Shown: positions 1 through 64,000 of the stretch, piece after piece
How the letters are laid out: each line of letters starts with the position of its first letter
Position numbering within the stretch: the stretch's first letter is position 1
Source of the DNA: Desulfurellales bacterium
Lineage (GTDB): Bacteria > Campylobacterota_A > Desulfurellia > Desulfurellales > Hippeaceae
Reading direction: 5' to 3'
DNA length: 64,000 bases
NCBI GenBank assembly: GCA_027035885.1
Contig: JALVTR010000171.1
Coordinates: 1 to 64,000, forward strand
Translations under genes and position numbers: made by a program
The notes under the pieces: model-generated
Databases searched by the model: none
What the model was told of the DNA's origin: nothing
What the model saw: only the letters and a program-made list of their open reading frames with translations

Positions 1-138
1 ATTGGTAGTTATTATAATAGATCCCGTCTCATACTTCTTGTTTACTATCTGAAATAACAGATTGGATTGCTTCTCATTGAGTTTGAAATAGCCGAATTCT
101 AACTTGAACTCATTCGGAAATCTTCTCCTTGGTTCCAT
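1..138 (-). pseudogene. IstB-like (IS21-family helper ATPase) C-terminal fragment, truncated at window edge; first ~14 aa look like an IS3 OrfA start
   Basis: Minus-strand reading MEPRRRFPNEFKLEFGYFKLNEKQSNLLFQIVNKKYETGSIIITTN; 'LLFQIV..KYE.GSIIITTN' is IstB-like. Confidence 0.5.
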
Positions 139-289
139 GAAAACTACCTTCTGTAAGTTAGTTTATCATATGTACTAACTTTGTGTATGCAGGATTGTAG
201 CAAGACCAGTGCTTTAACCGAGTAATACATACAAACCCCCAACAATTTTATTTACCCTCTCTCTTTTAACAGATTTAAAAGATGAGGGT

Positions 290-352
290 ATGCTACCAAA
301 AGGGTGGGGAATTTATAAGCCCTTTTGGTGGGGAGTTTATTGTAGCTTTAAC
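290..352. repeat. ~60-bp direct repeat, copy 1
   Basis: aaaagggtggggaatttataagcccttttggtggggagtttattgtagctttaac; near-identical to 8272-8333. Confidence 0.85.
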
Positions 353-433
353 AGAAAACTAAGCCGTTTTTTGAATTTTAGATGATTTTCTTATTATTCG
401 TCAAAGTAAGAATCTTTGGCTATAGATATATTC

Positions 434-844
434 TTAGGTTTCAGTTTGTATTGTAAAAAAATAACAATATTGCCATATTTGGAGTCTTTTCCTTTTCTTG
501 ATTTCCATTTTGCTCAAACTGCCTGCAAAATAGGTGTCTGTTATATCTAAAACAAGGGCTGTTTTTTTGAGTTTTCCTGCGCTTAACTTTTTAAAGAGCC
601 TCTGTTCAATAACGCTAAAGTCCATCTCTTCCACTCTATCCAATGCTTAATACAGATGCTTGTCTATTAATTTATCAATGGACAGCAGCTCTTTTAATAA
701 GGTGTTTTCTATATGTTCAGGGAGTTTGTAGAGAGGTTTTCTTGCAATAACTGAATACCTTAAAAGTTTTCTTTGTAGTGGATAGAAAGTTGAGGAAAGT
801 TGGATAAAGAAACTCCGTGCGAAGTGCAGGATGGAGCTTGTCAA
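434..844 (-). pseudogene. IS1634/IS4-like transposase remnant with an in-frame stop
   Basis: Reads ...KELLSIDKLIDKHLY*ALDRVEEMDFSVIEQRLFKKL...LVLDITDTYFAGS in one frame through TAA at ~647. Confidence 0.6.
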
Positions 845-1044
845 ATCTTGAATGTAACGATAAATGATGTTGCATTATTTTTTATAGGGGTGTATAAATA
901 AGGCAACTGTGTGAAGCAAATGTACCCTGTATTTTTGTGGAAAGGGTATTAGTTTAGTGAGGATGAGGAAGTATAATAACTTGTGTTATGCGGAAAAAAC
1001 TTTGCAAACAAATTTGAGTTCACTCCCCCAACCCCCGAATTTCT

Positions 1045-1056
1045 GGGGGGGGGGGG
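1045..1056. repeat. 12-nt poly-G tract
   Basis: ttctGGGGGGGGGGGGtgaaaaccccc ~170 nt upstream of the GGDEF/EAL gene. Confidence 0.9.
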
Positions 1057-1223
1057 TGAAAACCCCCTTCTTATATTGTTCATTGTACTCAGAGAAGTGT
1101 TACGAACATTTTGATTGCCTTTTCCTAAAATCCTACGTTAAGCATACTTTAAGAACGCTGCCGTTTATTATTGTTTTTACAGTTTTTTCCATAAGGGTTA
1201 AAATCGGTTATACGGGGGTTTAA

Positions 1224-4200
1224 GTGAAAGATTTACAAATGCTCGATATATTGGCTAATTTTTCTTTGGTGGGTGTTTATATATACCAACAGAGTGATGG
1301 TAGGATAGTCTTCGTAAATGACTATCTTGCAGACATGCTTGGATATAAAAAGAGTGAGCTGTTGGATAAAAGTTTGTTCGATATTTACTCTCACAGCAAA
1401 GATGAACTTCAAGTATACATCGACAGGCGACTGAAAAAGGGGTCTTCTTCATCCGAACATCTCAGTTTTACTCTTTTATCTAAAACCGGTGAAGCGATCT
1501 ATGTAGAAGAATTTGTCTATAGCATTAACTATAAGGGTAAGCCCTCAGGATTTGTAATTTTAGTTGATAAAACAAGAGAGAAATCTTTTGAGAAGCTCTT
1601 TCATGCATTAACTCAAATCAATCAACTTATAGTTAGAACAGAAAACGAGGAAGAGCTGCTAATCCGAATATGCGATTTGCTTGTTGAAGATGTTGGCTAT
1701 TATGCGGCGACCGTGGGCTCAGTAGATGAAGCTACAAAACTGTATAAAGTAAGATATGTGGAATCAAAGTCTGAAGAGGTAGAGAAAGCCATCAAAAAAC
1801 TTGTTATAGGTGTTGACTTGAGCAAGTCTTACGGAAGGAGCAGCGTATCGAAGGCTTACAACACGGGCAAGGTAAGCTCTATATCCGACATAACAAAAGA
1901 AATGAATATGAGCTATTGGGCAAAAGAGCAAAAACGTTTCGGAATACACTCCGCTTGTTCCATACCGATATTTAAAAACAACACTATCAGGTATATCTTG
2001 TTAATCCACGACAATGTAAAGGGCTCATTCAATCGTGAATTTCTTCATTTGCTTGAGGAGATTAAAGCTAATATTTCTTTCGCTTTAAATAAGATAGAAA
2101 AAGATAAAAGGTTAATTGAACAGGAAAAACAGCTGAAGATACAATCAAGGATATATAATACACTTTATCACTTAAATAGAGTTGCAATGGAATCAGAAGA
2201 TGAGAACGAATTCTTAAATAAACTTCCCGATGTTTTTACTGAATACTTGGAGGTAGAAGTTGCTTTTGTTGGCCAAATTAGAGACAATTTTTTTGCTATT
2301 CCCTACAAATCTATAAAAGATAGTTCAATAAAGGAATTTTTAAATGTTGTAAAAGAATTTTTAAACAAACCCCCGCAATCATTAGATAGGGATAAAATAC
2401 CGTTTATAAAGGCGTATAAACGCAAAAAAATTTATATAGTTAACGACTTATTAGAAGAAGGCTCTTCTGTCTTTAAGCCTTATCATAAGCTTTACAATGT
2501 CAACTCCTGCTGCGCATTACCTGTGATAAAGAAAAGTAAAGCCGTTTACAGTTTAGCTTTGCTCTCCAAGCGTAAAAACCTTTTTAAAAATCTATCAATT
2601 TACAGATTTTTGGACGCTATTTCCAAAGAGATTGAATTTATTTTAAACAAGTTCGAACAGGACGAATTTATGCAGATGGTATTGTCCGCCATAAACTTAG
2701 GTTTCGATTTTATCGTTATAACGGACGAAAGCTTTAAAATTGTGTATGTAAATGACAATACGGCGCGGTTTTCTGGCTATTCAAAGGACGAACTCATAGG
2801 AAAACACCACTCCATCTTCTCCTCAAAAAAACACACGAAAGAATTTACAAAAAACTTTTATGATACACTTCTATCCGGCAGGACTTATACGGGCATTATA
2901 ACATACAAAACAAAGGATTCAAGGTTAGCAAAAACTCTTATGAACATAACGCCATACAAATCAAAAAATAAAAAAACTTATTATATAGCAACAGGAAGGG
3001 ATATATCTGGAAGTGTAGAAATCCAAAAGACCATAGAGGAAAGTTTGAGTAAAGATTTTCTCACAGGTTTAGAGACCCGAGCAGCTTTTGTTGTCGATTT
3101 GGAAAGATTCATAAAAAGGGGAAAGTATGAGAAACTGCTTGGTGCCGTCGTTGTTTTAAATCCTGTCAGATTTTCAGCAATAAATCACGCTTACGGTTTT
3201 GAAATCGGAAACAATTTGCTTACTCAAATAGCAAAAAGACTTAAAACCTATTTCAGAGAGTACGATGTTATAGCAAAGCTTGAATCCGATAAATTCGGTA
3301 TTATCATAAAGGATTTAAAGAGTGAAGAGGATATATATACCATACTTTATAGATTAATCGACTATCTCTCAAAACCTTATACCGTAGACGACAAAATAAT
3401 CTCACTTTCATTTAATGCTGGCATAAGCATATATCCCAAAGATGCAAGAGAGCCCAAAACACTGGTGGACAAGGCTGAAATCGCCTTATTGGATGCTAAA
3501 CAAAAGGAAGAAAGCTTGGGTTTTTACAAAGAAGACCTAAAAGAAAAAGCTCAAAAAAGGATGAACTTAAGAAACTCTATGACAAAGGCTCTAAAAAGAA
3601 GAGAGTTTGTTCTATACTATCAACCGTACTTTAACGCAAAGACACACAGAATAGAAGGAGCAGAGGCTCTATTGAGGTGGAAAAAGAATGGGAAAATCAT
3701 TCCTCCGATGGAATTCATACCGTATTTAGAAGAAACCGGAATGATAAGTACGGTTGAGAATTGGATTATTAAAGAGGTGTCAAAAAAACAGAAGCAGTGG
3801 ATGGGAAAACAAATTCAACCCGTGCCCATTTCAATCAACATATCTCCTATAAGCTTTTCAAGAAAAGATTTTGCAGAAAACTTTTTATCGAATGTCAAGG
3901 CTACAGGTGCTGATTCTAAACTAATAAACATAGAGATCATAGAAAGATTGTTTATAGAAAACATAGAGAACTCAAAATATATACTCAACGTAATAAAACA
4001 GCACGGATTTCGATTTGCCATTGATGATTTCGGAACGGGCTATTCCTCTCTTTCATATCTAACGTCACTTCCAATAGATTACATAAAAATAGACATATCC
4101 TTTGTGAGAAAAATGATGGAAGATAGCAACACAAAAGCCATTGTAAAAACAATAATATCCCTTTCGAAGGATATCAATATGAAAACCATAGCAGAGGGTG

Positions 4201-4325
4201 TTGAAACGAAAGAACAGTTGGAGTTATTAAAAACTTTGGGCTGCGATTATATTCAGGGATATCTATTTTCAAAGCCTTTGCCTGAAGATGAGTTTGAGAA
4301 AATGCTCATTGGAGTACATGTTTAG
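1224..4325 (+). CDS. PAS-GAF-GAF-PAS-GGDEF(degenerate)-EAL signalling protein
   Basis: 1033 aa; EAL motif 'AEALLRW', 'DDFGTGYSSLSYL'; GGDEF signature replaced by 'ESDKF'; N-terminal PAS-like; GTG start. Confidence 0.9.
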   Translation: MKDLQMLDILANFSLVGVYIYQQSDGRIVFVNDYLADMLGYKKSELLDKSLFDIYSHSKDELQVYIDRRLKKGSSSSEHLSFTLLSKTGEAIYVEEFVYSINYKGKPSGFVILVDKTREKSFEKLFHALTQINQLIVRTENEEELLIRICDLLVEDVGYYAATVGSVDEATKLYKVRYVESKSEEVEKAIKKLVIGVDLSKSYGRSSVSKAYNTGKVSSISDITKEMNMSYWAKEQKRFGIHSACSIPIFKNNTIRYILLIHDNVKGSFNREFLHLLEEIKANISFALNKIEKDKRLIEQEKQLKIQSRIYNTLYHLNRVAMESEDENEFLNKLPDVFTEYLEVEVAFVGQIRDNFFAIPYKSIKDSSIKEFLNVVKEFLNKPPQSLDRDKIPFIKAYKRKKIYIVNDLLEEGSSVFKPYHKLYNVNSCCALPVIKKSKAVYSLALLSKRKNLFKNLSIYRFLDAISKEIEFILNKFEQDEFMQMVLSAINLGFDFIVITDESFKIVYVNDNTARFSGYSKDELIGKHHSIFSSKKHTKEFTKNFYDTLLSGRTYTGIITYKTKDSRLAKTLMNITPYKSKNKKTYYIATGRDISGSVEIQKTIEESLSKDFLTGLETRAAFVVDLERFIKRGKYEKLLGAVVVLNPVRFSAINHAYGFEIGNNLLTQIAKRLKTYFREYDVIAKLESDKFGIIIKDLKSEEDIYTILYRLIDYLSKPYTVDDKIISLSFNAGISIYPKDAREPKTLVDKAEIALLDAKQKEESLGFYKEDLKEKAQKRMNLRNSMTKALKRREFVLYYQPYFNAKTHRIEGAEALLRWKKNGKIIPPMEFIPYLEETGMISTVENWIIKEVSKKQKQWMGKQIQPVPISINISPISFSRKDFAENFLSNVKATGADSKLINIEIIERLFIENIENSKYILNVIKQHGFRFAIDDFGTGYSSLSYLTSLPIDYIKIDISFVRKMMEDSNTKAIVKTIISLSKDINMKTIAEGVETKEQLELLKTLGCDYIQGYLFSKPLPEDEFEKMLIGVHV

Positions 4326-4417
4326 TTGAGAATAGGCTCTGCGTGTAAGTTGTTGACAAACGGCTTTAATAAGCTTAGCTTTCATTAATTGTTATTAAAC
4401 AAAGAAGGGGGTAGATT

Positions 4418-6082
4418 ATGTTGTACAGGTTGTTTGTTTTCACGACTGTTACATTCATTCTTTATGTTTCCTTAGGCATAGTTTCTTACATGTTTTTTAG
4501 AAACACTTTTGATAGTTACTTTATATTACTATTCATTTCTGCTTCCCTTGGTTTTGCCGCAGTGAACTTTGCTTATTATTATGGCAAGCTAATGGTGGGC
4601 ATAGGAAGAATGAATGAGGAATTTAAAGAAATTCTATCGGACGAAAGGATAGACTTAACAAGGGACATAGACACATCGGTTGTACCGTCCATACAGATGT
4701 TCATAAGGAAGTTTAGGGAACTAACAAACACTATAATAGGTAATCTCATTACAGCCGCAGGTAAAGCCAGCATATTTAGTGCCAAATTTAACTTTGAACT
4801 CAAGAAAACGATTAAAGCTATAAACGAAAATATGGAACAGTTTGATGCCATAAATTCAACAATGCAAGATGCGTCAAGAGCTATAACAGACATATCGAAG
4901 AATGTAGAGGAATTTAGCGAATTCATGAGTGAAGTTGAACGGGCAGCCAAAGAGGTTTTATCCATTTCTGAAAATGTAGAAAAGGATATGGAAGCCAACG
5001 TCGAAATGATGGAAAGAGGCAAGAAGACAATTAACGAACTTGGTGATAACCTGAAAAATATCTCAAATATAGTTAACGTCATAAACGATATAGCAGACCA
5101 GACTAATCTATTGGCTTTAAACGCTGCAATAGAAGCCGCCCGTGCTGGCGAAGCAGGCCGTGGCTTTGCCGTTGTCGCAGATGAGGTGAGAAAATTAGCG
5201 GAGAAAACGCAATCAAACGCTCAGGAAATATACGAAATGATAAACACGGTTAGTGAGAATGCAGAAAAACTTATTGGGCAAAATTTGCAGGTGGCACAAA
5301 AGATAAAGGAAAGCGGTGATGAAACAGCAAAGATAAAAAGCACCTTTGAAAGTGTGGTAGGCGAGATAGAGAGGGCGTCCCAAATGCTTTCAAATATAAC
5401 AGCTTCGGTAGAAGAACAATCGGCATCAATTGAGGAAGTGACGCAAACGGTTACGACGGTAACGGAATCCACCCGTGAGGTAGTGAATGGTTTAAATGAA
5501 GTTGCAAATCAGAGTGTTGATTTAACGGAAGTGTCAAGCCAAGCATTCAGAATGCTTCAGAAATTAAAATTAAATCATCCTTTTGAGGAAACATATAAGC
5601 TATTAAGGGAGGGGAAAAAAGAAATAGAAGATATCATTAATGAGTCAATTAAAAAAGGCACTATATCATCATCAGATATTTGGGATAGAAATTATAAGCC
5701 GATTCCAAATACAAATCCACAGAAATACGAAGCAAGGTTTGCGGACTTTTTTAAGAAATATATTAAACCCATTGAGGATAAATATATGGCTAAAGATAGC
5801 AAGCTCAAATATTTTGTGATTACCGATGATAGGGGTTACGTACCGGCACACAACTCAATCTACGATGAACCAGAAACAGGCGATTATGAAAGAGATTTGG
5901 TGCATAGTAGATCTAAGAGAATTTATGATGACCCGATAAGTCGTGCTTGTATCAATAATACGGAACCTCTTCTAATTCAAACCTATTTGAGAGATACAGG
6001 TAATGCAATGATAGATATGTCCGCACCTATCTATGTAGATGGTAGGCATTGGGGGACGTTAAGGACGGGGTTTGGCGTTTAG
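4418..6082 (+). CDS. methyl-accepting chemotaxis protein with C-terminal sensor-like region
   Basis: MCP hairpin '[40 protein letters not shown]'; C-terminal '[17 protein letters not shown]'. Confidence 0.93.
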
Positions 6083-6768
6083 CCACCCGTCAGTTTTTCC
6101 GCTTGCTAAGCTGATAGAGCCCATAAACATGTGGATTCGACAGCTCAGTTCTTAGTTTCAATTGTTTTATTCCCTTGTAATTAAAGCTACTTAATTGTCT
6201 TTAGCTCAAACTCTAAAATTTGAAATATGCACGTTCCTTTCAGAAAAAGAAATAGTGCAAAGGACTTTTTAAAAATCCTGTTTCTGTAATGATAGAACTT
6301 GATAATGACATTATCAAGTTCTTGTATACCTTTATAAAAAACAACATTTTTCGCTGTATAAGAAATAGGTCTAATTTCGTTGAAAAAGGTCACTTTTAAT
6401 AGGTTTTTTGACAATCAAAAAAAGCATATCAATTCCAGTTTCTTCCCTTATCTATACCATTTCCCATGAAAAATCAAGAAAAATGCATTAAGAAAACCCG
6501 CACAATAAATTTCTTTGGTTAATAGTCTGTGAAATATGAAAAATAAAGCCCATTTGTCCTGTTTTTATTGTTTTCTACGTTGGTGATTGATGGAGGTGTA
6601 AAAAGTGAGATTAAGAGCTTATTTAGAAATTTCTATACAATTTTTCTTTGTTGTTTTTAAAATTTACTAATTTTAAGGTTTTCCCATTATCTTTTAACTT
6701 TTCATGGTCATTTTTTATGTTTAAATCTTATGAAATAATAAATTATTGGAAAAAAGGAGGTTGTTGCT

Positions 6769-7335
6769 ATGAACGGTACTACTGGATTAATAGTTTTAGC
6801 GGTAATTTTTGGAATACTATTATTTATAATTTTCCTGTATAATAGTTTAATCTATAAAAAAAACCAGATAGATAACATTACTGGTTCCATCGACACCTTA
6901 CTTAAGAAAAGGTTTGACTTAATTCCTAACCTCGTTGAAGCCGTAAAGCAATATATGAATTACGAAAACAAGCTCATCAAGGATGTGGTTGAGTTGAGAT
7001 CGAAAGCTTCTGCTGTTTCAAATTTAAAGAGCAAATTGGAATTGGAGGACGAACTTAAAGAAAAACTGGATATTCTGTTTGTAAATTTTGAGAATTATCC
7101 GGATTTAAAGACAAGCAACAATTTATTGCAGCTGCAACTAGAATTGAGCGATATAGAGTCACAAATCAGTGCGGCAAGGAGAACCTATAGCCAGGTTGTT
7201 ACAGAGTTCAATAATACGTTAGAGATGTTTCCCACTAACATAGTTGCTTCTTTCTTGGGTTATAAACGACGAGAAGTTTTTTTTATACCTGAAGGAGAAA
7301 GGAAAAACATTGATTTAAGGAATTTGTTTAAGTAG
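6769..7335 (+). CDS. LemA family protein
   Basis: N-terminal TM, then 'YNSLIYKKNQID...KKRFDLIPNLVEAVKQYMNYE'; RBS aaaggagg. Confidence 0.9.
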   Translation: MNGTTGLIVLAVIFGILLFIIFLYNSLIYKKNQIDNITGSIDTLLKKRFDLIPNLVEAVKQYMNYENKLIKDVVELRSKASAVSNLKSKLELEDELKEKLDILFVNFENYPDLKTSNNLLQLQLELSDIESQISAARRTYSQVVTEFNNTLEMFPTNIVASFLGYKRREVFFIPEGERKNIDLRNLFK

Positions 7336-7347
7336 CGAGGCGAAAAA

Positions 7348-8247
7348 ATGAAACAAGAAAAAGATAGGTTTGAGGAGCTAAAAAAAGATAGTTCAAATAC
7401 GATAATGCTAATAGCATTTATTTTCTTTGGTGCTGTCATCTTTACTTTTGTTACTTTAATGAGTAAAAACACGGACCATATGTTTTTTGTCTTCTTTATA
7501 TGGATTGCAGCTATAATTTTAGTTGGTTTTATAGTTAACGATTACCAATATAAGTTTAAAGAAACTATTATAAAACCATTTGTCGAGTCTAAGGGCCTAA
7601 GGTATTTGCCAAGAAATATGATAGATGAAGTATACATTAAGAAAAGCAAGCTTATAAGGGGTTACGATTCTATTGGTGGTCGTGATCTTATACAAGGAAA
7701 AGGCTTCTCATTTAGTCAAGTCAGGGTAGTAGAGTATGAAGAGGATGATGAAGACCATACAAAGATTACAGTGATTTTTGATGGTGTATTTTACAGGTGT
7801 GAATTACCTAAAAATATAAATATAAAGGGCACCTATTTTGTTCATAAGGCTTTGATTAATTTGGATGGCTTATTACCGCCAATTTTTAGCCGCACGAGGG
7901 TAAGATTAGAGCATCGTGAATTTGAACATTTATTCAACGTTTATGGAGATGGCCAAATTGAGGGTCGATATATTTTTGATCATACTTTTATGGAAAAGTT
8001 ATTAAGCATTTACGATAAATACAAATTTGATGGAATTTCCATTGTTAATGGTTGTTTGTATATTGTTTTTCCGAATGTTGATCTCATTAAAGTTCATTTG
8101 AGTTTTTCAGGTTTAGACAGTGAAAGAATCGAATTAATAAAAAACAAAATATTTTTCTTTGCCTCTTTAAGGGAGCACTTGTTCTACAAGTACTTGAAAT
8201 TTGAAGATACTGTAGTAAAAGGAAGCTCATTTAACTCAGCTCAATAG
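7348..8247 (+). CDS. DUF3137-like membrane protein, paired with LemA
   Basis: Two TM segments then soluble domain; adjacent to lemA. Confidence 0.7.
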   Translation: MKQEKDRFEELKKDSSNTIMLIAFIFFGAVIFTFVTLMSKNTDHMFFVFFIWIAAIILVGFIVNDYQYKFKETIIKPFVESKGLRYLPRNMIDEVYIKKSKLIRGYDSIGGRDLIQGKGFSFSQVRVVEYEEDDEDHTKITVIFDGVFYRCELPKNINIKGTYFVHKALINLDGLLPPIFSRTRVRLEHREFEHLFNVYGDGQIEGRYIFDHTFMEKLLSIYDKYKFDGISIVNGCLYIVFPNVDLIKVHLSFSGLDSERIELIKNKIFFFASLREHLFYKYLKFEDTVVKGSSFNSAQ

Positions 8248-8271
8248 CTCTCTTTTAAAAAAAGAATATGT

Positions 8272-8333
8272 TATCAAAAGGGTGGGGAATTTATAAGCCC
8301 TTTTGTGGTGGGGAGTTTATTGTAGCTTTAACA
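8272..8333. repeat. ~60-bp direct repeat, copy 2
   Basis: aaaagggtggggaatttataagcccttttgtggtggggagtttattgtagctttaac; matches 290-352. Confidence 0.85.
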
Positions 8334-8502
8334 TTAAAAAGAGTGGGCGTAATGGATAGAACCCCCCCTTCCGCACCCAAATCCCCATTTAAACCAAACC
8401 CAAATGCACAGCAAACGCACAGAGAGAAAATAGTGAAAAGGGTTGTAAAACAAATGGAACAGAAAGTGCTTAGATTTACCCCTAAAAAGAGGGGGTATTT
8501 AA

Positions 8503-8763
8503 ATGACACAACAAAAAGCAGTTATCAAGAACATGGACCATTTAGGACTGATAGCCGGTATGATAGATGAACTAAAGATTAAAGAAACTATAGATGATGC
8601 AATACAATCATCAAGTAAATCAAAGAACCTAAGCTATGGTGAAGCAACAAAGGCAATGATTCTTAACGGTCTTGGTTATGTTAACAAACAGCTCTACCTA
8701 ACACCTAAAATCTTGACTTATCTGGACACTTGTGTAAAACATAGAAAAGAGAAAGGATTTTAA
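8503..8763 (+). pseudogene. IS1634-like transposase N-terminal fragment
   Basis: 86 aa 'MDHLGLIAGMIDELKIKETIDDAI...LSYGEATKAMILNGLGYVNKQLYLTPKIL', then truncated. Confidence 0.65.
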
Positions 8764-9001
8764 AAAAAGGTGTTCACTTATTTTTAGGAAAAGGTATCCA
8801 AAGAGGGTGAAATACGCAATTTCAAACAATAGTAAAGCTCAAATATGTTATAAAATTAACAAAGTTTTGCTTCGATAAAGATGTAGCTTTCTTATTATGA
8901 GGTTTATGTTGCTTGGCGTTTCCTATTTGTCTGTAATATGTTCACAACAAAACTTGATAAAATGTAAATAGGAAACTGTAAATTTAGGAGGTTAAATAAC
9001 T

Positions 9002-9418
9002 ATGGTGAAACTAATAAAAGTAGTGAATAGAGATCAATGTATAGGATGTTTAAGCTGCGTATTTGCTTGCGCGCGCACCTGGGAGCATGTAGTATCTCCT
9101 GATATGGCATGTCTCACAGTAAGAAGATATCCCGGGACGGAGGGTGCATTTTCTATTAGGGTTTGTTATGGCTGCACGGATCCGGATTGTGCTCATGCAT
9201 GTCCCACGAGGGCTTTGACCCCAAGGGACGGCGGCGGCGTAATATTTGACTCTGCAAAGTGTATTCATTGTGAAGATGCGCCTTGTGTAGAGGCTTGCAT
9301 TTCAAAATCTCTTCCTTGGAATGAAAAAGAAAAAGAGCCTTTTGTCTGTACGCACTGCGGCATTTGTGCCAACTTTTGCCCAAATGATGTATTGGTTTTA
9401 GTGGAGGCAGGTGTATGA
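9002..9418 (+). CDS. four-cluster ferredoxin-like protein
   Basis: Four Cys quartets (CIGCLSCVFAC, CYGCTDPDCAHAC, CIHCEDAPCVEAC, CTHCGICANFC); 4-nt overlap with downstream AOR gene. Confidence 0.9.
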   Translation: MVKLIKVVNRDQCIGCLSCVFACARTWEHVVSPDMACLTVRRYPGTEGAFSIRVCYGCTDPDCAHACPTRALTPRDGGGVIFDSAKCIHCEDAPCVEACISKSLPWNEKEKEPFVCTHCGICANFCPNDVLVLVEAGV

Positions 9419-11178
9419 GAAATTTTTACTTACTCGATATAAATTTATCTACGCAAGAATCAAAAGTAGTTGATATAACTGAAATTTTTAAGGATTATAT
9501 TGGCGGAGCCGGCGTTGCAACAAAACTGTTTGTTGATACATGCAAAGGTGATATCGATCCGCTATCCGAAGATTCATCCATAGTGTTTGCAATTGGTCCT
9601 GCAAACAATCACTATCCTGTTATTACAAAAACCATAGCGGTGTTTAAATCGCCTCTAACTGGAGATTTCGGGGAATCGCACGCAGGAGGCAATGTGGGGC
9701 TTGCAATGTATCAGGCCGGTTTTCACGCACTTAGAATTACGGGCAGAGCACAAAACTTTTCTTATATTGAAATAGAAAACGAGCATGTAAAAATCATTAG
9801 AGCAGATTCACTAAAGAACCTATCTGCTACCGCCGCGGAGCGTATTCTATCGGATAAATATAGCCATATAAATATAAAAAGCATAATGAAAATCGGTCCG
9901 GCCGGCGAGAGATTGTCTCCAATTGCTTGTGTCGGCGTAGATTCCTCAAGGCATTTCGGCAGATTGGGGCTCGGAGCCATATTCGGCTCAAAGAACGTTA
10001 AAGCTGTGGTAATTTACGGTGAAAAATATTGGGATACGCCGAGGACAAAATACAATGCTTTTTATAAAGATCTATATAAAAAAATTACCCAATCCGAGCT
10101 TATGCGTAAATACCATAATCTCGGTACGGCCGTAAATATAATCCCGCTGAGCAAAATAAACGGTTTGCCTGTAAGAAATTACTCTCAGGGCTTTTTTGAG
10201 GGAGCAGACAAAATATCCGGAGAAGCTATGGCTGATAAACACCTTTCACAAAAGATTGCATGCGCCGGGTGTCAAGTGGGATGTATCCATATCGGAGAGG
10301 TTAGGATAATGTTCGATAAAGAAAACCATATGTATAAAACAAAAAAGGTATCATACGACCATGAGCCTATCTATTCTTTTGGCTCAAATTTATCAATCGA
10401 TAATTCAGACAATATGCTTTTATTGCTCCATGAGGTAGAACGTCAAGGTTGGGATGTTATAAGTATGGGTGTTACGCTTGCATGGGCGACCGAAGCATTC
10501 CAAAAAGGCTTAATAGATCAAGAACATACAATGGGTGAAATTCTGAATTTCGGAGATGGAGAAACATATCTGAGGGTCCTTGAGAAAGTAGCTAAAAATG
10601 CAAATGAATTTTATACAGACTTGGAGAAGGGTTCGTATTATTGCGCAAAGAAGTACGGAGGAGAGGAATTTGCAATAGCTTTTAATAAAAACGAAGCAGC
10701 CGGGTACCTAACGGGTATAATGACATTTTTGGGGTATGCTGTTGATACCAGGCACTCTCATTTGGGCAATGCCGGTTATTCAATAGATGAAAAGCTGAAA
10801 AACAGCGAAACCTCTATTGAAGATAGAATGAAAGAGCTGTATGATGAGGGTATATGGCGTATCATATACACATCTATTGCAGGATGTTTGTTTGCAAGAC
10901 GTGTTTATCATAAAGACGAAATTATACCGGATATTCTAAATGCAATAGGTTTTGATGGATATAACGATAAGACATTATGGAATATAGCGAAAAAGGTGCA
11001 TGCAATGAAGTGGAAGTTTAAACTTGACAACGGTTTCGATTTCGATGATTTGAAACTGCCCAAGAAGCTTTTGCATATTATGACTTCAAACGGACTCATA
11101 ACCCAGGAGGAATTTAAAAAGGGTGTTGAAATATTTAGGGGTTTTGTAAAAGAAGATTTAAAATTAATAGAAGAATGA
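9415..11178 (+). CDS. aldehyde:ferredoxin oxidoreductase-family (tungsten/molybdopterin) enzyme
   Basis: 'IGPANNHYPVITKTIAVFKSPLTGDFGESHAGGNVGLAMYQAGFHALRITGRA', 'GRLGLGAIFGSKNVKAVVI', 'CAGCQVGCIHIGE'. Confidence 0.92.
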   Translation: MRNFYLLDINLSTQESKVVDITEIFKDYIGGAGVATKLFVDTCKGDIDPLSEDSSIVFAIGPANNHYPVITKTIAVFKSPLTGDFGESHAGGNVGLAMYQAGFHALRITGRAQNFSYIEIENEHVKIIRADSLKNLSATAAERILSDKYSHINIKSIMKIGPAGERLSPIACVGVDSSRHFGRLGLGAIFGSKNVKAVVIYGEKYWDTPRTKYNAFYKDLYKKITQSELMRKYHNLGTAVNIIPLSKINGLPVRNYSQGFFEGADKISGEAMADKHLSQKIACAGCQVGCIHIGEVRIMFDKENHMYKTKKVSYDHEPIYSFGSNLSIDNSDNMLLLLHEVERQGWDVISMGVTLAWATEAFQKGLIDQEHTMGEILNFGDGETYLRVLEKVAKNANEFYTDLEKGSYYCAKKYGGEEFAIAFNKNEAAGYLTGIMTFLGYAVDTRHSHLGNAGYSIDEKLKNSETSIEDRMKELYDEGIWRIIYTSIAGCLFARRVYHKDEIIPDILNAIGFDGYNDKTLWNIAKKVHAMKWKFKLDNGFDFDDLKLPKKLLHIMTSNGLITQEEFKKGVEIFRGFVKEDLKLIEE

Positions 11179-11310
11179 CAGGACTTCAATGAGCATTAAG
11201 TTTCATAAATAATAACCGCTATGGCTTTGCTATTATTGAAACTTAAATTGTCTGAATTTGCTTAGGCAACAGATATCTTTTATTTCGGGGGTTAATTTTA
11301 AAATAAACAA

Positions 11311-11413
11311 AAAAGCCAATCTTGCGGTCACTCTCAAGATTGGCTTGATTACAGGCTTTTTCTGGCGCGCCCGAGAGGATTCGAACCTCTGACCCACGGA
11401 TTAGAAGTCCGTT
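11311..11413 (-). repeat. partial tRNA-Arg (3' half to anticodon arm) plus terminator; left attachment-site repeat of the island
   Basis: aaaagccaatcttgcggtcactctcaagattggc...tggcgcgcccgagaggattcgaacctctgacccacggattagaagtccgtt matches 27275-27375. Confidence 0.9.
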
Positions 11414-11536
11414 TTGGGCGTTTTCTATGCTGTTCCCCTCTATTCCTTGACATTCATTTATTCCTATTGTGTAAAGGATTATGAGGATTGATGAGTTCCT
11501 TGGATTTCACTTGAAATCCCTGTTTTTTACATCTTT

Positions 11537-11557
11537 GTGGACTAATAGTGGACTAAT
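11537..11557. promoter_or_regulatory. candidate integrase arm-type site, left
   Basis: gtggactaatagtggactaat tandem repeat; counterpart at 27241-27261. Confidence 0.5.
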
Positions 11558-11599
11558 TTTGATACACGGATTTGTTGTTATCTTAGGAAAGGAGACCTA

Positions 11600-12050
11600 A
11601 TGCCTAAGTATTTTTCTATGAAAAAGTATCCCAGAATTCAATATTACAAATTTTGATATAGAAAAAATAAAAAAGGCTATGAAAGATGAAAATAAAGCAT
11701 CAAGAACAATAGAATACGCCTTGGCTGTCGTTAGGCAGGTTTTTAATGAAGCTTCTGATTGGGGATATATTCAAAATCAAATCCTGTTTCAAAGGTAAAA
11801 AAGCCAAAGAAGGACAACAGAAGGATGAGATTTTTATCTTTACAGGAATCAGACAGACTGCTGAATGAACTAAAAAAGCATTGAACACAAGTCTATGAGA
11901 TGGCTTATTTGAACCTTTATACCGGTATGCGCTTCGGTGGAATAGCAAATCTGACATGAGAGGATATAGACTTTCAAAACGATATAATTAACATCAAATT
12001 CACATTTTTAAAATACCAACGCTTGACTAAAAGCCTTAAAAAGATTATTT
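11600..12050 (+). pseudogene. tyrosine recombinase (phage-type integrase) remnant
   Basis: Across frames: MPKYFSMKKYP..., NFDIEKIKKAMKDENKASRTIEYALAVVRQVFNEASDWGYIQN, RRMRFLSLQESDRLLNELKK, YEMAYLNLYTGMRFGGIANLT-EDIDF. Confidence 0.7.
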
Positions 12051-12235
12051 TGAATTAACAGAAAAAGATTAAAAAATGTAAGCTTAGAAGAAGTTATTTA
12101 AGACTTTGCAAGATTGGGAATAAAACAAAAACTGGTTAACTGGTTGAAAGATATTAAAAGGTTGCAAATTGCATAGAATGTTAATCAAAAAGACAAATGT
12201 TAAATACTTTGATAATTTTCTAAACGGATTATTTA

Positions 12236-12799
12236 ATGGGTAAGAACAAAACATTATACATAATAGCAGGAGCAAACGGCAGCGGTAAAACAACCTTTGC
12301 TATGAATTTTGCAAAGCTACAAGGTCTAAGATTCATTAATGCCGATGAAATAGCAAGAGAGTATGACCCTAAAGATTTGCAGAAATATAAGATTAAAGCC
12401 GGAAAAAAGTTTTTTCAGGAATTAAACGAAGCACTGAATAAGCAAGAATCCTTTATCGTAGAGACAACGCTTTCCGGCAGATATCTGATAAAAGTTATAA
12501 AACGGGCGAAAAAATTAAATTTCAAGATATCTCTAATTTATCTTTTTTTGGAAACCAAAATGGAAAATGTCTATCGTGTGAAAAACAGAGTTTTGAAAGG
12601 CGGTCACAATGTTCCTACTCAGGATATCTTAAGAAGGTATGAAAGAAGTCGAGATTTATTTGAAAATGTATATAAAAATATGGTTGACGAATGGATGCTG
12701 GTTTTCAACGGAGATGATAGCTTTGAATTTGTAGAAACTCAGGGTACGGTTTATAATGAAGAGCTGAAGAAATTGTTTTATCAGGAGTGGAAAAAATGA
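12236..12799 (+). CDS. zeta-toxin-like P-loop kinase
   Basis: 'LYIIAGANGSGKTTFAMNFA...FINADEIARE'; 187 aa. Confidence 0.85.
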   Translation: MGKNKTLYIIAGANGSGKTTFAMNFAKLQGLRFINADEIAREYDPKDLQKYKIKAGKKFFQELNEALNKQESFIVETTLSGRYLIKVIKRAKKLNFKISLIYLFLETKMENVYRVKNRVLKGGHNVPTQDILRRYERSRDLFENVYKNMVDEWMLVFNGDDSFEFVETQGTVYNEELKKLFYQEWKK

Positions 12800-13129
12800 A
12801 TAATCTTGAGGTTATGATATTAAAAATCGGCAACAAAGCCGTTAAGGATGCACAAAAAGAAAGCTTAAGAAAAGGCATAGCAAATGTTTACAGCAAAAAT
12901 AAGCAGCTTTTCTTTCAACTGCCTAACGGTGAGATAACACAAGAAATACCAAAAGAGTATCTGGATATTCAGCTGATTGGTGATAGTGAAAAAGATGTGG
13001 AGTTGTAAAAGCAGATAAAAGGGATAGATGCTGAATGCTTAAATACAAAAATACTATTTTATTTTGCAAAGAGAGCATTTTATTTGGTGTTGGAAGGAAA
13101 AGTTTAGAGACTTGACTAATAGTGTTCCA
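12791..13129 (+). repeat. 339-bp near-identical duplication, copy 1 (small gene + 3' noncoding tail)
   Basis: Aligns without gaps to 15661-15999 at a constant offset of 2870. Confidence 0.92.
12796..13008 (+). CDS. small partner protein (putative antitoxin/immunity or chaperone), copy 1
   Basis: MNNLEVMILKIGNKAVKDAQKESLRKGIANVYSKNKQLFFQLPNGEITQEIPKEYLDIQLIGDSEKDVEL; ATGA overlap with zeta-like gene. Confidence 0.75.
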   Translation: MNNLEVMILKIGNKAVKDAQKESLRKGIANVYSKNKQLFFQLPNGEITQEIPKEYLDIQLIGDSEKDVEL

Positions 13130-13165
13130 CAGTATAAGTATATGAAAGCGTATATTTAATAAATT

Positions 13166-13172
13166 GTTAGGC
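13166..13172 (+). other. attC 3'-end-like core site (GTTAGGC)
   Basis: tatttaataaattGTTAGGC, similar to ggttcaatgaattGTTATGT at 16030. Confidence 0.35.
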
Positions 13173-13205
13173 AATACAATTATTAAGTTATTACTGGAGG
13201 CGAAA

Positions 13206-13424
13206 TTGAAAGCAGAATTTACGGCGATAATTGATAAAGCCCCTGAAGGTGGATATTGGGCTATATGTCCTGAAATTCCCGGTGCTAACGGTCAAGGAGA
13301 GACAATCGAAGAAGCCAAAGAAAGTCTAAAAGAGGCTATTGAATTAATTCTCGAGGACCGTCGAGAAGATATCTTACGGGGTTTACCTGACGATGTGATA
13401 CGTGACAAGGTTCAAGTTGCATAA
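13206..13424 (+). CDS. HicB-family antitoxin
   Basis: 'FTAIIDKAPEGGYWAICPEIPGANGQGETIEEAKESLKEAIELIL'; TTG start after ggaggcg; track ORF opens at 13164. Confidence 0.8.
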   Translation: MKAEFTAIIDKAPEGGYWAICPEIPGANGQGETIEEAKESLKEAIELILEDRREDILRGLPDDVIRDKVQVA

Positions 13425-13599
13425 ATCGTCGTGATTTGTAGAGAAAACTTCGTATAGCAGGATGCTACATCAAAAGAGAGGGAGGCTCCCATTCTTTCTG
13501 GATAAATCCTAAAACCGGAGTTATTGAAGCAGTACCTAGACATAGGGAAATAAAGGAACCGTTGGCAAAAAAATCCTGAAAAATCTGGGTGCAGAATAA
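13425..13599 (+). pseudogene. HicA toxin remnant (in-frame stop + frameshift)
   Basis: RRDL*RKLRIAGCYIKREGGSHSFWINPKTGVIEAVPRHREIKEPLAKK[fs]ILKNLGAE. Confidence 0.75.
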
Positions 13600-13601
13600 A
13601 T

Positions 13602-13671
13602 GTATAACAAAACGCTCCACTCAGACGCCAATCCCGTTGAGCTCTATAGCTACAGGTAAGCTTAGTTGTAT
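13602..13671 (+). other. attC-like site 1 (integron cassette recombination-site remnant)
   Basis: gtATAACAAAACGCTCCACTCAGACGCC...AAGCTTAGTTGTAT; an ATG follows 23 nt later. Confidence 0.45.
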
Positions 13672-13693
13672 TGTACTGATATAAAGGGTGCAG

Positions 13694-14057
13694 ATGAAAA
13701 TCAATGAAGCATTTGAAGAACTTTATAAGTTGAAATATAAATTTGATAGAGAAATACCAAAGATGGCGTTTGAATTAAGAATTGTTGAAAATTGGGACGG
13801 TCCTTTCAGGGGATGGTATACTTGGCGCGGAAATTTGGGGAAAATTTGGTGCACCTAACGTCGATGGCAAATTCATAAAAAGTTCTTTGGCTAAATGGGC
13901 ACCGAAAAACTACCGTCAAATCATCATTGATGGAGAAATATTGATCGCAGCTGCAATTATAAGCCCAAAAGAGCATGCCTCACTCGCTGAAGTCTATCTG
14001 CACGTTTTGTGTGTGAAAAATGATAGTTTGCCAGTACTTAATAAGAGGATTGGCTGA
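13694..14057 (+). pseudogene. frameshifted cassette-like gene of unknown function
   Basis: MKINEAFEELYKLKYKFDREIPKMAFELRIVENWDGPF... then frame change to ...EIWGKFGAPNVDGKFIKSSLAKWAPKNYRQIIIDGEILIAAAII. Confidence 0.45.
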
Positions 14058-14060
14058 TGT

Positions 14061-14146
14061 ACATAACAAGGTAAATCTACTCGGACAGCCAAAAGTTCTG
14101 ATAGTTCCTCACTATGCTTTTTCTGCTATGATCTATGACGTTTATT
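14061..14146 (+). other. attC-like site 2 (5' half clear, 3' half weak)
   Basis: acATAACAAGGTAAATCTACTCGGACAGCC resembles site 1 ATAACAAAACGCTCCACTCAGACGCC. Confidence 0.4.
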
Positions 14147-14337
14147 GGAATTGATAAAACACTGCAGTAACAATGTATAAATTTTTGGGAAAATGTTGGC
14201 CAAATTAAAAGATTGGTGTTTTAGAGCACCCACCGCATCATATGCTGGACATTCTATAATTTATACAAAAACCAATCACTTAACTAAAAGCCTTAAAGGG
14301 GCTATTTTTACTTGGTGTTAATATAGATTTGCAAAAG

Positions 14338-14372
14338 CTTGACTAATTTCTTCTTGCAGCGTATAAAAATAA
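14338..14372 (+). promoter_or_regulatory. sigma70-like promoter upstream of fic
   Basis: TTGACT - 17 nt - TATAAA. Confidence 0.4.
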
Positions 14373-14593
14373 AAACGCAATGAGAATTTATGCGCAAATA
14401 GAGGTTTTAACGGGAGAAAGAGATTGAGTATAGTAGAAAAATATAAACAATTGTGTTTATACCGTCAGTTTAGTTGAGTAGGCACAGGAAAGTTTATGTA
14501 GGTGTTGTACAATATTAGAAAAAATCGTTTCATAATCGAATATTTTCGTATCATATCGTATCAAAAATCAATTGAAGTTAGTATATTAGCAAT

Positions 14594-15634
14594 ATGAAAG
14601 AAAAAGTTTATATATTCAGTTTAAATTTAGACTGGCACTTATTAAGAACTATTAGCAAAATAGACAGATTTGATGCGACTTGGTCAAATATTGAAAAGCG
14701 AGAAGGACAAAGTTTAAAACATCTCAAAAATATTGCAACGGTTAGAAGTGTTGGAGCATCAACAAGAATAGAAGGCTCGAGAATGAGTAATGAAGAAGTC
14801 AAAGCATTATTGGACAATCTTGATATTACAAAAATTGAAGAAAGAGATGCTCAGGAAGTCGTTGGATATTTTGAAGTATTGGAACTTATAACGGAAAATT
14901 ACAATGAAATTGAAATAACTGAAAGCAATATAAAAAATTTGCACAATCTTTTGTTAAAATATAGCGAGAAAGACCAATGGCATAAAGGTAATTATAAACA
15001 ACTACCAAATGCTGTTGAAGCAACATTGCCTGACGGAACAAAACAAATTATTTTTCAAACAACAAATGCAGGTTTTGAAACAGAAGATGCAATGAGAAAG
15101 CTAATTGAATGGTATAATTCTGATACAGAAGTACACCCGTTGGTTAAAGTAGCGACATTTTCTTATGAATTTGTGAGTATTCACCCTTTTCAAGATGGAA
15201 ACGGAAGATTAAGCAGATTATTAGCAACATTGTTACTATTAAAAAATGGTTATAAATGGATACAATATGTAAGCTTTGAACACGAAATTGAAAATCGAAA
15301 AAGTGAATATTATTTAAAATTGAGACAATGTCAGGCACAAAGACCCAATGAAGACATTACAGAATGGATTAATTTTTTCCTTTCGGCACTTTTGAATATT
15401 CAGCAGAAACTGATGAAAAAATTAGAAATAAAAGGAACGAAAGCAAAATTATCACCAAGAGAAAAATCAATACTTACTTACATCGAAAATAATCCCGGTT
15501 GCAAATCAGGAGAAATAGCCAATAAATTACATATACCTAATCCAACGGTAAAACGAATTTTAGCTAAATTAGTAAACGAAAATTTGATTGAAAAATATGG
15601 AATTGGCGCAGGAACAAATTATTTGGTGAAATAA
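14594..15634 (+). CDS. Fic family protein (class II-like) with C-terminal winged helix
   Basis: Fic motif 'HPFQDGNGRLSR'; N-terminal inhibitory motif 'STRIEG'; C-terminal 'REKSILTYIENNPGCKSGEIANKLHIPNPTVKRILAKL'. Confidence 0.93.
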   Translation: MKEKVYIFSLNLDWHLLRTISKIDRFDATWSNIEKREGQSLKHLKNIATVRSVGASTRIEGSRMSNEEVKALLDNLDITKIEERDAQEVVGYFEVLELITENYNEIEITESNIKNLHNLLLKYSEKDQWHKGNYKQLPNAVEATLPDGTKQIIFQTTNAGFETEDAMRKLIEWYNSDTEVHPLVKVATFSYEFVSIHPFQDGNGRLSRLLATLLLLKNGYKWIQYVSFEHEIENRKSEYYLKLRQCQAQRPNEDITEWINFFLSALLNIQQKLMKKLEIKGTKAKLSPREKSILTYIENNPGCKSGEIANKLHIPNPTVKRILAKLVNENLIEKYGIGAGTNYLVK

Positions 15635-15660
15635 ATGGCTGTTATTATTAGATTGGCATA

Positions 15661-15999
15661 AAAAAATGAATGATTTTGAAGATTTGATATTAAAAATCGG
15701 CAACAAAGCCGTTAAGGATGCACAGAAAGAAAGCTTGAAAAAAGGAATAGCAAATGTTTACAGCAAAAATAAGCAGCTTTTCTTTCAACTGCCTAACGGT
15801 GAGATAACCCAAGAAATACCAAAAGAATATTTGGATATTCAGCTGATTGGTGAAGGTGAAAAAGATGTGGAGTTGTAAAAGCAGATAAAAGGGATAGATG
15901 CTGAATGCTTAAATACAAAAATACTATTTTATTTTGCAAAGAGAGCATTTTATTTGGTGTTGGAAGGAAAAGTTTAGAGACTTGACTAATAGTGTTCCA
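15661..15999 (+). repeat. 339-bp near-identical duplication, copy 2
   Basis: Matches 12791-13129 at a constant offset. Confidence 0.92.
15666..15878 (+). CDS. small partner protein, copy 2, downstream of fic
   Basis: MNDFEDLILKIGNKAVKDAQKESLKKGIANVYSKNKQLFFQLPNGEITQEIPKEYLDIQLIGEGEKDVEL. Confidence 0.75.
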   Translation: MNDFEDLILKIGNKAVKDAQKESLKKGIANVYSKNKQLFFQLPNGEITQEIPKEYLDIQLIGEGEKDVEL

Positions 16000-16029
16000 T
16001 AATGTATGAAAGTGTAGGTTCAATGAATT

Positions 16030-16036
16030 GTTATGT
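16030..16036 (+). other. attC 3'-end-like core site (GTTATGT)
   Basis: aggttcaatgaattGTTATGT; ATG of next gene at 16052. Confidence 0.35.
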
Positions 16037-16051
16037 TGTAAAGGGTAAACA

Positions 16052-16753
16052 ATGGCATCGTCTCTCCGAGAAGATGAAAATTTCGTAATTGAAGCTCTTT
16101 GTAATACATATGGTGGCACTTGGCGAGTTGGCGAGGACCCACCGGATGCATATATCTTAATAGGCGGGCAAGAAATTGCAGTTGAAATTTCAATTTTGAC
16201 ACAGCATGTAACCGATAAGTCGGGCAAGTTAGTCCCGCGCCTTTCTCAAGATTCCAGGGTTATTCGTTTATGTGATGAATTAGACGAGGAATTTAAAAGC
16301 CTCATTCCGTCTGGTGTATATATTATGCTCACCATCTCAGCACCTTTGAATAAAATACGAAAAACAAAAGATTATTTAATTCATGAGATAAAGGAAATTG
16401 TTCAAAGAAATAGTGCTATAAAACGAGTTGTTGAAATTAATAAAAACAGAGTAAAAATTCAATTAATTTCAGGTGATAGATTATCAGGCAAAAAGGTAGT
16501 CGGGGTAGTTTCTAACCAAAATTCAAATGCGGATATTCTCGCTAATGCTGAGTATATACTGAACGAAAGGATCAATGAGAAAACAAAAAAATGTTCGAAA
16601 ATAGTGCATCGACCATTGTGGCTTGCACTTTTCAACGACTATTGGCTTGCTGGGCTGGATACTTACAAACTCGCAATGAAAAATTTATCTATTACGCATC
16701 AATTTGACAAAATTTGTATAGTATTTGATAACAAACAGGTATATACTTTATAA
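16052..16753 (+). CDS. uncharacterised protein with nuclease-like (PD-(D/E)xK-type?) N-terminus
   Basis: 'GEDPPDAYILIGGQEIAVEISILTQ' and 'RPLWLALFNDYWLAGLDTYKLA'. Confidence 0.5.
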   Translation: MASSLREDENFVIEALCNTYGGTWRVGEDPPDAYILIGGQEIAVEISILTQHVTDKSGKLVPRLSQDSRVIRLCDELDEEFKSLIPSGVYIMLTISAPLNKIRKTKDYLIHEIKEIVQRNSAIKRVVEINKNRVKIQLISGDRLSGKKVVGVVSNQNSNADILANAEYILNERINEKTKKCSKIVHRPLWLALFNDYWLAGLDTYKLAMKNLSITHQFDKICIVFDNKQVYTL

Positions 16754-16897
16754 AAAATGACAAAGGGATGCACTTGCCGCCAATCCGCTGGTGTTCCATC
16801 GACAAGAGAGCTTTGTCGTTCTGAAAAAAATGGAAAAATGCCGATGCGAGTCATATTAAAAAAAGCAGAAGCGTATATTCAGCTTCCAACTGTACAC

Positions 16898-16971
16898 ACA
16901 TAACAGAATCTAAACCTATGTTTGTAGATTTGCTGCGTTCTTTGTGTTTAGGTGTATGGTTCTCTGTTAAG
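16898..16971 (+). other. attC-like site 3
   Basis: aTAACAGAatctAAACC...GGTTcTCTGTTAag imperfect stem ending the preceding gene unit. Confidence 0.35.
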
Positions 16972-17330
16972 AAGAAGATAAACTATGCTCAATAACCTTT
17001 ATCTCTTCCACTTCTTTCATCTTTGCTAAGTTTTCGAAAACTGGGCTGTCTTTGATTTGATAAAAAGCATTGTCTATAATTTTTTGTTTTTCGTTGTCGC
17101 TCATTTTTTCTTTTATTTCTGGTAGATTGCCAAGATGCTTTATTATTTCGCAGCCGGATTTTTTTATTTCTTCTTTAAAATATAACTCATAAACCATTCC
17201 GTCTATTATTTGCTCGAAATAGAAGCTTTGGGTGTCGTTTTTTTTGCTTAAACTCTTAGCAATCATCTTATCATTAAAAATTACTAAACGTCCCAAAATT
17301 ATTAGGGCTCTTAATCTTTTTTATCATCAT
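16967..17330 (-). pseudogene. third gene of methylase/helicase operon: C-terminal tail-like protein, apparently frameshifted near its start (or TTG start at 17296)
   Basis: MMIKKIKSPNNFG|RLVIFNDKMIAKSLSKKNDTQSFYFEQIIDGMVYELYFKEEIKKSGCEIIKHLGNLPEI...; RBS ggggagcttaag resembles that of the methylase gene. Confidence 0.5.
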
Positions 17331-17331
17331 C

Positions 17332-20300
17332 TTAAGCTCCCCTCTCCACAATTTTTATCTCTTCCTCACTTAATCCATATAGTTTATAAACCAATTGGTC
17401 TATTTGCTTTTGATACTCTTTTACCTTTGCTTGTTTTTGCGGATTTTCAAGATAGTCGTCGGATTGAGTAAGGGAAAGGATTTTGTTGACGAGGTCTATA
17501 AAAGGTTGTTGTTGAGGTTGTGTAATTATCTTTATGGGGAGCTTTTTTAAATCGTCAGGATAAAAGCCTAATTTACTTCTTCTAACTGAGTCTAAAAATT
17601 TATATGCCCATTTGGAATTTAATATTGCCAACAAATATTTTAAATTAAATTGTTCTGAATATTTTTCCAATTTTTCTCTTAAAAATTGTATGTGTTTAGT
17701 TTGAAAATCTTTCTTAATACTCATTTCAATGCTTCTATTATTGACTCCTTTTAAATCTTTCCATAAAACTGATACTGTAATACTATGATTACAAAGCAAA
17801 CCTGTATTATCATAAATAGCTCCTGTCATTCCACCCATCATTATCTTGGGAGGAATGTAAAGCTCTGGAAAGGTTGGCCTTCGTATTTTTTTAGGTACTC
17901 TTTGCGTGTTCCATTCAAGATATTTTATTTTTTCAATAGTATATTTACTCATCCATTTTGCTTCTAAATATTTTCTGGAATGAATCTTATCTTCTCTATC
18001 AGATATTAAATCGTTTTTGTTAAATTCACCTTTTGCAAATTTCTCATGAGCATTTAACACCATTCCTACACTTACATAACAGATTTCTCCCCAACTTAAA
18101 GTATTTAAAAGGTCTCCTATAACCTTATTTTCACTATCTAATTTAAAAGTATTTTCCCCCATCTCTAACTGTTTTTTTGAAGGTAAAATAATTTGATTCT
18201 CCCATTTTTCTAAGTGCTTTATTCGTAACGGTATGTGATTCGGATTTATTTCTTTTTTAAGTTCAATAATTATATTTCTTACCTCTGCTTCAAAAATTTT
18301 TAAGTCTGAACAGAAATTTATTCTATTTATAACAGCATTATTAAGAAAGTATTCGTGTGATTTTATTGCATACTTAGATGTCATATAAGCATCCGGTATT
18401 ATATACTCAAGAATTCCCCGTGGAGCAAGTAATTGGAATCCTTTTTCAATAAATGCTACATATAAGTCCCACTTTTCCCATAATGTCTTGTAAGTATTTA
18501 GTTTTTTTATTGCCTTTCTCTGTTCTTTTATATCTGGATTGTCAGCTCTAACGTATGGTGGGTTAGCAATCACTATATCAAAACCACCCTTTTGGTGGAA
18601 CACCTCAGAAAAATATACTTCAAAATCAAATTTTTTATGTCCCATTGTAATATTGCTTATCAATTCCTCAATCTTACTTTTATACTCCTGCTTCTTTGCT
18701 GGATCGGTTTCTTTGAAATAAAGTGGTTTTAATTTCTCCAGTTCATAAAACAATTTCCAATTCAAGACATCTTTTTCCACTCCTACAAGAGAATTACCTT
18801 GTACAATCTTATAATCCAGATTAGGCAGTGGTTTAATGTTATCAATATTCTCTTCATCAACCACCAAAGACAGCCAGAGGCGGAGTTTGGCGATTTCAAC
18901 CGCGCTTTCGTCTATATCCACACCATAGATGGATTTTTCAATTGCGTTTGCCTTGAAACAGTAGTCGCTTCTATCTTTTTTATCGTCTATAAATTCCGTT
19001 AAGATATTGCGCAACCTAACAATTTCATTCATTACGCCGACAGGGAAAGCTCCCGAGCCTACGGCAGGGTCGCAGATTTTGATTTTCTCAAGAGCGTTAT
19101 CTATAAATTTTGCGTTTTTTCGTATGCTCTCAGGTATACCGTGTTTATATTTTCCACCTTCTTTGAGTTCTCCGTTACTAAGCGCTTTTTCTATTTCAAT
19201 TATGTGTTCGCCATAATGGATAAAAATTTCCAAATCTTCTTTGATTGACATCAATGCTTTTTCTTCAAACGGCAGCTTTGATAATCCTTTTTTTTGCTTA
19301 ATTTCAAAAAGCGGCTGCTTACCCTTATTTTTTAAAATGATCTTTTCAAACTCATTCAAAAGGTAGTATAACAGACTTTGCTGCGTCATATAATGAACTA
19401 TTGCTCTTGGTGTGTAAAATGCACCGCTATTTTTTCTCTCTTTCACCTCAAGCATTCTTTCAAACACCTTGCCAAGCATCTCAGGGTCTATTGCAACCTC
19501 TTTTTCGAGCGGTTCATCTTCCTTTACGGTAAAGTTGAATAAATCGAAAATATCAAGTATCCCACTGCCTTCGTCGTTATCATCTGTTTTATTGGAAAAA
19601 ATGCTGTTTGGTATAACAATATCTGTTTTCTCCCAGTCATAAAAATTTATCGGGTCAAACAGACCGCCGTTTAGAAACGGGATTCGGCAGTTGAATTTTT
19701 TGTAGAAATCCGTATCCCTCTTTTTACTTAGGGCATCGTAAAACAAAAACTCCAAGTAATCGTTGAAAAAGTTTTCGTTGCTGGATTTTGCTTGATTAAA
19801 AAGGTTTCTTAGAAAGTTTCTGTCGCCTTCTCCGTAGGATTGACCCTGCTTTAAGCCAAGCCAGCCCTTTCTTTGTAAAAAGTAGAGAAAAACAATCTGT
19901 CCGAGGAGCTTTTTTGCAAAGTGGAGAGTGTCAATTTTTTTTATTTCAAATTCCTTTTTTATTATCTCATCATTAGCAACAATCTTGTCTAACTCATCTT
20001 TCAGATTAAAAAGCTGAGCCTTGTATCTTTCGAAAAACTCCTCAGAAACAGATTCTATATTGAAGGCTTCTTCCAAATCAGATAAGTATGGTGGGTTATC
20101 GTCTTTCAATATTCCTACAAGCTGTTTTTGTGCTGTGTGGCTTTTGCCTTTTTCGCCTACCAAGAAAGAAGAAAGTTTGGCGGGTGTCAGTTCATCTTGT
20201 CCTTTTTGCAGGCTGTATTGCATTTTTATCAGAGAAAAACGCCAATCGGGTGATTTTTGACTGTAAAACGCCACCAATCCGGCATCTTTAAATTCACCGC

Positions 20301-20622
20301 CGCGGGAACCGTTTAGATACCATCGAATAAAATTTCTCTGGGACGAGCGGGCAAATTCTACTGAGTGTTCTCTTTTTAACTCGACAATTAAAACATCGGT
20401 TATGTTTCCTTCTTTATCCTCAAATTTACCGATACGCTCCATTTTTCGTATTATGTTTTGATATGCTTTCGGTATAAGGTTTCCTGTGTATGCTCCGCCG
20501 TTTCCAAAAGGTTTTATTTCAATGTTTTTTAGAAGATTTTTCACAAAGTATGTGTATTTTTCCTTATCAAAGGTATTTTCAAAAACCTCTTTAATAATCT
20601 TTTTTGCTTCGTATTCTTTCAT
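17332..20622 (-). CDS. Eco57I-class (type IIG-like) DNA methyltransferase/restriction protein
   Basis: 'ICDPAVGSGAFPVGV', 'IANPPYVRADN', N-terminal 'TDVLIVELKRE' nuclease-like; 1096 aa. Confidence 0.9.
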   Translation of the reverse strand: MKEYEAKKIIKEVFENTFDKEKYTYFVKNLLKNIEIKPFGNGGAYTGNLIPKAYQNIIRKMERIGKFEDKEGNITDVLIVELKREHSVEFARSSQRNFIRWYLNGSRGGEFKDAGLVAFYSQKSPDWRFSLIKMQYSLQKGQDELTPAKLSSFLVGEKGKSHTAQKQLVGILKDDNPPYLSDLEEAFNIESVSEEFFERYKAQLFNLKDELDKIVANDEIIKKEFEIKKIDTLHFAKKLLGQIVFLYFLQRKGWLGLKQGQSYGEGDRNFLRNLFNQAKSSNENFFNDYLEFLFYDALSKKRDTDFYKKFNCRIPFLNGGLFDPINFYDWEKTDIVIPNSIFSNKTDDNDEGSGILDIFDLFNFTVKEDEPLEKEVAIDPEMLGKVFERMLEVKERKNSGAFYTPRAIVHYMTQQSLLYYLLNEFEKIILKNKGKQPLFEIKQKKGLSKLPFEEKALMSIKEDLEIFIHYGEHIIEIEKALSNGELKEGGKYKHGIPESIRKNAKFIDNALEKIKICDPAVGSGAFPVGVMNEIVRLRNILTEFIDDKKDRSDYCFKANAIEKSIYGVDIDESAVEIAKLRLWLSLVVDEENIDNIKPLPNLDYKIVQGNSLVGVEKDVLNWKLFYELEKLKPLYFKETDPAKKQEYKSKIEELISNITMGHKKFDFEVYFSEVFHQKGGFDIVIANPPYVRADNPDIKEQRKAIKKLNTYKTLWEKWDLYVAFIEKGFQLLAPRGILEYIIPDAYMTSKYAIKSHEYFLNNAVINRINFCSDLKIFEAEVRNIIIELKKEINPNHIPLRIKHLEKWENQIILPSKKQLEMGENTFKLDSENKVIGDLLNTLSWGEICYVSVGMVLNAHEKFAKGEFNKNDLISDREDKIHSRKYLEAKWMSKYTIEKIKYLEWNTQRVPKKIRRPTFPELYIPPKIMMGGMTGAIYDNTGLLCNHSITVSVLWKDLKGVNNRSIEMSIKKDFQTKHIQFLREKLEKYSEQFNLKYLLAILNSKWAYKFLDSVRRSKLGFYPDDLKKLPIKIITQPQQQPFIDLVNKILSLTQSDDYLENPQKQAKVKEYQKQIDQLVYKLYGLSEEEIKIVERGA

Positions 20623-20629
20623 AAGCTCC

Positions 20630-23600
20630 CTACTTTAATAAATATTCTGACAATATAACTTCCTTTGGACTGTTTAGAGAAATATCCTGTGCTGTTTGTA
20701 CCTTGTTAAATAACTGACTTGGTAAATTTCTCTTAATAATAGCGAGTATTTTCGCAGGGTTTTTCTCACCGTTTATACCGTCGAAAATTTTCTTAGCTGT
20801 TTTTTTAGGCATTGAACCATCTTCAATTAATTTTCTAACTCTCTCGATATATTCATCGTCTATTTCAGTAAAGCCGTCGTATTTTCTCATTTCTTTCGAT
20901 TTTAATATTTTCAAAATCCTTACAGCATTATCTCTTCCGCCTTTTCTGGGCATTTCTTGTTCTATAATATCCTCGCTTAAATCCGAATCTATTTTTAATT
21001 TGTTTTTGGCTAATAAATCGTAAAATTGTTTTGGAAGTTTATGTGCTTTTGTTTTCTCAGTTGCTTCAAACAATTTTGCAGATGTTAAGAAATCGAGCTC
21101 TATACTCCCTTGCTCGTTTGACAAATAAAATTTTTCGAGTTTCCCTTTTCTGAAATAGGTTATAAGTGAATCTTGAAACTCTTCATATTTGGATGATGTT
21201 TTTCTTGCCACTCTTGCTTTTTTTGGCAGGTTCTTTATCTGTGCAAAAAGCTCTTTGTTGTTATCTCTTATATTTTCAATAATTTTTAGATATTTTAATT
21301 CGCTTTCTTCTCCTTCTTCGTCGCCAAGGATGAAATCCTTAGAGGTTAATCTATCAAAAAGCTCAAAAGATTTTATCTCTTCACCGTCTGTTAAGAGTTT
21401 TGCATCATTTCCCAGCATCTCTATGAAATATTTAATTTTGGCAATAGCTGCCTCTTTCAGTTTTATGATGCTGTTTGCTTCTTCTGTCGGGAAAAAGTTA
21501 TAAATGTATATTTCTTTAAAAGGTGTATCAACACGATTTATTCGCCCGACACGCTGAATCATTCTCGTTGGATTCCAGGGAATGTCATAATTTATCACAA
21601 CATTTGAGCGATGCAGATTTACACCTTCGGATAAAACTTCAGTTGTTACAATTATGCGATAATCATCCTTTTTATTTTGAGCTTTTGCATCAAAATTTGA
21701 AATAACCTTTTTAAGATCTGTGTCGTTTGAACCGCCATGATAGATTAAAATCTTTTCCTTTAAGCTACGTTCTAACTCTTTTGATAGATATTCTGCTGTT
21801 TCTTTCGACTCTGTAAATATTATCAGTTTATTGTTTTTTAAGATGCTATCTTTATTTATTTTTTCAATAAAGCTTTTCAGTTTGGGGTCATAATTTATTT
21901 GAGACCACAAATCGTGTATTTTTCTCAATGTTTCTAAGTCAGACTTGATATCTGATTCAAGCTGGCTTGTAAAATTATCTTTTTTATATTCTTCGGCTTT
22001 CTCATCATCTATAAGACGTTGAATTTCGTCGAAATTATCATCAAGAAGGCAGTCAATTATTTTTTGCCAATACTTTTTGCTAATATAAACAAAACCTTTA
22101 TTGTAAGCCGATAAAAAATTTTCATAAGATTTTATAAACCTATTAAGTGTATGTTTAAAGGCATAGAAACTGCTTTCCAGTCTTTTTACAAGCAGAATTT
22201 TCATAAATCCGCCCATATTTCTTTGACTTGTTTTCTCCTGTGCGGTGAGTTCGTCTTTAAGGTACAGCAAGGGTGTGTATCTGGCGTATTTAAACTGTTT
22301 TTCGTCTGTAATCAGTTCAATTGTTTTTGTAAAAATCTCATTTAGCTTTCTATCTAATGCGTAATAAATTGGCTTTGGCGCTGAAACTTTAGGAAATTTC
22401 AAACCCTGTTGCTTTAGGTCATCTTTAAAGTATTTTTCAATCTCATTTCTTGTTCTGCGAACCATTATGTATTTTAAAACCTTATTTCTTATCTGCATGG
22501 CATTGTCTTTTACTATATCCATATACTCATCATAATCGGTTTTACGGTCTAAATTTTTTAATCTATTCTGCAAATAATTAAAGAATTTCTCAAGATTTTT
22601 AACACCGGGTATAGTGCTATTTTTTCCTTTCTGAAATAGTTTTATTTGCGCTAAAATATCCAAAGGAGAGTTATTTAACGGTGTTGCCGTTATTAAAATA
22701 ACTTTTTTCCCCCTGCAAATGGTTGCAAGTTTTTCATAAGTTACGGTGTTTTCATTTCTGAATTTATGCACTTCGTCAATAAAAACATTGTCATACAGCT
22801 CAGTGCCTCTTTCAATTATATCGTCAAGTTTGCCAACGGATTCAAATCTGGCTGCAATCTTAAAATCATTGAAAACATTAGGCCATGAGTTAGGGTTGTC
22901 CTCATTTAATAGAGCCGGAGAGGCAATAATAAGGTTTCTTCCAGGTAATTGATTGGCAAGAAGGGCTGCCATATAGGTTTTACCCAGACCAACTACATCT
23001 GCTAAAAATACTCCGCCATATTCTTCAAGAATTTTTTTGGCATTGATAACTGCCTGTTCCTGATACTGAAGTTTCATAAAATCCTTTGGCAAATAGTTGA
23101 AAATCAAGTCCGGGTCGAGACTTAAATCAGTTTTGAAATACTCATAGAGCAATTTTAGATAAATTTGATAAGGGGTTATTGTGTTGTTAAAATGGGTTTT
23201 ATTCATAACGGTTTCTGCATAATAATCTGTTATATCGACTGCTTCAGACCAGAGTTTCTCAAACCGTTCGAGGGCATATTTTACATCGGAGCTGTTTTTT
23301 AATTGGACATTAAATTCATAATTTGCAACAAGTCCTGATTCTGAAAAATTGCTTGAACCGGTAATCACGTTCCCGAAATCTCTGTCATCTTTATGATAAC
23401 GACTTATATACACCTTCGCATGTATTTTATTTGAAGGATGGGCTTTTATCTCAATTTTTCCTTCTTGCAACCATTCTATAAATTTTAGGATTCCATTCTC
23501 GGTCTCTTGTGTATCATCACTGTTTTCTATCTCTTCAATGACTTTTTTGCCGATAATTTCTTTTGTTCTCGAATGTGTTTCAAAATCCAGCTTATTTTTT

Positions 23601-23842
23601 GATCTGCTTGTTTCAATAATTTGGAAAGTTGGTTTATCGACATTTAAACCGACGAGGATTCGTATTTTTTCTATATTTTCGAAGGATTCATACAGCTGGT
23701 GAAAGCCGCTTATTCTAAAGTAACCGACTAAAACATCAAAAAACTGAACATCTTTCAGGATTGTTTTAAATCTATCAAGCAATGTCCCACTCTCGTCATT
23801 CGTGAAAAAAGTCAGATCATTATCGCTAAAACCTTTGTCCAT
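20630..23842 (-). CDS. PLD-nuclease/SNF2-type helicase fusion
   Basis: HKD 'IHAKVYISR...GNVITGSSNFSESGL'; helicase 'ADVVGLGKTYMAALLA', 'IDEVHKF', 'QRVGRINRVD'. Confidence 0.93.
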   Translation of the reverse strand: MDKGFSDNDLTFFTNDESGTLLDRFKTILKDVQFFDVLVGYFRISGFHQLYESFENIEKIRILVGLNVDKPTFQIIETSRSKNKLDFETHSRTKEIIGKKVIEEIENSDDTQETENGILKFIEWLQEGKIEIKAHPSNKIHAKVYISRYHKDDRDFGNVITGSSNFSESGLVANYEFNVQLKNSSDVKYALERFEKLWSEAVDITDYYAETVMNKTHFNNTITPYQIYLKLLYEYFKTDLSLDPDLIFNYLPKDFMKLQYQEQAVINAKKILEEYGGVFLADVVGLGKTYMAALLANQLPGRNLIIASPALLNEDNPNSWPNVFNDFKIAARFESVGKLDDIIERGTELYDNVFIDEVHKFRNENTVTYEKLATICRGKKVILITATPLNNSPLDILAQIKLFQKGKNSTIPGVKNLEKFFNYLQNRLKNLDRKTDYDEYMDIVKDNAMQIRNKVLKYIMVRRTRNEIEKYFKDDLKQQGLKFPKVSAPKPIYYALDRKLNEIFTKTIELITDEKQFKYARYTPLLYLKDELTAQEKTSQRNMGGFMKILLVKRLESSFYAFKHTLNRFIKSYENFLSAYNKGFVYISKKYWQKIIDCLLDDNFDEIQRLIDDEKAEEYKKDNFTSQLESDIKSDLETLRKIHDLWSQINYDPKLKSFIEKINKDSILKNNKLIIFTESKETAEYLSKELERSLKEKILIYHGGSNDTDLKKVISNFDAKAQNKKDDYRIIVTTEVLSEGVNLHRSNVVINYDIPWNPTRMIQRVGRINRVDTPFKEIYIYNFFPTEEANSIIKLKEAAIAKIKYFIEMLGNDAKLLTDGEEIKSFELFDRLTSKDFILGDEEGEESELKYLKIIENIRDNNKELFAQIKNLPKKARVARKTSSKYEEFQDSLITYFRKGKLEKFYLSNEQGSIELDFLTSAKLFEATEKTKAHKLPKQFYDLLAKNKLKIDSDLSEDIIEQEMPRKGGRDNAVRILKILKSKEMRKYDGFTEIDDEYIERVRKLIEDGSMPKKTAKKIFDGINGEKNPAKILAIIKRNLPSQLFNKVQTAQDISLNSPKEVILSEYLLK

Positions 23843-23967
23843 AATCCACTCCTTTCAATGAGAATAAATTACACTATATATACCTATTTGACAAGGAACT
23901 ATTACGATAATAAATAATATATGAGATTATAAATTTTTAACTTCTCAAGATTTCCCAATACACATTC

Positions 23968-23993
23968 TTTTCACACCTCGCAAGTGTGCATTT
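23968..23993. repeat. interspersed repeat unit 1
   Basis: ttttCACACCTCGCAAGTGTGcatttt. Confidence 0.8.
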
Positions 23994-24069
23994 TGTTTTA
24001 TGGATACTAGATAATTATTACCTATATAGTAAAACTTAAAAATCAATTAACAGGTTTTAGGGTTGTATT

Positions 24070-24296
24070 TTAAAGTAAATTTTTAAATTCTTCCACGGTT
24101 AGACCTGTTTCTTTTATTATTTTTCTTAGTGTTCCTTTTGCTATCTCGCTATGGTCTGGAACAACAATAGCCTGTGAGGATAAGCTATCTGACGTAAAAC
24201 CATATGGCTGCCCTTTTACCTGTCTTTTACATATCCGATTTTTGATAAGGCTGCCGCAACTTTACGACCTGATATCCTTGGAAGATCACTCATCCG
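24070..24296 (-). pseudogene. HicA toxin remnant (stop + frameshift)
   Basis: MSDLPRISGRKVAAALSKIGYVKDR*KGSHMVLR[fs]...VVPDHSEIAKGTLRKIIKETGLTVEEFKNLL. Confidence 0.8.
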
Positions 24297-24502
24297 GCAA
24301 CCTCTACAACTTCTTCATATATTGGCGGAGGGATAGGCTCATTGTGGTCTTTGAGGCTTTCAATATAAACGTCAATTGCCTCTTTGATATTTATCAAGGC
24401 TTCCTGCCTTGTTTTACCTTGTGAGATACAGCCTGGAAGAGATGGAACTTCGGCCGTAAACATTCCGTCTTCATCTTGTTCTATGATAACTCTGTATTTC
24501 AT
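24290..24502 (-). CDS. HicB-family antitoxin
   Basis: MKYRVIIEQDEDGMFTAEVPSLPGCISQGKTRQEALINIKEAIDVYIESLKDHNEPIPPP. Confidence 0.9.
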   Translation of the reverse strand: MKYRVIIEQDEDGMFTAEVPSLPGCISQGKTRQEALINIKEAIDVYIESLKDHNEPIPPPIYEEVVEVAG

Positions 24503-24572
24503 TTTGACCTCTAAAAACCTATTTTTTAAATCATACTATAGTGGTTTTCTATGTCATTTTTTTGAGCCCCTC

Positions 24573-24597
24573 TTTTCACACCTCGCAAGTGTGAATT
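24573..24597. repeat. interspersed repeat unit 2
   Basis: ttttCACACCTCGCAAGTGTGaatt. Confidence 0.8.
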
Positions 24598-24609
24598 ATC
24601 CAGCCTTAC

Positions 24610-25194
24610 TTATTTCTCAACTATCTTGTCAATCTCTTCTTGGACTTTCTCAGACAGAAATACTTTCATCAAAGATTGATAAGGAACGTCCTTTTTATTG
24701 GCTAAAAACTTCAGCTCATCCAATAAAGACTCAGAAAGCCTTAGAGAAATTGTTTTTGTGGATGGTTTTAGGTTGGGAAAAACAGCCTTTTTGGCTTTAT
24801 TCCAGTCTATATAGTCGGTAGAGTCGTGGACTGACCAAAATTCTCTTTCTTCATCTTCGTTTTTAAATTTTGGTATTTTTTTCATCTTTAAACTCCTCGT
24901 ACAGTTTTTTTCTTTTTTGCTCATATCCCTTGCGGATATAACTCTTATTTTTGAGTTTCTTATTGTGAAAACGATAAATAGTTCCCTGCCTAAATCGGTA
25001 TGACCCAGTGCATAAAATCTATCCTCAATGCCGGAGTGTTTATAATCAATATTAACAACAAACGGCAGATTAAAAAAGATCTGTTCGCACTCGCTGATAC
25101 TTACGCCGTGTTTAATCCAATTCTTATTTTCATTGCCGCTATCCCACTCAAAACCCTTAGCAGAATAAATTAATTGTTTTAAATTTTTATCCAT
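24610..25194 (-). CDS. BrnT-BrnA toxin-antitoxin in a single fused reading frame
   Basis: BrnT: FEWDSGNENKNWIKHGVSISECEQIFF...RVISARDMSKKEKN; then BrnA/CopG: MKKIPKFKNEDEEREFWSVHDSTDYIDW...ISLRLSESLLDELK. Confidence 0.8.
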   Translation of the reverse strand: MDKNLKQLIYSAKGFEWDSGNENKNWIKHGVSISECEQIFFNLPFVVNIDYKHSGIEDRFYALGHTDLGRELFIVFTIRNSKIRVISARDMSKKEKNCTRSLKMKKIPKFKNEDEEREFWSVHDSTDYIDWNKAKKAVFPNLKPSTKTISLRLSESLLDELKFLANKKDVPYQSLMKVFLSEKVQEEIDKIVEK

Positions 25195-25356
25195 ATTGTA
25201 AGTATATTCTTAATATATACAAAAATCAAGGGAAAGCGGCTAAAGTTCACTTATTAATGGATTATCGGCTATATCTTTAAATCTTTATAACATCCATAAG
25301 TTGTACTTTATGTTTGAGTCGTTTTTATATAATTTTATTGAAAAAGGCAGCCAAAC

Positions 25357-25379
25357 TTCACACCTCGCAAGTGTGCATT
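25357..25379. repeat. interspersed repeat unit 3
   Basis: ttCACACCTCGCAAGTGTGcatt. Confidence 0.8.
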
Positions 25380-25398
25380 CTGGCATCTAAACCGTTCT

Positions 25399-25713
25399 TT
25401 ACCTTAAATTCATAGGTTTTATTGACTTCAGTATCTCTCTTTCTTTCTTCTTTGCATTATAAAGACTCCATCTAAGTTGAAGATTGAGCCAGAAATCTTC
25501 AGATGTTCCAAAAAATTTTGCCAGCCTTAAAGCTGCACTTGGAGTTATGCCTCTTTTCTTGTTTATTATTTCGTTAATTCTCTGATAAGGGACGTGTATT
25601 GCATTAGACAAATCCTTCTGGGTTATTCCCATAGGCTTTAAAAACTCCTTAAGCAGTATCTCGCCCGTAGGCGTTGGCTCTCTATGGGTTGGAATTCTAA
25701 TCATTTTATTCAT
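25399..25713 (-). CDS. higA: HigA family antitoxin
   Basis: PTPTGEILLKEFLKPMGITQKDLSNAIHVPYQRINEIINKKRGITPSAALRLAKFFGTSEDFWLNLQ. Confidence 0.9.
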   Translation of the reverse strand: MNKMIRIPTHREPTPTGEILLKEFLKPMGITQKDLSNAIHVPYQRINEIINKKRGITPSAALRLAKFFGTSEDFWLNLQLRWSLYNAKKKEREILKSIKPMNLR

Positions 25714-26009
25714 AGACGGATATCAATATATAGACACTCTTATTTGGCAATCTAAAGCTTTGGCATATTTGATTAAGATATTTAAATTCGGCGTATATGT
25801 ATGTATTGTTAAGGCTTTCCAATCTTGAAATATTTGATTTTGAAGTCTTTATCCTTCTGGCTAATTTTTCTTGGGTTACGCCTTTTTTAATTCTTGCTGC
25901 CAGCAGCTCTTTTTTTATCTGTAAATAGGCGTAAGCTCATCGTTCTTTTTTTACTTCTTTGTTGTTTAAAGCCTTTTTTTTTGAAATTTTTAAATGTAGG
26001 TCTATTCAT
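25706..26009 (-). pseudogene. XRE-family antitoxin remnant (frameshifted)
   Basis: MNRPTFKNFKKK[fs]ALNNKEVKKEYDELTPIYR[fs]QIKKELLAARIKKGVTQEKLARRIKTSKSNISRLESLNN. Confidence 0.6.
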
Positions 26010-26290
26010 TATCCACCTCCTTCTTTCTTGCAAGTGCAATTTCAGTCTCTTTCTTGGGCGTTTTCTGAGATTTTTTAATAAAAGAGTGTAAAATTATAAT
26101 TGCTCTATTTTTTGATAGCAGTAGATACACCCTTATAAGTGCGACGCAGGATGCACCCTCTGTGCTTTTGAATGGTGGAAATTCTTAACAAATCCTATTA
26201 ACATGCGTATTTCCTGTAAGTCAAATTTTATAAAATTTTGCAAAAATGGATTTTTCGCATCATACATTCTCAATTCTCTTGCATGCTGTG
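26002..26290 (-). pseudogene. RelE/Gp49-like toxin remnant
   Basis: RVYLLLSKNRAIIILHSFIKKSQKTPKKETEIALARKKEVDNE* in one frame; upstream part decayed. Confidence 0.55.
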
Positions 26291-26399
26291 TGGATCTAAT
26301 AAATGGATAAAAAACAAATTCCTACTTTCATCCATAGAAAAATTTTACTAATGTATCCTAATTTCTGTTCTTTTTAAAAAATGAGTAGTGTAATTACTG

Positions 26400-26640
26400 G
26401 TCAGAAATTTAACGAATAGATAAATCTTTCGTTTTTATCAATTTTTTCTTTTCTGACTTGTTTTGGCTTTTGAATACTTATCCAGATTCGCTGTGTCTTT
26501 CGGTATAAGGATTTCAAAAGGGTAAATTTTTATCTATTCTGTATGGTGTTACTTGAACTATAATTAGAGTCTATAAGAATCAAACGAAAACCAGCTTCAA
26601 TAAACTTCGTTAAAAGCTAACAGATAAGTAAAATTAAAAA
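26400..26640 (-). pseudogene. possible transposase remnant
   Basis: Multi-frame: FIEAGFRLILIDSNYSSSNTIQNR; PFEILIPKDTANLDKYSKAKTSQKRK. Confidence 0.3.
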
Positions 26641-26648
26641 AACAACCC

Positions 26649-27111
26649 ACACAACCGTCACTGTCTTAGATATTGCTGTTTTAACAAGGATTATCTGGTG
26701 ACGATTAACCTATTTTTACTTTCACTCTATCTACACATCAATCGTCACTTTTTTAGATTAATTGAAGAAAATAATCACTAAAAGAGGCGCATTTTTAGCG
26801 GGTTTTGGTGGTGCATTTGGGCCAGCAGATGACAGTAAAGGAAGGTTGTATCTACGCTTACATGGTCACCTATTTTAATATTTGCACGAACAACGCTTTC
26901 TTTTGCAATATAAAGAGAATTATACTTGCATTACTCATAGCTTCTCAATATTTAGTTTTTTCAATTATCCCATTTTTTTATCTGGCTGTTTTAGATTGAC
27001 TAATGTAAAGTTTGTGACGATCTCTATTTTCAACCTACACTTTTTTCACCATCAATCGTCACTCAAAAATCATTGAAAGGATAAGGAAAAATCAATGAGT
27101 GACGGTTGTGT
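26649..27111. repeat. nested inverted-repeat region with outer 14-bp terminal inverted repeats
   Basis: ACACAACCGTCACT (26649-26662) and AGTGACGGTTGTGT (27098-27111); inner GTGACGAT...ATCGTCAC pairs at 26698/26740 and 27014/27053. Confidence 0.75.
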
Positions 27112-27240
27112 AGATAAAAAAGTGGATTTTATATCTTGGAGAGAGTGAAAAATCAAAAGGAAGAAGAAAGAATAAAAAGAAAAAACACAAGTGAGAAAAA
27201 ATGCTCTTAGTCCATCTTAGGGTTTAACAACTTCATTTTT

Positions 27241-27261
27241 GTGGACTAATAGAGGACTAAT
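27241..27261. promoter_or_regulatory. candidate integrase arm-type site, right
   Basis: gtggactaatagaggactaat; counterpart of 11537-11557. Confidence 0.5.
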
Positions 27262-27274
27262 CAGGAGAAACTAA

Positions 27275-27403
<129 letters not shown>

Positions 27404-27411
27404 TTTTAAAA

Positions 27412-27489
27412 TGGTCGGGGTGAGTGGACTTGAACCACCGACCCCCTGCTCCCAAGGCAGGTGCGCTAACCAAACTGCGCTACACCCCG
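27412..27489 (-). tRNA. tRNA-Pro(UGG)
   Basis: cggggtgtagcgcagtttggttagcgcacctgccttgggagcagggggtcggtggttcaagtccactcaccccgacca. Confidence 0.97.
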
Positions 27490-27633
27490 ACATTCAGGAC
27501 AATTCTTATCACAAATTTATATAGAATTCAATAAAAAAATATTTTTCCTATAGTAACTTTAAAAAAGCTTGACAATATTAGGTGATTTGGGTATAAAACT
27601 TTTTGCTTTTAAATTGATGGAAGGAGTGGAGCA

Positions 27634-28062
27634 ATGAAGACTTACGTGGCCAAATTTGAGCCTGAAAAAAGGAAGTGGTATTTAATAGATGCTAAAGGGA
27701 AAACACTCGGCAGGGTAGCTACTCAAGTTGCCAATATTCTTAGAGGGAAGAATAAGCCTACATTCACTCCCCATGTTGACTGCGGTGATTTTGTTGTAGT
27801 TATTAATGCCAAATACGTTAACCTTACTGGTAAAAAGTTAGAGCAAAAAAAGTATTACAGACATAGCGGTTATATTGGTGGATTGAAGGAGATGACAGCC
27901 GCCGATATGCTTGATAAATATCCGGAGAGAGTTATAATTTATGCTGTTAAAGGTATGCTCCCGAAAAACAGGCTTTCAAATAGGCTTATAACAAAATTAA
28001 AGGTGTATCCAGAAGCGAATCATCCACATAAAGCCCAAAAACCTATAATGATAGAAGTGTAG
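27634..28062 (+). CDS. rplM: ribosomal protein L13
   Basis: [45 protein letters not shown]. Confidence 0.98.
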
Positions 28063-28071
28063 AGGTGTTAA

Positions 28072-28461
28072 ATGGATAAATATTATGCTACAGGTAAAAG
28101 AAAAACCTCCGTTGCCAGGGTTTGGGTTTATCCTGGCGATGGTGCAATAACTGTTAATAAACAGAGTCTCGATGAATATTTTGGTGGATTAGAAGAAGCA
28201 AAACTGAAGATATACTATCCTTTAAATTTGGCTGGGCTAAATGGGAAGATTACTGTTTATGCTACCGTTAAAGGTGGTGGTATAATGGCTCAGGCTGAAG
28301 CTTTAAGGCATGGCATTTCTAAGGCTTTGGTAGAATACGACTCAAATTTGAGAACTACATTAAAGCCACTTGGTTTACTATCAAGAGATGCTCGGGTAAA
28401 AGAGAGAAAAAAATATGGAAGGAAAAAAGCAAGAAAATCCTTCCAGTGGTCAAAGAGATAA
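28072..28461 (+). CDS. rpsI: ribosomal protein S9
   Basis: YYATGKRKTSVARVWVYPG...KYGRKKARKSFQWSKR. Confidence 0.98.
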   Translation: MDKYYATGKRKTSVARVWVYPGDGAITVNKQSLDEYFGGLEEAKLKIYYPLNLAGLNGKITVYATVKGGGIMAQAEALRHGISKALVEYDSNLRTTLKPLGLLSRDARVKERKKYGRKKARKSFQWSKR

Positions 28462-28470
28462 ACACCCCCA

Positions 28471-28496
28471 CCCCACTTATGTGGGGTTTTCTTTTT
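28471..28496 (+). terminator. intrinsic terminator
   Basis: ccccacttatgtggggttttctttttt. Confidence 0.85.
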
Positions 28497-28500
28497 TATT

Positions 28501-29508
28501 ATGATAAAAGTTGGAATTGTAGGTATAACGGGGTTTACGGGTTTAGAACTTATTAAGATACTACTTAACCATAACGAGGCTACAATTGAGCACGTCTGTT
28601 CAAGAAGTGAAGTTGGTAAGAAAATTTGTGAAGTTTATCCACAATTTAGAGGTGTCTTTGATAAAGATATAGAAGCAATAGATATTGATGAGATTTGCAA
28701 AGTAGATGTGATTTTTTTGGCTTTGCCCCACACTGTATCTGCAGGCTTTGCAAAAAAGCTTTATGGTAAGACCAAGATTGTGGATTTAAGTGCAGATTTT
28801 AGGCTTAGGGATGTTAAAGAGTACGAAAAATGGTATAAAACAAATCATATAGCTAAAGAGCTTTTGAACGGTGCTGTTTACGGTCTTGTGGAATTAAATA
28901 GGGAACAGATAAAAGGCGCGGATTTGATTGCCAATCCTGGGTGCTATGCTACATCTGTAATTTTGGCTGTAGCGCCTGTAGCAAAATACTCTGTCGGTAC
29001 GATTATTTCCGATAGTAAATCTGGCGTTAGTGGTGCCGGAAGAAGGTTAAAGGAAGGTTTGGAGTTTTGCGAGGTCAATGAAAATTTTAAAGCTTATTCT
29101 ATTTATGGTCACAGACATATACCTGAGATGGAACAAGAACTTAGAAAAATCAATCAAAACGTTAAAATTGAATTTATACCTCACCTATTGCCTATTCAGC
29201 GTGGCATATTGTCCACTGTTTATATAAAGGTAAATAAAAAACTCGATTTTGTTAAACTTTACAAAGAATTTTATGGCAAAGATTATTTTGTTAGAGTTAT
29301 CGATACCCCTCCAACAATTAACAATATTAAAGGCACTAACTTTTGCGATTTATATGTCTATTTTGATGAAAGAACAGATATGCTAATTGTTGTGAGCGTG
29401 ATAGATAATTTGATTAAAGGAGCATCAGGCCAAGCAGTGCAGAATATGAATGTTATGTTTGGAATAGATGAAAAAGAAGGTTTGGGAGGCTATAGTTATT
29501 ATCCATGA
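28501..29508 (+). CDS. argC: N-acetyl-gamma-glutamyl-phosphate reductase
   Basis: VGIVGITGFTGLELIKILL...ANPGCYATS. Confidence 0.96.
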   Translation: MIKVGIVGITGFTGLELIKILLNHNEATIEHVCSRSEVGKKICEVYPQFRGVFDKDIEAIDIDEICKVDVIFLALPHTVSAGFAKKLYGKTKIVDLSADFRLRDVKEYEKWYKTNHIAKELLNGAVYGLVELNREQIKGADLIANPGCYATSVILAVAPVAKYSVGTIISDSKSGVSGAGRRLKEGLEFCEVNENFKAYSIYGHRHIPEMEQELRKINQNVKIEFIPHLLPIQRGILSTVYIKVNKKLDFVKLYKEFYGKDYFVRVIDTPPTINNIKGTNFCDLYVYFDERTDMLIVVSVIDNLIKGASGQAVQNMNVMFGIDEKEGLGGYSYYP

Positions 29509-30710
29509 GAACAGAAGTAGTTAAGGGTTCCCTATGTGTAGTGGATGCCATTAAGGCATCCGGAGTTTTTGCTGGCTTAAAGAAAAAGGGCTATGATGTT
29601 GGTTTGGTTTATTCTAACAAATCTACTGTTAGTGCAGCTGTTTTTACTCAAAATGCAATTAAAGCGACTCCTTTGGTTTATGATATAAATTTAATGAAAA
29701 AAGCACCTAATATTAGGGCTGTTGTTGTAAATAGCGGGAATGCCAATGCTTGTAATAAAAATGGAGAAAAAGCCGTTGATGAAATAGTAAAAACATTTGC
29801 AGATAAACTAAAAGTAGAAAGCAATCAAATTTTTGTTGCATCTACGGGTGTTATTGGTGAAGATTTGAATTATGGAAAAATAGTTGGCGTATCAGATGAA
29901 CTTGTAAGAGGATTATCAAAAGATGGCTGCAGTAACTTTGCTAAATCCATAATGACTACAGATACATTTGAAAAAACATACGCCTTAAAGTGTAGCTATT
30001 ACGGCAATGAATTTCGTATTGGAGGAGTAGCAAAAGGGGCTGGGATGATACACCCAAATATGGCAACCATGCTTGCATTTATAACAACAGATATAAATAT
30101 TAGCCGAGAAATGCTAAATAAAGCTCTGAAAGAAGCTGTAGATAAATCTTTTAATAGGATTAGTGTTGATGGTGATACGTCCACTAATGATACGGTTTTC
30201 ATAATGTCCACCTGCCAAGCAAGCAATGAAAAGATAGAAAACGAAAATGAAATTTATAGGTTTTTTACTGACCAGCTAATTCATATGTGTACCTATTTAG
30301 CTAAACTTATAGTCAAAGATGGTGAAGGTGCCACCAAATTAGTTGAAGTTGTAGTTGTTGGTGCATCTTCAAGGAAAGATGCAGAGCTAATTACAAGAAG
30401 CGTGTCTAATTCTTTGCTTGTTAAAACCGCTATTTTTGGAAAAGACCCAAATTGGGGGAGGATTATCGGTTCAATAGGTTACTCAAAAGCTAATATATCA
30501 TTGAGTAGACTTAAGGTATATATGGGAGATGAACTTTTATTCTCTTGCGGTAAAAGGGTTAATTATAATAAGAATTATCTTAAAGAATATATGAATAATG
30601 ATGAAATAAAGATACTTATAGATTTGGGTATAGGAATTCACACCTATAATATGTGGTTCAGCGACATTAGTTATGATTATGTGAAAATTAATGCTGAGTA
30701 TCATACTTAA
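29505..30710 (+). CDS. argJ: bifunctional ornithine acetyltransferase/N-acetylglutamate synthase
   Basis: '[23 protein letters not shown]', '[12 protein letters not shown]'; 4-nt overlap with argC. Confidence 0.96.
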
Positions 30711-30909
30711 TTTACAGGCATAGGGTTAATGCTTTTCCCGAGGTTTCATAGAGTCGTAAGAATTTATTGTTTATTCTATTGTAGACTATAACGGTAAAGG
30801 GATAAATTTTGGTATCTAATAAAATTTTTAATAAAGTCTAAAAAAGTGTATAAATGTAACCTAAAAATAGTTATTTTTTGTAATAAATCACAAAAATATA
30901 GATTTTTTG

Positions 30910-30937
30910 TTGACAAACGAGAATTTGGATATATAAT
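30910..30937 (+). promoter_or_regulatory. sigma70-type promoter of the tRNA-tuf cluster
   Basis: TTGACA - 16 nt - TATAAT. Confidence 0.85.
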
Positions 30938-30950
30938 GCCTTCTTGCCTG

Positions 30951-31026
30951 GCTGGCGTAGCTCAATCGGTAGAGCAGCTGACTTGTAATCAGCCGGTTGG
31001 GGGTTCAAGTCCCTTCGCCAGCTCCA
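30951..31026 (+). tRNA. tRNA-Thr(UGU)
   Basis: Cloverleaf; anticodon loop cttgtaa. Confidence 0.97.
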
Positions 31027-31032
31027 TGTAGT

Positions 31033-31118
31033 GGAGAGGTTCCCGAGCGGTCAAAGGGAGCAGACTGTAAATCTGCCGGCTTACGCCTTCGGAGGTTCGA
31101 GTCCTCCCCTCTCCACCA
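31033..31118 (+). tRNA. tRNA-Tyr(GUA)
   Basis: Long variable arm; anticodon loop ctgtaaa. Confidence 0.97.
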
Positions 31119-31132
31119 TTAGAATTTAAAGA

Positions 31133-31209
31133 GCGGGAATAGCTCAGTTGGCTAGAGCATCAGCCTTCCAAGCTGAGGGTCGCGGGTTCGAGCCCCGTTT
31201 CCCGCTCCA
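31133..31209 (+). tRNA. tRNA-Gly(UCC)
   Basis: Cloverleaf; anticodon loop cttccaa. Confidence 0.97.
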
Positions 31210-31218
31210 TTTTTTTAT

Positions 31219-31294
<76 letters not shown>

Positions 31295-31316
31295 TAAGTT
31301 TTTTAAGGAGGCTGTT

Positions 31317-32501
31317 ATGGCAAAGGAAAAATACGTAAGAACCAAACCCCATGTTAACATCGGCACAATCGGTCACATAGACCATGGTAAGACAACCCTT
31401 ACAGCTGCCATCACAAAGGTACTGGCAGAGAAGGGTAAGGCAGAGTTCAAAGACTACAACGAAATTGACAACGCTCCAGAGGAGAAGGAAAGAGGTATCA
31501 CAATCAACACTGCCCACGTAGAGTACGAGACAGAGAAACGTCACTATGCACACGTAGACTGCCCAGGGCATGCTGACTACATCAAGAATATGATTACCGG
31601 TGCAGCCCAGATGGACGGTTCTATACTTGTTGTCTCTGCAGCGGATGGTCCAATGCCACAGACACGTGAGCACATACTCCTTGCAAGGCAGGTTAACGTT
31701 CCATACATTGTGGTATTCTTGAACAAAACAGACATGGTTGATGACCCAGAACTCATAGACCTTGTTGAAATGGAAGTAAGGGACTTGCTCTCAAAATACG
31801 ACTACCCAGGTGATGATGTACCTATAATAAAAGGTTCAGCTCTGAAAGCACTTGAAGGTGACCCTAAAGCAATAAAGGCAATAGAAGAGTTAATGGATGC
31901 TGTTGATGAATACATACCAACACCACAGAGAGAATCAGATAAACCATTCCTCATGCCAATCGAGGACATCTTCTCAATCTCCGGTAGAGGAACAGTTGTT
32001 ACAGGTAGGGTAGAAAGAGGAGTATTAAAGCCAGGTGAAGAGGTAGAAATCGTAGGCTTTAAGGAGACGAGAAAGACAGTTGCCACATCCCTTGAGATGT
32101 TCAGGAAGATCTTGGATGAGGCAATAGCAGGTGACAACGTAGGAGTTCTCTTAAGGGGCATCAAGAAGGAAGAGGTTGAAAGAGGAATGGTTTTAGCCAA
32201 ACCTGGCTCCATAACGCCACACAAGAAATTCAAAGCTCAGGTTTACGTTCTCACCAAGGATGAGGGTGGAAGACACACACCATTCTTTGATGGCTATAGA
32301 CCTCAGTTCTACATAAGAACAACAGATGTTACAGGAACAGTTCATCTACCCGAGGGCGTAGAGATGGTTATGCCTGGTGACAACGTAGAGCTAACAGTTG
32401 AACTCATAGCACCTGTTGCCCTTGAGAAAGAGACACGCTTTGCAATCAGGGAAGGTGGTAGAACAGTTGGTGCTGGTGTAATAACGGAGATATTGGAGTA
32501 A
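31317..32501 (+). CDS. tuf: elongation factor Tu, copy 1
   Basis: '[20 protein letters not shown]'; identical protein to 47464-48648. Confidence 0.99.
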
Positions 32502-32505
32502 GCCA

Positions 32506-32655
32506 ATGCGTGAAATGGTAACACTTGCTTGTTCTGAGTGTAAGAGAAGGAACTATACCAGCACGAGGGACAAGAAAAAATCAAAAGAAAAATTAGAGCT
32601 AAGGAAATATTGTCCATATTGTAGAAAACATACAATACATAGAGAGGTAAAGTAG
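32506..32655 (+). CDS. rpmG: ribosomal protein L33
   Basis: MREMVTLACSECKRRNYTSTRDKKKSKEKLELRKYCPYCRKHTIHREVK. Confidence 0.96.
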   Translation: MREMVTLACSECKRRNYTSTRDKKKSKEKLELRKYCPYCRKHTIHREVK

Positions 32656-32730
32656 GCCAGTAGCTCCAATTGGTAGAGCGGCGGTCTCCAAAACCGTTTG
32701 TTGGGGGTTCGAGTCCTCCCTGGCCTGCCA
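32654..32730 (+). tRNA. tRNA-Trp(CCA)
   Basis: aggccagtagctccaattggtagagcggcggtctccaaaaccgtttgttgggggttcgagtcctccctggcctgcca. Confidence 0.97.
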
Positions 32731-32739
32731 TTTATTGTT

Positions 32740-32925
32740 ATGATGAAAAAAGTTAAAAGTTTTTTAGAAGAAGTAAAGTTAGAATTTAAGAAGGTAGTTT
32801 GGCCTGGTAAAAAGGAAGTAACTTCTGCCACTATCTCAGTTTTAATTTTTACAGTGGTGGTGGCTTTTATTCTGAGTATTCTTGACTACATTATGTCCAT
32901 AGGTTTGCAATCGCTATTTAAATAA
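32740..32925 (+). CDS. secE: preprotein translocase SecE
   Basis: KSFLEEVKLEFKKVVWPGKKEVTSAT + TM. Confidence 0.95.
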   Translation: MMKKVKSFLEEVKLEFKKVVWPGKKEVTSATISVLIFTVVVAFILSILDYIMSIGLQSLFK

Positions 32926-32940
32926 AGAAGGTTGACATAA

Positions 32941-33480
32941 ATGAGTGACGTTAGATGGTATGCTATTCATACGCAGGTTGGCTATGAAGAGAAAGTGAAA
33001 TCTATGCTTGAAAACAAATTGAAAGAACTTAGTCTGCTCGATGATGTGGAAGAGATTTTTGTACCTTTTGAAGAAGTAATTGTCATAAAGAAAAATAACA
33101 AAAAAGATAAAGTAAAGAAGTGCCTTTATCCAAGCTATGTATTTGTTAAAGCTAAAATGAATGATAAACTTTACAATATAGTTAGGAAGATGTCTTTTGC
33201 TTCTGGCTTTGTTGGTTACAAAAATGAACCTGCCCCAGTGGATGAATCTGAAATCAAGCAGATAAAGGATAGAGTTGAAAGTTCAAAAGAAGCTCCAAGA
33301 CTGTCTGTTTCTTTCGAGCCGGGAGAATCTGTCAGGGTTTTAGACGGTCCTTTTGCTAACTTTACTGGAACTGTTGATGAAGTTGACGTTGAAAAAGGTA
33401 GATTAAGAATATTGGTTAGCATATTTGGTAGATCTACACCAGTTGAGTTGAATTATAACCAAGTAGAGAAAGTAGAATAA
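32941..33480 (+). CDS. nusG: transcription antitermination protein NusG
   Basis: [18 protein letters not shown] '[20 protein letters not shown]'. Confidence 0.98.
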
Positions 33481-33493
33481 AAGGGAGTTAAAA

Positions 33494-33925
33494 ATGGCAA
33501 AGAAAGAAGTAGTTGCTCAGATTAAGTTGCAGATAGAAGCAGGTAAAGCGTCACCTGCCCCTCCTGTAGGTCCTGCATTGGGCCAGCATGGTGTAAATAT
33601 AATGGATTTTGTTAAGAAGTTTAATGATGTTACAAAAGATAGAATAGGCGATATAGTGCCTGTTGTTATTACAGTTTACGCTGATAGGTCATTTGATTTT
33701 ATAACAAAAACGCCCCCTACTAGCTCGCTAATAAAGAAATCTTTGGGTCTTGAAAAAGGTTCAAGTGATCCAGCAAGGCAAAAAGTTGGTAAGCTAACAA
33801 AAGAGCAGGTAGAGGAGATTGCAAAGATTAAACTTCCTGATTTAAATACGAACGAAATTGAAAAAGCGATGAAAACGGTTGCTGGTACAGCTATAAATAT
33901 GGGAATTGAGGTAGAAGAGATTTAA
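33494..33925 (+). CDS. rplK: ribosomal protein L11
   Basis: [27 protein letters not shown]. Confidence 0.99.
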
Positions 33926-33937
33926 ATCAATTTTTTA

Positions 33938-33951
33938 CCACTGTTCAGTGG
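33938..33951 (+). promoter_or_regulatory. short hairpin in rplK-rplA intergenic region
   Basis: CCACTGTTCAGTGG followed by gagctc. Confidence 0.4.
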
Positions 33952-33975
33952 GAGCTCTAAAGAAAGGAGAGCGTT

Positions 33976-34668
33976 ATGGCAAAGAGGGGTAAAAAGTATA
34001 TTGAAGCGTTGAAGAAATACAATCATTTTAATGAATATCCATTGGATGAAGCTTTGAAGATTCTTAAAGAAATATCTTATGCGAACTATGATGAAACGGT
34101 TGAAGTGCATATGAAATTGGGTGTTGACCCGAGGCACTCAGACCAAATTGTTAGAGGTTCTGTTACATTGCCTAATGGAACGGGAAAGAAAGTTAGGGTT
34201 TTAGTATTTGCTAAGGGAGAAAAGATTAAGGAAGCCGAGGAAGCTGGAGCGGATTATGTAGGTGGTCAGGAATATGCTGATAAAATAGCCAAAGAGGGTT
34301 GGCTTGAGTTTGATAAAGTTATTGCAACACCAGATATGATGGGTGTTGTAGGTAGGTTGGGTAAGATTTTAGGTCCAAGAGGGCTAATGCCAAATCCTAA
34401 GATTGGAACTGTTACGTTTGATGTAGCTAATGCAGTAAAAAGGGCAAAGGCTGGGGAGGTAGAATTTAGGGTTGATAAAACAGCCAACATTCATGTGGGC
34501 GTAGGTAAAAAATCTTTTGATAATGACAAACTGAAGGAGAATATAATTACTTTATACGAAGCAATCGTAAAATCTAAACCATCTGCGGCTAAGGGTAAGT
34601 ATATAAAATCATTCCATATAGCTACAACCCATTCTCCGAGTGTGAAAATTAATGCGCAATCATTATAA
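33976..34668 (+). CDS. rplA: ribosomal protein L1
   Basis: [15 protein letters not shown]; order L11-L1-L10-L7/L12. Confidence 0.99.
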
Positions 34669-34679
34669 TATTAACATAC

Positions 34680-34770
34680 AATTTAGAGGTCAAAGACTGT
34701 GGGTAGCCAGGGGGCTTTAAAATAGGCCCGCAAGAGACCAGTTTTTGACCCGTCCAGGAAAGGAGGGGGA
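34680..34770 (+). ncRNA. ribosomal protein L10 leader (structured 5' UTR)
   Basis: aggtcaaagactgtgggtagccagggggctttaaaataggcccgcaagagaccagtttttgacccgtccaggaaaggaggggg upstream of rplJ. Confidence 0.7.
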
Positions 34771-34772
34771 TA

Positions 34773-35294
34773 TTGAAGAAAGAACGCAAGGTAGAGTTAG
34801 CTGAAAAGCTAAGAGAACGGCTACAGGAAGCCAAAATGGTCATTGTGTCAGAATATGCAGGCTTAACTGTAGACCAAATGGAGTCTATAAGAAACTCTAT
34901 AAAGGAAAAGGGATATACGTTTAACGTTATTAAAAACAACATAGTAAAAAAAGCTATTGAGGGTAGTGAGTGGGAAGTTTTAACAGACAGATTGACCGGT
35001 CCTAATGCTTTTGCTTTGTGTTTTGACGACCCGGCTGAACTTGCAAAGCTGTTGATGGAAAAGTCAAAAGAATTCAAAAAATTAAAAGTTAAACTTGGCT
35101 GTTTGGATGGTAAGATTCTAGAATCAAAAGACGTTGTAGCTTTGAGTAAATTACCTCCAAGAGAAGTACTGTTGGCTCAGCTTTTGGGAACTATGAAAGC
35201 TCCAGTGTCAGGTTTTGTAAATGTTTTAGCGGCCAATATAAGACAGTTTTTGTACGCACTTAAAGCAATAGAAGAAAAGAAGAAAGGAAATTAA
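34773..35294 (+). CDS. rplJ: ribosomal protein L10
   Basis: EYAGLTVDQMESIRNSIKEKGYTFNVIKNNIVKKA. Confidence 0.97.
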   Translation: MKKERKVELAEKLRERLQEAKMVIVSEYAGLTVDQMESIRNSIKEKGYTFNVIKNNIVKKAIEGSEWEVLTDRLTGPNAFALCFDDPAELAKLLMEKSKEFKKLKVKLGCLDGKILESKDVVALSKLPPREVLLAQLLGTMKAPVSGFVNVLAANIRQFLYALKAIEEKKKGN

Positions 35295-35307
35295 GAGGAG
35301 GGGTTAG

Positions 35308-35694
35308 ATGGCAGAGATTACAAAGGAAGATGTCATTAAATTTATTGAAAATATGACTGTTATTGAACTTGCAGATTTTGTTAAAGAGTTGGAAGATAAA
35401 TTTGGAGTTAGCGCAGCTGCTCCTGTTGCCGCTGTTGCTGCTGCACCTGCTGCAGGTGAAGAGGCAGCTCAAGAGCAGGAGAAAACAGAATTTGACGTAG
35501 TTTTGAATAAACCCGGTGAGAAGAAAATTCAGGTTATCAAAATTGTTAGAGAACTTACAGGATTAGGCCTTAAAGAGGCTAAAGCTCTTGTTGATGCTGC
35601 GCCAAAGGCTGTAAAAGAAAAAGTTAGCAAAGAAGAGGCTGAGCAGGTAAAAGCTAAGCTTGAAGAAGCTGGTGCTGAAGTCGAGATTAAATAA
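35308..35694 (+). CDS. rplL: ribosomal protein L7/L12
   Basis: [20 protein letters not shown]...[18 protein letters not shown]. Confidence 0.99.
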
Positions 35695-35728
35695 CTTTGA
35701 TAATATGCGGGCTTACCACTATACGGCC

Positions 35729-35762
35729 AGGAAAGAGGTATTTGCCTCTTTCCTTTTTTTTT
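35729..35762 (+). terminator. terminator/attenuator between rplL and rpoB
   Basis: aggaaagaggtatttgcctctttccttttttttt. Confidence 0.85.
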
Positions 35763-35798
35763 CGAGAAATCTTTTTATAAAAGTAGACGAGGTGCATA

Positions 35799-38700
35799 AT
35801 GGCTAAACCTCTAAAGTTAGATTACAGAATAAGGGTTGATTTTTCAAAAGCTGATGAAGTTTTAGAAATACCCGATCTTTTAAAACTTAATATAAATTCT
35901 TTCGAGGAATTTATAGATAAAAACGGTAAAAAAGAAAAGAATTTGGATAATGCATTAAAATCCATTTTTCCTATAGATGATACACATGGTAGGTTGCGTT
36001 TAGAATTGGTGGATTGGTATATAACTCCTCCAAAATTTTCTTCAGACGAATGTAAGTCTAAGGGTTTGTCCTATACAGGAAATTTAACCATAAAAGTCAG
36101 ACTTACACAGTGGAATATAAATGAACAAACAGGTGAAAAAATTAATATCGAAGATATAAAAGAGCAGGATATATATGTAGGAGAAATACCCTTAATAACT
36201 GAATCTGGAAGTTTTATTGTAAATGGTGTGGAACGTGTTATTGTAGGGCAGCTCCATAGATCCCCGGGCGTTATATTTAAAAAATTATCTGAGTTTGCGG
36301 GGAGAAGTCTTTACTATGCACAGATAATTCCTGAACGCGGTAGTTGGATAGAGTTTGAAACTGAAGCGAGGGAAATAATTACAACGCGTATCGATAGAAA
36401 GAAAAAATTTCCGGCTACAATAATTTTGCAGGCACTTGGGATGAGCGAAGAAGAAATATTGAGTATGTTTTATAACACCGTTAATATAAAAATAGAAACA
36501 GGTAGAATTTATGCAAAATTAGATGATTCAATAATAGGTTTTAGGGTAGAGAGTAATATAGATATAAATGGTGATATATTAATAAGCGAAGGTAAAAAGA
36601 TTACCCGTAGAGTCTTTAAGAAGCTTAAAGACTCTGGAATTGAGTTTATTCCTATAAGAGAAAGTGAGCTTTTCAATAAGTATTCAGCAAGTGTTGTAAG
36701 GATAGAAGATGAGGGCGAAGATGTTGTAGCTCTTGATATTGGTTCTCGCCTTGATAAAGAAAAACTGAGTTTCATAAAGAAGTTTGATAGAGAGTTTAAA
36801 GTTATTTATTCTGAGTTTGATGACTATTTTGTGCTAAATACTATTCTTGCTTCGAGAGAGGTTTTGAAAAAGAGAAAAGTTGCTTTGCCAGATGAGTTAT
36901 CAATTGAAAATGTGGCGAGAATATTTATACATACGCTTTTGAGACCGGGTGAGCATACATCTGTTGAAGATGCTAGAAAATTTTTTGAAAATTTATTTTT
37001 TGATCCTGAAAGATACGATGTTTCTCAAGAGGGTAGAATAAGAATAAACGAGGTATTTGGTCTTAATATCCCTGAGAACGTGAGGACTTTAACAAAAGAA
37101 GACTTTTTAGGATTGCTTAATCATTTGATATTACTTGTAAACGATAAAGCTACTCCTGATGATGTTGATAGTTTGACGAATAGAAAAGTAAATTTAATCG
37201 GAGATCAGCTTTATAGAGAAGTTAGAAACGGCCTTTTAAGGATGCAGCGTTTAGTTAGAGATAAACTTGTTATGAGAGATATTGATAATATAACTCCTTA
37301 CGATGTCATAAATGCAAAACCTGTGGCCGTAGCAATTAAGGATTTCTTTTCTACTGGCCAGCTATCACAATTTTTAGATCAAACTAATATTTTATCTGAG
37401 ATTTCCCACAAGAGAAGATTGTCTGCCTTAGGTAGCGGAGGTTTAACAAGAGAAAGGGCTGGCTTTGAAGTTAGGGATGTCCACCCAAGTCATTATGGTA
37501 GAATTTGCCCAATAGAAACACCCGAGGGTGCAAATATAGGCCTTATTTCATCTTTGGCTATTTATGCTAAAGTAAATGAATTTGGGTTTATAGAAACACC
37601 TTACAGGGTGGTAAAAAATGGTAGAGTTACAGATGAGGTTTTGTATTTAAGTGCATCAAAGGAGAAAGGGTACGTGATAGCACAGGCAAACGCTCCTTTA
37701 AATGAAGATGGTACCTTCAAGAATGAATATGTTGCTGCGAGAAAAGATGGCGAATTTGTTATAGTTCATAGTAACGAAGTGGATTTAATGGATGTTTCCA
37801 CAAATCAGATAGTATCGGTTGCAGCAGGATTAATTCCATTTTTGGAGCATGATGATGCAAATAGGGCTTTAATGGGTTCTAATATGCAAAGACAAGCAGT
37901 ACCTCTTATAAGACCTGAGACTCCTCTTGTAGGTACGGGTTTAGAGTCTGTAGCTGCTAAGTATTCAAGATATGCAGTTGTTGCCAAAAGGGACGGAAAG
38001 GTCGTTAGGATAGATGATAAAATTTACGTGTCTTGTAAAATAGAGAGTGGGTACGAATTAGATGTATATCCGCTGAAGAAATTTTTAAGGTCGAATCAAG
38101 ACACATGTTTTTCTCAAACGCCAGTTGTGGAAGTTGGAGACTGTATCAGGAAAGGACAAATTATAGCAGACGGTCCTTCTATGGACAAAGGAGAACTTGC
38201 TCTTGGTAAAAACCTTGTGGCGGCTTTTGTCTCTTGGAGAGGTTATAATTATGAAGATGGTATTACAATATCAAGAAGAGTAGTTGAAGAGGATTTGTAT
38301 ACCTCTATTCATATAAAAGAGTTTAGTGTTTATGTCAGAGATACAAAGTTTGGAGTTGAGGAGATTACAACAGATGTTCCAAACGCATCCAGTGAGATGC
38401 TCAAGAATTTAGATAAAAATGGTATTGTGCGTGTAGGGGCTTATGTTAAGCCTGGAGATATTTTAGTCGGTAAGGTAACACCGAAGGCTGAAACACATTA
38501 TTCTCCGGAAGAAAAACTTCTTCGTTCAATATTTGGGGAAAAGGCAACGAATGTTTCTGATTCATCATTGAAGGTTCCGTCAGACACGAGCGGTATAGTT
38601 GTTGATGTTCAGATTTTGCATAGAAGGGGTACACAGATAAACCCAAGAGAAAAAGAAATTGTTCAAGAGGAGAAAGAAAACATAAATAACGAACTGAAGC

Positions 38701-39881
38701 ATAAACTTAAACTTCTCGAACAACTCAGATTAAACAGCATGAGAGAGGCTATTGTCGAGAGAGATTTAGAACACGATGCTAATTTAAATAATAAGGTGCT
38801 TAAAAAGGGTAATAAAATAAGTATAGAGGATTTACAGGAGTTAGGCGAAAGAGATTTACTTAAGCTGCTACCCAAAGATTTTGATTTAAAGACTTTAAAT
38901 AAACATTATAAAGAAATGGAAAAGTCCATAAAAGACCATCATACCAGGATGATTAAAGGATTAGAGAAAGAGAGTGACTTACCACCTGGTGTTATCTCGG
39001 CAGTGAATGTCTATATTGCAACAAAGAGAAAGCTTTCTGTTGGTGATAAGATGAGTGGTAGGCATGGAAATAAAGGTGTTGTTTCTAAGATTTTGCCTGC
39101 GCAAGATTTACCATTTTTGGAAGATGGAACACCTGTTGATATAGTTCTCAATCCATTAGGCGTTCCTTCACGTATGAATATAGGTCAAATTATGGAAACC
39201 CATTTGGGATGGTTATCGAAAGGTCTGGGTAAGAAGATAGATAATCTTTTGAAAGAAGGTAAAAAAGAAGCTCTAAGGGAATTTGTAAAGCAGATTTTCA
39301 ATTCAAAAAAGGCAGATGATTTTGTTGATTCATTGAACGATGAAGAGATGGAAAAATACGCCAAAGAATGGATTAATGGCATTCATTTTGCAAACCCTGT
39401 TTTTGAGGGAGCCAAAGAGTCAGACTTAAAATATTTACAAAATATTGTTGGTTTTAAACAACTGAAAAGTGAAGTTTATGATGGCATTACGGGTGAGAAA
39501 TTTAAAGAGCCTGTAACAGTTGGGGTTATGTATGTACTTAAATTGCACCATTTGGTTGATGACAAGGTGCATGCAAGAAGTATAGGGCCTTACTCTCTTG
39601 TTACTCAGCAGCCGCTGGGAGGAAAAGCCCAATTTGGAGGCCAAAGGTTCGGTGAGATGGAAGTTTGGGCTTTAGAAGGGTATGGAGCGGCTTATACGCT
39701 TCATGAGATGCTAACTGTAAAATCTGATGATGTTGCAGGTAGAAATAAAACATACGAATCGATTGTTAAAGGAAGGCCTATTCCTTTAGGAGGAGTTCCT
39801 GAATCATTCAATGTTTTGGTTAAGGAAATGCAAGCCTTATGCTTGGATGTTGAGCTGCTCAAGGATATAAGAAGAAAATAG
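35799..39881 (+). CDS. rpoB: RNA polymerase beta subunit
   Basis: 'SQFLDQTNILSEISHKRRLSALGSGGLTRERAGFEVRDVHPSHYGRICPIETPEG'. Confidence 0.99.
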   Translation: MAKPLKLDYRIRVDFSKADEVLEIPDLLKLNINSFEEFIDKNGKKEKNLDNALKSIFPIDDTHGRLRLELVDWYITPPKFSSDECKSKGLSYTGNLTIKVRLTQWNINEQTGEKINIEDIKEQDIYVGEIPLITESGSFIVNGVERVIVGQLHRSPGVIFKKLSEFAGRSLYYAQIIPERGSWIEFETEAREIITTRIDRKKKFPATIILQALGMSEEEILSMFYNTVNIKIETGRIYAKLDDSIIGFRVESNIDINGDILISEGKKITRRVFKKLKDSGIEFIPIRESELFNKYSASVVRIEDEGEDVVALDIGSRLDKEKLSFIKKFDREFKVIYSEFDDYFVLNTILASREVLKKRKVALPDELSIENVARIFIHTLLRPGEHTSVEDARKFFENLFFDPERYDVSQEGRIRINEVFGLNIPENVRTLTKEDFLGLLNHLILLVNDKATPDDVDSLTNRKVNLIGDQLYREVRNGLLRMQRLVRDKLVMRDIDNITPYDVINAKPVAVAIKDFFSTGQLSQFLDQTNILSEISHKRRLSALGSGGLTRERAGFEVRDVHPSHYGRICPIETPEGANIGLISSLAIYAKVNEFGFIETPYRVVKNGRVTDEVLYLSASKEKGYVIAQANAPLNEDGTFKNEYVAARKDGEFVIVHSNEVDLMDVSTNQIVSVAAGLIPFLEHDDANRALMGSNMQRQAVPLIRPETPLVGTGLESVAAKYSRYAVVAKRDGKVVRIDDKIYVSCKIESGYELDVYPLKKFLRSNQDTCFSQTPVVEVGDCIRKGQIIADGPSMDKGELALGKNLVAAFVSWRGYNYEDGITISRRVVEEDLYTSIHIKEFSVYVRDTKFGVEEITTDVPNASSEMLKNLDKNGIVRVGAYVKPGDILVGKVTPKAETHYSPEEKLLRSIFGEKATNVSDSSLKVPSDTSGIVVDVQILHRRGTQINPREKEIVQEEKENINNELKHKLKLLEQLRLNSMREAIVERDLEHDANLNNKVLKKGNKISIEDLQELGERDLLKLLPKDFDLKTLNKHYKEMEKSIKDHHTRMIKGLEKESDLPPGVISAVNVYIATKRKLSVGDKMSGRHGNKGVVSKILPAQDLPFLEDGTPVDIVLNPLGVPSRMNIGQIMETHLGWLSKGLGKKIDNLLKEGKKEALREFVKQIFNSKKADDFVDSLNDEEMEKYAKEWINGIHFANPVFEGAKESDLKYLQNIVGFKQLKSEVYDGITGEKFKEPVTVGVMYVLKLHHLVDDKVHARSIGPYSLVTQQPLGGKAQFGGQRFGEMEVWALEGYGAAYTLHEMLTVKSDDVAGRNKTYESIVKGRPIPLGGVPESFNVLVKEMQALCLDVELLKDIRRK

Positions 39882-39892
39882 GGGGACGGTAG

Positions 39893-42800
39893 ATGTTTAC
39901 AGTATTAAAAAGCAAGCCGAAGTCTTCGAAGGATTTTGATGCCATAAGAATAAAATTAGCCTCTCCTGAGAAGATAAGACAATGGAGCTACGGAGAAGTC
40001 AAGAAGGCGGAAACAATAAATTATAGAACTTTTAAACCAGAGAGAGATGGATTGTTTTGCGCCAAGATTTTTGGACCTATAAAGGATTACGAGTGTTTAT
40101 GCGGGAAATATAAAAGGATTAAATATAAAGGTATCGTGTGCGAGAAGTGCGGCGTTGAGGTTACGGAATCGAAAGTTAGGCGTGAAAGAATGGGCCATAT
40201 TGAATTGGCCGCGCCTGTAGTCCATATTTGGTATTTAAGATCCGTCCCAAGCATTATGGCTCTTTTGTTGGATATGAAACTAAAAGAGCTTGAAAGGGTA
40301 ATATACTATGAATCCTATGTAGTTATAGATAGTGAAGTGGATGAGCTTCCTGTCAAGACAGTTTTGAATGAGACATCTTACAGGGTGTATCTTGAAAAAT
40401 ATGGCGTGAGGTTTACTGCTGAAATGGGGGCTTCTGCTATTCAGAAGCTGTTAAAAAGAATAGATTTAGACCTTTTAATCTATGAGCTTAAGGATGAAAT
40501 AGATGCAACTAAGTCAGAAGCGAAAAAGAAAAAGCTAATAAAGCGTTTAAGACTTGCTGAGCAATTTAAAAGAAGCGGTAATAAACCTGAGTGGATGGTC
40601 CTTGAAGCACTGCCCGTTTTGCCACCAGAGTTAAGGCCTCTTGTATCTTTAGAGGGTGGGCGTTTTGCATCGAGTGACTTAAATGATTTGTATAGGCGTG
40701 TCATAAATAGAAATAATAGATTAAAGAGGTTGATAGAACTTAGTGCTCCTTCCATAATAATCAGAAATGAAAAGAGAATGCTGCAGGAAGCTGTTGATGC
40801 TCTAATAGACAACGGAAGAAGAAAACAGGTTGTTAGGGCTTCTAACAATAGACCTTTGAAATCTCTAAGTGAATCTATAAAGGGTAAAGAAGGTAGATTT
40901 AGAAGGAATCTGTTGGGTAAAAGGGTTGACTATTCCGGTCGTTCGGTTATCGTCTCAGGTCCTGAATTGAGAATGGATCAATGCGGTTTACCGAGAATCA
41001 TGGCTTTGGAGCTGTTCAAGCCGTTTATATTCCATAGATTGATAAGCGATGGATTTGCTCCTACTGTAAAAGCGGCTAAAAAGATGGTGGAAAGAAAAGA
41101 CCCGGAAGTTTGGAATATACTTGAAGAGGTTGTTAAAGAGCATCCTGTTCTGCTTAACAGGGCTCCAACACTGCATAGATTGTCTATACAGGCTTTCCAT
41201 GCGATTTTAACAGATGAGAAGGCAATAAGGCTTCATCCGCTCGTATGTCCTGCTTTTAATGCGGATTTTGACGGAGACCAGATGGCGATACATGTTCCTT
41301 TAAGTAACGAGGCCATGCTTGAAAGCGAGATTTTGATGCTTGCAACTGAGAATATCATTTCACCAGCCCACGGTAATCCTATAGCCATGCCCAGTCAGGA
41401 TATGATTTTGGGTATATATTATATGACCAAACCGAGGGATAGCCAAAAGGGTGAGGGAATGGTTTTTTCTTCTCCAGATGAGGTTCGTATTGCCTATGAA
41501 AATGGTGTTTGTGGCATCAATGCCAGAATTAAAGCAAGAATTGATGGTGAGCTGTACGATACAATAGTGGGCAGAGTTTTGTTCTATGAAATAGTTCCGA
41601 AAGATGTGCCGTTTAAACAGATAAATAGGTTGTTTACCAAAAAAGAGTTAAATAAGTTTATTTCCTTTTTACATAAGACGCATGAGTTGCCTGTTGTTGT
41701 TAAGTTTTTGGATGATGTTAAGAATATGGGATTTGAGATGTCAACAAGGGCAGGTGTTTCAATATCTATTGATGATATGCTTGTTCCTAAAGAAAAAGCT
41801 GAGATTATTGCAAAGGCAGAAGAAGAGGTTAGAAAAATCCAAGAAGACTATGGCCAGGGTTTGTTAACCGATAAGGAGAGGTATAATAAATCTGTAGATA
41901 TATGGAGTTCGGCGACAGATAGAATTGCCGAGGCAATGATGAGGGGACTAGGCGGCGAGTACGAAGAGAGTTTTAATTCTATTTTTATTATGGCTCACTC
42001 CGGTGCGAGAGGTTCACAACAACAGATGAGGCAGCTTGCTGGCATTAGGGGTCTTATGGCGAAGCCTTCGGGAGATATTATAGAAACACCCATTAAATCC
42101 AATTTTAAAGAGGGATTGACTGTTCTTGAGTATTTTACATCTACTCATGGGGCAAGAAAGGGACTTGCGGATACAGCATTAAAGACAGCTAATGCTGGTT
42201 ATTTGACAAGAAAACTTGTGGATGTTTCCCAGGATGTTACTATTACCATGGATGATTGTGGAACTACGGAGGGTATAGAGATTTCAGCAATAATGGTTAA
42301 CGGTGAAGAAATTGAGTCTTTGCAGGATAGAATTTTAGGAAGAGTTGCTGCCGAAGATGTTAAAAATCCATTCACTGATGAAATTATTGTTGAAGAGGGT
42401 AATGAAATAGATGAGAAAGCCGTTGAGAAAATTACAGAGGCTGGTGTTAGGTCTGTAAAAATATACTCTGTTCTAACTTGCAAGGCAGAAAGGGGAGTTT
42501 GTGCAAAATGCTATGGTAGAGATCTTGCCCGCGGTGGTAAAACAAAAATTGGAGAGGCTGTAGGTATAGTTGCTGCCCAGTCGATAGGTGAACCTGGTAC
42601 TCAATTAACACTGAGAACGTTCCATGTTGGTGGTACTGCTTCGAGGTTATCCAAAGAGAGTAAATCAGCTGAGACTGTAAGGGCAGGTATAGTAAGGTAT
42701 TACAAGTTCTTTACTGCTGAGAATTCAGAAGGAGATAGTGTTTTACTTTCAAGAAGAGACGCTGCTCTTTTAATAACAGAACCTCAAATAGTTTCTAAAC

Positions 42801-44446
42801 ATGGTGGTAAAATAAAGATAGAAGAGGATAAAGCTTATTATTATTTAAAGATTGGTGATAATGAGGAGTACAAACTCAAGAAGGTAAGTTTTGTTAGTGA
42901 TAAAGATATAATTTCCGGTGGCAGCGAAGTGATAGGTAAATATCTGATTTCTGTAAAAGACGGAGATACAATAGATAAGCTTTCCCTGCTTGTAGAAAGG
43001 GTTTTAGAGGTTTTTGATGTTCCAAAAAAGGTTCCATATGCTGCTAAAATATACGTTGAAGAAGGTCAAACCATAAAAAGGTTTGTAAAGACAGAAAAAG
43101 GTGGAGAAGTTAAACTTATTGCTTTGGAGGGGGATAAATTCGTTGAGATATCTACGCCAAAAGATGGTGTAGTAAACAGACATGGAACCCATATTGTTAT
43201 TGTCAAAGATGGAAAAGATGAGATAAGGTACTATGTTCCAAAAGGGTCTAAATTGTATGTTAGGACAGGTGATAAGGTAGAAACTGGCGATATAGTTGTG
43301 GGTTACGACGATGAGAGGCAAAAAAGAATTTTTGAAAGTGATCCAACCGTTTATACAAGTAGTACTACAATAGCTGAATGGGATGCGTATTCTGATTATT
43401 TACTCGCAGGTGCAAATGGATACGTAAAATGGGTTGATTTGGTTCCATTTGTTACCATTAAAGAAGAGATTGATAAAATAACGTCCATGAAGAGTAATAT
43501 AGTCATAGAAAGCAAGGACTTGTCCAAAAAGCCAAGGATTGTTATTGTTGATGAAAACGGTAATGTAAATAAATTTTCAAACATAAACGAAGATGCAATG
43601 TATTATTTGCAACCTGGCATTATATTGCAAAAGGATAACGGAGAGGCTGTTAAAGCTGGAGATGTGATAGGAAAGATTCCAAAAGAGTTGGATAAGACAA
43701 CCGATATTACAGGTGGTCTGCCAAGGGTTTCCGAGCTGTTTGAAGCAAAAAAGCCTGTTAATGCTGCTATAGTTAGTGAGATTAGCGGTGTAGTTTCTTA
43801 TGGAAAGGAGAGCAAGGGTAAAAGAAAGGTTATAATAACTTCCACAGTAGGAAAGGGTGAAGTAAAAAAGGAATATTTGATACCAAGAAACAAGAGACTT
43901 TTGGTTTTTCCTGGTGATAGAGTAGATATGGGGGAACCAATCACTGATGGTCCGATAAATCCTCATGATATTCTTGCTATTTTAGGAGAAAAAGAACTTC
44001 AAAAAATGCTTGTTAGTGAGATACAACAGGTTTATAAACTTCAAGGAGCTGGAATTAATGATAAGCATATAGAAATTATAGTTAGGCAGATGCTTTCCAA
44101 GGTTGTAATTGAAGACGCAGGAGATAGCGATTTTATAGAAGGAGAAGTAGTTAATAGGTTTATCTTTAGAAGAAAGAACGAGATGCTCGTAAGGAGGGGT
44201 AAAAAACCCGCTATTGGAAGGATTGTGCTTTTAGGCATAACGAAAGCTGCCCTGAATACGGATAGTTTCATATCTGCCGCAAGTTTCCAGGAAACTACAA
44301 GGGTTTTGACAGAGGCTTCGATTAGTGGCCAGATAGATTATTTGAGAGGATTGAAAGAAAATGTAATTGTGGGTAGACTGATACCGGTGGGTACGGGCCA
44401 AAAGAAATATGATGATTTGGTGTTGAGACCTGTTGATAGTGATTAA
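39893..44446 (+). CDS. rpoC: RNA polymerase beta' subunit
   Basis: '[17 protein letters not shown]'. Confidence 0.99.
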
Positions 44447-44510
44447 AAATCTTGACAAAATGGACTTTTATTGTTAGTTTACCCAAGCCAATTTTAGAGG
44501 GAGGTAAAAA

Positions 44511-45363
<853 letters not shown>

Positions 45364-45377
45364 AGGAGTAATAAGAA

Positions 45378-47453
45378 GTGGCGCGTAAGTATCAGCTTGA
45401 GAAATTGAGAAATATAGGAATTATAGCACATATAGATGCGGGAAAGACTACAACTACCGAAAGGATTCTTTACTATACCGGTGTTTCTCACAAAATTGGA
45501 GAAGTGCATGAAGGTACTGCAACGATGGATTGGATGGAACAAGAAAAGGAGAGAGGTATAACCATTACTTCTGCATCTACAACGTGTTTTTGGCGAAGCC
45601 ATATGATAAATATTATCGATACACCGGGGCACGTAGATTTTACTGTTGAGGTTGAAAGGGCTCTGCGTGTTTTAGACGGTGCTGTTGGTGTGTTTTGTGC
45701 TGTTGGTGGCGTTGAGCCACAAAGCGAAACTGTTTGGAGACAAGCGGATAAATACCACGTTCCAAGGGTTGCTTTTGTTAATAAAATGGATAGGACAGGA
45801 GCCGATTTCTTTAGTGTTGTTGGGGAAATAAATGAAAAATTGAACGGTAATCCTCTTGTTATGCAGCTCCCTATTGGTTCAGAAAGTGATTTTGCTGGCG
45901 TTGTAGATCTTGTGAAAATGAAAGCTATAATATGGGATTCTGATATTTTGGGAGCTACGTTTTCAGAAAAGGAAATACCAAGTGAATTGGCCGATCAGGC
46001 TTTGGAATATAGAAATATGATGATTGAGAAGCTTTCTGACTTTGATGATACTATAATGGAAAAATACTTAGAAGGCGGAGATATCTCGGAAGGAGAAATT
46101 AAAAAAGCTGTTAGAAGAGCTACTATCGAGACCAAATTGACACCTGTATTGTGTGGAAGTGCTTTTAAAAATAAGGGTGTTCAACCTCTATTGGATGCCG
46201 TTGTTGATTTTTTACCGTCACCTATTGATGTTCCTCCTATTAAAGGTGTAAACCCAAAAACAGGTGGAGAGGTAGAAAGAAAGGCGTCTGAGTCAGAGCC
46301 TCTATCGCTTTTGGCGTTTAAAATAATGAGTGACCCTTACGTGGGTAAGCTCACGTACTTTAGAGTTTATTCTGGAACTTTGAAAGCAGGTTCTTATGCC
46401 TACAATTCAACCAAGGGTAAAATGGAAAGGATAGGTAGACTTCTCAGGATGCATGCAAACAAAAGAGAAGATGTTGATGCTGTATATGCGGGAGATATTG
46501 CGGCTGCTATTGGTTTGAAATATACAGCTACTGGTGATACGTTGTGTGATGAGAAACATCCTGTATTGTTGGAATCTATGGAATTTCCAGAACCTGTTAT
46601 TTCAATTGCAGTTGAACCTAAAACAAAAGCCGATAGGGATAAACTATCAAGTGCCTTGCAAAAGCTCGCAGAAGAAGATCCTACATTTAGAGTTAAATAC
46701 GATGAAGAAACCAACCAGACAATTATATCTGGAATGGGTGAACTTCACCTTGAGATAATAGTTGATAGGTTAAAAAGGGAGTTTAAGGTTGGTGTGAATG
46801 TTGGTAAGCCTCAAGTTGCCTACAAAGAAAGTATAAAAGGTTCTATTAAGCAAGAAGGTAAGTTTGTCAGGCAAACAGGTGGTCATGGACAGTATGGGCA
46901 TGTTTGGATAGAGATTGAGCCTTTGGAGAGAGGCAAAGGATTCGAATTTGTTGATAAAATCGTTGGCGGTGTGATACCTAAAGAATATATACCTGCAGTT
47001 GAAACAGGGATAAGAGACGCAGCAGAGAGTGGAATATTGGCTGGATATCCGATGGTTGATTTTAGAGCCACACTGTATGATGGTTCATATCATGAGGTTG
47101 ACTCATCGGATATGGCGTTTAAAATAGCCGCCTCTATGGCATTCAAAGAAGGAGCTAAAAAGGCCAAGCCATACATTCTCGAGCCTATAATGGATGTTGA
47201 AGTCACTACTCCAGAGCAGTATTTAGGCGATGTCATGGGGGATATAAACTCAAGAAGGGGTAAGATTAAAAATATGTCAGAAAAGGGTAAATTAAAAATA
47301 ATCAAGGCGTATATACCATTGAGTGAAATGTTTGGATATGCTACGGTCTTGAGATCTATTACTCAAGGTAGAGGAACATACACTATGCAATTTTCACACT
47401 ACGATGAAGTTCCAAAGAGTATCGCTGATAAAATAATTAAAAGAGAAGCTTAA
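45378..47453 (+). CDS. fusA: elongation factor G
   Basis: '[24 protein letters not shown]'. Confidence 0.99.
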
Positions 47454-47463
47454 GGAGGCTTTT

Positions 47464-48648
47464 ATGGCAAAGGAAAAATACGTAAGAACCAAACCCCATG
47501 TTAACATCGGCACAATCGGTCACATAGACCATGGTAAGACAACCCTTACAGCTGCCATCACAAAGGTACTGGCAGAGAAGGGTAAGGCAGAGTTCAAAGA
47601 CTACAACGAAATTGACAACGCTCCAGAGGAGAAGGAAAGAGGTATCACAATCAACACTGCCCACGTAGAGTACGAGACAGAGAAACGTCACTATGCACAC
47701 GTAGACTGCCCAGGGCATGCTGACTACATCAAGAATATGATTACCGGTGCAGCCCAGATGGACGGTTCTATACTTGTTGTCTCTGCAGCGGATGGTCCAA
47801 TGCCACAGACACGTGAGCACATACTCCTTGCAAGGCAGGTTAACGTTCCATACATTGTGGTATTCTTGAACAAAACAGACATGGTTGATGACCCAGAACT
47901 CATAGACCTTGTTGAAATGGAAGTAAGGGACTTGCTCTCAAAATACGACTACCCAGGTGATGATGTACCTATAATAAAAGGTTCAGCTCTGAAAGCACTT
48001 GAAGGTGACCCTAAAGCAATAAAGGCAATAGAAGAGTTAATGGATGCTGTTGATGAATACATACCAACACCACAGAGAGAATCAGATAAACCATTCCTCA
48101 TGCCAATCGAGGACATCTTCTCAATCTCCGGTAGAGGAACAGTTGTTACAGGTAGGGTAGAAAGAGGAGTATTAAAGCCAGGTGAAGAGGTAGAAATCGT
48201 AGGCTTTAAGGAGACGAGAAAGACAGTTGCCACATCCCTTGAGATGTTCAGGAAGATCTTGGATGAGGCAATAGCAGGTGACAACGTAGGAGTTCTCTTA
48301 AGGGGCATCAAGAAGGAAGAGGTTGAAAGAGGAATGGTTTTAGCCAAACCTGGCTCCATAACGCCACACAAGAAATTCAAAGCTCAGGTTTACGTTCTCA
48401 CCAAGGATGAGGGTGGAAGACACACACCATTCTTTGATGGCTATAGACCTCAGTTCTACATAAGAACAACAGATGTTACAGGAACAGTTCATCTACCCGA
48501 GGGCGTAGAGATGGTTATGCCTGGTGACAACGTAGAGCTAACAGTTGAACTCATAGCACCTGTTGCCCTTGAGAAAGAGACACGCTTTGCAATCAGGGAA
48601 GGTGGTAGAACAGTTGGTGCTGGTGTAATAACGGAGATATTGGAGTGA
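47464..48648 (+). CDS. tuf: elongation factor Tu, copy 2
   Basis: Identical protein to copy 1. Confidence 0.99.
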
Positions 48649-48661
48649 AAGGGTGACGGTT

Positions 48662-48970
48662 ATGGAACAAAGAATTAGGCTTAAATTAAAGTCATTTGAG
48701 AGTGAATTATTGGATAGTTCTGTTAAAGATATAATTGAAACTATAAGAAAAACAGGGGCTAAGGTGAAAGGCCCTGTTCCTTTGCCTACGAGGATTTCTA
48801 GGTATACTGTTTTAAGATCTCCGCACGTAAATAAAAAATCAAGAGAGCAGTTTGAGATTAGGGTTCACAAAAGACTTATGGACATTGTTGATGCATCTCA
48901 GCAAACGGTAGATGCTTTGATGAAAATAGATTTACCTGCAGGTGTTGATATAGAAGTTAAGTTACAGTAA
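48662..48970 (+). CDS. rpsJ: ribosomal protein S10
   Basis: [17 protein letters not shown]...GPVPLPTR. Confidence 0.97.
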
Positions 48971-49048
48971 ATGTTACTAATGGAAATAAGAACCTACTAT
49001 GGGTTCCTCTGTTTCTTAACTTTAATAAATGAGGAGTAGGAGTGATAA

Positions 49049-49669
49049 ATGTTAGGCTTGATTGCTAAAAAATTGGGGATGATGCAGCTTTATATTGAAG
49101 ATAAGGCGATTCCAGTTACAGTGCTTGAAGCTACAGATGGCATTATAACCCAAATTAAAACTAAAGAAAAGGACGGTTATAGTGCCGTTCAGGTAGGTTT
49201 TATAGACACTAAAGATAAAAGGGTTAATAAACCTATGCTGGGTCAATTCAAGAAAATTGGTATTTCTCCTAAAAAAGTTCTTAAAGAGTTTAGGCTTGAA
49301 GATGTTTCCAAATTTGAGGTTAAACAGACTGTTTCTGTGGATATCTTTGAAAAAGGCGAAGTTGTTGACGTTGTTGGACGTACTAAAGGTAGGGGCTTTT
49401 CTGGAGTAATGAGGCGCCACAATTTTTCAGGAGGCCCAGATTCACATGGATCGATGTTCAATAGAAGGCCAGGTTCAATCGGACAATGCGAATATCCAGG
49501 TAGAGTTGTAAAGGGCAGAAAGATGCCAGGTCATTGCGGGGACGATAAGGTTACTGTAAAAAATTTGCAAATTGTGCTTGTTGACCCTGAGAAGAAATTA
49601 ATAGCTGTAAAAGGTGCAGTTCCTGGATCAAAAGGAAGCTATGTCAATATTATTAAGAAGGGGAACTAA
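49049..49669 (+). CDS. rplC: ribosomal protein L3
   Basis: GRTKGRGFSGVMRRHNFSGGPDSHGS. Confidence 0.99.
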   Translation: MLGLIAKKLGMMQLYIEDKAIPVTVLEATDGIITQIKTKEKDGYSAVQVGFIDTKDKRVNKPMLGQFKKIGISPKKVLKEFRLEDVSKFEVKQTVSVDIFEKGEVVDVVGRTKGRGFSGVMRRHNFSGGPDSHGSMFNRRPGSIGQCEYPGRVVKGRKMPGHCGDDKVTVKNLQIVLVDPEKKLIAVKGAVPGSKGSYVNIIKKGN

Positions 49670-49672
49670 ACG

Positions 49673-50296
49673 ATGAAAGTTAATGTTGTAAATAAAGATA
49701 ACCAGGTTGTTGGTGATATAGAAATAGGTTTAAATGATAGTGAATCAAAGAGTAAAGGGGTTCTGTTTAATAGAGTTGTTAGAGTTATGCTAATGAATGG
49801 AAGACAGGGTACAGTTAGTACTAAAACAAGGGGTGACGTTTCTGGAGGCGGAAAGAAGCCTTGGAGGCAAAAAGGAACAGGTAGAGCAAGGGCAGGATCT
49901 ATAAGATCCCCTCTATGGGTTGGCGGCGGTGTTATCTTCGGGCCGAAGCCAAGAGACTACAATTTGAAGATGAATAAGAAAGAAAAGAAGTTGGCTTTTA
50001 ATCAAGCTTTGGCTCAAAGGATTAAAAATGGTAATTTCGTGGTTTTAGAAGAGCTTAAGTTTGGGAAGCCGAAAACAAAAGATGCTTACGAGCTTGTTAA
50101 AAAGCTTGGATTAAGAAAGGCATTATTTGTTCTTGAAAAGGGCATGGAAAATGAATATCTCTCTTTAAGAAACATAGAGGGCGTAGAGGTTAGAAATGTA
50201 GATAGCCTGAATGTTTATGATGTTTTACGCTTTGAGAGCATCGTTGTTCCAAAGGAAGTTGTAGATAAACTAAACAGGAGAGTCGCCAATGGATAA
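49673..50296 (+). CDS. rplD: ribosomal protein L4
   Basis: GGGKKPWRQKGTGRARAGSIRSPLWVGGGV. Confidence 0.99.
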   Translation: MKVNVVNKDNQVVGDIEIGLNDSESKSKGVLFNRVVRVMLMNGRQGTVSTKTRGDVSGGGKKPWRQKGTGRARAGSIRSPLWVGGGVIFGPKPRDYNLKMNKKEKKLAFNQALAQRIKNGNFVVLEELKFGKPKTKDAYELVKKLGLRKALFVLEKGMENEYLSLRNIEGVEVRNVDSLNVYDVLRFESIVVPKEVVDKLNRRVANG

Positions 50297-50564
50297 ATGG
50301 AGTATTTTGAAGGAGAGAGTTATATCTGAGAAAGCTTTTGCTGATCAAGAAAGTGGAAAATATGTGTTTAAAATTCATAAAAATGCTAATAAGCCAGAAG
50401 TTAAAAAGGCTATAGAAGAACTGTTTGATGTTAAAGTAGATAAGGTAAATATTTTGAATGTTAAAGGAAAGAGAAAGGTTTTTAAGGGGATTAAGGGCAA
50501 AAGGCCTTCGTATAAAAAGGCTGTTGTTACACTAAAAGAAGGTTACACACTTAAGGAATTGTAG
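50289..50564 (+). CDS. rplW: ribosomal protein L23
   Basis: Position and '[37 protein letters not shown]'. Confidence 0.97.
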
Positions 50565-50577
50565 AAAGAGGTTGTCT

Positions 50578-51402
50578 ATGGGTATCAAGGTGTATAAACC
50601 CGTTACAAACGGTTTAAGAGAAGCGAGCGTTCAAGATTTTAAAGATATAACTAAAAAGAAACCTGAGAAATCGCTTATAAAAATTTTAAAGTATCATGCA
50701 GGTAGAGATAATTTTGGGCATGTAAGCGTTAGAGGAAGAGGTGGAAGAGTAAAAAGGTTTTACAGGATTGTTGATTTTAAAAGGGATAAAAGAGGTATAC
50801 CTGCTGTTGTTAAGTCTATAGAGTATGACCCCAATAGGAATGCAAGAATAGCCTTATTGGCCTACAGAGACGGCGAAAAACGCTATATTATTGCGCCGTT
50901 GGGTTTGAAGGTCGGTGATACGATAGAAGCAGGAGAAAATGCAGAGATTAAAGTTGGCAATGCACTACCCATAAAAAAGATTCCTGTGGGTACTGTTGTG
51001 CACAATATTGAACTAAAACCAAAGGGCGGAGCCCAACTTGCAAGAAGTGCTGGGGCTATGGCTCAGATAATGGCCAAAGAGGGTAAATATGCCCATATAA
51101 AGTTGCCAAGCGGTGAGATGAGATTGATAAACGTTGAGTGTTATGCAACTGTAGGACAGGTTGGTAACACAGATTACAGCAATATAAATTGGGGCAAAGC
51201 TGGTAGGATGAGGCATAGGGGTTTTAGGCCTCAAGTTAGAGGTGTTGCAATGAACCCAATTGATCACCCGCATGGTGGTGGTGAAGGTAGAACAGGTACA
51301 GGTGGAACACCTGTTACACCTTGGGGTATTCCGACAAAAGGTTATAAGACGCGTCGCAACAAGAGAACGGATAAATTTATTGTCACAAGAAGAAAGAAAT
51401 AG
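50578..51402 (+). CDS. rplB: ribosomal protein L2
   Basis: '[21 protein letters not shown]'. Confidence 0.99.
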
Positions 51403-51414
51403 GAGGCTGAGTTT

Positions 51415-51696
51415 ATGCCGAGAAGTTTGAAGAAAGGGCCTTTTGTTGACGAGAAACTTTTAAAAAAAGTTGAGAAGATGAAGGGTTCTGGAAAAAAAAC
51501 GATGATAAAAACATGGTCTAGGAGAAGCACTATAACCCCTGAGTTTGTTGGGTTTACCTTTGCTGTTCACAATGGAAAGAAATTTGTTCCTGTATATGTA
51601 ACAGAGAATATGGTGGGATATAAGCTTGGAGAGTTTGTTCCAACAAGAACATTCAAAGGCCACAAAGGTGTGGTGCAGAAGAAAATAGGTAAATAG
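51415..51696 (+). CDS. rpsS: ribosomal protein S19
   Basis: [20 protein letters not shown]. Confidence 0.99.
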
Positions 51697-51707
51697 GTTG
51701 GTGGACT

Positions 51708-52034
51708 ATGGAAGCAAGAGCGTTTTTAAAAAGTGCGAAAATATCTCCAATAAAAGTTAGAGCTATTGTGGATTTAGTTAAAGGAAAAAGTGTGGATGAA
51801 GCTTTGGTAATACTTAAATATTCCAATAGAAAGGCTGCTTTTACATTAAGGAAATTATTGGAATCGGCAGTTGCTAACGCTTTGGAACAAGGCATGGATG
51901 TTGATGGCTTTAGAGTTTTGAATATAGTTGCTGATGATGGAATCAAGCTTAAAAGGTACAGGGCAAGGGCTATGGGTAGGGCCGGAAGAATTATTAAAAG
52001 AACAAGCAATATTACAGTGATTATTGGAAAGTAG
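51708..52034 (+). CDS. rplV: ribosomal protein L22
   Basis: ARAFLKSAKISPIKVRAIVDLVKGK. Confidence 0.98.
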   Translation: MEARAFLKSAKISPIKVRAIVDLVKGKSVDEALVILKYSNRKAAFTLRKLLESAVANALEQGMDVDGFRVLNIVADDGIKLKRYRARAMGRAGRIIKRTSNITVIIGK

Positions 52035-52044
52035 GAGGTGGGTT

Positions 52045-52674
52045 TTGGGTCAAAAAGTAAACCCCATTGGTTTAAGACTTGGGATAACAAAAACATGGAC
52101 ATCGCGTTGGTATGCGGAGAAAGATTATAAAGACAGATTTTTAGAAGATCAGAAAATAAAGAGGGCAATAAAATCAAGGGTATACTATGCAGGTATTTCT
52201 AAAGTAGAGATAGAGAGAAAGAGAAACAAAATGACTGTTAATATATATGCAGCTATGCCGGGCATTATAATAGGAAGAAAGGGCTCAGAAGTAGAGAAGC
52301 TTAAAGAATATATTAAGGGCATGACAAGCTCTAATGTAACAATAAACGTTAAAGATATCTCTGTCCCGGAAAAAGACGCCCAATTAGTTGCTGAAAACAT
52401 AGCATTGCAAATTGAAAAGAGGATGCCGTATAGAAGAGTGATTAAAAGAGCGGCCTATTTGGCGTTAAAGAAGGGAGCAAAAGGTATAAAAATTCAGGTT
52501 GCAGGAAAATTAGGTGGGGCGGAGATGGCTCGTACTGAGTGGATTAAAGAGGGTCAAGTTCCGTTAAGCACCTTACGAGCAGATATAGACTATGGTTTTG
52601 CTGAAAGCTTAACCCAGGCAGGCGTTATAGGTGTAAAGGTTTGGGTGTTTAATGGAATGGTATCTACAAAGTAG
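52045..52674 (+). CDS. rpsC: ribosomal protein S3 (probable TTG start)
   Basis: LGQKVNPIGLRLGI...MPGIIIGRKGSEVEKLK; RBS aggaggtg. Confidence 0.97.
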   Translation: MGQKVNPIGLRLGITKTWTSRWYAEKDYKDRFLEDQKIKRAIKSRVYYAGISKVEIERKRNKMTVNIYAAMPGIIIGRKGSEVEKLKEYIKGMTSSNVTINVKDISVPEKDAQLVAENIALQIEKRMPYRRVIKRAAYLALKKGAKGIKIQVAGKLGGAEMARTEWIKEGQVPLSTLRADIDYGFAESLTQAGVIGVKVWVFNGMVSTK

Positions 52675-52692
52675 GAAAGGTGGGATTAAACC

Positions 52693-53115
52693 ATGTTGAT
52701 GCCAAAAAGAACCAAATATAGGAAGTATCAGAGAAAAAGGAATGGAGTTAGAGGTACAGCTAAGAGGGGCTCTAAACTGGCTTTTGGAGACTTTGGACTT
52801 AAGGCGGTGGGTAGAGGTGAGGTTACTAACAGGCAAATTGAGGCAGCCAGGGTTACGATTAATAGGGTGTTAAAACATCAGGGTAAAATATGGGTCAGGG
52901 TATTTCCAGATTTCCCTTTGACAAAGAAGCCAGCAGAGACAAGGATGGGAAAGGGTAAAGGTTCTATTGAGAAATGGGTTGTTGTTATAAAACCTGGAAG
53001 AATTCTTTATGAGGTTGCTGGCGTAAGCGAGGATTTGGCAAGAAGAGCTTTTGAGCTTGCTTCTCAAAAATTCAACATCGAAATGAAAATCGTTAAACGG
53101 AGTGAATGGCTATGA
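52693..53115 (+). CDS. rplP: ribosomal protein L16
   Basis: [19 protein letters not shown]. Confidence 0.99.
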
Positions 53116-53309
53116 AAGCGGCAGAGTTAAGGGAAAAAAGTTTAGATGAGCTGATTGACGAGGAGAAAAAACTGAGGGAAGAAATATTTAAGCTTAACAT
53201 GAGAAAGGGTTTGGAGCAGGTGGATAACCCACACAAAATTCGGAATTTACGCAAAGACTTGGCGAGGGTTCTCACTATAAAAAATGAGAAACTCAAGAAG
53301 GGTGAATAG
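53112..53309 (+). CDS. rpmC: ribosomal protein L29
   Basis: [28 protein letters not shown]. Confidence 0.97.
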
Positions 53310-53311
53310 GC

Positions 53312-53575
53312 ATGAGTAAATTAGTGAAAGAAGGAATAGTTGTCAGTGACAAGATGGATAAAACTGTTGTTGTAGAAGTGGAGACTCTTATAGAACATCC
53401 GAAAATCCACAAGTACATAAAGAGTAGAAAAAGGTTTAAGGTTCATGATGAGCACAATGAGGCAAAAAAAGGGGATAGGGTCAGGTTTATTGAATGTAAA
53501 CCAATTTCCAAGGATAAACACTTTAAGTTACTTGAAATCACCGAGAAATTTGTAGGATTGGGAGATGAAAGATGA
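53312..53575 (+). CDS. rpsQ: ribosomal protein S17
   Basis: [17 protein letters not shown]. Confidence 0.98.
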
Positions 53576-53940
53576 TACAGCCGTACACGATTTTGAAAGT
53601 TGCCGATAACTCTGGCGCTAAAAAGATAATGTGTATAAAGGTGCTTGGTGGTAGTCGTAAAAGATATGCCAGGGTTGGTGATATAATTGTTGCTTCAGTA
53701 AAGGAAGCAGATCCAAACGGTAAAGTTAAAAAAGGCAACGTTGTTAAGGCTGTTGTTGTTAGGACTAAAAAGGAGTTTAGAAGACCTGATGGAACCTATG
53801 TGAAATTTGATGAGAATGCAGCAGTCCTGATTAACAACCAGAAAGAGCCTATAGGCACAAGGATTTTTGGTCCAGTTGTTAGAGAATTGAGGGCTAAAGA
53901 GTTTATGAAGATAATTTCTCTTGCTCCAGAGGTGCTATGA
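53572..53940 (+). CDS. rplN: ribosomal protein L14
   Basis: [27 protein letters not shown]. Confidence 0.99.
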
Positions 53941-54260
53941 TGAGAAAGATGACAACCAAACTGAAAAAAAACGATAAGGTTAGAGTTATAGCTGGCAAAG
54001 ATAAGGGAATGGAAGGCACAATTATCTCTTTTGTTCCTAAAAAAAGTAGTGTAATCGTAGAGGGCGTTCGCATGATTAAGAAGCATGTTAAAGCATCTTC
54101 TGCAAATAAAGGTGGAATTATTGAAAAAGAAGCACCAATCCATATTTCTAATGTTATGCTTGTATGCCCTCACTGCAATAAACCCACCAGAATAGGTATT
54201 AAGTTCTTGGAAAGCGGAGAAAAGGTTAGGTACTGTAAAAAATGTGGTGAGACGATCTAA
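53937..54260 (+). CDS. rplX: ribosomal protein L24 with C-terminal zinc ribbon
   Basis: [22 protein letters not shown]...CKKC. Confidence 0.97.
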
Positions 54261-54274
54261 GGAGGAGAGGTTTA

Positions 54275-54835
54275 ATGTCTGAGAAGTACATTCCGAGGCT
54301 CAAAAAGGTATACAGGGAAGAGATAATACCTCGGCTGATGAATGAGTTTTCCTATAAAAATGTTATGCAAGTTCCGAGATTGGGAAAGGTCGTATTAAAT
54401 GCTGGCCTTGCTGAAGGTATGCACGATATAAAGCTGTTGGAGTCTGTTTTAGATGAATTTTCCCTTATCACCGGTCAAAAGGGAGTCATTACAAGAGCAA
54501 AAAAATCTATTGCTAACTTTAAATTAAGAAAAGATATGCCAATCGGCTGCAAAGTTACATTAAGAGGTGATATGGCTTATGAATTTTTAGATAGGTTTAT
54601 ATCGTTCGCAGTTCCAAGGATAAGAGACTTTAGAGGTGTTCCTCTAAGAGGCTTTGATGGACGTGGAAATTATACCTTGGGTATAACTGAGCAGTTAATA
54701 TTCCCTGAGATCAACTATGACAAGATAGTAAAGGTTCATGGGTTAAGTGTTACAATTGTAACTACAGCAGAGACCGACAAAGAAGCCAAGGCTTTGTTAG
54801 AGGCCTTTGGAATGCCGTTTAGAAAATCAAATTAA
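54275..54835 (+). CDS. rplE: ribosomal protein L5
   Basis: [27 protein letters not shown]. Confidence 0.99.
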
Positions 54836-54846
54836 GAGGAGAGGAT

Positions 54847-55032
54847 ATGGCAAGGAAGGCGTTGATAGAAAAATCCAAAAGACCTCCTAAATTTAAGGTA
54901 AGAGAAAGAAATAGGTGTAAAATCTGCGGGAGGCCCAGGGGATACATAAGGAAATTTGGGATTTGCAGGGTTTGTTTTAGGACACTTGCCGGTAAAGGTG
55001 AGATACCCGGAGTAAAAAAGGCGAGTTGGTAG
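54847..55032 (+). CDS. rpsN: ribosomal protein S14, zinc-binding type
   Basis: [22 protein letters not shown]. Confidence 0.98.
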
Positions 55033-55039
55033 GTGGTTT

Positions 55040-55441
55040 ATGAGTAAAAAGGTAGCTGATTGTTTGTCGAAGATAAGAAATGGATTAAAAGCAAAGCACG
55101 ATTATGTTGATGTTGCGGGTAATAATTTGGTGAAAAACGTTGTTAAAATCTTAAAAGATGAAGGTTATATATCTGACTATAAGGAACTAACGGATAATGG
55201 AAATAGAAATATGCTTAGGGTGTTTCTAAAGTATATTGATAGCAACAAAAGAAAGCCAGCTATAATGACAGTTAGTATGGTTACAAAACCTTCAAGGAGG
55301 GTTTATATATCTTCAGGTGATATAAAGCCCGTTATGAATGGCTTAGGTATTGGCATAATTTCCACGCCCCAAGGTGTTATGACTACTTATGAAGCAAAGA
55401 AGCGCAACGTGGGTGGAGAGTATATCTGCGAGGTATTTTAA
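55040..55441 (+). CDS. rpsH: ribosomal protein S8
   Basis: GIGIISTPQGVMTTYEAKKRNVGGEYICEVF. Confidence 0.98.
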   Translation: MSKKVADCLSKIRNGLKAKHDYVDVAGNNLVKNVVKILKDEGYISDYKELTDNGNRNMLRVFLKYIDSNKRKPAIMTVSMVTKPSRRVYISSGDIKPVMNGLGIGIISTPQGVMTTYEAKKRNVGGEYICEVF

Positions 55442-55454
55442 TTAGGAGGTTACA

Positions 55455-56000
55455 ATGTCAAGGATAGGAAAAGCGCCTATCCCTATTCCTTCGGGGGTAG
55501 AGGTAAAAATAAATGGGAATACGGTTGAATTTAAAGGTCCCAAGGGGCAATTGAAACAAGAATTTAATTCGGTTTATGTTACGGTTGAAAAAGATGATAA
55601 ATTTGTCTATGTGAAATCTAAAGGTAATTCAAAAAATAGTAAAGCTATGCATGGGTTATATAGAAGTCTAATAAATAACGCAATAATTGGTGTTTCCAAT
55701 GGATTTAAGAAAGTATTACAAATTGAAGGTGTGGGCTATAAATCTAGTATCAAAGGGAAAACTCTTGTTTTATCCGTTGGTTATTCTCGTGATATTGAGT
55801 ACGTTGTGCCTGACGGTATAAATATAGAAGTTGATAAAAGAGGTGTGGAAATAACTGTAACTGGTATAGATAAGCAACTTGTTGGTCTTGTTGCGAGCCA
55901 AATTAGGGCAGTTAGACCACCGGAACCTTACAAGGGTAAGGGTATAAGGTATAAAGGTGAACAAATTAGAAGAAAAATGGGCAAAGCTGCTGCAAAATAA
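55455..56000 (+). CDS. rplF: ribosomal protein L6
   Basis: MSRIGKAPIPIPSGV...PPEPYKGKGIRYKGE. Confidence 0.99.
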   Translation: MSRIGKAPIPIPSGVEVKINGNTVEFKGPKGQLKQEFNSVYVTVEKDDKFVYVKSKGNSKNSKAMHGLYRSLINNAIIGVSNGFKKVLQIEGVGYKSSIKGKTLVLSVGYSRDIEYVVPDGINIEVDKRGVEITVTGIDKQLVGLVASQIRAVRPPEPYKGKGIRYKGEQIRRKMGKAAAK

Positions 56001-56014
56001 ATGGGGGTTGATAA

Positions 56015-56377
56015 ATGTCTACCGTAGATAGAAAAAAGGAAAGGTTAAAAAGAAAACAGAGAATAAAATACAAGATAAGAGGTACATCCGAAAGGCCAAG
56101 ATTGTGCGTCTATAAGAGTTTAAACCATATCTATGCTCAAATAATAGATGATGAAAATGGGGTAACATTGGTCTCTGCATCTACATTAGACGTTGATTTG
56201 AGAGATAAGGTAAATGGTAGTAATGTTGAATCAGCTACAGTAGTAGGCGAGTCTATAGCTAAAAAAGCTTTGGATAAAGGTATAGATAAAGTGATTTTTG
56301 ATAGAAATGGATACATTTATCATGGTAAAGTAAAGGCTCTTGCTGATAGTGCAAGAAAAGCAGGGCTTAAATTTTAG
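56015..56377 (+). CDS. rplR: ribosomal protein L18
   Basis: [25 protein letters not shown]. Confidence 0.98.
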
Positions 56378-56388
56378 GAGTGGTGCTT

Positions 56389-56862
56389 ATGATGCAGATG
56401 GAAAAAGAATTTGAAGAACAAGTAATATCCATAAACAGGGTTACAAAGGTTGTTAAAGGTGGCAGGAGGTTTAGATTTTCTGCTCTCGTTGCAGTTGGGG
56501 ATAAAAAAGGACGTGTGGGTTTAGGTCTTGGTAAATCGCACGAAGTGCCTGAAGCTATAAAGAAAGCAATAGAGAAAGCTAAAAAGAACTTGGTTAATGT
56601 TCCTATAACAGAGTATGGAACGATTCCTCATCAGTTAGAAGTTAAAGAAGGTGCAGGCAGGGTGTTGATAAAACCTGCAAGACCCGGTACAGGGATTATA
56701 GCTGGCAATACGGCAAGGGCAATCTTAGAAGTTTGTGGAATAAAGAATATCGTTACTAAATCTATAGGCTCAAACAATATTCATAATTTATCTCATGCTT
56801 TGGTAAAGGCTTTGAGTTTGCTTAGGGATAAAGAAGATATTATGAAGATGAGGGGCAAGTGA
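56389..56862 (+). CDS. rpsE: ribosomal protein S5
   Basis: [30 protein letters not shown]. Confidence 0.98.
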
Positions 56863-56870
56863 GGTGAAAT

Positions 56871-57050
56871 ATGGCAGATCTTAAGATAACCCTTACGAAA
56901 AGCTTGATAAGTCAGAAACCTTCTATAAGGAAAACTGCGATTGCATTGGGGTTAAAAAGACCTAACAAAAGTGTTGTTAGGAAAGATACTCCCTATATTA
57001 GGGGGATGATTAAAAAGATTTCTTTTATGGTAAAAGTGGAAGAACTCTAA
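56871..57050 (+). CDS. rpmD: ribosomal protein L30 (not in ORF track)
   Basis: MADLKITLTKSLISQKPSIRKTAIALGLKRPNKSVVRKDTPYIRGMIKKISFMVKVEEL. Confidence 0.95.
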   Translation: MADLKITLTKSLISQKPSIRKTAIALGLKRPNKSVVRKDTPYIRGMIKKISFMVKVEEL

Positions 57051-57065
57051 GGAGAGGTGCTAATT

Positions 57066-57500
57066 ATGGAACTTTATGAATTGCCACGTGTTGTTAAGGA
57101 TGGAAAGAGAATAGGTAGAGGAGATGGAAGCGGCTGGGGGACTACAGCAGGTAAAGGTAATAAAGGTGAAAGGGCACGTTCTGGTGGCGCTAAGCCTGCT
57201 TATTTTGAAGGTGGACAAATGCCGATATATAGAAGGTTACCAAAGAGGGGTTTTAAAAATCCATTTAGAGTAGAATATACTGTTATTAATGTTGGCAGAC
57301 TTAACGAAGTATGCAATGATGGGGATGTTGTTGATATAAACTTCATGATCGAGAATGGCCTAATAAAAGGCAATAAATTGGTTAAGGTTTTAGGAGATGG
57401 CGAGTTGAGTAAAAAAATTACTGTAGTCGCCGACGCATTTTCAAAGTCCGCTAAGGAGAAAATAGAAAAAGCAGGTGGTAGTGTAGAGGTATTAGGATGA
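57066..57500 (+). CDS. rplO: ribosomal protein L15
   Basis: GRGDGSGWGTTAGKGNKGERARSGG. Confidence 0.98.
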   Translation: MELYELPRVVKDGKRIGRGDGSGWGTTAGKGNKGERARSGGAKPAYFEGGQMPIYRRLPKRGFKNPFRVEYTVINVGRLNEVCNDGDVVDINFMIENGLIKGNKLVKVLGDGELSKKITVVADAFSKSAKEKIEKAGGSVEVLG

Positions 57501-58795
57501 GTGAAGATTATTCCAATATCTTTAATGTGCCTGAACTGAACAAAAGACTGTTTTTTACGTTCATAATGTTTGTGGTTTTCAGGATTGCGGCCCATGTTCC
57601 AACGCCTGGTGTTGACCCACATGTATTGGCTGCTATTTTTGAAGAGGCACGTGGTACGGCTTTAGGCTTGTTTAATCTGTTTTCTGGTGGTGCTATTAAA
57701 AACTTTAGTATTATATCTTTAGGTATTATGCCATATATTTCAGCTGCTATTATTATGGAACTTTTAACAGCCGTTTCCCCGGAGCTTGCTGCACTCAATA
57801 AAGAAGGTGAAGCGGGTAGGAGAAAAATAACAGAGTATACGCGTTATGGGACAGTTGTTATATCTTTTTTACAAGGATTGGGTATCGCTATAGGTCTTCA
57901 GTCAATGCACGGTCCTGGTGGTGCAAATGTTGTTATATGGCATGGCTTGCCTTTCGTTTTATTTACATCAATGACTATGACAGCTGGAAGTGTATTTTTA
58001 ATGTTTGTTGGGGAACAGATAACTGAAAGGGGTATAGGAAACGGTATATCACTGTTGATATTCGCTGGAATCGTAGCAAGACTTCCTGCGGCGCTTGGAA
58101 ACCTATTTAGGCTTGTTAGCGCAGGTGAGATGAGTATCTTATCTTTGCTCGTAATCTTTGCTGTTGCTGTGGTTGTAGTTGCGTTTGTTGTTTTTATGGA
58201 GTTAGCTCAAAGAAGAATACCTGTTCAATATCCGAGACGTATGGTTGGAAGAAGGCTGTACGGTGGTCAAACAAGTTATATCCCTTTAAAAATTAACGTA
58301 TCTGGTGTTATACCGCCTATCTTTGCATCGTCTATTTTGCTTTTTCCAGTTACTATAACAAAAATTGTAAATGTACCATTTTTAAAGACAATTTCAGACT
58401 ATATTATGCCGGGAAGCTTGGTTTATAGTGTTGTTTATATAGCATTGATATTTTTCTTTGCTTATTTTTATACGGCAATTGTATTTAATCCTAAAGAGAT
58501 AGCGGATAATTTAAAGAAGAATAATGGGTTTATACCTGGCATAAGGCCAGGTAAATATACTGCTAAGTATTTAGACTGGGTTTTGGATAGACTTACTTTT
58601 GGAGGGGCGATATACTTATCCTTTGTTTGTGTATTGCCTTGGGTTTTGATTAGGCATTTTAATGTTCCTTTCTACTTTGGTGGAACTGCTTTGTTGATCG
58701 TTGTACAGGTTGCCTTGGATACAATAATGCAGATCCAAGCCCACTTGTATATGAGGAACTATGAAGGCTTCTTGAAAAATAGAAGAACAAGGTAA
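57497..58795 (+). CDS. secY: preprotein translocase SecY
   Basis: 10-TM pattern; 'FAGIVARLPAAL', 'GGQTSYIPLKINVSGVIPPIFASS'. Confidence 0.99.
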   Translation: MSEDYSNIFNVPELNKRLFFTFIMFVVFRIAAHVPTPGVDPHVLAAIFEEARGTALGLFNLFSGGAIKNFSIISLGIMPYISAAIIMELLTAVSPELAALNKEGEAGRRKITEYTRYGTVVISFLQGLGIAIGLQSMHGPGGANVVIWHGLPFVLFTSMTMTAGSVFLMFVGEQITERGIGNGISLLIFAGIVARLPAALGNLFRLVSAGEMSILSLLVIFAVAVVVVAFVVFMELAQRRIPVQYPRRMVGRRLYGGQTSYIPLKINVSGVIPPIFASSILLFPVTITKIVNVPFLKTISDYIMPGSLVYSVVYIALIFFFAYFYTAIVFNPKEIADNLKKNNGFIPGIRPGKYTAKYLDWVLDRLTFGGAIYLSFVCVLPWVLIRHFNVPFYFGGTALLIVVQVALDTIMQIQAHLYMRNYEGFLKNRRTR

Positions 58796-58805
58796 GGAGG
58801 CAAAG

Positions 58806-59447
58806 ATGATTTTGATTTTACTCGGTGCTCCTGGTGTTGGTAAGGGTACGCAAGGTGAGCTGATAAGCAAACATTACAATATACCTGAAATTTCCACAGG
58901 TGATATTTTAAGAAGCGAAGTAAAAAACGAAACGGAGTTGGGTAAGAAAGCGAAGGTTTATATGGACAAAGGTGAGCTCGTACCAGATGATGTTATTATT
59001 GGTATGATGGAAAATAGAATCAAGCAAAACGATTGTAAGAATGGTTTTATTTTAGACGGATTCCCAAGAACTGTTGCCCAAGCGGAAGCTTTTGATAGGA
59101 TGTTAGAGAAAAACAATCTCGAACTATATAAAGTTTTATTGATAGACGTCAAAGAAGAAGAGATTATTAGCAGACTAACGGGTAGGAGGGTTTGTCCTAA
59201 TTGTGGTGCGGTTTACCACATTAAAAATAAACCTCCAAAAGAAGAGGGGGTTTGTGATAATTGCGGTAGCAAACTCATCCAAAGGGACGACGATAAGGAA
59301 GAGGTCGTTAGAAACAGACTAGAAGTTTATAAGAAGAATACTATGCCTTTGGTTGATTATTATACAAAGAGCTCTAAGCTTGTAAAAATAGAAGGTAGTG
59401 GTGAAATAAACGATATTTTTGAGAGGATTAAGAAGGTTTTAGGATGA
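58806..59447 (+). CDS. adk: adenylate kinase with zinc lid
   Basis: 'LLGAPGVGKGTQ'; CPNC...CDNC. Confidence 0.99.
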   Translation: MILILLGAPGVGKGTQGELISKHYNIPEISTGDILRSEVKNETELGKKAKVYMDKGELVPDDVIIGMMENRIKQNDCKNGFILDGFPRTVAQAEAFDRMLEKNNLELYKVLLIDVKEEEIISRLTGRRVCPNCGAVYHIKNKPPKEEGVCDNCGSKLIQRDDDKEEVVRNRLEVYKKNTMPLVDYYTKSSKLVKIEGSGEINDIFERIKKVLG

Positions 59448-60202
59448 TTATCCTTAAGACCAAAGAAGAAATAGAAAAGATGAGAATTGTCAACAGGATG
59501 GTGGGAGAAATTCTTAACATCTTGAAAAACGAGGTAAAACCTGGTATAACCACTGAGCATTTGGATAAGCTTGCTGTTGAAGAAGCGAAAAAAAGACACT
59601 CAAAGTGTGCGTTTAAGGGTTATGGAGGATTTCCTAAGTCTCTATGTACCTCGGTTAATGAAGAGGTAGTGCATGGTGTACCGTCTAAAAGGAAGGTTTT
59701 AAAAAAGGGTGATATTGTTAGTTTAGACTTTGGGTTGATTTATGAAGGGTGGTATGGTGATTCAGCAATTACCGTGGCTGTTGGTGAAATAGATGCTGAG
59801 AAAAAAAAACTGATGGATGTGACCAGAAAGGCTCTCTACTTGGGAATAGAACAAGCAAAGCCGGGAAATTATTTGTATGACATATCTAATGCCATTCAAA
59901 CTTATGTAGAGAGCAATGGTTTCAGCATTGTTAGGGATTATGTTGGACATGGCATTGGGAGGCAATTGCATGAGGACCCTCCGGTCCCAAACTATGTTCC
60001 GTCGAAAACAGACAGGGGACCTTTGTTGAAGGTTGGCATGACTATAGCCATTGAACCAATGATAAATGCGGGGGCGTGGCGTGTGAAGGTTAAAAAGGAT
60101 AAATGGACAGTTGTTACTGCCGATGGTAAACCTTCTGCTCATTTTGAACACACCATTGCTATAACGGAGGGTGGCCCCATTATTTTGAGTGAGGTAAACT
60201 GA
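59444..60202 (+). CDS. map: methionine aminopeptidase type I
   Basis: '[17 protein letters not shown]', '[11 protein letters not shown]'. Confidence 0.99.
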
Positions 60203-60204
60203 TT

Positions 60205-60423
60205 ATGGCCAAAGAAAAAAGTATTACGGTAGATGGCGAAATAGTTGAATCCTTACCAAATGCTATGTTTAGAGTTAAGCTGGCTAATGGACATGTTGTG
60301 CTTGCTCATGTGGCAGGGAAAATGAGAATGCATTTTATTAAGATTTTGCCTGGAGATAAGGTGAAGGTTGAGTTATCCCCTTACAGTATAGAGAGGGGAA
60401 GAATTGTGTACAGATATAAATAG
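60205..60423 (+). CDS. infA: translation initiation factor IF-1
   Basis: [44 protein letters not shown]. Confidence 0.98.
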
Positions 60424-60433
60424 GAGGTTGCAG

Positions 60434-60547
60434 ATGAAAGTTAGGCCATCAGTAAAAAAAATGTGCCCTAAATGCAAGATTATAAGAAGAAAAGGCGTTG
60501 TAAGGGTTGTGTGTGAGAACCCTAAACATAAACAAAGGCAGGGTTAA
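60434..60547 (+). CDS. rpmJ: ribosomal protein L36 (not in ORF track)
   Basis: [37 protein letters not shown]. Confidence 0.97.
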
Positions 60548-60559
60548 TAGGAGGTTTAA

Positions 60560-60919
60560 GTGGCTCGTATTGCAGGTGTTGAATTACCAAGGAATAAGAA
60601 AATATTTATAGCATTAACCTATATTTATGGTATAGGCAAGGTAAAATCTATGGAAATTTTACAAAAAGCACAAGTTAATCCTGATAAAAGAACCCATGAA
60701 TTGACCCCGGATGAAATTCAAAGAATCAGGAATGTAATTGCTGATTATAGGGTGGAGGGTGAGTTAAGAAAAGAAATAGCGATGAATATAAAAGCTCTTA
60801 TGGATTTGGGTAACTACAGGGGTTTGAGGCATAGGAAGGGGCTTCCTGTTAGGGGTCAAAGAACGAGGACTAATGCAAGAACCAGGAAGGGTAGAAAGAA
60901 AACAGTTGGTAGGAAGTAA
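60560..60919 (+). CDS. rpsM: ribosomal protein S13
   Basis: [27 protein letters not shown]. Confidence 0.99.
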
Positions 60920-60934
60920 AGGAGAAAAGTATAG

Positions 60935-61324
60935 ATGGCTAAAAGGGTAGCTAAAAAGAAGAGAAAGGTTAAGAGAAACGTTGTTAGCGGTATTGCTCAT
61001 ATTCAGGCCACTTTTAATAACACGGTTGTGACTATAACAGACAAGGATGGAAATGTTTTATGTTGGTCATCTGCTGGTGAAAGTGGTTTTAAAGGCACGA
61101 GGAAAGGTACGCCTTTTGCCGCGCAGTTAGCTTCTGAAGGCGTGGCTAAAAAGGCTATGTCTATGGGTATGAAGGAAATAGATGTAAGGGTTAAGGGTCC
61201 AGGTCCAGGAAGAGAGACTGCTATAAGATCTTTGCAATCTGCTGGATTAAGGATTAAATCTATTAAGGATGTTACACCTATTCCTCATAACGGGTGTAGA
61301 CCACCAAAAAGAAGAAGGGTATAA
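60935..61324 (+). CDS. rpsK: ribosomal protein S11
   Basis: [22 protein letters not shown]. Confidence 0.99.
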
Positions 61325-61338
61325 GGAGAGGGTAACTT

Positions 61339-61965
61339 ATGGCAGTGTATACAGAACCTGCTTGCAGGAGATGCAGAGCTTTAGGAGTTAAGCTATTTTT
61401 AAAGGGAGATAAATGTTTTACAGATAAGTGTGCTTTTGAGAGAAGGCCGTATCCTCCGGGAAAAACAAGGAATTATAGAAGAAAACTTTCATCTTATGCC
61501 GAACACCTTATGGAGAAGCAAAAAGCAAAAGCTGTTTATGGTGTTTTGGAAAGGCAATTTAGAAGGTACTTTAAAGAGGCTAAAAGTCAGAAAGGAGAAA
61601 CGGGTGCCAACTTAGTTGTGTTGTTGGAAAGAAGGCTTGACAATGTGGTTTATAGATCTGGTTTTGCTTCATCAAGGAAAGAGGCAAGGAGGCTTGTTTC
61701 TCACGGTCATATACGGGTTAATGGTAAAAAGGTTAACATATCTTCTTATCTTGTAAATAAAGGCGATGTTATTTCAGTTTCAGATAAGATGAAAGGTAAA
61801 GAAGAGTTTAAGAAGATGTTTGAGGAAAATTCCAGAAGAATGGCATCATCGTGGATAAATGTTGATTTGGATAATGTAAGTGCAACGTTTGTTGATGTAC
61901 CTACGAGAGATGATATACAACCGCCATTCAATGAAAACGCCATTGTTGAGTTGTACTCTAAATAA
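61339..61965 (+). CDS. rpsD: ribosomal protein S4
   Basis: RRLDNVVYRSGFASSRKEARRLVSHGHIRVNGK. Confidence 0.99.
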   Translation: MAVYTEPACRRCRALGVKLFLKGDKCFTDKCAFERRPYPPGKTRNYRRKLSSYAEHLMEKQKAKAVYGVLERQFRRYFKEAKSQKGETGANLVVLLERRLDNVVYRSGFASSRKEARRLVSHGHIRVNGKKVNISSYLVNKGDVISVSDKMKGKEEFKKMFEENSRRMASSWINVDLDNVSATFVDVPTRDDIQPPFNENAIVELYSK

Positions 61966-61986
61966 AAATTAACGAAGGGATGCGAA

Positions 61987-63009
61987 ATGAAGGGCGTTTT
62001 TGATTATTTAAAGTTACCAGAAGAGGTCAAAATAGAGGAACACAATGGTACATATGGGAGATTTGCTTTAGAGCCGTTAAATGAGGGATATGCTATAACA
62101 ATAGGAAATGCTTTGAGAAGGATACTGTTGTCTTCTATTCCTGGTATAGCTGTTGTTGGAGTTGAAATAGATGGTGTAGAACATGAATTTAAAACCATAG
62201 ATGGCGTTAAAGAAGACGTTTTAAATATCATATTAAATCTAAAGCAGGTTAGATTTAGGGCGTTAGACGATAGTTTTAAGTCAGGTGAAGTTTATATTAA
62301 AAAGAATATTCAAGGTGTTGTAACTTCAAATGATATTGAAACTCCTGGAAATTTGGAAATTGTTAGCAGGGATGTATACATAGCCGAATTAATGGAAGAA
62401 GCCGAACTTGACATGAGGATTTTTTTGGAAAAAGGCATTGGCTATAGACAGGCTGATTATGAAATTATGAACAGGGAAATAGGGTATATACCTGTAGATG
62501 CTTTATTTTCCCCTGTTTCTAAGGTTGCTTATCACGTTGAAAAGAGTACTATCAGGGATTATTATGATTTGGAAAGGTTGGTTTTAGAAATATATACAGA
62601 CGGTACGGTAACTCCTCAATCTGCCCTAAAGACGGCAAGCTATATTTTGGGTAGTTATGTTTCTGTATTCTCAAATGACTTTAAAAGGATTGTCCCTGAA
62701 GATACTGTCAAGGAAGAGAAAGAAGAGCATGTTAACGAGAATCTTTTGAAGCCTGTTGAAGAATTGGAGTTGAATGTTAGGGCATCAAATTGTCTTGTTG
62801 CACATGATATAAAGTATATTTACGAACTTGTTCAAAAAACAGATGCTGAACTGTTGAGCACAAAAAATTTTGGTAAGCAATCTTTAAAAGAGATAAAGGA
62901 GTCTTTAAAACAATTGGACCTCGAACTTGGCACGAAATTTACGGATGAGCAGATAAAGAAAATAAAACAACTAATAGCAGAAAAAGAAGGAGAGGAAAAT
63001 GAGGCATAG
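61987..63009 (+). CDS. rpoA: RNA polymerase alpha subunit
   Basis: GYAITIGNALRRILLSSIPG. Confidence 0.99.
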   Translation: MKGVFDYLKLPEEVKIEEHNGTYGRFALEPLNEGYAITIGNALRRILLSSIPGIAVVGVEIDGVEHEFKTIDGVKEDVLNIILNLKQVRFRALDDSFKSGEVYIKKNIQGVVTSNDIETPGNLEIVSRDVYIAELMEEAELDMRIFLEKGIGYRQADYEIMNREIGYIPVDALFSPVSKVAYHVEKSTIRDYYDLERLVLEIYTDGTVTPQSALKTASYILGSYVSVFSNDFKRIVPEDTVKEEKEEHVNENLLKPVEELELNVRASNCLVAHDIKYIYELVQKTDAELLSTKNFGKQSLKEIKESLKQLDLELGTKFTDEQIKKIKQLIAEKEGEENEA

Positions 63010-63367
63010 GAAGGGATATAGGACCTTAAGTATAAATGGCGAGCACAGAAAGCATTTGTTAAGGAATTTGGCTATTTCTTTGATAGAAAAAGAAAGGATT
63101 AAAACAACAGATGCAAAAGCAAGGGAACTTGTTAGGTTCATAAGCAAACTTGTAACGTTAGCCAAAAATGACACGTTATCTGCAAGAAGAAGGGTTCTTG
63201 CAAAGCTTAATAATAACAAGCAGGCTGTTAGGAAGCTTTTTGACAATATAGCTCCGAGATATGCGACGAGAAATGGTGGCTATGTGAGAAGAATTAAGTT
63301 GGGGTATAGAAAAGGTGATGCAGCTCCTGTTTCAATAGTGGAATTTGTTGAAGAAAAAAGTGAGTAA
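62999..63367 (+). CDS. rplQ: ribosomal protein L17
   Basis: MRHRKGYRTLSINGEHRKHLLRNLAISLIEKERIKTT. Confidence 0.99.
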   Translation: MRHRKGYRTLSINGEHRKHLLRNLAISLIEKERIKTTDAKARELVRFISKLVTLAKNDTLSARRRVLAKLNNNKQAVRKLFDNIAPRYATRNGGYVRRIKLGYRKGDAAPVSIVEFVEEKSE

Positions 63368-63854
63368 AACGTTAACTTCTTCTATTGTGGGAGTATCGTT
63401 GATACTCCTTTTTTTTATGCTCGATTATTATACAAAGTTATATATTTCTAAACATATTGAGTTAAATAACGGTTTTTATGTGATAAAAGGTTTTCTAAAT
63501 ATTGTAAATGTTCACAATGAAGGTATAGCTTTTGGAGCTTTTTCCCACATGTCACATTTTTTAAGGGTGATTTTCTTTAGTGGCATAAGTGCAGTTGTGT
63601 TGATTATTGTTTTGTATTTGATTCTGTCTGGCAAGGATAAGAATTTTTTATATATATTGGGATTGTCTTTTTTGGGTGGAGGAGATTTGGGTAACCTTTA
63701 CGGTAGGTTATTTAAAGGTTATGTGGTGGATTTCTTGGATTTTCATATAGGCCAGTACCACTACCCTGCTTTTAATTTAGCAGATAGCTTCATAACCATA
63801 GGTTTGTTTATCTTGATTGCCTATAAAATGGCTAATTCAAGAGCCAAAACTTGA
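63345..63854 (+). CDS. lspA: lipoprotein signal peptidase (signal peptidase II)
   Basis: 'FNLADSFITIG', 'GYVVDFLDFHIGQYHYPAFN', N-terminal 'MLDYYTKLYIS'; TTG or GTG start overlapping rplQ. Confidence 0.88.
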   Translation: MLKKKVSKTLTSSIVGVSLILLFFMLDYYTKLYISKHIELNNGFYVIKGFLNIVNVHNEGIAFGAFSHMSHFLRVIFFSGISAVVLIIVLYLILSGKDKNFLYILGLSFLGGGDLGNLYGRLFKGYVVDFLDFHIGQYHYPAFNLADSFITIGLFILIAYKMANSRAKT

Positions 63855-64000
63855 AGAGCCTTTAGGTGCAGTTCTCTTGTGTTTATATGTTTTTTATAAG
63901 TTTGTTTAAAAACTATGTACAAAATTCCCGCTTTACAGAACAATAAACCTCAAATATAATGACTTCAATGAAAGCTGAGGCTGCAAAAGTCGATACTTGG

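Follow-up and report, generated by a model that had tools for sequence, protein, structure and literature searches.

A PLD-SNF2 translocase gene paired with an Eco57I-class methylase gene: a probable two-gene, ATP-dependent restriction-modification-like defence module in a Desulfurellales genome

We analysed a 64,000-nt stretch of DNA from a Desulfurellales bacterium (the window) and found that two adjoining genes in it probably constitute a two-gene, ATP-dependent restriction-modification-like defence module, a reading to which we assign a probability of roughly two in three (0.68). In this module, the methylase encoded by gene 2 would mark and recognise DNA, and the PLD-SNF2 protein encoded by gene 1 would cut it. 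A role in defence is probable from genomic context and homology; the context comprises the apparent tRNA-Arg island with toxin-antitoxin genes around the module, Fic, DUF3644, AIPR, AAA_13 and AlbA_2 accessory genes in relatives, and phage-like contigs bearing terminase and head genes. Three co-oriented open reading frames lie on the minus strand at 16967-23842, the span that a sequence-only reading of this DNA had described as three co-oriented genes with tight spacing and matching ribosome-binding sites (RBSs). The description is accurate for genes 1 and 2, which are separated by 7 nt (gene 2 downstream) and both carry an RBS-like purine-rich sequence ahead of their ATG, but not for gene 3, whose 109-aa frame (16967-17296) starts with TTG and lacks an RBS. 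The features are as follows:

20630-23842, minus strand: gene 1, PLD(HKD) nuclease-SNF2/RapA-like DNA translocase (ATG, 1070 aa)
23348-23422, minus strand: HKD active site of gene 1, HAK (residues 141-143) ... GSSN (162-165)
22976-22999, minus strand: Walker A of gene 1, DVVGLGKT (282-289)
22766-22777, minus strand: DExH box of gene 1, DEVH (356-359); D356, E357 and H359 invariant in 20 and 18 homologues
21533-21556, minus strand: helicase motif VI of gene 1, QRVGRINR (763-770)
17332-20622, minus strand: gene 2, Eco57I/Type IIG-like N6-adenine methyltransferase with a C-terminal target-recognition domain (TRD) (ATG, 1096 aa)
20143-20622, minus strand: N-terminal domain of gene 2 (about residues 1-160), the putative nuclease of the sequence-only reading
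20374-20397, minus strand: 'DVLIVELK' in that domain; E81 not conserved
19051-19071, minus strand: methylase motif I of gene 2, DPAVGSG (518-524); D518, P519, A520 and G522-G524 invariant in the gene-2 alignment
18553-18564, minus strand: methylase motif IV of gene 2, NPPY (687-690); N687, P688 and P689 invariant, Y690 nearly so
17332-18225, minus strand: exchangeable TRD of gene 2 (about residues 800-1096)
16967-17330, minus strand: 'gene 3', an orphan, frame-broken TRD tail homologous to the C-termini of large methylases

The proposed fusion of an HKD (PLD) domain with an SNF2-type helicase in gene 1 was confirmed by Pfam, which placed PLDc_2 at residues 96-198, SNF2 (SNF2-rel_dom) at 332-475 and Helicase_C at 666-771. 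Alignments of 20 and 18 homologues showed that the HKD residues H141, K143, G162, S163 and N165 and the downstream E176 are invariant, as are Walker A residues 282-288 and Q763, R764, G766, R767 and R770 of motif VI. Among the PADLOC profiles, the best match was C3a139 'HKD+Snf2' (2.6e-43), followed by DrmD (2.2e-39), with the HmaA model scoring below both. Gene 1 reached 157.9 bits against the NCBIfam model NF042964 (phospholipase D-like anti-phage protein; cut-off 1100) and 153.8 bits against the DrmD equivalog (cut-off 610). An AF2 model of gene 1 (pLDDT 82) matched SNF2 motors, RapA, ZorD and SauUSI, the last, a PLD-SF2 restriction enzyme, at about 1e-13. SauUSI (Type IV) shares with gene 1 the combination of a PLD nuclease and an SF2 motor; it is not known to have a methylase partner, and its target is modified DNA.

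Gene 2 had been assigned Eco57I-class methylase motifs (DPAVGSG, NPPY), and both are present and conserved across homologues. Pfam identified the Eco57I methylase domain at residues 564-777 (1.2e-35) and a weak TaqI_C match at 988-1030, and the PADLOC model PDLC03596 (REase_MTase_IIG) matched gene 2 at 1.1e-219, spanning the full length of gene-2 relatives. Profile matches in the PDB included 7lni, 7qw5 (BseCI), BrxX and TaqI, and the methylase-TRD half matched solved adenine methyltransferases at 1.5e-42. The suggestion that 'DVLIVELK' is a nuclease motif did not survive the alignment of 23 homologues, in which position 81 is Glu in only 4/23, Lys in 7/23 and many other residues in the rest. 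Residues 1-240 gave an AF2 model with a pLDDT of 86.7, and a PDB fold search with the model of the N-terminal domain returned no match at E<=1e-3. The domain does contain conserved residues (D76, R92, R96 and WRFS) and may be an unrecognised nuclease. Because the ELK motif is not conserved and the N-terminal model matches no solved fold, DNA cutting most likely resides in the PLD domain of gene 1.

The distribution of the two genes was examined with a gene-2 query over 386 genomes, members of the subfamily being those that matched from the N-terminus with a best segment about 40-60% identical. Subfamily members were found in 20 genomes besides the present one, from many families; these counts come from the broader genome search, a single-sequence gene-2 scan of genome contigs having returned one relative only. 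Reading of the neighbourhoods showed that gene 1, full or interrupted, adjoins gene 2 in 19 of the 20, so this adjacency is far beyond chance and the two genes form a conserved unit. The genes usually lie within about 35 bp of each other or overlap. Some relatives carry one or two genes between them, including a Fic gene in locus L070; by eye, an MNT-HEPN-like pair is inserted in L080 and a REP-type transposase-like ORF in L075. The sole exception is L076, in which gene 2 lacks gene 1 and has another methylase upstream. Close gene-2 contigs from IMG/VR carry an intact pair in 7/8 cases, whereas in L103 gene 1 is represented by a fragment of just 77 aa; several of these contigs also carry terminase, head or Mu-B-like genes. 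Across 325 pairs, the identities of gene 1 and of the gene 2 core are correlated (r = 0.81), and all HKD, Walker A, DExH, motif VI and methylase I and IV residues are conserved among relatives.

These data bear on the alternative that gene 2 is a stand-alone Type IIG enzyme and gene 1 an accessory helicase-nuclease that degrades the cut DNA. Gene 2 shares with Type IIG enzymes (Eco57I, MmeI) its architecture, in which a single chain carries methylase and TRD, and its strongest profile match; a domain N-terminal to the methylase also exists, and L076 has gene 2 on its own. However, the proposed ExK is not conserved, the N-terminal model finds no PDB match, and the near-obligate PLD-SNF2 partner (19/20 genomes), together with co-evolution of gene 1 and the gene 2 core, is unlike a stand-alone enzyme. 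We consider this alternative unlikely.

Under the preferred reading, a restriction-modification-like module of two genes, gene 2 would be the subunit responsible for modification and recognition: as a gamma-class N6-adenine methyltransferase it would mark host DNA, and its TRD would choose the site, which is probably non-palindromic. Gene 1 would be the effector, an SNF2-family translocase with a PLD/HKD nuclease. On encountering an unmethylated site in incoming DNA, gene 2 would recruit gene 1, possibly into a complex, or activate it; gene 1 would then move along the duplex and cut it with its PLD nuclease, probably as a dimer, which would protect the host from phages. The logic would be that of Type ISP enzymes, except that the functions are divided between two proteins and PLD takes the place of the Mrr-like nuclease. 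Recognition would change by TRD exchange, and 'gene 3' would be a TRD tail left over. Several points run against this model. Methylation of one strand of an asymmetric site would lead to self-attack after replication unless a two-site or other rule applies; gene 1 is missing beside gene 2 in L076; and the N-terminal domain of gene 2 is conserved, its fold is unmatched in the PDB, and it may yet be a nuclease.

Exchange of the TRD is shown by comparison of closely related systems, in which identity is 55% for gene 1, 52% for the gene 2 core and 25% for the TRD half. The identities of gene 1 and the TRD are uncorrelated (r 0.06 over 325 pairs), a value to which the alignment of divergent TRDs adds noise. 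The G+C content of the TRD is 0.299 vs 0.354 for the gene 2 core. These sequence comparisons show that the C-terminal 400 residues of gene 2 behave independently and that TRDs are exchanged.

Inverted repeats were found at four related loci. In L091, a Prevotella nigrescens plasmid, a 47-nt, 96% inverted repeat lies over the codons of GFDIVIGNPPY; inverted repeats are also present in L101 (291 nt, 98%), L108 (100 nt, 100%, plus further copies) and L110 (307 nt, 89%). Downstream in 4/4 lie a TRD fragment in opposite orientation and a serine recombinase, the recombinase being recognised by PF00239 in L101, L108 and L110 and by its annotation as an Mpi-family invertase in L091. Of the four, L101 is closely related to the present system, with 46% identity in gene 1 and 49% in the core. 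These loci look like TRD shufflons with silent inverted TRD cassettes, and in such relatives the recognition site is probably switchable by recombinase-linked inversion. No invertase or TRD cassette was found in the window itself. Together with orphan TRD tails, the shufflons would offer a route by which such a system can alter its recognition site.

The shufflons also bear on a reading in terms of abortive infection or general degradation, in which activated gene 1 degrades nucleic acid and gene 2 is sensor and guard. In its favour, Fic, DUF3644 and toxin-antitoxin-like accessory genes are frequently found close to the pair or inserted within it. However, TRD exchange and shufflons imply sequence-specific self-marking, which would be superfluous for plain suicide, and we regard the reading as very improbable.

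'Gene 3' had been taken for a small tail protein of 110-120 aa, and it is better described as an orphan TRD tail. The ATG at 17330, which stands behind an RBS-like GGAGAGGGGAGCTTAAG, opens 18 codons only (MMIKKIKSPNNFGTFSNF-stop), and by inspection the two frames join at a T5 run near 17275-17279. The 109-aa frame is homologous over its length to the C-terminal tail of Eco57I-class enzymes of 1.1-1.3 kaa, with matches to the C-termini of the L070/L093, L094, L095 and L097 enzymes (E 8e-10 to 6e-5); a match to L098 was discarded as a repeat protein. Searches of 24 further genomes from the phylum and of plasmids found no homologue, and since the distant matches are the C-termini of large methylases, an independent subunit was rejected.

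A profile of the tail was then scanned against 20,202 frames; gene 3 itself is in the profile, which makes its own hit circular. Orphan gene-2 tails were detected downstream of gene 2 on the same strand in L024, L027, L069, L072, L075 and L084, and no unlinked orphan tail was present among the frames scanned; short-frame hits in L077, L108 and L128 were set aside as split or rearranged gene 2 copies. At the DNA level, the 3' end of gene 2 is partly repeated downstream in direct orientation in L027, L072, L084 and L100, and the copies in L072 and L084 are separated by defence-like genes. Because of the tail homology, the broken frame, and the orphan tails and 3' repeats at other loci, we read gene 3 as probably a leftover, non-functional scar of TRD replacement.

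The sequence-only reading had noted that the parts recall DISARM while DrmA/DrmB-type partners are missing, and this is correct. PF09369 (DUF1998/MZB, DrmB) is absent in the own genome, with positive controls in 8 genomes, and the sole match there to the DrmA model is the helicase core of gene 1. PF08665 (PglZ of BREX) is likewise absent in the own genome, and PF04465 (DUF499) is absent in it and in 17/20 other carriers, with a positive control in Thermotoga maritima. A DUF3780 search gave no match in the own genome, nor in any control genome. Where DUF1998, PglZ or DUF499 were found in other carriers, they were never on the module's contig, single-chromosome assemblies aside. Membership in DISARM, BREX, ARMADA or DUF499/BREX-related systems was rejected on the absence of the DUF1998, DrmA, PglZ and DUF499 partners from the own genome.

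These searches also address a DISARM/BREX-like exclusion mechanism, in which methylation is a self mark, gene 1 acts on phage DNA or its replication by blocking or unwinding rather than by site-directed cutting, and further partners may be encoded outside the locus. The profiles of DrmD, BrxHI/II and DpdE do give scores for gene 1, as do those of DrmMI and PglX for gene 2, with DrmD and DrmMI far below membership level. A helicase next to a PglX-like methylase is also a recurrent combination, known from DISARM class 1, ARMADA and BREX-related systems (PMC12458937, PMC12839542). We nevertheless give this mechanism little credence, as the partner domains are missing from the own genome and off the module's contig in other carriers, with the same reservation for single chromosomes, and the intact HKD residues favour cleavage.

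Several described systems resemble the module. DISARM class 1 (DrmD, DrmMI, DrmA, DrmB, DrmC) likewise has an SNF2 helicase, a PLD nuclease and an adenine methylase, whereas here PLD is fused to the helicase and DrmA and DrmB are absent. BREX-Related Type-2/Hma systems combine, in one operon, an HKD nuclease N-terminal to a Swi2/Snf2 helicase and an N6-adenine methyltransferase, along with DUF499 and DUF3780, the latter as a stand-alone gene in 98% of systems (PMC12839542); the present locus has no DUF499 ATPase, and no DUF3780 gene was recognised in it. In ARMADA, a BrxHII/RapA-like helicase adjoins a PglX-like methylase and is accompanied by YprA, and this first helicase is not described with PLD (PMC12458937); the own genome lacks a YprA helicase with DUF1998. 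HKD-SF2 proteins have also been described with a CxC ATPase and DndE (PMC10853773). Type ISP enzymes (LlaBIII, LlaGI) follow the same logical order of nuclease, translocase, gamma-methylase and TRD (PMC3874165), but they are single polypeptides with an Mrr-like nuclease, whereas in the window, as in the relatives whose loci were read, the parts are split over two genes and the nuclease is PLD; no LlaBIII structure was among the gene-2 profile matches.

The module thus resembles DUF499, ARMADA, HKD-SF2 and Type ISP systems and is a member of none of them, and it is best called a variant of ATP-dependent restriction-modification. The earlier idea of a compact restriction-like system is supported in the form of a two-gene PLD-SNF2 and methylase operon. 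The comparison with PADLOC that had been proposed yielded profiles for each half separately. The literature searched held no name for the two-gene system; most subscription literature lay outside that search, and an earlier description is possible. More tentatively, and with somewhat less than even odds, the module may represent a distinct, unnamed class of two-subunit ATP-dependent restriction, with a PLD-translocase effector and a nuclease-free methylase/TRD guide, widespread across families, present on phages, in some cases equipped with invertible TRDs, and at present divided by annotation tools into 'Type IIG' and an unexplained helicase.

If the preferred two-gene reading is true, many genes filed as stand-alone Type IIG would be half of an ATP-dependent two-gene system, and defence censuses would miscount both halves. 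The module would also be a minimal form, without extra ATPases, of the helicase and methylase pair common to DISARM, ARMADA and BREX-related systems, making the contribution of the extra parts in the larger systems testable.

Neither gene 1 nor gene 2 was present in any same-genus genome examined, and the module was therefore probably acquired laterally by the present genome. The corresponding regions of those genomes are too different from the locus for comparison with an empty attachment site. A direct repeat of 110 nt (93.6%; copies at 11305-11413 and 27268-27377) flanks the operon and takes in the 3' part of tRNA-Arg(tct). No integrase was seen. The setting looks like a putative tRNA-integrated defence island, a reading limited by repeat-like sequences found after other tRNAs too. 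The 16-kb stretch between the repeats also encodes zeta-toxin-like, Fic, BrnT-BrnA and HigA genes, and HicA/HicB-like reading frames were noticed there by eye.

The operon formed by gene 1 (PLD-SNF2 fusion) and gene 2 (Eco57I-class methylase) is flanked by a 110-nt direct repeat with 93.6% identity between its copies, covering the 3' part of tRNA-Arg(tct):

11305-11413, 110-nt repeat, first copy
27268-27377, 110-nt repeat, second copy

These copies are likely the att sites of a 16-kb island. No integrase was seen. The putative island contains the operon plus several toxin-antitoxin genes. A separate duplication of 379 nt (93% identity) was also found, each copy containing a small ORF (KIGNKAVKDAQKESL...):

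12791-13169, first copy
15661-16033, second copy

Three identical copies of a palindrome, TTCACACCTCGCAAGTGTG, which folds into a short hairpin, were found where none was expected by chance, one apiece between the HicAB-like, BrnTA, and HigA cassettes:

23970-23988, palindrome
24575-24593, palindrome
25357-25375, palindrome
24610-25194, single 194-aa ORF, BrnT toxin plus BrnA antitoxin

Genome-wide, five copies of the palindrome were detected with two mismatches allowed, and some occur in relatives too. Is this palindrome a cassette-boundary element or a terminator? The single BrnT-BrnA ORF represents either a natural fusion or a frameshift. Sequence inspection showed that a stop apparently interrupts the HicA-like frame (VKDR*KGSHMVLRQ; about 24100-24290), which a HicB-like gene adjoins.

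Among relatives, similar proteins are encoded 3' of gene 2 at four loci:

L024, 14715-15443, DUF2851-like (Pfam)
L029, 15863-16636
L084, 14313-15086
L085, 2366-3115

Three of the four (L024, L029, and L084) have the EERKEVYWAVAELVK type of target-recognition-domain tail. At four further loci (L099, L100, L102, and L106), the two-gene pair lies next to phage genes for terminase, head, or tail proteins or to Mu-B-like genes; judging from this gene content, the pair would be defence cargo carried by phage.
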